Source: Methanoregulaceae archaeon (lineage in GTDB: Archaea > Halobacteriota > Methanomicrobia > Methanomicrobiales > Methanospirillaceae). Taken from it: a stretch of 36,364 bases of DNA. Numbering within the stretch: position 1 is the stretch's first letter; the number at the start of each line of letters is the position of its first letter. Position numbers and translations under genes: made by a program. The DNA is taken from the NCBI GenBank assembly GCA_021371995.1, contig JAJFVA010000034.1, forward strand, positions 1 through 36,364, in the 5' to 3' direction. Positions 1 to 36,364 of this stretch are shown piece by piece. The notes under the pieces are model-generated. The model was not told the DNA's origin. It searched no databases and worked only from the letters and a program-made list of their open reading frames with translations.

Positions 1-263
1 CCGGCAAACGAGATGACCCCTGGTTGTGAGGAGACACGAAAAAGCTCCCTGAGAAAAGACGGAGGAAGGCACCCCATCCGCCGGGCGAAACGATACTCCA
101 TATCACAGCTCCTGTACAGGTATGGGGAAGAATAAACGAAATACTGCACGGGAAGGTCCGCGTCCATATCTTCCTTGTATCGTCATGCGTACGAAGGTAT
201 GGCGTCTCCCGGACCCTAAAATGCTCTATCGCACGGAAAACCGGAAAATATCCCCAATTTCAA
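1..263. other. Noncoding stretch at window start
   Basis: I see no supportable gene here. Short open frames exist but have no recognisable protein features or ribosome binding site. The stretch becomes AT-richer towards 240-280, where the promoter of the next gene lies. A gene ending just left of the window cannot be excluded. Confidence 0.4.
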
Positions 264-267
264 AACC

Positions 268-303
268 TTTAAATTGCTACACGGCGAGTGTATCCCGATA
301 CAC
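268..303 (+). promoter_or_regulatory. TATA box and perfect palindrome before the Yip1 gene
   Basis: A TATA-like TTTAAATT lies at 268-275. A perfect inverted repeat, GTGTATC-CC-GATACAC, occupies 288-303 and ends directly against the ATG at 304. With usual archaeal spacing, transcription would start near 297, inside the palindrome, giving a very short leader without a Shine-Dalgarno sequence. The element is seen; operator function is inference. Confidence 0.5.
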
Positions 304-906
304 ATGGATTATGTTGGTCTGATGAAAGGGTTTCTCCTCTCTCCCGTGGAGACATTCCAGAAAGTCCGGGACACGGATCTCGGGGACTCCCTCAAGTATT
401 ACCTGATCCTTCTTGTAATCAATGCCGTATTGTCTGCCATTGTGGGCATTGCTATGGTGAGTGCTATCTGGATGACATTCTCGGGATTGTTTGAGCAGCT
501 GGGGCTCCCCCTCCCCGCGGTTGCCGGTCTCGGGGTGGTCCTTTTTGCGATCCTGATGATTATCGTCCAGTTTGTCATGGTCTTTATCATTGCAGCATGG
601 TTCCATCTGTTTGTTTATCTCCTGGGTGGCAGGAAGGGGTATTTACAAACACTCAAGGCAGTCACATTCGGCTCCACTCCGGCGATGCTCTTTGGCTGGA
701 TCCCGTTTATCGGAATGCTTGCCAACATCTGGTCCATTGCCCTTGAGATCCTCGGGATACGCGAGCTTCAGGAAATGACCACTGGAAAAGCAGCACTTGC
801 CGTCATCCTTGCAATACTGGTGATCCTCATCATCGTGATCGCCATTGCGGCGATGTTCTTTATTGCGTTCTCAGAAATCACGTCAGTCCCCGTCACCGGG
901 TTCTGA
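304..906 (+). CDS. Yip1-family integral membrane protein
   Basis: Predicted 200-residue membrane protein with about five hydrophobic segments. The N-terminus reads GFLLSPVETFQKVRDTDLGD, the typical opening of archaeal and bacterial Yip1-domain proteins, followed by a membrane core with TPAMLFGWIPFIG near residues 127-140. The function of prokaryotic Yip1 proteins is unknown; the eukaryotic namesakes work in vesicle traffic, which should not be transferred. I chose ATG 304 rather than an in-frame ATG at 274 because the 274 start lies on top of the TATA box and adds non-conserved residues. A clear paralogue lies at 16884-17489 on the other strand. A T-run at 920-926 follows the gene. Confidence 0.85.
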   Translation: MDYVGLMKGFLLSPVETFQKVRDTDLGDSLKYYLILLVINAVLSAIVGIAMVSAIWMTFSGLFEQLGLPLPAVAGLGVVLFAILMIIVQFVMVFIIAAWFHLFVYLLGGRKGYLQTLKAVTFGSTPAMLFGWIPFIGMLANIWSIALEILGIRELQEMTTGKAALAVILAILVILIIVIAIAAMFFIAFSEITSVPVTGF

Positions 907-918
907 TTCCTATCCTCC

Positions 919-928
919 CTTTTTTTCT
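919..928 (+). terminator. T-rich terminator after the Yip1 gene
   Basis: A run of seven T at 920-926, 14 bases after the stop codon, preceded by a C-rich stretch and without a strong hairpin. This fits archaeal oligo-T termination. Confidence 0.45.
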
Positions 929-950
929 TGAATTAGGGTATATATCTGGT

Positions 951-1568
951 ATGGAACAGAAGATTGCCCCGTTTGAGGAGGTTGTTGCCTTCCACGGGCA
1001 TACATGCCCGGGACTTGCAATCGGGTACCGTGTAGCACGTGCCGCTCTACAGGCTCTCTCGGTGGAAAGGCCTGATGATGAAGAACTCGTGGCCATTGTC
1101 GAGAATGATGCCTGCGGGATCGATGCCATCCAGTACGTAGCCGGCACAACGGTGGGGAAGGGAAACCTTATCTTCTGCGATTACGGGAAGCGTGCCTGGA
1201 CCTTTATTAACCGGAGAACCGGCCATGCGGTCCGGGTTGCAGAGAAGCCTGAATTCTTCGAGAAGAAATCGGATCCCTTGTTGTCGGATTTGGTGAGGAA
1301 GGTGAGGTCAGGAGAAGCGACGGAAGAGGAGCAGCGGGAGTTCTTCTGCCTGAGTGAGCAGTATGTCCGGGATCTTCTCGCATTCCCTGCAGAAGAGATG
1401 TTTACCATCCGGAGAGTAACCCCAAAAATCCCGGAACAGGCACGGATATTCCGGTCATTCACCTGTGCGGTCTGCGGGGAATCGGTTGCTGAGTCAAGAG
1501 CCAGGGTGCGGGACGGAAAAATCGTCTGCATTCCCTGTCATGGCCATTACACTCGTGGCTGGGGATAA
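951..1568 (+). CDS. FmdE-family protein (formylmethanofuran dehydrogenase subunit E-like)
   Basis: Predicted 205-residue cytoplasmic protein. Residues 14-24 read FHGHTCPGLAI, the metal-binding signature of the FmdE domain. A C-terminal zinc-ribbon/knuckle (CAVC near 174 and CIPCHGH near 196) follows the FmdE core, as in many methanogen members. FmdE co-purifies with molybdenum formylmethanofuran dehydrogenase, which catalyses CO2 reduction at the start of methanogenesis, but many stand-alone paralogues have no proven role. No other fmd/fwd subunit gene is present here, so a direct enzyme role is uncertain. No clear Shine-Dalgarno sequence precedes the ATG, so it may be leaderless. A hairpin terminator follows directly. 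Confidence 0.85.
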   Translation: MEQKIAPFEEVVAFHGHTCPGLAIGYRVARAALQALSVERPDDEELVAIVENDACGIDAIQYVAGTTVGKGNLIFCDYGKRAWTFINRRTGHAVRVAEKPEFFEKKSDPLLSDLVRKVRSGEATEEEQREFFCLSEQYVRDLLAFPAEEMFTIRRVTPKIPEQARIFRSFTCAVCGESVAESRARVRDGKIVCIPCHGHYTRGWG

Positions 1569-1586
1569 CAGGAATACCTGTTTTTT
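1567..1586 (+). terminator. Hairpin plus T-run terminator after the FmdE gene
   Basis: A perfect 6-bp stem, AACAGG-AATA-CCTGTT, at 1567-1582 begins in the stop codon and runs into further T to 1586. It resembles an intrinsic terminator. Confidence 0.6.
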
Positions 1587-1899
1587 CCTCTGACAGGACT
1601 CTTTTGCTGTTGAAAAGTCTGGGCGGGAAATAAGGTTCAGCATCCCTTATTCCGGACCGCGATTCTGGAAAAAGGTGATATCCGGCTGGTATCGGCTATA
1701 GCAAGAACTCATTCGGTCGGTTGTGTGGAGGGTACGTGCGATCTGCATTTCACAGGCCTGCCCCTGGCGGCTGTTACCTGGACACATGGAAACACCAGCC
1801 AGGGCAGCACATGATCTCTGCAGCTATAGTAATAAATATTTTTATTTCTGTAATATTTAATATGTAATCCAATGGTATTTATCGGACAAGGTGAACATT
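1587..1899. other. Convergent gap with a long imperfect inverted repeat
   Basis: No gene is supportable between the convergent fmdE-like and winged-helix genes. An imperfect inverted repeat spans about 1757-1808: the 5' arm (1757-1775) and 3' arm (1791-1808) pair over about 16 positions with two single-C bulges and two mismatches, around a 15-base loop. From about 1815 the DNA turns strongly AT-rich. Confidence 0.45.
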
Positions 1900-1918
1900 G
1901 AAAAATTTTTAAAAAAAT
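1900..1918 (-). terminator. Double T-run terminator of the LSm/winged-helix operon
   Basis: Read on the minus strand, seven T (1917-1911) and then five T (1905-1901) follow closely after the stop of the winged-helix gene. This fits archaeal oligo-T termination. Confidence 0.5.
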
Positions 1919-1924
1919 CTGATT

Positions 1925-2266
1925 TTATTCGCCGACGCCACAAATGGCGAGCTGGTACATCCAGTCAAGGAGCCGCGGGCACTCGATCACCAGGCACTCC
2001 ATGTCACAGCCGATGCAGGGGATGAGCTCCTCGCCGGCAAGCAGCTGGTTCGGGTCGACCGGGCGCCTTTTTGCCTTGAGCACAAACGTTTTGATCCCGT
2101 TTTTCCGGAACTCGATCCTCTCGATCAGCCCGGAGTCGAGGAGCTTTTTCACGATTCGCGAACATTTCCGGCTGTCGACCTCGAGGATCTTCCAGAGGTC
2201 GCTCTGGAGAACACCCTCCGCCTTTGCCTGGATCACCTTCAGTGCATCTTCAGGGGTCTGGGGCAT
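1925..2266 (-). CDS. Winged-helix transcriptional regulator with Cys-rich C-terminus
   Basis: Predicted 113-residue protein. Residues 5-66 form a winged helix of the MarR/Lrp-like kind, with LQSDLWKILEVDSRKCSRIV as helix-turn-helix, then IERIEFRKNGIKTFVLKAK as the wing. The C-terminal part has CIGCDMECLVIECP and one more Cys near the end, five cysteines that could bind a metal or Fe-S cluster. That is inference. It lies 6 bases after the LSm gene and is probably co-transcribed with it. Similar small regulators are common in methanogens; the target is unknown. The 3' end borders an AT-rich terminator. Confidence 0.75.
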   Translation of the reverse strand: MPQTPEDALKVIQAKAEGVLQSDLWKILEVDSRKCSRIVKKLLDSGLIERIEFRKNGIKTFVLKAKRRPVDPNQLLAGEELIPCIGCDMECLVIECPRLLDWMYQLAICGVGE

Positions 2267-2272
2267 GGCTCT

Positions 2273-2509
2273 TCAGGCGCTCGGAGAGATCGAGAGGATG
2301 TTATTCCCGCGGATCACTACTGTTCCGAGGTTCCTGCCGCGCTGATTGTCGACAAGCTCGGTGGTCTCGTCCATGTGGATGTTTAAGTACTCATCCACCG
2401 CGACCAGTCTCCCCTGCAACTTCCGGTCATCATCCTTAATCTCGACAAGGATCTTCGTGTCCACAAGGGAGAAGACCTTCTTTATTGGCAGTACAATCCC
2501 GTTTACCAT
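2273..2509 (-). CDS. LSm/Sm-like archaeal protein (SmAP)
   Basis: Predicted 78-residue protein of normal SmAP length. It carries the Sm1 segment (KILVEIKDDDRKLQGRLVAV, residues 19-38), followed by DEYLNIHMDET, and the Sm2 segment (GTVVIRGNNILSIS, about 62-75). SmAPs form rings of six or seven subunits that bind U-rich RNA and act in RNA metabolism. Its downstream partner is a winged-helix regulator and not the ribosomal protein L37e gene that often follows LSm in Euryarchaeota. The ATG at 2509 lies about 25-30 bases from a TATA-like sequence. Confidence 0.92.
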   Translation of the reverse strand: MVNGIVLPIKKVFSLVDTKILVEIKDDDRKLQGRLVAVDEYLNIHMDETTELVDNQRGRNLGTVVIRGNNILSISPSA

Positions 2510-2533
2510 CTGCCTCTATGTGGGGATGTGAGG

Positions 2534-2542
2534 ATATTAAAG
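2534..2542 (-). promoter_or_regulatory. TATA box of the LSm operon
   Basis: The minus-strand sequence CTTTAATAT lies about 28 bases before the LSm start codon. It implies a leader of only a few bases. Confidence 0.45.
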
Positions 2543-2699
2543 GTTCCCCAACGGGTATCTGTATCGGCGGAGTATTGGGCATACGGGACGCCTCAGATAC
2601 AAGTCGTACCACGGTCTTAATCCAACGTATTCCCGGGGTTTTAACAAAACTGTAAAATGATGAACGAATCCGGAATTCTCTCCCCCCCTCCACAGGCTA

Positions 2700-2775
2700 C
2701 GGTCATGATCCGATGCCGGGGCGTCCTTCGGGGGAGGCTGGGGTATCCCGTGGGGGTGTGGGGGCGACAGCCCCC
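2700..2775 (+). repeat. Dispersed hairpin repeat, family 1, copy 1
   Basis: A 76-base GC-rich element. It begins with CGGTCATGATCCGATGCCGG, continues through CCTTCGGG and GGGTATCCCG, then GGGGGTGT, and ends in a perfect 6-bp hairpin at 2760-2775 (GGGGGC-GACA-GCCCCC). Related copies are at 2910-2982 on this strand and 32218-32295 on the other strand. Confidence 0.65.
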
Positions 2776-2909
2776 TCAATAGGGTGCTTTCCTTTATCGA
2801 GGTTAGTTTGTGCAAGGGCACTTCCACGGACGAAAGCATGATCCGGATGCATTCAGATTCCCGCCCGCCCACCCCTGAGTATCGGATTCAGGACTTGGGT
2901 TCCATAATA

Positions 2910-2982
2910 TGACTGCTATCCGCTGCCGGGTGCCCTTCGGATGAGCCGCCATGTACCCTGGGGTCTGGGGGCGGGAGCCCCC
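2910..2982 (+). repeat. Dispersed hairpin repeat, family 1, copy 2
   Basis: A diverged direct copy 210 bases from copy 1. It shares ATCCGCTGCCGG at its left end, CCCTTCGG, a GTACCC segment, and a terminal perfect 6-bp hairpin at 2967-2982 (GGGGGC-GGGA-GCCCCC). Confidence 0.6.
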
Positions 2983-3129
2983 GGAAGAGCATGTCTGCCG
3001 GGGCCCTCCCGCTCACCAGCATCAGGGATACACGATTACGAAACAAGGAATTTTACCCTGATCGGTTTTTGATGGTATCTCTCGATGTACATCGAAATTC
3101 AGAATGTACTACGGCCCTGACGGGTCAGA

Positions 3130-3138
3130 GAAAAAAAG
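3130..3138 (-). terminator. T-run after the fructose bisphosphatase gene
   Basis: Seven T on the minus strand (3137-3131), 11 bases after the stop codon at 3149, fit archaeal oligo-T termination. Confidence 0.45.
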
Positions 3139-3148
3139 ATACAGGGGA

Positions 3149-4249
3149 TTATTCAGGAATCGGACCCCAGCGGTCCTTGAGCTGTTTCTCAACGGCTGGG
3201 AGCGTTGTGTATTCCATCTCGTCCAGGGAAAGCCGGTGCGGCTCAAACGGCCCGTGGGCCCGCAGGATATCAGCAAGTTCATTGCACTTGTCCCGGACAC
3301 GGTCGAATGCCGGGTCATCGAACATATCGGCAGGACCGATCAGCGTTCCGTTGCAGACCTGGAACCCAAGGCAGAGGACACGGGGAGGGCCGTCAAACCG
3401 GGTGCAGTTGGCATCCGGAAGGCCGACCGGCATGAAGGGTCCGTGGTGAGAGCCGCGCATCCATCCGGCGACGATGAGGGGGGTGGCAAAAGGCTCAAGG
3501 ATCTCTCCTACAGCGGGCAGCCCGCTCTGTCCTCTGACGATCATCACCGGGTCATCTTTGCCGACATACTTTCCGGCAATCAGGCTCAGGCGCTGGGTAC
3601 TGGTAGAGGCCCCGATAAGGCCATCTTTCCGCCTGACATACTTGATGACATAGCGGGAGGGTGCACCGATATAGGCAAGCAGACTGTACGACTCTTCGGG
3701 GGTGCGGAACTCGATCATCCGTTTTTTCATGACGTCATGGACTTCGAAGATGAACCCTTCGTGCATGTTTGGATCGATCACGAGCCCGGGGGTGTTGAAC
3801 GGGTCGGCAAACATCTTGTAGAGGAAGAAGTTCCAGGCGCCAGGCTCGGTCTTGTCTGCCATAAAGACAAGGACCGGATCAGAACCCCGCTCTTCAAACT
3901 CCATTTCAGCGACACCGGGGCCCATACCCTTCACGTTGCCGGAGAAGGAGTCGGAAAGCATGTCCTGGCCTGCACCGTAGAGTTTCATCTCCTTTGCCAT
4001 CCTGGTGCATTCCATGAAGACCTTCCAGGCAAGGGCATGGATCTTCTCATCATCCTCGCCCCTCGTATGGGTCATGATGAGTTCTGTATCATCCCCGCAA
4101 TGGGTGACAAAGGAGTCGATCAGGAGTTTTCCTTCTTCTTCTTTCAGCATCTTTGCTGCCTTCTCAAGGATTACCGGGTGGGTCCGGGAATGACCGGGAA
4201 AGCTGCCAATGTCCGCTTTAATCACCGATATCGTCGTCTTCTTTGCCAT
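3149..4249 (-). CDS. fbp: Bifunctional fructose-1,6-bisphosphate aldolase/phosphatase (type V FBPase)
   Basis: Predicted 366-residue enzyme that joins triose phosphates to fructose 1,6-bisphosphate and dephosphorylates it to fructose 6-phosphate, the committing unit of archaeal gluconeogenesis. The N-terminal KADIGSFPGHSRTHP holds metal ligands. YVGKDDP has Tyr228 and Lys231, matching by position the catalytic Tyr229 and Schiff-base Lys232 that I recall for the Sulfolobus tokodaii enzyme. ADKTEPGAWN and SHHGPFMPVG are further family blocks. Length is normal. An in-frame GTG at 4258 could add three residues; I prefer ATG 4249 because family members open with a short leader before TTISVIKADIGS. 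It appears to be a single-gene unit with an AT-rich promoter near 4277-4295. Confidence 0.95.
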   Translation of the reverse strand: MAKKTTISVIKADIGSFPGHSRTHPVILEKAAKMLKEEEGKLLIDSFVTHCGDDTELIMTHTRGEDDEKIHALAWKVFMECTRMAKEMKLYGAGQDMLSDSFSGNVKGMGPGVAEMEFEERGSDPVLVFMADKTEPGAWNFFLYKMFADPFNTPGLVIDPNMHEGFIFEVHDVMKKRMIEFRTPEESYSLLAYIGAPSRYVIKYVRRKDGLIGASTSTQRLSLIAGKYVGKDDPVMIVRGQSGLPAVGEILEPFATPLIVAGWMRGSHHGPFMPVGLPDANCTRFDGPPRVLCLGFQVCNGTLIGPADMFDDPAFDRVRDKCNELADILRAHGPFEPHRLSLDEMEYTTLPAVEKQLKDRWGPIPE

Positions 4250-4276
4250 TAAAACCACTCACTAATACAGACGCTG

Positions 4277-4292
4277 TAACAGGATAAAAGAT
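4277..4292 (-). promoter_or_regulatory. Probable promoter of fbp
   Basis: The minus strand reads TATCTTTTATCC about 30-40 bases before the ATG at 4249, a plausible TATA element. The remaining space to the Hsp20 gene at 4458 holds nothing else I can name. Confidence 0.35.
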
Positions 4293-4457
4293 ATGGTATT
4301 TCTGATCTCCTGCATCGGATCAGGGGCATATATGCAAAGAACTCCTCCAGGGTATCCCTGAATCAGGAGCATGTACGGTGACCTCCTCCGAATGGATACC
4401 TGCCATAGAACAGGGGGTCAATGAACAGGTTGTAAGGGAGCGAGGAGGAGATCCTGT

Positions 4458-4868
4458 TCAGTGGCTTTCCGCAGCTACCCCGGAGGGGAGGTAGGAGACC
4501 TCGAGCACCCCGTGGCGGAACGATATCCCGATACTCCCTTTGATTGCCGGGGGCACTTTTCTGCTGGCACGGTACTGCCGGTCAGGATCCCTGGCCCATA
4601 TAAAGACCCGGTCCTCCCGGAAGAGGACCTGGATCTGTTCGGGGGATATTCCCGGAAGCTCGGTCGAGAGCACGACCCGGTCCCCGACAGAATGGATCTC
4701 TATATCGGGCTCGGTGGCATCGCCTCTCGCAAGGGGGTTGACACCATTCGGGCATCCCCCGATGATGATCTTCATCCCGATGACGATCGGCCGTCCGTCG
4801 CCTGACAGCTCCATGATCTGCCGGATCATGTCTTCCAGGCTTTTTTCATCGTGTGGTGTCTCGTTCAT
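4458..4868 (-). CDS. Small heat-shock protein, Hsp20/alpha-crystallin family
   Basis: Predicted 136-residue protein with an alpha-crystallin domain at about 53-128. Signature parts are VVLSTELPGISPEQIQVLF near 68-86 and GVLEVSYLP near 119-127, the latter containing the conserved G-x-L motif. The N-terminal region (to about 50) has a short Gly-rich part, IIIGGCPNG. Such proteins bind unfolding clients as oligomers without ATP. It starts 10 bases after cdc48 stops, so the two should share a transcript. Hsp20 next to cdc48 is a known archaeal arrangement and points to joint protein quality control. Confidence 0.85.
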   Translation of the reverse strand: MNETPHDEKSLEDMIRQIMELSGDGRPIVIGMKIIIGGCPNGVNPLARGDATEPDIEIHSVGDRVVLSTELPGISPEQIQVLFREDRVFIWARDPDRQYRASRKVPPAIKGSIGISFRHGVLEVSYLPSGVAAESH

Positions 4869-4878
4869 GGTTGCTTGC

Positions 4879-7266
4879 TCACTTCACCGGTTTTGGTTCC
4901 TCCCCGAGCCGGTGAGTAAGTTTCTTGATCTCGTTCCAGTCTTTTTTACGGGCAAAGACCAGTGCTTTCAGATCGCCGGTATCCTGCACGTTCTCCTTCC
5001 GGAGTTCTGTCCGCCGGACCGCACCCATGGCGGACTCCAGGATCTCTCTCTGTTCACCGGAATACAGCATCTCCCAGGCCTGCCGTTCGGCAGCCTCGAG
5101 GGCGTCTGCATCGAGCGAAGCCTTTACCTTCTTCTCCGCCTCAAGGAAGTGTTTCCGGGTGAGACGGATGTTTCCTGCTGCATCGGACATCTCTTCCTGG
5201 CTCTTCCCGGCCATCGTGGTGATGAACTCACGCATGGCAGAGAGCTTCGCCTCGCGGACAAGGGCTTCGATATCCGCACCCACATAGTGTTCGGTCTCCG
5301 CGATAAGGTCATCGATCCTGACATCCTCTGTCAGGAGTGCTCCGGCATTCTTCAGGTACACCTCGAAGATCTTCTTCCGGCTCTCTGCATCCGGGGGCGG
5401 GACATAGATATGGCGTTCCATCCGTCCCGGGCGCATCAGGGCAGGGTCGAGCATGTCCGGCCGGTTCGTGGCACCGATCACGGTGACGTTTTTAAGTTCC
5501 TCGAGCCCGTCGAGCTCGGTCAGGATCTGGCTGACCACGCTCTCGGTCACGTGCGAAGATCCCATGTAGGTGCCGCGCTTGGGCACCAGGGCATCGACCT
5601 CGTCAAAGAAGATGATGGACGGGGCAGCCTGGCGGGCTTTCCGGAATATTTCCCTCACCCCCTTCTCGGACTCGCCGACCCATTTTGACAGGAGCTCGGG
5701 ACCTTTCACCGAGATGAAGTTGCATTCACTCTCGTTTGCAACCGCCTTTGCGAGCAGGGTTTTTCCTGTTCCGGGGGGACCAAAGAGGAGAATGCCCTTT
5801 GGGGGCTTGGTCTGGAGCTTCTCAAAGATCAGGGGGAATTTCAGCGGCCATTCTACCGCCTCCTTCAGCTCCTGCTTCACCTCTTCGAGCCCGCCGACAT
5901 CTTCCCATGTCACATCCGGAACCTCGACAAGCACCTCCCGCATCGCAGAGGGCTCGACATGTTTCCGGGCCTCGTCAAAGTCCGAGCCGGTCACTTTCAG
6001 GTCCTCAAGGAGCTCGGCAGGGATCTCCTGGTCGAGATCGATCTTTGGCAGGATCTTCCGGAGTGCATGCATTGCAGCCTCCTTGACGAGCAGTGCTATG
6101 TCAGCACCGACAAATCCGTGTGTGGAGTCGGCGTAGTTCTCGATCTTCACATCGTCTGAGAGAGGCACACCGCGGGAATGGACCTGGAAGATCTCAAGCC
6201 TCCCCTTCTTGTCGGGAATACCGATCTCGATCTCGCGGTCAAACCGCCCGCCCCGGCGGAGTGCCGGGTCGAGGGCATCGGGGATGTTTGTCGCACCGAT
6301 AACAACGACCTGCCCCCTCCCCTTCAGGCCGTCCATCAGGGAGAGGAGCTGCGCAACGACGCGGCGCTCCACCTCGCCCTTGGTATCCTCGCGCTTGGGT
6401 GCAATCGAGTCGATCTCATCGATGAAGATGATCGCCGGTGCATGCTCCTGTGCATCCTCGAACACCTCGCGGAGTTTCCCTTCACTCTCCCCGTAGTATT
6501 TGCTCATGATCTCGGGGCCAGAGAGGGTCACGAAATGGGCATCCACCTCGTTTGCAACCGCTTTTGCGATCAGGGTCTTTCCGGTTCCCGGCGGGCCATA
6601 GAGGAGCACGCCCTTCGGTGGTTCGATCCCGAGGCGTTCGAAAAGTTCCGGATGCCTGAGGGGAAGCTCGATCATCTCCCGGACCATCTCCAGCTCGCGG
6701 GAGAGGCCCCCGATGTCCTCGTAATGGACATCAGAGACCTCTTTTGTCTTCCCCTCCCCTGGCGTGTACGGGGTCTCCTTCAGTTCGATCTCGGTATCTT
6801 CGGTAACGACGGCTATTCCCTTCGGGGTGACTTTCGCGATGACGAGCGTGATGGGGTTGCCGATGACATCAACCCTCACCGTCTGACCTTCCATAACGGG
6901 ACGTCCCCGGAGCACTCTCGAGAGGTACTGTTCGCCCCCGACAAGCCGGATGGGCTGGGTGGGCTGGATCACCACTTTTTTCGCCACCCCGACCTCTACC
7001 GTGCGGATCCTGACCCGCTCGTCAACACCGGTACCGGCATTGGCACGGATCGTCCCATCGATACGGAGGATGTTCTGGCCGGTGTCCTGTGCAAAACCGG
7101 GCCAGACGATTGCGGTCGCCTTCTTCTTCCCCTGGATCTCGATAACATCCCCGGAGACGAGCGAGAGGGCACGCATCACTTCAATGGAGAGCCGGGCGAT
7201 ACCACGGCCGGCATCGTCCCTGGCCGCTTCCTTTACCACGACTTCGAAAGAATCCTTTTCTGCCAT
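4879..7266 (-). CDS. cdc48: Cdc48/VCP-type AAA ATPase with two ATPase domains
   Basis: Predicted 795-residue hexameric unfoldase. An N-terminal double-psi barrel and a second small domain (to about 180) precede AAA domain D1 (Walker A GPPGTGKT at about 224-231, Walker B IIFIDEID at about 279-286) and D2 (GPPGTGKT at about 496-503, IIFFDEVD at about 551-558). Arg-finger regions ([19 protein letters not shown]) are present. The family extracts and unfolds proteins, partly for the proteasome. The C-terminus ends EEPKPVK, without the HbYX tail used by PAN to open the 20S gate. ATG 7266 is preferred over TTG 7275. It is first in an operon with Hsp20. Confidence 0.95.
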
Positions 7267-7291
7267 TTCCTTCAACCCGGAACTAGAGTTT

Positions 7292-7321
7292 ACTAAAAGT
7301 TAGTGTTTATTAATATATAAA
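7292..7321 (-). promoter_or_regulatory. cdc48 promoter with palindrome at the predicted start of transcription
   Basis: A strong TATA element lies at 7314-7321 (TTTATATA on the minus strand). About 25 bases downstream, at 7292-7304, is the palindrome ACTAA-AAG-TTAGT, where transcription should begin. A protein bound there would block initiation, so this is a candidate heat-shock operator. The half-site CTAAC/GTTAG resembles, as I recall it, the palindrome bound by HSR1 of Archaeoglobus fulgidus upstream of its own hsp20-cdc48 operon, but the spacer here is shorter. Confidence 0.55.
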
Positions 7322-7342
7322 TATTTTCAACAAACCTGGACC

Positions 7343-7906
7343 TTATCGGGGCTCAATAATACCCTTTTCTGTCACAATGAGGTCCATTGCAACGTCATTT
7401 TCATCACCGGGGATTTCAGGCAGTTCCAGGCAGGAAAAGGCGATCCCGATCTTCTTCATGTGGGGGTAGCAGGAGAGGAACCGGTCATAGTACCCGGCCC
7501 CGTACCCGAGCCGGTGCCCATTCCGGTCAAATGCGATCATGGGCACGACCACGATCCTGATATCGGCCGGACTTGCAGGGATCTCGCAACCCAGCGGCTC
7601 GGGGACCGAGAATGTGCTCTCCACGAGGAAAGAAGGATCGCGAAGATAGGAGAGGCGCAGGGTGCGGGACTCACGCTCGATAATGGGTACGACCACCCCG
7701 GTTCCGCTGGCGAGCAGGGAGGCGATCAGCCCTCGGGTGTCCACTTCATTGGCCTTTGAGGCATAGACGAGGATCGGGCTCTCGCCGTCAATCACGTTCC
7801 GGAGGTGGTGCTCGATCAATGACGAGTGGTGCTCAATCTCTTCACGAGAGAGTCGGCACCGGATCTCCTTTGCATGCTCCCGCAATACCCGTTTTTCCCG
7901 GCTCAT
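7343..7906 (-). CDS. 5-formyltetrahydrofolate cyclo-ligase family protein
   Basis: Predicted 187-residue cytoplasmic protein of normal family length. The diagnostic motif GYGAGYYDRFL lies at about 134-144, and the N-terminal basic helix REKRVLREHAKEIRCRLS and VVVPMIAFD (about 120-128) fit the fold. Bacterial and eukaryotic members convert 5-formyl-THF to methenyl-THF with ATP. Most methanogens of this group use tetrahydromethanopterin or tetrahydrosarcinapterin, so the archaeal substrate may differ. It lies 64 bases downstream of thiC on the same strand and may be read from the same transcript. Confidence 0.88.
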   Translation of the reverse strand: MSREKRVLREHAKEIRCRLSREEIEHHSSLIEHHLRNVIDGESPILVYASKANEVDTRGLIASLLASGTGVVVPIIERESRTLRLSYLRDPSFLVESTFSVPEPLGCEIPASPADIRIVVVPMIAFDRNGHRLGYGAGYYDRFLSCYPHMKKIGIAFSCLELPEIPGDENDVAMDLIVTEKGIIEPR

Positions 7907-7970
7907 CCGTGTAGTACTATGGTGAAACCGACCAGATAAGGGTGTGGATCCGGAAAAAATAGATAGTTCT

Positions 7971-9245
7971 TCAGAAACTGAAGTGCCGGTTCACGATTTT
8001 CAGGGCACAATAATCCCCGCACATCGTGCATCCGTCTTTGTCGGCCGGCATCCGCTCGGCCCGGATCTGGCGGGCACGTTCCGGGTTCATCGCTACCTGG
8101 AACTGGCGTTCCCAATCAAGGTCGCGGCGGGCATGGCCCATCTCGAGGTCTGCATCCCGCTTTTTTAACTTGATCATGTCTCCGACATGGGCGGCAATCC
8201 GGGAACTGATGACCCCTTCGTAGACCTCTTCAGGCGTTGGAAGTGCGAGGTGCTCGGCCGGGGTGACGTAGCAGATGAAGTCAGCACCATAGGAAGAGGA
8301 CATAGCAGCCCCGATTGCAGCAACCCTGTCGTCATACCCGGGAGCGATGTCGGTGACGAGCGGACCGAGCATGTAGAAAGGTTTGCGGTTAGTCACTCTT
8401 TTCTGGAGGATTACGTTTGCCTCGATCTCATCGAGGGGGATATGCCCGGGGCCCTCGACAATCACCTGCACGCCGTCTGCATGGGCTTTGTCGGCAAGCT
8501 CGGCGTTGATCAGGAGCTCCTGGACCGCGGCACGGTCGGTCGCATCATGCACCGCACCGGCACGCATCCCGTTGCCCATAGAGAGCGTTACTTCGTGCTC
8601 CTTCATTATCTCGAGGAGGTAATCAAACTCCGAGTAGAGTGGGTTCTCTTTGTCGTTATGGATCATCCAGGCGGTCATGAATGCCCCGCCCCTTGAAACG
8701 AGCCCCCCGTGCCTCCCCTGGTTCCGGAGTCTTTTTACCGTCTCCCAGTTGATCCCGGTATGGATCGCCATGAAGTTTGTTCCAAGCTTCGCCTGCTCGG
8801 CAGTAATACGGAAGAGGTCGTCCTCCTTCATGTGCACCACCGCGCCGTCTTTGATGGCAGCCTCGATAAAAGCCTGGTAGAGTGGAACGCTCCCCACCGA
8901 GAGCGTGGTGTTTGCGATGACCTGCTTCCGGATCTCGGTGAAGTCTCCTCCCGTGGAGAGCTCCATGAGGGTGTCAGCCCCTGCACGCTCGGCAGCTTTT
9001 GTCTTCTCCACCTCCATCGCGATGTCGACAATATCGGTGGAAGTGCCGATCGAGGCGTTCACTTTCGTCCGCAGCCCTTCGCCAATGCCGCAGATCTTCA
9101 CGTTCCGGTACGGGGAGACGGGGATGGTGATATGCCCCCCTGCAATCCCCCGCCGGACAAAGTCCTCGGTCACGCCCTCCTGCCGGGCCACGATCCGCAT
9201 CTCTTCCGTGATGATCCCGGACCTGGCATCGTCTACAATACTCAT
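7971..9245 (-). CDS. thiC: Phosphomethylpyrimidine synthase ThiC
   Basis: Predicted 424-residue radical SAM enzyme that rearranges 5-aminoimidazole ribotide to HMP phosphate for thiamine synthesis. The barrel is well conserved: IGTSTDIVD, GADTLMELSTGGD, VEGPGHIPLDEIEAN, and LGPLVTDIAPGYD. The C-terminal Fe-S cluster motif reads CTMCGDYC (about 409-416), a CX2CX3C, one residue shorter than the CX2CX4C of characterised bacterial enzymes. The long N-terminal extension of proteobacterial ThiC is missing, as in other archaea. No TPP riboswitch is visible upstream. An inverted repeat at 9270-9288 lies in the promoter. Confidence 0.95.
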   Translation of the reverse strand: MSIVDDARSGIITEEMRIVARQEGVTEDFVRRGIAGGHITIPVSPYRNVKICGIGEGLRTKVNASIGTSTDIVDIAMEVEKTKAAERAGADTLMELSTGGDFTEIRKQVIANTTLSVGSVPLYQAFIEAAIKDGAVVHMKEDDLFRITAEQAKLGTNFMAIHTGINWETVKRLRNQGRHGGLVSRGGAFMTAWMIHNDKENPLYSEFDYLLEIMKEHEVTLSMGNGMRAGAVHDATDRAAVQELLINAELADKAHADGVQVIVEGPGHIPLDEIEANVILQKRVTNRKPFYMLGPLVTDIAPGYDDRVAAIGAAMSSSYGADFICYVTPAEHLALPTPEEVYEGVISSRIAAHVGDMIKLKKRDADLEMGHARRDLDWERQFQVAMNPERARQIRAERMPADKDGCTMCGDYCALKIVNRHFSF

Positions 9246-9269
9246 ACCTTCTTAGTGGAGAAAAGACCT

Positions 9270-9288
9270 GATAAAGCCTCTTTTTATC
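9270..9288 (-). promoter_or_regulatory. Inverted repeat in the thiC upstream region
   Basis: GATAAA at 9270-9275 and TTTATC at 9283-9288 form a perfect 6-bp inverted repeat with a 7-base spacer, about 25-43 bases before the thiC ATG. The A/T-rich arms also serve as TATA candidates. A regulator site is possible but not shown. Confidence 0.35.
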
Positions 9289-9425
9289 AATTGCGGACTA
9301 AATCTCGCTTGTTATTTCAACAAGTAAAGTTGATTTGCATATACGAAATATTTTTTTACAAAGGAAATCGCCCCCGTTTTCAGGCCGCTTTCAATAGCTT
9401 GAATAAAACACCGTGCCCATTCATT

Positions 9426-10271
9426 ATGGAAACGGTGATCCGGGTGAACGTCAACTATGGTGGTTTTGTGGACGCGAGCACCAAGGACTGGCCGGGAAGG
9501 TCGGTCTGTACGGTGTTTCTCCGCGGGTGCCCGCTCCGGTGCTCCTACTGCCACAATGCTGCCATACAGACCGGGAAAAATGAGTTGGAGATCAGTGAGG
9601 TGGTCAGAAAGATCGATGGCGCCCTCCTGCTCATATCTGGGGTAATCTTCTCGGGCGGCGAGCCGACCCTGCAGGGCGATGCGCTGATCGCTCTTGCCCG
9701 GGCAGCAAAGGAACGGGGACTTCTTGTCGGCCTCCAGACAAACGGTTACTTCCCTGACGTCCTTGCCCGCCTCATCGATGAACGGCTGGTGGACCGGGTC
9801 GCGCTTGACTTCAAGACCCGCTGGGAGGGATACAGCAGGCGGATGGAAGGCTATGCCGGGGCGGCAGAAGAGGACTACTCCCGCCAGGCACAGCGTTCGG
9901 TGCAGATCTGCGAGAAGGCCTGGCGGGAGGGGAGCCTCCCTGAGTTTGAGATCGTGCTCACCCTCTTCTGGGAAAATGAAAAGGAGGTCCTTACGATTGC
10001 AGAGACTCTCCCCCGGGTTACCATCGTCCTCAACCAGGGGGTCCGGAAGAGGTTCTGGAAGGAATGGGAACTATCAGGGAAGGTGAAAGGAAAACCCTAC
10101 CTCTCTGAGTCAGAAGTGAAGGGAGAACGGCCCCCCCTCTCCTATGAAGAGCTCGCAAAAATCGGGGGGAAGATCACAAAACTGGGCCGGACCATAAAGA
10201 TACGGACAAGGGATGCCGGGGAGGTGGTGTATGAAAGTGATCGGAGTCGTGGGGTTGCCTGCCAGCGGTAA
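9426..10271 (+). CDS. Radical SAM protein, anaerobic ribonucleotide reductase activase-like (NrdG type)
   Basis: Predicted 281-residue protein. The cluster-binding motif CPLRCSYC (Cys35, Cys39, Cys42; CX3CX2C) is preceded by DWPGRSVCTVFLRG, the typical lead-in of NrdG/pyruvate formate-lyase activase-like proteins, and followed by SGGEPTLQ (SAM amino-group binding). NrdG makes the glycyl radical of the anaerobic reductase NrdD. At 281 residues it is longer than typical bacterial NrdG, with about 70 extra C-terminal residues (KPYLSESEVKGERPP onwards). No nrdD is in the window, so the substrate is open. ATG 9426 is the first start before the conserved part. Its 3' end overlaps the next gene by 41 bases. 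Confidence 0.82.
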   Translation: METVIRVNVNYGGFVDASTKDWPGRSVCTVFLRGCPLRCSYCHNAAIQTGKNELEISEVVRKIDGALLLISGVIFSGGEPTLQGDALIALARAAKERGLLVGLQTNGYFPDVLARLIDERLVDRVALDFKTRWEGYSRRMEGYAGAAEEDYSRQAQRSVQICEKAWREGSLPEFEIVLTLFWENEKEVLTIAETLPRVTIVLNQGVRKRFWKEWELSGKVKGKPYLSESEVKGERPPLSYEELAKIGGKITKLGRTIKIRTRDAGEVVYESDRSRGVACQR

Positions 10272-10785
10272 GGGGGAGATCTCGCGCATCGCTGCCGGGA
10301 TGGGTATCCCGGTCGTGGTGATGGGAGACGTGATCAGGGATGCCGTGCGTGCTGCCGGGCTTCCCGTCACCGACCAGAACCTCGGGGGTATGGCAAACGC
10401 CCTTCGCAGGGAAGGAGGTATGGCCGCCATTGCAGAACGGGTGCTTCCTGCAATTGAATCGCAGCAGGCAGCAGCAGTCCTTGTTGACGGGATCAGGGGT
10501 GATGCAGAGGTGGACTTATTCCGCGGCAGGTTCCCGGAATTTGTCCTGATCGGGGTGGATGCCCCGTTTGCGACCCGGCTCTCCCGCCTCAATGCGAGGG
10601 GAAGGTCGGATGATGTGCATGATGCGGATGATCTTTCTGCAAGGGACGCACGTGAGATCTCGTGGGGGCTCGGTCGTGCCCTCACCCTCGCAGACTACCT
10701 GATCATGAATGATGGCAGCATGGAGGAGTTCGAGGAGAAGGCACGGCAACTGCTCGCAGAGATCACGGAGGAGCCATGCGTATAA
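10231..10785 (+). CDS. UPF0200 P-loop kinase-like protein
   Basis: Predicted 184-residue nucleotide-binding protein. Walker A is GLPASGKG at residues 8-15. VLVDGIRGDAEVDLF at about 88-102 is the Walker B region, and ARGRSDD near 123-129 resembles the lid segment of adenylate- and dephospho-CoA kinase-like folds. This matches the archaeal UPF0200 family, which has no established substrate. The start ATG 10231 has a strong ribosome binding site (GGGGAGGTGG). It overlaps the radical SAM gene by 41 bases and the next gene by 10, so translation of the run is probably coupled. Confidence 0.85.
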   Translation: MKVIGVVGLPASGKGEISRIAAGMGIPVVVMGDVIRDAVRAAGLPVTDQNLGGMANALRREGGMAAIAERVLPAIESQQAAAVLVDGIRGDAEVDLFRGRFPEFVLIGVDAPFATRLSRLNARGRSDDVHDADDLSARDAREISWGLGRALTLADYLIMNDGSMEEFEEKARQLLAEITEEPCV

Positions 10786-11549
10786 GGCCGTATTTCTCCT
10801 CCTCATCAAAAGTATGGGATGATATCGGGTGGGTGTTTGGCATAGAGGAGACAGGATACGAGGGCTGGGAAATTGTGGCCGATGGATCCTACCGCCTCGA
10901 CAACCCTGAAAATGTCGCCCGTATTGCCGATGTCATCGGGTCCCTGCCGCTCGGGATCACCGTGCATGCCCCTTACGCGGACCTGAACCTTGCCACGCTC
11001 AACTACCCGATCTGGCGGGAATCGGTCCGCCAGGTATGCACCTGCATCAGGCATGCATCGGACTGGACAGACCGCGTGACCATCCATCCCGGCTATCTCT
11101 CCCCTGTCGGCAGGATCATGCCTGAACGGGCATGGCAGCAGCAGAAGGAAGCACTCGCCGAGATCGGGAAGGTGGCATCCGATCATTCGGTGCTGGCATG
11201 CCTCGAGAACATGATCGGTATCCGCGAGTTCCTCTGCCGGATGCCCGAAGAGCTTGCCGGGATGGTGGAAGGGATCGAAGGGATCGGGATCACGATTGAT
11301 ATCGGCCATGCCAACACGGTCGGGAAAGTGCGGGAGTTCCTCCCCTATCTCTCCACAGCATCACATCTCCATGTTCATGACAACCATGGAGTCCATGACG
11401 AGCACCTTGCGCTTGGTGCCGGGACGATCGACTGGGATCTTGTCGGAACATGTATTGCCCGGGACTATTCCGGAGTCGTTGTGGTGGAGGGCCGGTCCAT
11501 TGAAGAGGGAAAGGCGAGCCTTCCAACCGTGAGGGGCTGGCAGGCATGA
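10776..11549 (+). CDS. TIM-barrel protein of the sugar phosphate isomerase/AP endonuclease IV superfamily
   Basis: Predicted 257-residue protein with the xylose isomerase-like TIM-barrel pattern: WEIVADG (strand 1-2), ITVHAPYADLNLA near 61-73, VTIHPGYLS near 104, ACLENM near 144, ITIDIGHAN near 170 and LHVHDNHGVHDEH near 195-207. The metal ligands His/Glu/Asp expected for the superfamily are all present. This could be an isomerase/epimerase or an AP-endonuclease-like enzyme; the substrate cannot be read. It overlaps RNase Z by ATGA, so these two are translationally coupled. Confidence 0.8.
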   Translation: MRIRPYFSSSSKVWDDIGWVFGIEETGYEGWEIVADGSYRLDNPENVARIADVIGSLPLGITVHAPYADLNLATLNYPIWRESVRQVCTCIRHASDWTDRVTIHPGYLSPVGRIMPERAWQQQKEALAEIGKVASDHSVLACLENMIGIREFLCRMPEELAGMVEGIEGIGITIDIGHANTVGKVREFLPYLSTASHLHVHDNHGVHDEHLALGAGTIDWDLVGTCIARDYSGVVVVEGRSIEEGKASLPTVRGWQA

Positions 11550-12490
11550 GCGGAGAGACCCTCCAGGTATACTTCCTTGGAACTGCAGGGGCCCTCCCGA
11601 CCCCGTTGCGAAACCCCCCCTGCATCATGGTCAGGAGGGGTTCGGATACGCTCCTCTTTGACTGCGGGGAGGGGACCCAGCAGCAGATGATGCGGTCCCG
11701 GACAGGATTTCTTGTCGATGCAATCTTTGTGACCCACTGGCACGCCGATCATTTCCTCGGCATCGCAGGACTTGTCCAGACCCTCTCGTTCATGGGGAGG
11801 AAGGATCCGCTCCCGGTGTACGGGCCGGCGTGGGTGCATGAGGCGGTCTCTGCGATCCGGGCGCTCTCCCGCTTCAGCATCAAATTCTCCCTCTCTTCAG
11901 TCCAGCTGGGACACGGGTCAGAGATACGGTTCAACGGGTACTCGGTCAGGGCATTTGCCACCGATCACGGGATGGAGAGTCTCGGTTATGTCCTTGCCGA
12001 AGATGCACGCCCGGGCAGGTTTAACCGGGAGCGGGCCATCGAGCTCGGGGTGCCCCCGGGCCCTCTCTTCGGCCGTATCCAGCGCGGAGAGACCGTCTGC
12101 ATCATAAAAGGGGGCGTCTCCCGCCATGTCAGCCCGCAGGACGTGATGGGGCCGCCCCGGCCCGGACGGACGATCGTATACACGGGAGATACCCGTCCTG
12201 TCCATCACCGCATCGCGGAAATCACAACCTCCCCGGACCTTCTCATCCATGATGCGACATATGATGATGAGTGCCGGGACCGGGCGGCAGAGGTCTTCCA
12301 TACAACTGCGGGAGAGGCGGGAGAGGCTGCCCGGGTGCTGCAGGCCAGGATCCTCGCCCTTGTCCATATCAGTTCCCGGTATACCTCGACTGCAGGGCAT
12401 ATCCGGGATGCGACAAGGGAATTTTCAGGGACCGTGATTGCCCCGTCCGATATGGAGTTCCTGGAACTTCCGTTCCGGGAGGATGACTGA
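11546..12490 (+). CDS. rnz: Ribonuclease Z (tRNA 3' processing endonuclease)
   Basis: Predicted 314-residue metallo-beta-lactamase enzyme that cuts tRNA precursors 3' of the discriminator base. FLGTAGALPTPLRNPP opens the protein, FDCGEGTQQQM follows, and the zinc motif THWHADH holds His64, His66, Asp68 and His69. TGDTRP near 211 and HISSRY near 272 supply further ligands. Length is normal for the short (ElaC) form. The tRNA-Pro(GGG) gene in this window lacks an encoded CCA, so its transcript would need this enzyme and CCA addition. Last gene of the run starting at 9426; a perfect hairpin at 12502-12519 follows. Confidence 0.93.
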   Translation: MSGETLQVYFLGTAGALPTPLRNPPCIMVRRGSDTLLFDCGEGTQQQMMRSRTGFLVDAIFVTHWHADHFLGIAGLVQTLSFMGRKDPLPVYGPAWVHEAVSAIRALSRFSIKFSLSSVQLGHGSEIRFNGYSVRAFATDHGMESLGYVLAEDARPGRFNRERAIELGVPPGPLFGRIQRGETVCIIKGGVSRHVSPQDVMGPPRPGRTIVYTGDTRPVHHRIAEITTSPDLLIHDATYDDECRDRAAEVFHTTAGEAGEAARVLQARILALVHISSRYTSTAGHIRDATREFSGTVIAPSDMEFLELPFREDD

Positions 12491-12501
12491 TCCATCCAGG
12501 A

Positions 12502-12550
12502 ATCATTCCATAGAATGATAAGAAGTACCATCGAATGTTTACCTGTAAAC
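12502..12550 (+). promoter_or_regulatory. Two perfect inverted repeats between RNase Z and the DHH gene
   Basis: ATCATTC-CATA-GAATGAT at 12502-12519 is a 7-bp hairpin that may end the RNase Z transcript, although no T-run follows. GTTTAC-CT-GTAAAC at 12537-12550 is a 6-bp palindrome 40 bases before the DHH gene and could be an operator. Confidence 0.4.
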
Positions 12551-12589
12551 TGAAGCGAACGCACCAATCGTAGTAATACCGGTGAAAGT

Positions 12590-14431
12590 ATGCAAGATCC
12601 AGATGACGTGACAGTATATCGCATGGGCCCTGGCTGCGACCTTGGAGATGTCGAAGAGGGAAAGGTCTATATCGGCCGCGTGCAGGGATTCGCAAATTTT
12701 GGCACCTTTGTCCAGTTGAATGACCGGGTGAAAGGCCTGTGTCATAAAAGCAATATCAAGACCCAGCACAAGGAACGCGAGACGATCCTTGTCCGGGTGA
12801 AGACGATACGGAGCAATGGCAATATCGACCTCGAGGAAGTGACCTATCCCGTCTACACGGTGGAGATGGTGGAGAAGAAATCCACCGCAGTAAGGCTCGC
12901 TGAACTTGGCAACAAGGTGGGAAGAACGGTAAGCATCGAGGGGGAGATCGCCCAGATCAAGCAGACGAGCGGCCCGACCATCTTCACCGTTGTGGATGAG
13001 TCAGGTACCGAGAATGCCGCTGCCTTCGTGGAAGCCGGGGTGCGGGCCTATCCCGAGGCAGAGCTCGATGATGTGGTCAGGATCACAGGGGAAGTGATGC
13101 TCCGGAACAACCAGATCCAGATCGAGGCACGATCGCTTGTCATTCTCACGGGAGAGGAAGGGGAGAAGGTCCGCGAGCGGATAGAAAAGGCACTTGACCA
13201 GCGCTCGGAACCCCCTGACATCCCGCTCCTGATCAGGAGCGATGTGCTTGAAAAGCTCAGGCCTGCGATGAGGGAGGTTGCAAAGGTGATCAGGAAGGCG
13301 GTGTTTTCAGCCCAGCCGATCATCCTCCGGCACCATGCCGATGCAGACGGGATATGCTCGGCAGTAGCGATCGAGCAGGCAGTCACAGCGCTGATCAGGG
13401 AAACGGGAGGCGATTTTGATGCCGACTACTATCTCTTCAAGCGGGCCCCGTCAAAAGCACCATTCTACGAGATCGAGGATATCACCCGGGACCTCGACTT
13501 TGCCTTAAAGGACCATGTCCGGTTCGGGCAGAAACTCCCCCTCATCCTCCTGACCGATAACGGGTCGACTGAAGAGGATCTCCCGTCGCTCAAGATGGCA
13601 CAGGTATACGGGCTTCCGATTGTGGTCGTGGACCACCACCACCCCGACGAGATAGTGGACCAGTACCTTGCCGGTCATGTAAACCCGTACCATGTTGGCG
13701 GGGATTTCGGGATTACCGCGGGAATGCTCGGGACAGAGGTTGCACGGCTCATCAACCCGGCAGTTGGAGAGAACATTAAGCACCTCCCATCCATTGCGGG
13801 GGCAGGCGACAGGAGCGAAGCACCGGAGCGGGGACGCTATTATGATCTCGTCAGGGACACGTATACCGAGCAGGACTGCAAGGATATCGCCCTCTCCCTT
13901 GACTACGAGCAGTTCTGGCTGAGGTTCAATGACGGCCGCGAGATTATCAAGGACATCCTGAACCTGTCGGGCGCAACAGATCGCCATAAAAAACTGATCC
14001 CGCTCCTCGTGGAGGGGGCAAACGCCCTGATTGCGGACCAGATGAATGCCTGCATGCCCCATGTCCGGCACCAGACGCTTCCAAACGGGGCAGAGCTCTT
14101 CCGGATCGATGTCGAGATCCATGCCCATAAGTTCACCTTCCCCCCTCCCGGAAAGACATCAGGCGAGGTGCATGACCGGCTCTGCCAGAAATATGCCGGG
14201 TCCCCTGTCGTCACCATCGGCTTTGGTCCGGACTTTGCTGTACTCCGCTCGAAAGGGGTGATGATGAACATCCCGAAGATGGTCAGGGAGCTCAGGGACG
14301 AGATCCCGGGCGGCGGTATCAGTGGTGGAGGACACCTCGTTGTCGGGAGCATCAAGTTTGTGGAAGGAATGCGCGAGAAGGTCCTGGAAGGGTTGATCGA
14401 GAAGATCTCACGGGTGCCTGCCGGTCTCTGA
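12590..14431 (+). CDS. DHH-family phosphoesterase with S1 and OB domains (archaeal RecJ-like)
   Basis: Predicted 613-residue nuclease-like protein. An S1-type RNA-binding domain (about 18-85, GKVYIGRVQGFANFGTFV) and an OB fold (about 105-190) precede the DHH domain: HHADADGICSA (248-258), LLTDNGS (320-326) and VVVDHHHPDE (345-354). The C-terminal DHHA1 domain ends with GGGISGGGHLVVG near 582-594. The architecture matches archaeal RecJ homologues, which include the GINS-associated nuclease and 5'-3' exonucleases acting on RNA or DNA. A gins gene lies elsewhere in the window. GGTGA precedes the ATG. A T-run follows at 14439-14445. Confidence 0.87.
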   Translation: MQDPDDVTVYRMGPGCDLGDVEEGKVYIGRVQGFANFGTFVQLNDRVKGLCHKSNIKTQHKERETILVRVKTIRSNGNIDLEEVTYPVYTVEMVEKKSTAVRLAELGNKVGRTVSIEGEIAQIKQTSGPTIFTVVDESGTENAAAFVEAGVRAYPEAELDDVVRITGEVMLRNNQIQIEARSLVILTGEEGEKVRERIEKALDQRSEPPDIPLLIRSDVLEKLRPAMREVAKVIRKAVFSAQPIILRHHADADGICSAVAIEQAVTALIRETGGDFDADYYLFKRAPSKAPFYEIEDITRDLDFALKDHVRFGQKLPLILLTDNGSTEEDLPSLKMAQVYGLPIVVVDHHHPDEIVDQYLAGHVNPYHVGGDFGITAGMLGTEVARLINPAVGENIKHLPSIAGAGDRSEAPERGRYYDLVRDTYTEQDCKDIALSLDYEQFWLRFNDGREIIKDILNLSGATDRHKKLIPLLVEGANALIADQMNACMPHVRHQTLPNGAELFRIDVEIHAHKFTFPPPGKTSGEVHDRLCQKYAGSPVVTIGFGPDFAVLRSKGVMMNIPKMVRELRDEIPGGGISGGGHLVVGSIKFVEGMREKVLEGLIEKISRVPAGL

Positions 14432-14436
14432 TACCC

Positions 14437-14446
14437 TCTTTTTTTC
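14437..14446 (+). terminator. T-run terminator after the DHH gene
   Basis: Seven T at 14439-14445 lie 8 bases after the stop codon. No stable hairpin is needed for archaeal oligo-T termination. Confidence 0.5.
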
Positions 14447-14889
14447 TGTCTGTCTTGGTGATGAGGGGATATTATAATTTTCACCATCACTCTTACCATC
14501 AATGTACGATTGAAACCTGTGTCGTGCTTATAGTCCCAGAATCCAGGGCTGAAAAGTGATACTGCTATTTTCTTCAAAGTGAAGAAAAGATCCTGAGACC
14601 TGAACTGTTCAATTGCGTTATGGAAAGACGCTAACAGCGGCGTTGGGGGTGAGCCAAAGGCGAAAGCCCCTTGAGCTCCAGAATCATACAGAGCCTTGTA
14701 TCAATAAAAAAAATGGTCCTTGAACTACCACGTACCCTTCATGGCTACATCCGTTCCTGGTTTTCCCTGTCATCCCCGTTTCGAATGAGCTCATGGGTTT
14801 GTTGATATAACCTTTTGGTAAGTGCGAATAATTTCGCAGTTAAACGGGTTAAATCGGGAAAAGGGCCTATTTAAATGCTTTGTCCTTGC
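14447..14889. other. AT-rich noncoding region with hairpins
   Basis: No gene is supportable. The region holds a perfect 8-bp hairpin, TTTTCTTC-AAAGT-GAAGAAAA, at 14568-14588; a family 2 repeat at 14615-14670; and a perfect palindrome, TGCGAA-TAAT-TTCGCA, at 14823-14838. A TATA-like TATTTAAAT lies near 14868-14877. A small noncoding RNA is possible but I cannot define one. Confidence 0.45.
14615..14670 (+). repeat. Dispersed hairpin repeat, family 2, copy 1
   Basis: The core CAGCGGCG at 14635 is followed by GGGGGTGAGCCAAAGGCGAA (14644-14663), which is identical to copy 3 at 32478-32497. A GGGG/CCCC outer stem and GCC-AAA-GGC inner stem can form. The upstream part GCGTTATGGAAAGACGCTAA aligns loosely with the other copies. 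Confidence 0.6.
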
Positions 14890-14924
14890 CATGAGAGATG
14901 GGTAGATATTTATACTATCTCATG
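14890..14924 (+). promoter_or_regulatory. TATA box enclosed by an inverted repeat
   Basis: CATGAGA at 14890-14896 and TCTCATG at 14918-14924 are perfect inverted arms around a TATA-like GATATTTATAC (14905-14915). Transcription would start near 14935-14940. Binding at these arms would cover the TATA box, so this is a candidate operator, perhaps for the winged-helix protein encoded next. Confidence 0.5.
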
Positions 14925-14959
14925 ACAACTAGATCTCACACTGCTGAGGTGACACACGA

Positions 14960-15208
14960 ATGCCATCGGGAACAATCCGAGACAAATACAATGAAACCCA
15001 GCACAGGATCGTCCACTACCTGCTGGGGGGTCTCTCGAAAGGGAAACACTACTTCAAGTCCAAGTACATCGCAAAGGAGCTCGGTCTCTCTGCAAAGGAG
15101 GTAGGCACCAACATGGCCATCCTCTCCGAGATATGCCAGGAGCTTGCGATCATCAAGTGGAGCTATTCAAACAGCACGACCTGGATGGTAACATCCAAAG
15201 GGGTCTAG
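14960..15208 (+). CDS. Small winged-helix-like protein, DUF7123-like
   Basis: Predicted 82-residue protein. KGKHYFKSKYIAKELGLSAK followed by EVGTNMAIL (about 27-55) reads as a helix-turn-helix, and IKWSYSNSTTWMV near 65-77 as a wing. The pattern resembles small haloarchaeal DUF7123 proteins, in which a similar HTH is followed by an I-x-x-W...TTW segment; this match is from memory. It is likely a DNA-binding regulator. GAGGTGA lies eight bases before the ATG, a good ribosome binding site. The promoter carries an inverted repeat around its TATA box, which suggests self-regulation. The next small gene starts 20 bases downstream. Confidence 0.75.
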   Translation: MPSGTIRDKYNETQHRIVHYLLGGLSKGKHYFKSKYIAKELGLSAKEVGTNMAILSEICQELAIIKWSYSNSTTWMVTSKGV

Positions 15209-15228
15209 AACAATCATCATCTCATTTT

Positions 15229-15417
15229 ATGGCTAAGATTGCACAGATCGAAACGGTCATCGAGTTCGTGGCCACCATCAATGAGCAGAAAGACTGCCTG
15301 ATGTCCCAGGATAAGACCCAGGATAACCCCGAATGCCTCTGGTTTAATATCGACGTGCCGAAAGGGCACGGGATCAGGGCAGGGGACAAGGTCCGGGTCA
15401 TCATCGAAAAACTCTGA
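15229..15417 (+). CDS. Small hypothetical protein
   Basis: Predicted 62-residue protein that I do not recognise. The N-terminal half (MAKIAQIETVIEFVATINEQ) can form an amphipathic helix; the C-terminal part has WFNIDVPKGHGIRAGDKVRV and ends IIEKL, reminiscent of a small beta-barrel such as an AbrB-like or OB element, but too short to name. The ATG at 15229 follows the winged-helix gene by 20 bases and has no close ribosome binding site, so translation could depend on the upstream gene. Codon use looks normal for the window. Real but of unknown function. Confidence 0.6.
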   Translation: MAKIAQIETVIEFVATINEQKDCLMSQDKTQDNPECLWFNIDVPKGHGIRAGDKVRVIIEKL

Positions 15418-15843
15418 CCATTTTTCAGGGATCGTTGTACGCGGAAGATCCCAAAAACAATTTTCAAGGAACCCTGTATCCTGATTCTGGTTCCGGAATC
15501 GATAAAAAAGGACCAGACTTTCGGGTCACGAAAATGAATCCGTCCCTGATCCGACCCTGTCGCATCATGGGGATGCTACAGCGGCGGGGTAATCGGAAGG
15601 TGAAACCCCGAAAAGAGCTTTATATCCGGGACAGGGATCGTATCTTCAGGGAAAATCAGCGGTTGATATGCCTTGATACGAATCTCATTATCGATCCATC
15701 ATTCCACCAAAGTGCGACCCTTTCCTGATGCGATCTCCAGGCAACCTGCCCCGCATTTCTGCAGAGTGCTGGCACAAAAAGCTCTCGTTCTCCGGAGCAT
15801 AAAGAGAAATTACATAAGTGATCCTTACAAATACCATAAGAGC
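15418..15843. other. Noncoding gap before tRNA-Pro
   Basis: No gene is supportable. The gap holds a family 2 repeat copy at 15560-15610 and an AT-rich segment at 15800-15835 that should contain the tRNA promoter. A 97-codon open frame across the repeat (15435-15728) has no family features. Confidence 0.45.
15560..15610 (+). repeat. Dispersed hairpin repeat, family 2, copy 2
   Basis: TCGCATCATGGGGATGCTA followed by CAGCGGCGGGGTAATCGGAA and GGTGAAACCCCG. The outer stem GGGGT/ACCCC is kept; the inner stem changes from GCC/GGC in copies 1 and 3 to ATC/GGT here, which still pairs. This supports selection or shared history as a folded RNA or DNA element. Confidence 0.6.
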
Positions 15844-15917
15844 GGGGCCATAGGGTAGCCTGGCCATCCTAGGAGACTGGGGGTCTTCTGACCTGCGTTC
15901 AAATCGCAGTGGCCCCA
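15844..15917 (+). tRNA. tRNA-Pro (anticodon GGG)
   Basis: A full cloverleaf can be drawn in 74 bases. The acceptor stem is GGGGCCA/TGGCCCC with discriminator A at 15917. The anticodon stem GGAGA/TCTTC (one G-U pair) frames the loop CTGGGGG, giving anticodon GGG at 15879-15881 after U33. The T arm is CTGCG-TTCAAAT-CGCAG, the archaeal form. The D arm is GGGT...TCCT with G10-U25. The 3' CCA is not encoded, since TTC follows. No intron is present. It reads CCC and, if modified or by wobble, CCU proline codons. The DUF89 gene starts 34 bases downstream. Confidence 0.93.
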
Positions 15918-15951
15918 TTCGGTATTTTTCTGTAAGCGGTGTTCCCTGTCC

Positions 15952-16812
15952 ATGAAATTCGATGACCGTTGTGTAGATTGCCTCCTCTCCCGCGTCATGC
16001 TCGAATGCCGGCTCTGTGGTGCGACAGATTCCCGTTCAGAGGAAGTGATTGCGGCGTGTGCAGCCCTCATCGAAGAATTAAGAGGCCGGCCTCTCCTTCA
16101 CCCGCAGATCGCAAGCGCCATGCACCGTAAGGCGTACGCGATGCTCGGGAGTGATGACCCGTTTCTCCCGCTCAAGGAGGAGAGTGACCGGATTGCCCGC
16201 GAGGTATGCCGTGCAGAGCGGGGACGGCTTTCGGGGTTCCGTGACTTCGTGCTTGCGAGCATCATCGGAAACACTTTTGACTACGGGGTCAAGGGTCACC
16301 AGGTGACCGGTGACTTTCTCGGCTATTTCGAGCAGGAATTTGCCGCCGGGCTTGCAATCGATGACACGGACCGGATCTATGAAAAGATAGACCGGGTGGT
16401 CTATTTTACCGATAACTGCGGGGAGATCGTCTTTGACCGCTTACTCCTTGAGTACCTGTACCGGCAAGGGTCCCGTATCACCCTCGCCGTCCGCGAAATG
16501 CCTGTCCTGAACGATGCGACGATGGCCGAGGCCCGTGCTCTTCATCTCGACCGGTTTGCAGATACTCTCACTACCACGGGATGCGGGTGCGAGCTCGGGG
16601 TTCGCCTCGACTGTATGCCGCCGGAACTTTCGAAGGCCGTCGAGGACTGTACCCTCATCATCGCCAAAGGGATGGCAAACTACGAGTCACTTTCAGAGTA
16701 TAACGGGCTTCCTCCCGTCGCCTTCCTGATGGCCGCAAAATGTGACCCGATCGCAGAAGAGGTCGGTGTCAGGCGGGGATCCAAAGTGGCGATGCTCAGG
16801 GACAGGAACTGA
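15952..16812 (+). CDS. DUF89 family protein (damage-control phosphatase type)
   Basis: Predicted 286-residue cytoplasmic protein. The N-terminus has CVDCLLSRVMLECRLC (about 8-23), typical of the archaeal subgroup with clustered cysteines. The catalytic metal-binding segments TDNCGEIVFD (about 151-160), with Asp and Asn ligands, and IAKGMANYESL (about 239-249) are intact. DUF89 members are metal-dependent phosphatases, some shown to remove harmful phosphometabolites; the substrate here is unknown. It lies right after tRNA-Pro, and no separate strong promoter is visible between them, so readthrough from the tRNA promoter is possible. The 71 bases to the next, convergent gene are featureless. 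Confidence 0.88.
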   Translation: MKFDDRCVDCLLSRVMLECRLCGATDSRSEEVIAACAALIEELRGRPLLHPQIASAMHRKAYAMLGSDDPFLPLKEESDRIAREVCRAERGRLSGFRDFVLASIIGNTFDYGVKGHQVTGDFLGYFEQEFAAGLAIDDTDRIYEKIDRVVYFTDNCGEIVFDRLLLEYLYRQGSRITLAVREMPVLNDATMAEARALHLDRFADTLTTTGCGCELGVRLDCMPPELSKAVEDCTLIIAKGMANYESLSEYNGLPPVAFLMAAKCDPIAEEVGVRRGSKVAMLRDRN

Positions 16813-16883
16813 AAAGGGATTCCTACGCCGGAAATTCCCCCTGATGACACAATACCCGGGATTTGAACCAGATGGGATTCCCT

Positions 16884-17489
16884 TCAGAGTACCGGCCGGT
16901 AATGGTATGGGCCGATGAGGGCGGGCCCCGAAGCAATTACCTCTGCAATCAGCGGCCCGAAAAGGACACCAACCAGGATACCTGCCGTGATGAGAGAGAG
17001 GAGTATTGAGATCAGGGCTTTTCCAAACGAAACCTGGTGGAGCTCCTGGACCCCGATGATCCCGATCACAACCGACCAGATCGACGCGGCAAACGCCCCG
17101 ATCACGGGGATCCAGCCGATCAGCATGGTCGGGGTGAGGTAATAAAATGCCGTTTTTATGGTCTTTTCCACTCCTCTCTTTCCGCATATCAGGATGATCC
17201 AGAGATGGAGCCATAGCGCGTAGGCGAGGGCCATGACCAAGGACAGGACCAGGATGATACAAAAGGAAAGCACGATATTCCCGCTCCCAAAGCCAAGCCC
17301 GAAAAGGACAAGGGCGGGGTGCTTGGAGATAGCGATCCCGGTGATCAGAGTGGAAAGGAGCGTATAGATAATCGAGATGACAATAAAATAGATCATGGTA
17401 TCCCGCAGGTCTTCATCCCGGACTTTCCAGAATGCTTCACTGGGGCTGAAGAGAAATCCCCGTATTTTGTCGGGGATTGAAAACGTCAT
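16884..17489 (-). CDS. Yip1-family integral membrane protein, second paralogue
   Basis: Predicted 201-residue membrane protein with five likely transmembrane segments. KIRGFLFSPSEAFWKVRDED (residues 8-27) and LTPTMLIGWIPVIGAFAASI (about 128-147) align with the protein at 304-906, so the two are paralogues. The middle WLHLWIILICGKRGVEKTIK parallels the other's WFHLFVYLLGGRKGYLQTLK. The function is unknown. As in the first paralogue, a perfect inverted repeat abuts the start codon and a TATA element lies about 32 bases upstream. Confidence 0.85.
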   Translation of the reverse strand: MTFSIPDKIRGFLFSPSEAFWKVRDEDLRDTMIYFIVISIIYTLLSTLITGIAISKHPALVLFGLGFGSGNIVLSFCIILVLSLVMALAYALWLHLWIILICGKRGVEKTIKTAFYYLTPTMLIGWIPVIGAFAASIWSVVIGIIGVQELHQVSFGKALISILLSLITAGILVGVLFGPLIAEVIASGPALIGPYHYRPVL

Positions 17490-17522
17490 CGCAGTATACC
17501 TGCGCTTTTTTTGATCATATAC
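17490..17522 (-). promoter_or_regulatory. TATA box and palindrome abutting the second Yip1 gene
   Basis: On the minus strand, CGCAG-GTATA-CTGCG (17504-17490) ends directly before the ATG at 17489. A TATA-like GTATATGATC lies at about 17521-17512. The layout copies that of the first Yip1 gene, although the palindrome sequence differs. Confidence 0.45.
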
Positions 17523-17551
17523 TTAGCGAACAGAAAAGCTGCCCTCCCCTC

Positions 17552-18217
17552 CTACTCTCTGATTCCCGGTTCCTCTGCCAGCTCTTTTGTCCGCATCAGC
17601 GCTCTCACTGCATCGTTCTTTTTCTGGTCGACAGCAGAGGTTACAAGAAAGTCCCTGAATTCCCGCATTTCGTCCGGGGGAATCCTGCCTCCTGCGTCAC
17701 TGCATACGGTCTCCCATGTCCGGTCCGGGAAGTAGAGGGATACCGCGATCGCTTCCAGGAGGTCGGCCCCCTCAGGTCCCAGCACCCCTGCCTTTTCTGC
17801 GGCCCGCAAAGTGCACCGTATGTTGATGAGCGGCTCCGAGAGTGCAAGGAAGGTCTCCGGATCATACACCAGTGCGACCTCGTCATCAGAGGTGAGGATG
17901 CCGTCCCGGTAAAGCCGGTAGATCTCCCCCACCCCCTCCATCCCCAGGGTATCAAGTTCTGCCGCACGGAGCGCCCCCATGGAAGATGCCCCGATTACGC
18001 GGACCCCCTCTGTGAGGGCACCAAGGATCTCACGGTGTCCTACTGAACAGTCCTGGAAAAAGACCCCGTCAATCAGCGTGATGATGCGGGCTCCATCCGC
18101 TGCGGCCCTGGCGATATCCCCGCGTTTTGCAGGGGGGCGGAAATCGGCGTTGAGCAGGCGTCCGGCTGCTTCCGGATCAAGGCTTGGACCGAGAAAGACG
18201 ACGATTTCGTGCCTCAT
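17552..18217 (-). CDS. tfuA: TfuA-related protein
   Basis: Predicted 221-residue protein of the TfuA-like family. VFLGPSLDPEAAGRLLNADF opens the domain; ALTEGVRVIGASSMGALRAA (about 76-95) is its best conserved segment. TfuA works with YcaO in thioamide formation. In methanogens the ycaO-tfuA pair installs thioglycine in the alpha subunit of methyl-coenzyme M reductase; TfuA is thought to help deliver sulfide. The start at ATG 18217 has a near-perfect ribosome binding site (GGAGGTG), and it overlaps ycaO by 41 bases. Together with ycaO this is a marker of methanogen-type metabolism. Confidence 0.9.
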   Translation of the reverse strand: MRHEIVVFLGPSLDPEAAGRLLNADFRPPAKRGDIARAAADGARIITLIDGVFFQDCSVGHREILGALTEGVRVIGASSMGALRAAELDTLGMEGVGEIYRLYRDGILTSDDEVALVYDPETFLALSEPLINIRCTLRAAEKAGVLGPEGADLLEAIAVSLYFPDRTWETVCSDAGGRIPPDEMREFRDFLVTSAVDQKKNDAVRALMRTKELAEEPGIRE

Positions 18218-19388
18218 GGCACCTCCTGCCGGTCCGCTCCTGGTCCATGGCAAAGACCTCGAGCCCGGGCACGATCACCCGGACAACCGGTACTCCAATC
18301 GTCTCATGCGTGAGGTTCACCACGATCACTCTCGGAAGGCCTGCCTCAAAAAGCCTCTGCCGGGAAAGGGTGATATCATCCAGAAAATCGTTGGTATCAA
18401 ACGACGGGATTTCAGCAAATTTCCTGCTTTCAGCAGAGGAGAACCAGTACCGGTTCATCCTCTTTGTCCTCTCGTACCCCATTATCTTCCTGACGTCGGC
18501 AACAGTGGTATCTTCCCGGGCACCATGGATCTGGGTGAGCCTGCTCTGTGCCACCTCGGTCAGTGCCCGGAGCACGGCGATCCGTGCGCTGGTATGGGTA
18601 CCCATGCCAACGGTGAGGAGGGCAGGATCCTTGAGCAGGGTGTCGTCAGAGATGGCGGCGATGGTCGGGATGCCGATGTCGCTCGTGATGTCCTTGACCG
18701 TGACATCAACCCCTGCCGCCCTGAACCGGGAAAGAAGGCTTTTTGCGAGAGGGTCATCGATCTCCTGCACCTGCGGCCCGGTATCCCGTGTTGCTTCAAC
18801 GAGGGACCAGGCATCTCTCTCGATGATCTCCATGAGGGCATGGAAGACCGCCTCTTCAATCGTATTGCCTGAGGCGAGACCGTTTGTCGATGTCCGGAAG
18901 AGCTGGGGATATGCGGAAGGCAGGGGATGGAAGACAGCACTGGCCGGAACGAGGATATCTTCCTTCGCACCAAGGTCATATCCCGAGACCCAGGGGATGG
19001 GGGTATCCGGGTCCATTCCGGCAGGGAGGATGAGGCTTGCAGGGTCAATGGTGACAGCCTCTTCCCTGATCCGGGAATACCGTTCAATCCTAATGTCGCG
19101 GCGGTGTACCTCAGCCGAGAACCGCTCGATCCCCTCCATCATTGCCGAGACCTTCGCCTCTTCAGGGGTTGCTCCCTTGCCATTGTATACCGAGACTGCT
19201 CCCTGTCCTGCAGTCGGCCGGATACTTGAAAAGACCGGGATCCCGATCCGGTCGAGGTTCGTGATATCAGCGACGCGGGTGATCCCGGCGGCAGGGAGGA
19301 GTTTTTCCACCCGTAAAAGTGTCTCTTCCGGGGAGACTGTCCGCTGGGTATCGCTGGTGTAGACTTTCCTGCAGGGTGAGAGTATCAT
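18177..19388 (-). CDS. ycaO: YcaO-domain protein, probable McrA-glycine thioamidation enzyme
   Basis: Predicted 403-residue ATP-dependent cyclodehydratase-type enzyme that activates a peptide amide oxygen with ATP so that sulfur can replace it. Key blocks: ATPEEAKVSAMMEGIERFSA (about 73-92) with the Mg/ATP-binding glutamates, GLASGNTIEEAVFHALMEII near 170-189 followed by ERDAWS, and ALTEVAQSR near 276-284. Pairing with tfuA in a methanogen points to thioglycine formation on McrA and not to an antimicrobial peptide cluster: no precursor peptide or transporter lies nearby. The extreme C-terminus, rich in Arg, overlaps the tfuA start and is probably unstructured. Confidence 0.92.
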   Translation of the reverse strand: MILSPCRKVYTSDTQRTVSPEETLLRVEKLLPAAGITRVADITNLDRIGIPVFSSIRPTAGQGAVSVYNGKGATPEEAKVSAMMEGIERFSAEVHRRDIRIERYSRIREEAVTIDPASLILPAGMDPDTPIPWVSGYDLGAKEDILVPASAVFHPLPSAYPQLFRTSTNGLASGNTIEEAVFHALMEIIERDAWSLVEATRDTGPQVQEIDDPLAKSLLSRFRAAGVDVTVKDITSDIGIPTIAAISDDTLLKDPALLTVGMGTHTSARIAVLRALTEVAQSRLTQIHGAREDTTVADVRKIMGYERTKRMNRYWFSSAESRKFAEIPSFDTNDFLDDITLSRQRLFEAGLPRVIVVNLTHETIGVPVVRVIVPGLEVFAMDQERTGRRCHEARNRRLSRSKP

Positions 19389-19495
19389 CGGGTGGTTGCC
19401 TCAGGGGTACTGGTACAGGAAAGGTTGGCCCGTCTGCGAGATGAGTCTTTTGTTGAGAGGAGGATCTCTGGGGAATTTCTCTCCCTCCCCGTGGT

Positions 19496-20797
19496 TCAGA
19501 CCGCGGTGATGCTGAAGAGGTAGGGGAGCATGATCAGGGAGAGGAGGATTACGATCATGAGGGTGGAGATGAACGTGACCACGTACATGGAATATTTACT
19601 GATTCCCCGTCGTTCAAAGAGACGGTCGACCCCCTCTTTCAGGATGTAGCCCCCGTCAAGCGGGACCATGGGGATGGCATTGAAGATCCCGACACTGATA
19701 TTGATCCACCCGCACCAGAAGAGGAAATGAACCAGTCCAAAGAATCCTGCGAAGGGAACGATGTAAAACTGCTGTGCGTCCGTGTCAAATGCAAGGATCC
19801 GGAGGGGGTTTCCAAACCCGGCAATATCAAAGGGGACCGTAAGGAACCTGAGAAATCCCACCGGGGATATGCTCTCTCCGATGCCATCCAGTACCAGTGC
19901 CGGATCATAGTAGGTGACCCCCATAAAACCGGAGGTCCGGTTCCCGAGCCCTTCCGGCCACTCCGACAATATCAGCTGGTAATCGCTGACGGCCCCGTCG
20001 TGCTCGATCGTGAGGGTGAGGGGATCGCCCGGGCGGCTGGCGTTCAGGAGGGCAGATACATCGGCCGGGGAACTGACAGTGTTCCCGTTCACTGCCTGGA
20101 TGAGCGAGAAGCCGGGGACTCCTGCCTGCTGTGCAGAATAGTTCTGGTATACGCCCCCGATGACCGGACCCGTCACCGGCATGACAAGACCCATCAGGAG
20201 GATCATGGCAAGAAAACAGGCACCCCCGATCACAAGATTGTTCGTGATCCCGGCGCCAAACATCCGGATCTTCTTCATCCCTTTCGTCTGGTTGAGCTCT
20301 TCTTCGTCAGGTTCGACAAAGAACCCGATGGGAAGGACAAAGAGCAGCGCCCCGATGCTCTTTACCCGGATGTTCTCGACGCGGGAAAGGATGCCGTGCC
20401 CGAACTCGTGGACGGCGATCGTGATCACGAATGCCAGCCAGACAGCGATGGTGGAGGGTATATATTCGTTCAATCCCGGGATGAGCAGGATGTTCTGGGG
20501 GGCATAAATCCCGGTGGGAGGGGGCCGTACCGCGAAGGTATAGGTGAGCGATAAAAAGAGAAGGATGGTCATTGCGACCGATATGACGATGACCATGACA
20601 ACGCCGAACGTGGCATACAGCCGGAGGAAGGAGGAGTATTTCCTGAACCGGTCAAAGAAGCCCACTTTCATGGATTTTATTGCAATTATCGGGCCATAAA
20701 AAGCGATATGATCCGAAAAGTACCCTTTCTGCCTGATGATCAGCGCGATCACTCCGTAGAGAGCGACGACTGCCAGGAGTACAGGGAGCCAGTCCAT
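19496..20797 (-). CDS. Site-2 protease-family membrane metalloprotease (M50) with PDZ domain
   Basis: Predicted 433-residue intramembrane protease with about six or seven membrane segments. The zinc motif HEFGHG is at about 130-135, within ITIAVHEFGHGILSRV, and the second metal motif NAIPMVPLDGGYIL is near residues 370-383. A PDZ-like domain (about 205-290, VYQNYSAQQAGVPGFSLIQA) sits between. Such proteases cut membrane-bound regulators or remnant peptides; the substrate is unknown. The promoter has a TATA-like element about 30 bases before the ATG. It is a single-gene unit. Confidence 0.92.
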   Translation of the reverse strand: MDWLPVLLAVVALYGVIALIIRQKGYFSDHIAFYGPIIAIKSMKVGFFDRFRKYSSFLRLYATFGVVMVIVISVAMTILLFLSLTYTFAVRPPPTGIYAPQNILLIPGLNEYIPSTIAVWLAFVITIAVHEFGHGILSRVENIRVKSIGALLFVLPIGFFVEPDEEELNQTKGMKKIRMFGAGITNNLVIGGACFLAMILLMGLVMPVTGPVIGGVYQNYSAQQAGVPGFSLIQAVNGNTVSSPADVSALLNASRPGDPLTLTIEHDGAVSDYQLILSEWPEGLGNRTSGFMGVTYYDPALVLDGIGESISPVGFLRFLTVPFDIAGFGNPLRILAFDTDAQQFYIVPFAGFFGLVHFLFWCGWINISVGIFNAIPMVPLDGGYILKEGVDRLFERRGISKYSMYVVTFISTLMIVILLSLIMLPYLFSITAV

Positions 20798-20822
20798 TCT
20801 TCAATTATGGGTGAGACGGGGT

Positions 20823-20831
20823 GATAAAAAT
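20823..20831 (-). promoter_or_regulatory. TATA box of the site-2 protease gene
   Basis: TTTTTATCA on the minus strand, centred about 30 bases before the ATG at 20797, implies a leader of only a few bases. Confidence 0.45.
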
Positions 20832-21100
20832 GCTTACACAGGAAAAAGGGTTGTATTCCTTGTTTCCGGGATTTCTCTTCTTCCTCATCGCGGTGGCGTT
20901 ACCTCCTTGGAGATTAGCGATAGGTATACAGATCTGCAAGGGTTTTTAGGACAGGTGGAACGAGTTCTGATGAAAGAATGAAAAAAGCATCTTCCGGGAA
21001 TCCCGAAGAACCGGCAGGGTTCGCTTGATCAGGATATCAAGAACAGAGCATCCCTGAACCAGGGTGATTGCGGCGGGAGGGGAATCCCGCATGAGGGAGG
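20832..21100. other. Noncoding gap with two short hairpins
   Basis: No gene is supportable. Downstream of rnhB (minus strand) lie GCGGGA-GGGGAA-TCCCGC at 21073-21090 and CCCTG-AAC-CAGGG at 21052-21064, which may mark the 3' end of its transcript, although no T-run follows. Confidence 0.4.
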
Positions 21101-21751
21101 TCATTTGTCCCCTGAAAAAAAAGGGAGCTCCACCTGCTCGGCACGGCAGATGATCTGCCGGGTGGTCTCCCAGGAGGCGCGTGCAATGGGAGGCGGGCGG
21201 CCATGCCCCTTAATGTAGTTCTCGAGGAATGCAACCGTCGTCCCGTCGGATGGATACCCGCTTCCAATCTCGCCATACTCGTCAGCAAGTTCGCCGATCA
21301 GACGGTCACGGACCACTTTTGCCACGATCCCTGCGGCAGAGACAACAGGAATGTTCACATCGGCATGGTGTTTTGCGATCACCCGGCAGGGAAAATTGAG
21401 GTGGGATGAGACCGCATGACCGTAGCGGGATGCAATCACATCGCAGGCATCCACGTACGCGATCTCCGGCATGAGCTCGCGGATAACATCGGCATGGGCC
21501 CGGGCCATCAGCTGGTTCATGGTCATCGAACGCCGCCCGGAATCGATCTGTCCGGCGTCAATGATAAGGACAGTATACACCACGCGTGAGGTTATCCGGC
21601 CGAAGAGATCGGTCCGCGCTGCGGGGGTGAGTGTCTTTGAGTCACGCACCGGGATGGTTTCAAGATCCGTATCTGATTCGCAGCCGACTGCAGCAACCAC
21701 GAGCGGGCCGAGGACTGCTCCCTTCCCTGCCTCATCGACCCCGGCAAACAT
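21101..21751 (-). CDS. rnhB: Ribonuclease HII
   Basis: Predicted 216-residue enzyme that removes RNA from RNA-DNA hybrids and single ribonucleotides from DNA. The N-terminal GVDEAGKGAVLGPLVVAA (about 4-21) contains the first catalytic Asp-Glu pair. VRDSKTLTPAAR, YVDACD near 98-103, and KHHADVNIPVVSAAGIVAKV near 128-147 carry the rest of the active site. GSGYPSD is also typical. Length is normal. It is divergent from trkA with 57 bases between start codons. Confidence 0.95.
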   Translation of the reverse strand: MFAGVDEAGKGAVLGPLVVAAVGCESDTDLETIPVRDSKTLTPAARTDLFGRITSRVVYTVLIIDAGQIDSGRRSMTMNQLMARAHADVIRELMPEIAYVDACDVIASRYGHAVSSHLNFPCRVIAKHHADVNIPVVSAAGIVAKVVRDRLIGELADEYGEIGSGYPSDGTTVAFLENYIKGHGRPPPIARASWETTRQIICRAEQVELPFFSGDK

Positions 21752-21808
21752 CAGATCCCAGATATGATGCGCAAGTTATTTCAATGGCGATGATGGTAAC
21801 CCCACTCT

Positions 21809-22477
21809 ATGTACATCATCATCGTGGGCCTGGGCGGTATAGGAAGGAGCCTTACGATACAGTCGGTGGAGCACGGTGACAACGTCGTGATCATCGACCG
21901 TGACGAGCAGCGCTGCAGCGACATGCTCGAGCATTACGATGTCCTTGCGATCACCGGGAACGCCACCGACAAGGTTATCCTCGAGGATGCCGGGATCGAC
22001 CGTGCCGATGCACTGGTGGCGACCACGAGCGATGATTCGGTCAACCTGATGACCTGCTGGCTCGCCAAGCGGTTCAAGGTGCCGAATGTTGTCTCGATTG
22101 TCAACAATGTAGAGCACTCGGACCTTTTCAAGGAAGTCGGGGTGAAGATCAGCGAGAACCCGGACGAGCTCGTGGCCTCGCGCCTGTATTACTGGGCAAG
22201 GAACCCGATGCTCCAGCAGCTCGCCTCCATTCCCGGGGGGACCATCTTTGAAGTCGTTGCAGAGAAAGGAGCCCCGATCGTAGACCACGAGATCCGGGAG
22301 CTCAAGGTGAAGGACTTTGTCTTCATCGCGATCCGGAGGCTTGGTGGAGAGCTGATCATCCCGAGCGGGACCATAAAAATCCGGCCGGGAGATACGATCA
22401 CGGTCTTTACGAAAAAAGAGGCTGAGATCGAGACACTCGAACTCCTCAACCGGCAGCTCAGGGTTCCTGCTGCGTAA
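21809..22477 (+). CDS. trkA: TrkA-type potassium transport regulatory protein (RCK)
   Basis: Predicted 222-residue cytoplasmic regulator. The N-terminal Rossmann domain has IIIVGLGGIGRSL (NAD-binding glycine motif, residues 3-15), then VIIDRDEQRC and ADALVATTSDDSVN (about 66-79). A TrkA-C domain follows at about 135-215 (FEVVAEKGAPIVDHEIRELK). Such proteins gate TrkH/KtrB-type potassium channels in response to nucleotides. No membrane subunit gene is in the window, so the partner must lie elsewhere. T-runs follow at 22530-22544. Confidence 0.92.
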   Translation: MYIIIVGLGGIGRSLTIQSVEHGDNVVIIDRDEQRCSDMLEHYDVLAITGNATDKVILEDAGIDRADALVATTSDDSVNLMTCWLAKRFKVPNVVSIVNNVEHSDLFKEVGVKISENPDELVASRLYYWARNPMLQQLASIPGGTIFEVVAEKGAPIVDHEIRELKVKDFVFIAIRRLGGELIIPSGTIKIRPGDTITVFTKKEAEIETLELLNRQLRVPAA

Positions 22478-22529
22478 CACCGCGATCCTGGAGAGAGAAC
22501 AGGATTACCCCCATACATTTCAGCCACCA

Positions 22530-22544
22530 TTTTTTTCAATTTTT
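22530..22544 (+). terminator. T-run terminator after trkA
   Basis: Seven T at 22530-22536 and five at 22540-22544, about 55 bases after the trkA stop codon. Confidence 0.45.
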
Positions 22545-22571
22545 CAGAAATCCCTGGATTTATGAGAGATC

Positions 22572-22632
22572 CCGTGAGGGCTGCCCCCCGGTCTCCCCCC
22601 CCGTCTGTTGCGACACCCCGGGATCATCTGGC
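22572..22632 (-). repeat. Possible degraded copy of the family 1 repeat
   Basis: On the minus strand, GATGATCCCGGGGTGTCGC is followed by a G-rich tract and GGGGGGCAGCCCTC. The order of blocks recalls family 1 (CATGATCC, then G-rich, then GGGGGC...GCCCC), but the terminal hairpin is broken. It is a weak match; chance in GC-rich DNA is possible. Confidence 0.25.
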
Positions 22633-22765
22633 GGATTCAATCGGGGTCTTCTCAAACAGACACATTCAGTACTGATTGTTGAGGAGCTGGGTGGAAATCA
22701 GGTTCGAAACGAAAAAAGAAGGGAGATCCGGGATACCGGAATACCGGGGAAGGAGTCCTTTGAAA

Positions 22766-23962
22766 TTACCCGATCGAAGCCTTGAGAACCGCAAGTTCGG
22801 CGACAAGTTTCGGATTCCGTTTCATCAGTTCTTTTACCAGGGTGAGGGTTGAGAAGTCTTTCATGTCAAGCGACCTGGCCGAGTGGATGATCGCGTTCAG
22901 CTTCTCGTCAGGGAGCTTGATCAGGTACTCCTTGATATGGTAATTCCGCTCGATTGCTTTCCCCATCGCGGAGGTCCGCCATCCTTCATCATAGGGCATC
23001 AGTGCAGCCGCATTCACCTTCCCTTTTCCGATAGCCTTTGATGCGACCTTCGCTGCGAGATCCCCGGTGAACATTGCATTATAGATACCGCCGCCGGTGA
23101 GCGGGTCCACCACCCGCGCTGCATCACCCGCGATGATCAGGCCGTCGGCAACCGTGCATGCGAGCGGGCGGCATACCGAGACGCCTCCGACGATGCATTC
23201 GATGGTCTTTCCATCCGGGAAGCGCTTCCGGACAAACCGGTCAAGGTAATCCTTTGCCCTGTGACCTTTGCCGCTCTTCTTCCCCGAGATTCCAACCCCG
23301 ACATTTGCCGTCCGCTTCCCCTTCGGGAAGATCCAGAGGTATCCTTCCGGGGCAATCTCGTTTCCGAGGAAAAAGGTCGTGCATTCCTCGTCAATATCGA
23401 TATCGGTCATCAGGTACTGGCACGAGCTCATGATCTCGCGGACCGGCACCGTGGTATCCACACTGCACCAGCGGGAGAACTTGGATTCGACCCCGTCCGC
23501 GGCAATGGTTATCTCCGCATGCACCTTCTTCTTCTCACCGCAGACTTCGAGAACTGCTCCCTTGACTACGCCGTGGGATATCAGGGGCGCCGAGGCCCGG
23601 GTCTTGACCATCACGTCCGCGCCAGCTTCCGCAGCCTGCCAGACGAGCTCACGGTCAAAGACCTTCCGGTCGAGGATATAGCCTACCTTGCTCCCGGCCA
23701 GCTCCGCCTCAAGCAGCATCGAGACCCCGTCCGGTCCTACGAGCTCTGCCCGTTTGAGTTCAGCCGAGATCCAACGCTCATCAGGCTCGACAAACTCTGC
23801 AAGGGCCTCCTTTCCTATTCCCTCCGCACAACGGACGGGGGCTCCAATCGCCGGGCGTTTTTCCACGAGCAGCACTGAGTGTCCCGCCCGCGCCGCGGTC
23901 CTCGCCGCGATTGCACCGGCCGGCCCGCCGCCGATTACGAGCAGGTCATAGGTTGCCTTCAT
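22766..23962 (-). CDS. Digeranylgeranylglycerophospholipid reductase (geranylgeranyl reductase)
   Basis: Predicted 398-residue flavoprotein that saturates the isoprenoid chains of archaeal ether lipids. The FAD-binding [17 protein letters not shown] (about 11-27) and [19 protein letters not shown] (about 272-290) are intact; PVRCAEGIG near 42-50 is the characteristic Cys-containing block of this family, and [17 protein letters not shown] near 209-225 is also conserved. It overlaps the ferredoxin gene by 17 bases. In Methanosarcina acetivorans a ferredoxin was reported to support full reduction by such a reductase, so this neighbour is a natural electron donor. Confidence 0.93.
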
Positions 23963-24128
23963 CCTTCACCTCCAGGGCCCCAACCGGGCATACCTTGGCG
24001 CAGATGCCACAGCAGGTGCACTGGTCATCCACTTCGAGGTACGTATCGATCAGCTCAAGCGCACCTTCGGGACATACCGAAACGCAGCACCCGCAGTATC
24101 CGCAGACATCACGATGAATCTCAAGCAT
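23946..24128 (-). CDS. Two-cluster 4Fe-4S ferredoxin
   Basis: Predicted 60-residue protein with two clusters: [15 protein letters not shown] (residues 9-23) and [15 protein letters not shown] (38-52), each CX2CX2CX3CP. The size is that of a clostridial-type ferredoxin. It lies first in a two-gene unit and overlaps the geranylgeranyl reductase gene by 17 bases, strongly suggesting that it delivers electrons to that enzyme. Extra cysteines next to the ligands (CGYCGCC, CTCC) are seen. Confidence 0.93.
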
Positions 24129-24210
24129 CCCTCAAGTATAGGGATGGTTCAGCCATAATCTTTTCTTCGGGGAACATTGGAAAATCCGGACGGATCTTTT
24201 CGTTTTTTCC

Positions 24211-25332
24211 TTAAAAGAACGAAAAAGAGCCGTAACGCCCTCCCCCTCCGGGGGAAAGCCGTACCTTCCCCTCCCGGAACGAGTCAATGGCTTGCGCTAC
24301 GCTGAAATCGATCGCAGCAAGATCTGCAACAGGAGTTGCCGTCAGTACCTGGATCTCATCTCCTCCGGCAGCGATAAACCGGTCATAGAGCCGTGTGCAC
24401 CCCCGTGTCTGAAGAGTTGAGCAGCCGAGGACATGACGGATAATCTCTGAAAGGGGGATGATATGCAGGTAAGGAGGTCGCGGGGAGGGAGGGGTATCCG
24501 CAAGCTCGAGAGCACGATCATACACCCCCTTCTTGATCCGTCCCCTGTCGTCAGGACACCTCCACTGCAGTGCTTCAGCAGCAGAGGGGATATACTGGCG
24601 GTAGCAGCGGGTGCATGCGGTCCGGTTATACTTCCCCTCTTCAGGGAAGAACCCTGCATTCATCGTGATGGTCCCGTTCCGGATGCTCTCCATCACACCC
24701 CCGATCGTCTTTTTCCCGACCCTGATCCCGGTAAACTCCCTGCCAAGCTTTGCCGGGTCAGGGCTGTGCGCATCGGAGTTTGAGAGAAACGGGATGCCGG
24801 CAAGATCTGAGATGCCTGCCCCGTAACTGCTTTCGGCCGACAGCCCGAGTTCGAGGAAGTCCGGCCGCTCTTTTCCATAGCATCCGGAGAGGCGGTCGAA
24901 TGCTGCATACAGTGATGTCCAGGGAGTGAAGGCGTGGGCGGGACCGATGAGGCCGGAGAGGTCATGGACCAGCCCCGCAATCTCACTCCCGGGGATCCGG
25001 ACATGGGGTCTCCCGGTCTTTTCCAGGTTTGTGCCATGGGGAGCAAGATCCGCGGCAAGCTGGTCAAAACGCTCAAAAGAGTCGAGGATGATCAGGTGAT
25101 GGACCCGATCCTGGTCTTCCACCTCTGCCGTGGGAACGACAAGAACATTGTCATCCTCCGGAGGACTTTTCCAGAGTGCCCGCCAGCCTGCATGGAGAGC
25201 GTCTCCGCTTCCAAGAACCCCGATCCCTTTCCTCCTGCATCCTTCGATCAGGCAGTCAGGGAGCATCCGTGACGAGGATGCGATGGAAAAACAGGAATGG
25301 ATATGCAGGTCGCAGAAGAGCTCCAGGCTCAT
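24211..25332 (-). CDS. PHP-domain protein, endonuclease Q-like
   Basis: Predicted 373-residue protein. PHP metal residues appear in CDLHIHSCFSIAS (about 7-19), LGSGDALHAGW near 40-50, VEDQDRVHHLI near 70-80, GPAHAFTPW near 130-138 and SNSDAHSPD near 184-192. The later ACTRCYRQYIPSAAEA and RCPDDRGRIKKGV resemble the zinc-finger part of EndoQ, the archaeal nuclease that cuts 5' of deaminated bases and abasic sites. Here only three of the usual four cysteines are seen: CP-x-C is replaced by CPDDRG. The start codon overlaps the end of the PAC2 gene (ATGA). It could also be an uncharacterised PHP phosphoesterase. Confidence 0.78.
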   Translation of the reverse strand: MSLELFCDLHIHSCFSIASSSRMLPDCLIEGCRRKGIGVLGSGDALHAGWRALWKSPPEDDNVLVVPTAEVEDQDRVHHLIILDSFERFDQLAADLAPHGTNLEKTGRPHVRIPGSEIAGLVHDLSGLIGPAHAFTPWTSLYAAFDRLSGCYGKERPDFLELGLSAESSYGAGISDLAGIPFLSNSDAHSPDPAKLGREFTGIRVGKKTIGGVMESIRNGTITMNAGFFPEEGKYNRTACTRCYRQYIPSAAEALQWRCPDDRGRIKKGVYDRALELADTPPSPRPPYLHIIPLSEIIRHVLGCSTLQTRGCTRLYDRFIAAGGDEIQVLTATPVADLAAIDFSVAQAIDSFREGKVRLSPGGGGRYGSFSFF

Positions 25333-26084
25333 ACGATGTAGCGGAGCTCGTCATCCTGTGACCCCCGCTCCCCGTCAATCAGCTTCTGGAGCACGTGCTC
25401 CATCTCGCATGCCCGCTGCTCGAGCCTTGTCGGATCAATCTCGATCGCAAGGAGCGTGGTGAGGACTTTCAGGAGACTTGCAGCGCTCCTCGGATCCACG
25501 AGATACCCCGAGGTCTCCCCCATAAGGCAGACCCCCTCGATCCCCCGGGAAATACCGAGCCCGAGGAGAAGCCCTGCCGCACCGATGATACCGCCGCCGG
25601 GCTCGTCTCTTCCGACGATTCCTCCCGCAGCCTCGATCATCCCGCGGAGATCCGGCCGGTTGACAGCGCCAAGTACCCTTGGCTCATCAACAAGGTGCCC
25701 GACCCCGTAACCTCCCAGGGTATACACGCGGGAAACCCCGCATTCGGCTGCAATGTCAAGGTAGGCGTCGGCAAGAAGGTAATGACCCTCGCTCGATGTT
25801 GCCTGGTAGTCTCCAACAAGGAAGAGGAACCGGTGCGTCTCTCCTGCATAGTAATACATCTCGTTGTTGGCCAGCCGAACCGTCCCGTGCTCGTCGATGA
25901 TCACCTGGGGCGGGAAGAAGATCGAATGGATCTCGGCAACTTTTTCCGCCCCGAGTTCCTGGATCATGTGCTCGGCGACAAGTTTGCCGACATGACCGAT
26001 CCCGGGAAGCCCCTCGATAAGGACCGGGGCTTTGATCTCGTCTGCGGCAACGGTATCGGAAAATTGGACTTCTATATCCTCCAT
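25329..26084 (-). CDS. PAC2-family protein (proteasome assembly chaperone-like)
   Basis: Predicted 251-residue protein of the PAC2 family. LIEGLPGIGHVGKLVAEHMI (about 22-41) is the family's opening, and the middle has FLVGDYQATSSEGHYLLADA (about 88-107) and TLGGYGVGH (about 122-130). The archaeal relative PbaB aids proteasome alpha-ring assembly, but this larger form is not proven to do so. It starts inside the end of the nop10 gene (13-base overlap) and ends in an ATGA overlap with the EndoQ-like gene. It thus belongs to the translation/ribosome cluster. Confidence 0.88.
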   Translation of the reverse strand: MEDIEVQFSDTVAADEIKAPVLIEGLPGIGHVGKLVAEHMIQELGAEKVAEIHSIFFPPQVIIDEHGTVRLANNEMYYYAGETHRFLFLVGDYQATSSEGHYLLADAYLDIAAECGVSRVYTLGGYGVGHLVDEPRVLGAVNRPDLRGMIEAAGGIVGRDEPGGGIIGAAGLLLGLGISRGIEGVCLMGETSGYLVDPRSAASLLKVLTTLLAIEIDPTRLEQRACEMEHVLQKLIDGERGSQDDELRYIV

Positions 26085-26233
26085 CCTCTCGCAATCCTCC
26101 TGTAATTCCCGTACCGGTCCTCTGGAGAGAATGGAGCCGGGTGGGGGGTATGCGTTGCCGCACCGCAGACCGGGCAGGTGGCCTTCAGTGTGTAGCTGGA
26201 ATCAGCGGGGCAGCGCCTGATTCTTCCCTTCAT
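26072..26233 (-). CDS. nop10: H/ACA RNP component Nop10
   Basis: A 53-residue protein, easy to miss because it is short. It begins MKGRIRRCPADSSYTLKATC and has CPVCGAATHTPHPAPFSPED with Cys pairs at residues 8, 20 and 23, then RYGNYRR and the C-terminal helix IARGWRI. Nop10 binds Cbf5 in the H/ACA particle that makes pseudouridine in rRNA. Its ATG overlaps the stop of the aIF2-alpha gene (ATGA), and its end overlaps the PAC2 start by 13 bases. aIF2-alpha, nop10 and PAC2 in this order is a common archaeal arrangement. Confidence 0.95.
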   Translation of the reverse strand: MKGRIRRCPADSSYTLKATCPVCGAATHTPHPAPFSPEDRYGNYRRIARGWRI

Positions 26234-27018
26234 ACCGTCTTTCCGGACTTTGGTTTCTTGATGAATTTTCCTTCTCCGCCGGACCGTTCAAGGACACCGA
26301 TGGCTGCAGCGGCAGCCTTCTCGATGGCCTTCTCTGCCTTCTTGTAATCAGGGGCAGTAACCTTGATCCGGTAGGTCGGGGCGCCAAGATACGTGAGTTC
26401 GATCTCGGCATCAGGGATCTTCGGTTCGGCACTCCGAAGAGCTCTCCGGATGATATTGACTCCGTCAGGTTTCGTTGAAGTGAGGACGAGGTTTCCGGCA
26501 ACGGTGACCCGGGGAACCTTCACGTTCTCTCTTGCGACGTTCGAGAGTGCCCCGATAGCCTTTGGGGAAAGGCCGGTCTTTTTCAGCGGATCGGTACCCT
26601 CTGTCACAATCTCCTCGAAGACCGAGTAGAGATCGCCGTATTTTTTGATAAGGGCTGCCTCGATCGTTTCCGGAGTCTCTCCCGAGGCCTCTGCGGCAAA
26701 TCCTATCCACTTGCGTGCCTTGGATTCATTCTTCCACTCGCGGATCTTCTCGCGCCGCTGGTGGTCATTCACGTCCTTTAATGAGAGATCGATATGCCCG
26801 CGGCTCCGGTCCACGTGGAGCACCTTGCAGACAACTTTCTGCCCCTCGCGGATATGGTCGCGGATGTACTTGATCCACCCGGTGGCGATCTCAGAGATGG
26901 GGATGAGCCCCTCGCGGCCCGGGTATTCGTCCAGGGATACAAACGCTGCAAAGTCCTTGATGTCCCTGACGGTGCAGACCACCAGTTCTCCTGCCGCCGG
27001 CCACGGTTGTTCGCTCAT
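26230..27018 (-). CDS. Translation initiation factor aIF2, alpha subunit
   Basis: Predicted 262-residue protein. It has an N-terminal S1-type OB domain (GELVVCTVRDIKDFAAFVSL, about 10-29, and GREGLIPISEIA), a helical middle domain (KARKWIGFAAEASGETPETI), and a C-terminal alpha-beta domain (TAPDYKKAEKAIEKAAAAAI). aIF2 brings initiator tRNA to the ribosome as a trimer with beta and gamma. I prefer ATG 27018 over GTG 27030; the GTG would overlap the S27e stop as GTGA, and either is possible. It is in the operon L44e-S27e-aIF2alpha-nop10. Confidence 0.93.
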   Translation of the reverse strand: MSEQPWPAAGELVVCTVRDIKDFAAFVSLDEYPGREGLIPISEIATGWIKYIRDHIREGQKVVCKVLHVDRSRGHIDLSLKDVNDHQRREKIREWKNESKARKWIGFAAEASGETPETIEAALIKKYGDLYSVFEEIVTEGTDPLKKTGLSPKAIGALSNVARENVKVPRVTVAGNLVLTSTKPDGVNIIRRALRSAEPKIPDAEIELTYLGAPTYRIKVTAPDYKKAEKAIEKAAAAAIGVLERSGGEGKFIKKPKSGKTV

Positions 27019-27026
27019 CGCTTCTC

Positions 27027-27215
27027 TCACTCAAACGTTTCCAGTATCTCTGCTTTTACCTGTGCCTTGCCGCCGGTAGGCTCAGCAAGGACCTTGCTGC
27101 AGACCACGCAGTTGACCACGGTGCATGCCTTCTCAAAGACGACCTGCTCATTCTCGCAGTCCGGGCATTTTACCTTGACAAACCTGCTCCGGTTCGCTCG
27201 TGCCTGTTGTACCAT
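27027..27215 (-). CDS. rps27e: Ribosomal protein S27e
   Basis: Predicted 62-residue zinc-ribbon protein of the small ribosomal subunit. CPDC at about 17-20 and CVVC at about 36-39 form the ribbon, with FVKVKCPDCENEQVVF typical of the family. I chose ATG 27215, which has GGAGTGA as ribosome binding site overlapping the upstream stop. GTG 27224 would add three residues and overlap the L44e stop as GTGA. Confidence 0.95.
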   Translation of the reverse strand: MVQQARANRSRFVKVKCPDCENEQVVFEKACTVVNCVVCSKVLAEPTGGKAQVKAEILETFE

Positions 27216-27220
27216 TTCTA

Positions 27221-27499
27221 TCACTCCGTAAGCTCAAACTTGCCTGCTCGGAACCCTGCACGCAGGTGTGCCTTTCCACAGGTCTTGCACCGGTACCTTA
27301 CATTGATCTTCTTTGTGGGCTTGTCCCCACCCGGGACTTTTGAAAACTTGCCCATGTTGCCGATGCTTCCCCGCCGCGCCTTCTGGCGGTCGATCCAGTG
27401 GAGGCCGGTGGTCTTGGCTTTCTTGACCTTCTCCACCTCATGGGTCTGGTGATTCCTGCAGAATGGGCAGTATGTTTTGAATTTCACTGGCATTTTCAT
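27221..27499 (-). CDS. rpl44e: Ribosomal protein L44e
   Basis: Predicted 92-residue protein of the large ribosomal subunit near the E site. It starts [14 protein letters not shown] and carries a zinc site from CPFC (11-14) and CKTC (71-74). [20 protein letters not shown] is strongly conserved. GAGGAAAATATC before the ATG is a fair ribosome binding site. The gene is first in the L44e-S27e-aIF2alpha-nop10-PAC2 run. Its promoter must lie in the 38-base space to gins or within the end of gins, so cotranscription with the primase cluster is also possible. Confidence 0.95.
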
Positions 27500-27537
27500 G
27501 ATATTTTCCTCATGCTACCGGATAGCGAATATCAGTA

Positions 27538-28152
27538 TTATTTGCCCGGATTGATATTTAAGACTATGTTGCGTTCACACAACACTTCGGCGTTCCGGGC
27601 CGGCATGGTCACAAGGTCCTCGTGCCTGAGCTGATAGATCCTGCCGTCCACGCCCATAAAAGGCTCCATGTCGGCAAGGACACGGGAGAGTACAAACTCA
27701 GGGACTGCCGACACCTCTTCGAGAATTTCTTCACAGGACTCTCCGGGTATCGTGGCAGGGTGCCCCGGCCGTGCAACCGTGGTGGAGGGGATCAGGCGGC
27801 AACGTGAATGACCGATCGCAAGCACGATCGCATCGAACATTTCCCGCTCTTCATTGAGCATCCGTTTCAGTTCCTCCCGGTCGATATAGTGGCCCTCCTC
27901 CTGGTTCCGTGCAAGGGCGAGTATCTTTTCAGTGCGGAGCAAAAAGAGATCCTGGAGCGTCTCCCTGATACTGCTCACCCGCTCTATCAGGATCCGTGCC
28001 TTGTCAGAAAAGGGGTCTTCATTTGCATACACCTCAGAGAGAAGACTCTCAAGGTCCTTTCCGGTGGATTCGTAGAGATCCTGGGGAAGATGCAGGAGCC
28101 TTCCGGTCTCCCGCTCCGAGATCAGGATCGTCCGGAGCTCATCCAGGTGCAC
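27538..28152 (-). CDS. DNA replication factor GINS (Gins51 type)
   Basis: Predicted 204-residue subunit of the GINS complex that links replicative helicase MCM and other replisome parts. The protein starts with HLDELRTILISERETGRLLH, followed by the helical A domain to about 110, and a B domain (VPEFVLSRVLADMEPFMGVDG near 154-174, then GRIYQLRHEDLVTMPARNAE). No ATG is suitable; GTG 28152 has a strong ribosome binding site (GGGGGTGAG) within the end of priS. It overlaps priS by 14 bases. Adjacent placement to the primase small subunit is the classic archaeal arrangement. Confidence 0.88.
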   Translation of the reverse strand: MHLDELRTILISERETGRLLHLPQDLYESTGKDLESLLSEVYANEDPFSDKARILIERVSSIRETLQDLFLLRTEKILALARNQEEGHYIDREELKRMLNEEREMFDAIVLAIGHSRCRLIPSTTVARPGHPATIPGESCEEILEEVSAVPEFVLSRVLADMEPFMGVDGRIYQLRHEDLVTMPARNAEVLCERNIVLNINPGK

Positions 28153-29308
28153 GGGCTGTCTCACCCCCGGCAAGTTCGGCCAGGCCCCGGCAGCAGAGGA
28201 ACACGGCAAGGGCTTCCGGTACCCTGCTCTCTCCTTTTTCAACCTGGTGCACGGCCCCGAGAAGGGGCATCGTGACCGGTCGGCTGCAGTCCACCCTGAC
28301 GGGACGTGTTCCGAAGATGACTGCGTCATTCAGGGGATCGAAATCAGGGAGGTCACGAACCGGGACCGGGGTGACGCGGAAACCGCTCCCTCCATGGAGC
28401 GAGGAGGGAAGCCGGATCAGGCGCTTGGTATCGGTGGTGACCGGTTCATCGGCGAGGGCTGCTTTCTTCTGCAGGATGGAGAAAAACGTACCTTCCTTTG
28501 CTGCCGAGAGCGCTTTGATCACCTTCCCGGTGGCAAAGTCCCTGAGGTTAACTCCCGAAGGATTACTCTGCAGGGCAGACCGCAGGTCGCGGCTCCGTTT
28601 CATGAATTCCTCTGCCGTCACCTTTCCCACCCCTTCAAGTGCGGAGAGTTCGGCGGCTGCATCCTTTGGTGTCATGCGTTCCAGTATCAGGAGGTACTCG
28701 GTCAGTGCTTCTATATATCGCTGGCGCCATCCGCGGAGTGAAGGTGAGTGGGAAGAGAGGACAATCCCGGGATCAAGCCCTATCCCGCAGACATAGTCCA
28801 CAATCTCCCTCCGTTCAGCACTTCCAAAGCCCCTCACCGAGATATCCCGTATATGGATATGATAGCCTCTCCCCCCGGAAAAGACAAGGTAAATTTCTTT
28901 TTCGTCAAATCCGAGCTCACTGGTGAGCATCCCGATCAGTTTCTCTGTCTCCTCCCTGACACGGGCAAGCATCATCTCGTAGGGTCCGCGCACGATGTGA
29001 TCGGCATCGAGGTCGAAGATGAGATCGGCACCAAGCCATTCTTTTTCACCCATGGTGGGCGCATGCGGCATGCCGTAGTAGGCAGATGAGTAGTACAGGT
29101 GAGCAGGTGCCACGCTCCTCGCGTATTCGAAGAGTTCCGCTTTGCCGGGGTAGCCGATGTGCCGCCGCATCCGGATCTCTGGGTACCCCGGGTCAAAAAG
29201 GACAAACGCCCACTCCCGCTGTTCCACCGAAGGGGGAGCACTAAGGGGGGCTGTCTTGTAATAGTCGGCAAACCTCTGGCGGAGAAACTCGATCGTGGCC
29301 GCTTTCAT
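28139..29308 (-). CDS. priS: DNA primase small (catalytic) subunit PriS
   Basis: Predicted 389-residue polymerase. The catalytic motif DLDADH has Asp99 and Asp101, SGGRGYH near 144-150 and RLPSSLHGGSG near 299-309 complete the active site. PriS with PriL makes the RNA or DNA primers for replication. Its ATG overlaps the stop of the Elp3 gene (ATGA), and its 3' end overlaps gins. Length is typical. Confidence 0.95.
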   Translation of the reverse strand: MKAATIEFLRQRFADYYKTAPLSAPPSVEQREWAFVLFDPGYPEIRMRRHIGYPGKAELFEYARSVAPAHLYYSSAYYGMPHAPTMGEKEWLGADLIFDLDADHIVRGPYEMMLARVREETEKLIGMLTSELGFDEKEIYLVFSGGRGYHIHIRDISVRGFGSAERREIVDYVCGIGLDPGIVLSSHSPSLRGWRQRYIEALTEYLLILERMTPKDAAAELSALEGVGKVTAEEFMKRSRDLRSALQSNPSGVNLRDFATGKVIKALSAAKEGTFFSILQKKAALADEPVTTDTKRLIRLPSSLHGGSGFRVTPVPVRDLPDFDPLNDAVIFGTRPVRVDCSRPVTMPLLGAVHQVEKGESRVPEALAVFLCCRGLAELAGGETARAPG

Positions 29309-30873
29309 GGCAGTTCCTTTACCATGTACGGACCCCTTCGCTCATAGCCATGCCGGCGGTAGTAGGGCCTGACCCCTATCCCGCTCATCACCGCGATCCC
29401 GCGGTATCCCTCTCCTGCCGCTGCCTCTCCGGCAGCGTCCAGGAGTTCTTTTCCAATTCTCCGGTGCTGCCGCTGGTCAGGTGACGGCATGCTGCCAAGC
29501 GGGACAACGCTTCCGTAGACATGGAGTTCACGGAGGAGTGCTGCACCTGCGATCTCCTCCATCATGCGTTCTCCCCCCGTCCGGAGCCGGGCAAACCCGA
29601 TCAGGGAATCCCCGGAAACAGCGGAGATGAAGTGCTCTTCCCCGCCCACTGCCTCGTAGCGGAGTGTCCGGATCCCGTACGGTCCCTCCGCAGGGAAACG
29701 CCCGACCTCCCTGCAGCGGATACACCTGCACCTCCCTCCCTGATCTTTCAGCCGCTGCTGGCAGAGCTGCCGGAAGTTGCTGTGGCGGGAACCGGCAACG
29801 ATCAGCTTCGCCGGGATATCGCGCTGGATTCGCTGGAGGCGGACATACTCGGGGAGGAGGGACTTTCCATATGCGACAAGATCGATCAGGGCATCTTCGT
29901 CGTAGGGGGCGTAGTCTCCCGAAAGAAAGAGCTGTTCGATCTCCGAGCCGGGCGTCACGAGGGTCGGGTAGATCTTCAAAAAATCCGGCCGGAACGATGG
30001 GTTTTCAAAGAGCTGTTCAAACATCCGGCGGTCCTTTTCGATCGTGCTCCCCGGGAGGTTCGGCATCACATGGAACCCGACCTTGAGGCCGGCGTCACGG
30101 GCGATACGGTTGGCGGCGACCGTATCTTCCGTGGTGCATCCCCTGCGGTTGAAGGCGAGGAGAGCATCATCAACCTGCTGCACCCCGAGCTCGACCTTGG
30201 TCACCCCGAGGGAAAGCATTCGGCGGACGTGCTCTTCTCTGCACCAGTCCGGCCGCGTCTCAAAGGTGATCGCCACGCATCGCACGGGCGCGTACTCATT
30301 CTTCCTGAAGATGGCGGCGGTGTCTTTTCCGCCAAAGCCTCCCCTGTATTCGTTCATTGCCCGGATGCACGAGGCAACAAACCATTCCTGGTAGTCCGGG
30401 GACCGGGCCGTCATGGTCCCTCCCATGACGATCAGTTCCACCTTGTCTGTGTAGTGGCCGAGCAGCTCGAACTGGCTGAGCCGGGCAGCCACCTGGCGGT
30501 ACGGATCATAGCCATGCTCCCGTGCCCGCAGTGCCGCAGGCTCCTCGCCGGTATAGGACTGCGGGGATGCATACGGGTGGTTGGGACCTCCGGGACAGGG
30601 GAGACACTTGCCGTGCGGGCAGGGGAAGGGAGAGGTCATCACGGCGACAGGAGCCACCCCGGAAAGGGTCCGGGTCGGCTTGACGAGAAGGAGCGAACGG
30701 AGGAACGGCCGCTCTTGCGGCAATGCTGCAGCAAGGAGTGCCGAGTTCTTTGGGACGGAGTCGAGCCGGTATCTCCTGCAGACCTCAATTTTCAGCCTCG
30801 TAATATCGGAAGGGGTGAGATCCCGCGAAAAGAGGAGGTCGATAATTTCCCGGTGGATGTCCGGATTGCTCAT
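29305..30873 (-). CDS. elp3: Elp3-family tRNA uridine-34 carboxymethyl synthase (radical SAM/acetyltransferase)
   Basis: Predicted 522-residue enzyme that forms 5-carboxymethyl-uridine at the wobble position of tRNA. An N-terminal region leads to the radical SAM site CPHGKCLPC (Cys85, Cys90, Cys93; CX4CX2C), with MGGTMTARS and FETRPDWC after it. A C-terminal GNAT acetyltransferase domain (about 385-522) includes QHRRIGKELLDAAGEAAAGE and ends with the common YYRRHGYE. I chose ATG 30873, seven bases after the stop of the UPF0058 gene; a TTG at 30897 is possible but would overlap it. Translation-linked, like its neighbours. Confidence 0.93.
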   Translation of the reverse strand: MSNPDIHREIIDLLFSRDLTPSDITRLKIEVCRRYRLDSVPKNSALLAAALPQERPFLRSLLLVKPTRTLSGVAPVAVMTSPFPCPHGKCLPCPGGPNHPYASPQSYTGEEPAALRAREHGYDPYRQVAARLSQFELLGHYTDKVELIVMGGTMTARSPDYQEWFVASCIRAMNEYRGGFGGKDTAAIFRKNEYAPVRCVAITFETRPDWCREEHVRRMLSLGVTKVELGVQQVDDALLAFNRRGCTTEDTVAANRIARDAGLKVGFHVMPNLPGSTIEKDRRMFEQLFENPSFRPDFLKIYPTLVTPGSEIEQLFLSGDYAPYDEDALIDLVAYGKSLLPEYVRLQRIQRDIPAKLIVAGSRHSNFRQLCQQRLKDQGGRCRCIRCREVGRFPAEGPYGIRTLRYEAVGGEEHFISAVSGDSLIGFARLRTGGERMMEEIAGAALLRELHVYGSVVPLGSMPSPDQRQHRRIGKELLDAAGEAAAGEGYRGIAVMSGIGVRPYYRRHGYERRGPYMVKELP

Positions 30874-30880
30874 AAAAGAG

Positions 30881-31144
30881 TTATTGCTCGACGGCAACCT
30901 TCTCCGGCGCCATCTCGCTCGTGACTTTCACGACAGGTCGCTGGGCATGGATGTGCGACACAATCTCCTCACCCAGTGTGAGAATGGCGTCCTTGTGGCA
31001 TTTCTTGTTTTTGTGGATGTGGACAGGAGAAATTTCAAGGGAAGAATAACGTTTTATGGGGATTTCTTCGTTGGTGATGCTTTCGTAGAATTTTTTGATG
31101 TGAATCATCAGCATGTGGAGATGGAGTAACTCTTCCTTTTGCAC
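30881..31144 (-). CDS. UPF0058 family protein
   Basis: Predicted 87-residue protein. It begins with (M)QKEELLHLHMLMIHIKKFYE, the signature of the archaeal UPF0058 family, and ends in the variable EMAPEKVAVEQ. His residues are frequent, as in other members. Function is unknown. The start GTG 31144 is preceded by GGTGAT; GTG 31162 would add six residues without family support. It is first in the UPF0058-elp3-priS-gins run and divergent from the ADP-ribosylglycohydrolase gene. Confidence 0.85.
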   Translation of the reverse strand: MQKEELLHLHMLMIHIKKFYESITNEEIPIKRYSSLEISPVHIHKNKKCHKDAILTLGEEIVSHIHAQRPVVKVTSEMAPEKVAVEQ

Positions 31145-31183
31145 ACTATCACCTTTCTTCACGTCACTTCTTATTTCAGGAAC

Positions 31184-31195
31184 GTGATATATTTT
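31184..31195 (-). promoter_or_regulatory. TATA region between divergent UPF0058 and ADP-ribosylglycohydrolase genes
   Basis: The AT block here reads AAAAATATATCAC on the minus strand, 40-50 bases before GTG 31144, and fits a TATA box for the UPF0058 run. It coincides with the most likely start codon of the divergent gene. Confidence 0.45.
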
Positions 31196-32083
31196 TTTGG
31201 TGAAGTTTATATCCAGCTTTTACATGCGGCCGGGACCCTCGTAGGACTGGCAATTGGGGACGCTTTTGGTGCGCCCCTTGAAGGCATGTCTCCTCCGGTG
31301 AGAAAAGTCAGGGATATGGAGTATTCGTATCAGCGGGGCCGTAAAGCGGGTGTTTTTACCGATGACACCGGGCAGGCCCTTGCCGTCGCCCGTTCGCTCA
31401 CCCGATGCCGGGGTTTTTCGCCGGAGGACATGATGGCGGAGCTGGTCGCCGCATATCTTTCGGACCCCGGTGTGTACGGCCCGACCTCCCGGAGGGTTTT
31501 TGACCTCGTGCTCCTCGGCATGGACCCCCGGAAGGCAGCCCGGGCGGCACATGAGATCAACGGGCAGAGCCGGAGCAACGGGAGCGTGATGCGGGGCCCG
31601 CCAATCGGCGTTTTTTATACCGGTCCGATGGTCGAGACCTGCAGCATGGCATGCTCCCGCCTTACCCACTATGACCCGGCAGCAGGCGCCTGTTCTGCGT
31701 TTGTGAACCGCATGGTGAGCGAACTCTGCCGGGGAAAAGGAAAGAGGCAGGCATATCTGCGGGCCCTCTCCTGCTGCCGGAATGACGAGGTCGGTGAAAT
31801 GCTCGGGAGGTTCCGGTGCTACGACCCGGTCCCGGGCCTTGACTGTCTTCTCGCAACTCATGCCGCACTCGCGGCATTCATGGAAAACGATACCTTTGAA
31901 GACACTCTCCTCTCAGCAGTGAACCTGGGCGGCGATGCGGATACGGTCGGGGCGATTGCCGGCTCCCTTGCCGGCTCCCACTACGGCCTCGGGTCAGTTC
32001 CGCGCCGCTGGCTTTCCGGGCTGCACGGCCTTTCGCGGGTAACCTCCGCAGCATGGAACCTGTGGGAGGTAGCGAGGGAGTGA
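31184..32083 (+). CDS. ADP-ribosylglycohydrolase (DraG family)
   Basis: Predicted protein of about 300 residues. The fold's metal-binding motifs are clear: LVGLAIGDAFGAPLEGM near the N-terminus, FTDDTGQALA (about 62-71), NGSVMRGPPIGV near 143-154, and GGDADTVGAIAGS near 261-273. DraG-type enzymes remove ADP-ribose from proteins, such as dinitrogenase reductase, or from small molecules. No ADP-ribosyltransferase or nif gene is nearby. The start is unsure: no ATG lies in a good place, and GTG 31184 is the only reasonable in-frame start with an AGGAAC before it. It is followed by a repeat-bearing gap. Confidence 0.82.
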   Translation: MIYFFGEVYIQLLHAAGTLVGLAIGDAFGAPLEGMSPPVRKVRDMEYSYQRGRKAGVFTDDTGQALAVARSLTRCRGFSPEDMMAELVAAYLSDPGVYGPTSRRVFDLVLLGMDPRKAARAAHEINGQSRSNGSVMRGPPIGVFYTGPMVETCSMACSRLTHYDPAAGACSAFVNRMVSELCRGKGKRQAYLRALSCCRNDEVGEMLGRFRCYDPVPGLDCLLATHAALAAFMENDTFEDTLLSAVNLGGDADTVGAIAGSLAGSHYGLGSVPRRWLSGLHGLSRVTSAAWNLWEVARE

Positions 32084-32217
32084 GGAATAGATCTCATCTG
32101 TCTTCGGAGAGGTATCACCAGCAGAACCCTTGGGGGAGGAAGGGGCGTTATGCTGACTATCAACACCAAGGGAGGGGCGTATTGGAATCAGAAGCTCTCT
32201 TTTTGTCACTATCTTGC

Positions 32218-32295
32218 GGGGGCTTTCGCCCCCACACCCCCACAGATGTACCCCGCCGCCCCCTGAGGGCTTCCTGCCGGCGGGATCATGGCCGT
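32218..32295 (-). repeat. Dispersed hairpin repeat, family 1, copy 3 (inverted)
   Basis: On the minus strand it begins ACGGCCATGATCCCGCCGG, runs through GGGTACATCTGTGGGGGTGT and ends with a perfect hairpin at 32233-32218 (GGGGGC-GAAA-GCCCCC, a GNRA tetraloop). It shares GTGGGGGTGTGGGGGCGA with copy 1. Confidence 0.65.
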
Positions 32296-32451
32296 CTTCT
32301 GGAATTGATGATTCCGACGTTAAGTGCCGGAATTGTGGAGCTGTTCGCCTCGATTATTACCATAAGGATTGATACCACCCGCATTAGAACAATATGATAC
32401 TACTTTCCAAAAGAGCAAGAGATAAAAAAACTGGTACAATATACCGTCCTA

Positions 32452-32504
32452 TCGCATATGGGGGAAGCCTCAGCGGCGGGGGTGAGCCAAAGGCGAAACC
32501 CCCG
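32452..32504 (+). repeat. Dispersed hairpin repeat, family 2, copy 3
   Basis: TCGCATATGGGGGAAGCCT, then CAGCGGCGGGGGTGAGCC (32471-32488), AAA, GGCGAAACCCCCG. The outer stem GGGGGT/ACCCCC and inner stem GCC/GGC with loop AAA are both perfect, joined by an asymmetric GA/GAA internal loop. Confidence 0.65.
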
Positions 32505-32566
32505 GGAACGTCGGATCAATTACTTTGATAAAAGGCAGTTAAAAATGCCTCTAGGTAAAAGCAGAC

Positions 32567-33013
32567 TCACACCGGCATGAGCTCGACAAACTGCAGGCTC
32601 CGTCCCTTTTCGCAGCGCTCGGGGGCATTTCCTATCACATCGACAACGATGTATTTTTCCCTCTCGATGATCCCGTCCGGGCGGCAGAAGGGATAGTTCG
32701 CGCACTGCTCCTTGGTGCACGAGCACTCGAACTGTATCTTTGTATTCTTAATTGCCATATCAGCGGAGAGGAGTGCCGGGATCGGCGATTCAACCACTTC
32801 GACGGCACGCGTTCCGTTGAGGTGCACGAGGCAGGCGTGTTCGGTCGGGCGGACTCCCACGATACGGTAGCGCCGCCCTTTCTTCAGGTTGTTGCAGGCC
32901 TTATTCAGTTTACAGGGGCTGCATTCGGAGATTGTTCCCTCGTAGATGAACTCGAGCCCGTTTTTTGCCAGTTCCTTTCCGATGAGGGTCACTTTCGGCT
33001 TGGCTTCGACCAT
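32567..33013 (-). CDS. UPF0179 family protein
   Basis: Predicted 148-residue cytoplasmic protein of the archaeal UPF0179 family. It opens VTLIGKELAKNGLEFIYEG, and has three Cys groups: ECSPCKLNKAC (about 30-40), ECSCTKEQCANYPFC (about 95-109), and one near ERCEKG. These may hold a metal or Fe-S cluster; function is unknown. It starts 6 bases after egsA and should be cotranscribed with it. Confidence 0.9.
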   Translation of the reverse strand: MVEAKPKVTLIGKELAKNGLEFIYEGTISECSPCKLNKACNNLKKGRRYRIVGVRPTEHACLVHLNGTRAVEVVESPIPALLSADMAIKNTKIQFECSCTKEQCANYPFCRPDGIIEREKYIVVDVIGNAPERCEKGRSLQFVELMPV

Positions 33014-33019
33014 ATCTTA

Positions 33020-34099
33020 TCACTCCATGTACAGCATCCGTATCAGGTGTTCGGCAGACTCCCGGGAGAGCCCCATGTCCAGGATGGTGAACCGCTCGGG
33101 ACGTACATCCTTTGCGGCAAGGAGCGCTTCAACCGCAATCTCGTCAGGAATTCCTACATCCGCCGGGGTGACAGGGGCACCGATCTGGCGGAGAGCCTCC
33201 CGGATCTCCCTCCAGTTCCCGCCATGCAGGTACATGGTGATGATTGTCCCGATCCCGCATGCTTCACCGTGCAGGGCCTTTCCCGGCGCGAGGCGCTCCA
33301 GGGCATGGCCGAACTTGTGTTCGCCGCCGGAGCCGGGGCGGGATGAACCTGCAATGCTCATCGCCACCCCGGAAGAGACGAGTGCCTTGATGACAAACCA
33401 GGCGCTCTCTTCCTGGCATGGTTTGATCGTTTTGGCATTCTTCATCAGGAGCTCGGCAGTCATCCGGGATAAAGCGATTGCATATTCGCTGACAGGCTCC
33501 CCCCTCATCCGGTGGGCAAACTCCCAGTCAAGGCATGCCGTGTAGTTCGACATGATATCGGCACAGCCGGCCGCGAGGAGGCGGTGCGGGGCTTTTGCGA
33601 TCACCCCTGTGTCGGCAACGATCGCAATGGGAGGGTGCGCTTCAAGCGATGCACTCCCCTCCGCCATCGGGACCGATGCCCGGGCAGAAGCGATCCCATC
33701 GTGGGAGGCGGCCGTCGGCACGCTGATGAACTGGCGGTCGAGGTTGTAGGAGACGATTTTTGCCGTGTCGATCACCCGCCCGCCCCCGACACCCACGATG
33801 AAGTCCACGGATTGTGCCGCTTGTTCCGCCTCCCGGATCACCTGCATGCTGATCGTCCCGGCCACAAATGAACTGACCTCGTAGTGCTCCCCGAGGAATG
33901 CCATGACCTGCTCCCCGGCAAGGTCACGGGTATGGGTGCCGGTGATCACGAGAGCGGATCGCCCCAGGCGCAGATCGGAACAGACCGCCGGGATATGCGA
34001 GAGCACCCCATGGCCGATCACGACGTCCCGCGGGAGCTGCATCCACCGGGACTTCTCCGAGCCTTTCTGCTTCAGTACTTTAATACGGTCCGCGCTCAT
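33020..34099 (-). CDS. egsA: sn-Glycerol-1-phosphate dehydrogenase
   Basis: Predicted 359-residue NAD(P)H enzyme that reduces dihydroxyacetone phosphate to sn-glycerol-1-phosphate, setting the stereochemistry of archaeal lipids. The nucleotide motif GVGGGRVIDTAK (about 103-114), SVPTAASHDGIAS (about 126-138), and metal ligands in AGCADIMSNY and GGEHKFGHALE (about 258-268) are intact, plus LHGEACGIG. The ATG at 34099 has no good ribosome binding site and lies only 12 bases from the divergent DUF63 start, so its promoter must be inside that gene (a TATA-like element near 34131-34140). Leads an operon with UPF0179. Confidence 0.95.
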   Translation of the reverse strand: MSADRIKVLKQKGSEKSRWMQLPRDVVIGHGVLSHIPAVCSDLRLGRSALVITGTHTRDLAGEQVMAFLGEHYEVSSFVAGTISMQVIREAEQAAQSVDFIVGVGGGRVIDTAKIVSYNLDRQFISVPTAASHDGIASARASVPMAEGSASLEAHPPIAIVADTGVIAKAPHRLLAAGCADIMSNYTACLDWEFAHRMRGEPVSEYAIALSRMTAELLMKNAKTIKPCQEESAWFVIKALVSSGVAMSIAGSSRPGSGGEHKFGHALERLAPGKALHGEACGIGTIITMYLHGGNWREIREALRQIGAPVTPADVGIPDEIAVEALLAAKDVRPERFTILDMGLSRESAEHLIRMLYME

Positions 34100-34111
34100 T
34101 AAGATCAGGGA

Positions 34112-34960
34112 ATGATTAGGGATTTCATCTACAAATATTACGTAGATCCCATCGTGTACGGTCAGCCGTACAACATAGTCGACACACTCACGTATGCTCT
34201 GGTTCTGATTGTGGCGCTATATATCATTTACCGGTGGCTTTCCCGATCGAAGATCGTGCAGGTCGACAGCCGGTTCATTCTCGCCACCCTGCCCTACGTG
34301 GTGCTTGGTGGACTGCTGCGGGTTGTCGAGGATACCGGGATGATCAGCCCACCCTGGCAGTACCTGCTTATAACGCCGCTCATCTACTTTGTCCTCTTCT
34401 TTTTCACCGTGCTCGTGCTGGTATGCACGGCATATGCAGCGAAGGCCGGGCTCATCAGGAATTATGCCCTGTTCTATGCGGGGACGGGGGTAGTGGCCTG
34501 TATTGTCGTATCCGGGCTGCTGGTCTTATTCGGGCTGCAGAACGGGATCATTGCGGTCAGTGTGCTTGCCACGATCCTCGGTATGGGGGTACTTGCGACA
34601 CTCCTGGTCTATGGCGCCATGCGGTACCTCCTCGGGTGGAAATACGCCGCCGATCCACTGTATCTTGCCCTCATCTTCGGACAGATGCTTGATGCAAGCG
34701 CCACGAGTTACGGGATCGATCTCCATCCCCTCGATTACATGGAGGTACATGTGGTCGGATCCAACCTGATCGAACTGACCGGTACGGCGTTTGTCATGTT
34801 CCCGCTCAAGCTGGCAGTGCTCTTCCCGGGCATCTACATTCTCGAACGCTACCGGGACGAGGGGCCCGCCATCCTGTGGTATCTTATCGTGCTCGCCATG
34901 ATCACGGTCGGCCTTGCGCCGGGGATCAGGGACATGGTACGGATGGTTCTCTATGTCTGA
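34112..34960 (+). CDS. DUF63 family integral membrane protein
   Basis: Predicted 282-residue protein with about seven or eight transmembrane segments. FIYKYYVDPIVYGQPYNIVD at the N-terminus, TLPYVVLGGLLRVVEDTGMI near 65-84 and IFGQMLDASATSYGID near 190-205 are archaeal DUF63 hallmarks. The function is unknown. AGGGA precedes the ATG; the TATA-like TACTTTAATA at about 34078-34087 lies within the egsA coding region. It overlaps the SpoIIM-like gene by 8 bases, so the two membrane proteins are probably made together. Confidence 0.9.
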   Translation: MIRDFIYKYYVDPIVYGQPYNIVDTLTYALVLIVALYIIYRWLSRSKIVQVDSRFILATLPYVVLGGLLRVVEDTGMISPPWQYLLITPLIYFVLFFFTVLVLVCTAYAAKAGLIRNYALFYAGTGVVACIVVSGLLVLFGLQNGIIAVSVLATILGMGVLATLLVYGAMRYLLGWKYAADPLYLALIFGQMLDASATSYGIDLHPLDYMEVHVVGSNLIELTGTAFVMFPLKLAVLFPGIYILERYRDEGPAILWYLIVLAMITVGLAPGIRDMVRMVLYV

Positions 34961-35513
34961 TACAGCGGGAAGCGCGGTCTTCACCTGCGTCCTCTTCGCC
35001 GCGTCCGTTGCGGCAGGGGTGGCGCTTACGGTCGGAAATCCGGAAGCAGGGCAGCAGCTGCTCGAGCTCTTCAGGGAGGCTATTCTCGGGGAGGTACTCG
35101 ACAGCACCGCGCCGGTTCTTGCAGCCATGCTCTTTTTCAACAACCTGCAGGCCTGCGTGGTCATGTTCCTTGGCGGGGCATCGTTTGGGATCCTTACGGC
35201 GTTTGTGATCGTTTCAAACGGCGTTGTAATCGGGTCCATTGTCGAGCTCGTCCGCCAGCAGCAGGGCGGACTCTATATCGCAGCAGCGCTCCTCCCCCAC
35301 GGGATCTTCGAGATCCCTGCGTTCATCATATCAGGAACACTCGGGTTCATGCTCGCCCGGTCGTTATGGAACGAGTGGAACCAAAAAGGGGACGCAGCGG
35401 CCGATGCATTCCGGATGGGCAGGACGTTTCTCCTCTATGTGCTGCCGCTTGTCTTCCTCGCAGCGGTCACAGAGGCATTTATTACGCCGGGAATCATAGC
35501 TTTTGTAGCCTGA
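34953..35513 (+). CDS. Stage II sporulation protein M-like membrane protein (SpoIIM/DUF95)
   Basis: Predicted 186-residue membrane protein with five likely transmembrane segments. FFNNLQACVVMFLGGASFGI (about 61-80) and LLPHGIFEIPAFIISGTLGF (about 110-129) are the characteristic blocks of SpoIIM/DUF95 proteins, which occur widely in non-sporulating archaea. A role in sporulation is not implied; the archaeal function is unknown. The ATG at 34953 is inside the end of the DUF63 gene. It is followed 12 bases later by proS. Confidence 0.9.
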   Translation: MSDTAGSAVFTCVLFAASVAAGVALTVGNPEAGQQLLELFREAILGEVLDSTAPVLAAMLFFNNLQACVVMFLGGASFGILTAFVIVSNGVVIGSIVELVRQQQGGLYIAAALLPHGIFEIPAFIISGTLGFMLARSLWNEWNQKGDAAADAFRMGRTFLLYVLPLVFLAAVTEAFITPGIIAFVA

Positions 35514-35525
35514 GGTTTTTTGAAA

Positions 35526-36364
35526 ATGGACGAGGATCAGGGTGCACTGCCGCAAAAAGATGATTTCAGCGGCTGGTACAACGAGCTGTTATGGCGTGCC
35601 GAGATCATGGATGTCAGGTATCCTGTCAAGGGGCTGTATGTATGGTACCCGTTCGGGTTTGCCCTCCGGAGAAACGTGTATGGGGAACTCCGGGCGCTCC
35701 TTGACTGCGACCACCAGGAGGCACTCTTTCCGCTGCTGATCCCTGAGACCGAGTTTGCAAAGGAGGCCGAGCACATCAAGGGATTCGAGGAGGAGGTGTA
35801 CTGGGTCACCCATGGGGGGACCTCCCCGCTCGAGGTGAAGCTTGCGCTGCGGCCGACGAGCGAATGTGCCATCTACCCGATGTACCATCTCTGGGTCCGT
35901 TCCCATGCCGATCTCCCGCTCCGGATCTACCAGATCGTGAACACGTTCCGGTACGAGACAAAGCATACCCGGCCGCTCATCCGGCTCCGGGAGATCACGT
36001 CCTTCAAGGAAGCCCACACGGTCCATGCCACGTGGGAGGATGCGGAACGGCAGGTGCATGCAGCAATCGCCCTCTACCGGACGTTCTACGAGACGCTCTG
36101 CGTGCCGGTCATCGTCTCGAAGCGGCCGGACTGGGACAAGTTCCCGGGTGCCGACTACACGATTGCAGTCGACACGATCATGCCGGACGGACGGACGCTC
36201 CAGATCGGGACCGTGCATCATCTTGGCGACCATTTCTCTAAGACGTTCTCGATCACCTACGAGGATCTTAACGGGGAGCAGCAGTTTGCACAGCAGACCT
36301 GTTACGGGATATCCGAGCGGTGTATCGCAGCGCTGATCAGCATGCACGGCGATGAGAAGGGGCT
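35526..36364 (+). CDS. proS: Prolyl-tRNA synthetase, archaeal/eukaryotic type (5' part only)
   Basis: The first about 279 codons are present and the reading frame remains open at the window end. The class II motif 2 region [20 protein letters not shown], the motif 1 region ([20 protein letters not shown]) and [20 protein letters not shown] are visible. [16 protein letters not shown] is also typical. The enzyme charges tRNA-Pro with proline; the window also contains tRNA-Pro(GGG) at 15.8 kb. The gene follows the SpoIIM-like gene by 12 bases and may share its transcript. Confidence 0.95.

Follow-up and report, generated by a model that had tools for sequence, protein, structure and literature searches.

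A conserved folded core within MITEs of Methanomicrobiales that were probably mobilised by IS1595-family transposases

In the window, that is, the whole stretch of 36,364 nucleotides from a Methanoregulaceae archaeon analysed here, an earlier note had described three short, dispersed copies of a repeat with two stems (14615-14670, 15560-15610 and 32452-32504, all on the plus strand) and had read the changes between them as a sign of a structure that is kept; the locus thus raises the question of what these repeats are and why a fold should be conserved in them. All three copies were recovered at these positions and on this strand, GGGGGTGAGCCAAAGGCGAAA being common to copies 1 and 3; in copy 2 GGGG/CCCC replaces GGGGG/CCCCC, an outer stem shorter on both sides, and the TCGCAT...GGGG part common to copies 2 and 3 is recognisable in copy 1 as TTGCGTTATGG. 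The replacement of the inner GCC/GGC by ATC/GGT in copy 2 is present as well, although, with a loop of GGAA in place of AAA, it pairs only once the register is shifted by one base. The three copies taken alone are weak evidence for a fold, as they offer one register-dependent change; the first hairpin proposed for them (GCAT...ATGC) is kept in some copies only. The small gene noticed between copies 1 and 2 is an 82-aa DUF7123 gene (14960-15208).

A gapped pattern of the repeat has exactly 3 matches in the genome, all on this contig, and none when reversed as a control. A covariance model for which just copies 2 and 3 were used (R1) recovers copy 1 with 31 bits (E 3.9e-6 in the window, 2e-4 in the genome), the next-best match in the window having E 0.33. 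The genome-wide covariance-model search that had been proposed yielded about 15 copies in the 1.85-Mb genome of the window, and about 165 copies were collected, so that the repeat is anything but confined to this locus. The dispersed family is thereby upheld; its bounds had been drawn too narrowly, the core extending from about TATCGC to ...GARCGTC within an element of ~270 bp. What the earlier note saw is the middle of a larger mobile element, whose mobility and true length it missed.

Copy 1 (14465..14737, +, ~273 bp) preserves almost the full length of a class I MITE, with a 5' terminal inverted repeat GGGGATATTATAATTTTCACCATCA (14465..14489, +) and a degraded 3' terminal inverted repeat TGGTCCTTGAACTACCACGTACCC (14714..14737, +); its 5' end is identical to the family terminal repeat at 20/25 positions and its 3' end is homologous, and no clear target duplication is left in its flanks. 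Its structured core occupies 14611..14671 (+; the R1 match given above), with a variable hairpin at 14645-14670. In copies 2 and 3 the sequence around the core has decayed. With a wider covariance model (R2, 57 copies), the core of copy 2 (15550..15622, +; variable hairpin 15586-15609) scores 41.9 bits (E 1.8e-10) and that of copy 3 (32442..32513, +; variable hairpin 32478-32503) 74.8 bits (E 8.6e-20). Of the terminal repeats of copy 2, the alignment shows a remnant of the 3' one, CAGCGGTTGATATGCCTTGATACGA, at 15657..15681 (+), and the 5' one is not recognisable; in copy 3 neither terminal repeat is recognisable and the core alone is kept. Elsewhere in the window, a GC-rich inverted-repeat pair (71%) lies at 32207-32283 and 2710-2786, one arm just upstream of copy 3, and is possibly another repeat family; at 15844-15917 ARAGORN calls a tRNA-Pro(GGG), and the Rfam gathering search gave nothing there.

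When copies of the window's genus are aligned with their flanks, the similarity stops sharply ~145 nt before and ~65 nt after the core, and the boundaries of class I similarity lie at GGGTATAGTACTATTTTCACCACCA and TGGTGGTTGAAATGCCACTATACCC, which are 25-bp terminal inverted repeats. The class I element is ~269 bp long (262-272 bp), with ends GGGTATAGT…ACTATACCC and the core of ~75 nt inside, and is too short for a transposase gene. Its target duplications are A/T-rich and measure 7-8 bp (examples are TTTTCAGA, TTTTCCTT, TTTATTT and TAATTTTT); flanks matching in at least 6/7 positions occur in 16 of 28 end pairs, which include a few elements counted on both strands, vs 2.2 expected (partner-shuffling permutation, p<5e-5). 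Two precise empty sites were found in sister species of G004, a genome with recent insertions: G008 (L222) lacks the G004 element of L190 and keeps one AAGATAAAG, and G011 (L243) lacks the G004 element of L184 and keeps one AAAATAAC. Within class I, conservation amounts to 0.76 in the core, 0.77 and 0.74 in the terminal repeats, and 0.52 and 0.44 in the spacers.

The window's own genome also holds a second MITE family of ~296-318 bp (L273, L275-L280), with GGGTATAGT...ACTATACCC ends, a different GC-rich interior and no core; since the same ends enclose another interior, it is the ends, and not the core, that define the transposition unit. At another locus (L110 2713-4597, G004:C117) an IS110-family transposase gene (PF02371/PF01548) interrupts the core of a class I element at AGGAG^CGTTAAG; at this insertion point the own-genome copy L056 has AGGAGCAGCGTT, possibly an excision scar. 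The right flank of the L184 element carries a ~72-nt dispersed repeat around GATGAAAATGCCGGGGGCATTTTCAT that is very abundant in G004, G008 and G011.

A candidate for the enzyme that moves these elements is offered by IS1595-family insertion sequences with MITE-type ends, present in genomes of the window's genus and family (L292, L294, L297). The one in L292 is an 856-bp element encoding a 262-aa IS1595 transposase (NF033547, E 2e-42), whose end upstream of the transposase gene resembles the MITE 5' end, the other end resembling the MITE 3' end; in G004 an end GGGTATAGCTGTATTTTAACCACCAA is followed by a transposase that is truncated where the contig stops (L297). Further IS1595 elements of these genomes are flanked by 8/8-bp duplications. 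The ends predicted to be moved by an IS1595-type transposase are of the GGGTATAG type. The window's own genome, a 43-contig assembly, has no match to the IS1595 transposase domain (PF12762), so that the driver has been lost there, has diverged or is unassembled. An IS6-type transposase (PF13610), considered as driver of the GGCTTTG frame, was found in none of 6 genomes. Terminal repeats, target duplications, empty sites and a matching insertion sequence establish the mobility of the family.

The fold is best judged from the 57 diverse copies. The earlier proposal of a fold kept by paired changes holds, in that pairs covary in these copies, yet the strongest of them lie outside the two stems originally drawn, in the pseudoknot (28-72, 35-77 and 36-75 of alignment A6). 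An unguided scan of ~1,650 column pairs ranks CAGYGG-Y with GARCG-R first (CG 90, TA 15) and GAY-Y with the R preceding GA third; the CA[G/A]-[C/T]GT pairing, with A-U variants, is found in every copy. Twelve named pairs are formed in 95.6% of cells vs 40-54% when slid, and double-changed cells number 30 vs 3.6±4.6 in shuffles (0/500 shuffles), covariation counts that the relatedness of the copies inflates. The conserved single-strand fold predicted from these alignments would consist of a GCC/GGC hairpin and of a pseudoknot formed by its loop (AC-A-GY) with an RCGT strand lying downstream; beside this pseudoknot there would be a Y-R pair with tandem G.A, and, between its strands, a GC-rich and very variable hairpin. 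The GARCGT that makes up the 3' strand of the pseudoknot is degraded in copies 1 and 2, which read GAGCTC/GAGCTT there. The intervening hairpin ranges from ~13 to >30 nt and is much longer in L131 and L089, where (1870-2000 and 2420-2550, respectively) it bears extra hairpins of ~60 nt, the flanking pseudoknot strands (CAGTGG...ACGTTATG) being kept despite them. G.U exceeds A.C (39 vs 10, p 4e-5), which shows that the listed strand is the folded one. A first reading of the fold, with GAYG pairing with CGTC, was dropped, the covariation scan supporting GY/RC; hammerhead-, HDV- and kink-turn-like readings, compared by eye, miss the defining elements. On A6, RNAalifold predicts a short hairpin around the GCC/GGC pairs only, because it cannot show a pseudoknot.

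Exact-pattern searches in relatives gave mostly coding matches, and covariance models were used instead. R1 detects the core in 33 of 61 relatives; GTDB genomes, scanned with a pattern, yielded 106 stretches, and the 80 listed loci belong to Methanoregula, Methanolinea, Methanoregulaceae, or Methanomicrobiales/Euryarchaeota bins. Across the phylum, R2 matches occur in 16 of 295 genomes, all of the window's order (Methanomicrobiales), the rest of this sample outside the order having none; within the order they occur in 34 of 159 genomes (25 of the window's family, 7 of a second family and one each of two others), with up to 31 in a single genome, and the presence of the core is patchy even inside one genus. 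Its surroundings vary too. Other Methanoregula genomes carry the core between GGCTTTGTAGAAATC-type ends with 8-9-bp duplications (GTAATTTT in L091, AAAAAAAT in L129, GTTGCAAT in L139, CTTAAAATC in L134), while in Methanolinea-type genomes it stands in tandem arrays with periods of ~175-215 bp and no comparable terminal repeats. The number of cores per locus varies: at a single intergenic locus, three sister species have one, two and three cores in tandem (L060, L029 and L069). In the arrays, an upstream RYGATA...TATCGC stem at a constant distance of 58-61 nt (CGCGATAG/CTATCGCG, GGCGAT/ATCGCC) is convincing; as a general feature it was rejected, being unconvincing in class I elements. In G024 (L070, L071) two core subtypes alternate in opposite orientation, ~65 nt apart, as REP-like pairs. 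Because it occurs also in a second terminal-repeat frame and in tandem arrays, the core appears to be an exchangeable module.

The genomic context was compiled for 134 non-redundant intergenic copies with both neighbours known, with genes called by a simple codon-usage caller that may be wrong in single cases: the neighbours are convergent in 63, codirectional in 53 and divergent in 18, the figures for all long intergenic regions of the same order being 114, 206 and 110. Orientation in codirectional settings is random (26 same, 27 opposite), and the neighbour proteins are diverse. This context fits insertion into A/T-rich gene ends and speaks against a leader element.

The explanation that best accounts for the repeats, and which we hold to be very probable, is a MITE mobilised by IS1595 and carrying a conserved folded passenger core. 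An element of ~269 bp, lacking a transposase of its own, would be moved in trans by an IS1595-family (DDE) transposase recognising both ends, each insertion duplicating 7-8 bp of A/T-rich target, and the core of ~75 nt would take the position of the transposase gene. Since an ordinary MITE can do without a conserved core, to call the element only a MITE leaves the core unexplained. The core would benefit the element that carries it, most likely by folding as a single strand during opening of the DNA and being bound in this form by a protein of the element or of the host. A different account, which we regard as rather doubtful, makes the core an independent folded module that two or more unrelated transposon frames have taken up and that has multiplied into tandem arrays within one archaeal order; the activity of its own that this would entail (a new ribozyme, a protein-binding RNA, or a folded single-stranded DNA site of recombination or replication) is put forward with the same reserve. 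That the repeats are a riboswitch or another 5' leader is extremely improbable: they are structured and intergenic, as a leader would be, but they share no neighbouring gene (of 168 clusters of neighbours, 141 are singletons) and no fixed position upstream of a common gene class, and their commonest setting is between convergent genes. Scarcely more credit can be given to REP/BIME-like extragenic palindromes moved by a Y1 (RAYT) transposase, to which the extragenic location, the avoidance of divergent gene pairs (18 vs 63 convergent) and the convergent subtype pairs of G024 would be congenial; the match of the ends to IS1595 largely refutes this reading, long, duplication-flanked terminal repeats being foreign to RAYT elements and the own genome being without PF01797.

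More weight attaches to the question of the form in which the core acts, two answers being entertained tentatively and alike. The core may be a functional noncoding RNA that every copy gives rise to, for instance a ribozyme or an RNA that binds a protein, with transposition doing no more than spreading it; the G.U excess on one strand, the covariation, the compact pseudoknot with tandem G.A and the conservation across genera and frames agree with this, but the random orientation (26/27) does not favour read-through transcription, no promoter-like upstream sequence is shared across classes, there is no Rfam match, and the loops are of the DNA mini-hairpin kind, with GNRA and UUCG almost missing. 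It may equally be a folded single-stranded DNA signal, exposed in transposition, in replication or in a rolling-circle-like amplification that would also make the arrays; the orientation data allow it to act on either gene strand. The core hairpins are capped mostly by C-GAA-G and related loops, with GNRA in one and UUCG in 0: GNA/GNNA loops, a type that forms exceptionally stable DNA hairpins (PMC4686876), close 33 of 57 distinct C-G-closed core hairpins and 0 on the other strand, vs 23 of 130 background intergenic hairpins on either strand (p 9e-8), although the core loops share ancestry and are not independent events. The loop type leans towards single-stranded DNA over RNA, a leaning that the shared ancestry weakens; against the DNA answer, the own genome has no single-strand transposase (PF01797), and DDE transposition needs no folded single strands.

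MITEs are normally conserved at their ends only; an interior pseudoknot motif as conserved as the ends, crossing genera and found in two frames and in arrays, is unusual for a MITE. It offers a clear case in which to ask whether folded strands with a function travel in small transposons, and whether they act as RNA or as single-stranded DNA, and gives methanogen genomes a mobile family that is easily annotated with covariance models. Archaeal IS1595-derived MITEs are already known; the conserved folded core, the second frame and the arrays appear to be new, the literature search having found no paper on the present element or on any of these three features, and Rfam no match to the core at or near the gathering score (weak matches in an array spacer, C4 and drz-agam-1 with E>0.5, are due to chance). 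The BOX elements of Streptococcus pneumoniae are likewise MITE-like and contain a folded module that may occur in tandem repeats, but host and sequence are unrelated, and the present module is a pseudoknot in two terminal-repeat frames. REP/BIME sequences, linked to Y1 transposases, are extragenic and occur as paired inverted copies, as the core does in one genome (G024), whereas the present element has terminal repeats with target duplications and its own genome has no Y1 transposase. The STAXI motif (RF01728; PMC2864571) is enterobacterial, lies near DNA-handling genes and has UUCG loops; it shares with the present core the character of an intergenic tandem pseudoknot for which RNA and single-stranded DNA are undecided, and differs from it in that the latter belongs to methanogens and is without an Rfam match. 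Closest to the present element is the MITE of Haloquadratum walsbyi tied to ISHwa6 (IS1595), which is 165 bp long and present in 7 copies, its repeats measuring 25 bp and its duplications 8 bp (PMC3852290, Table 4): both are short and non-autonomous, with 25-bp inverted repeats, duplications of ~8 bp and IS1595-matching ends, but the text of PMC3852290 makes no mention of a conserved folded core, whereas the core described here equals the ends in conservation and is found again in another frame.
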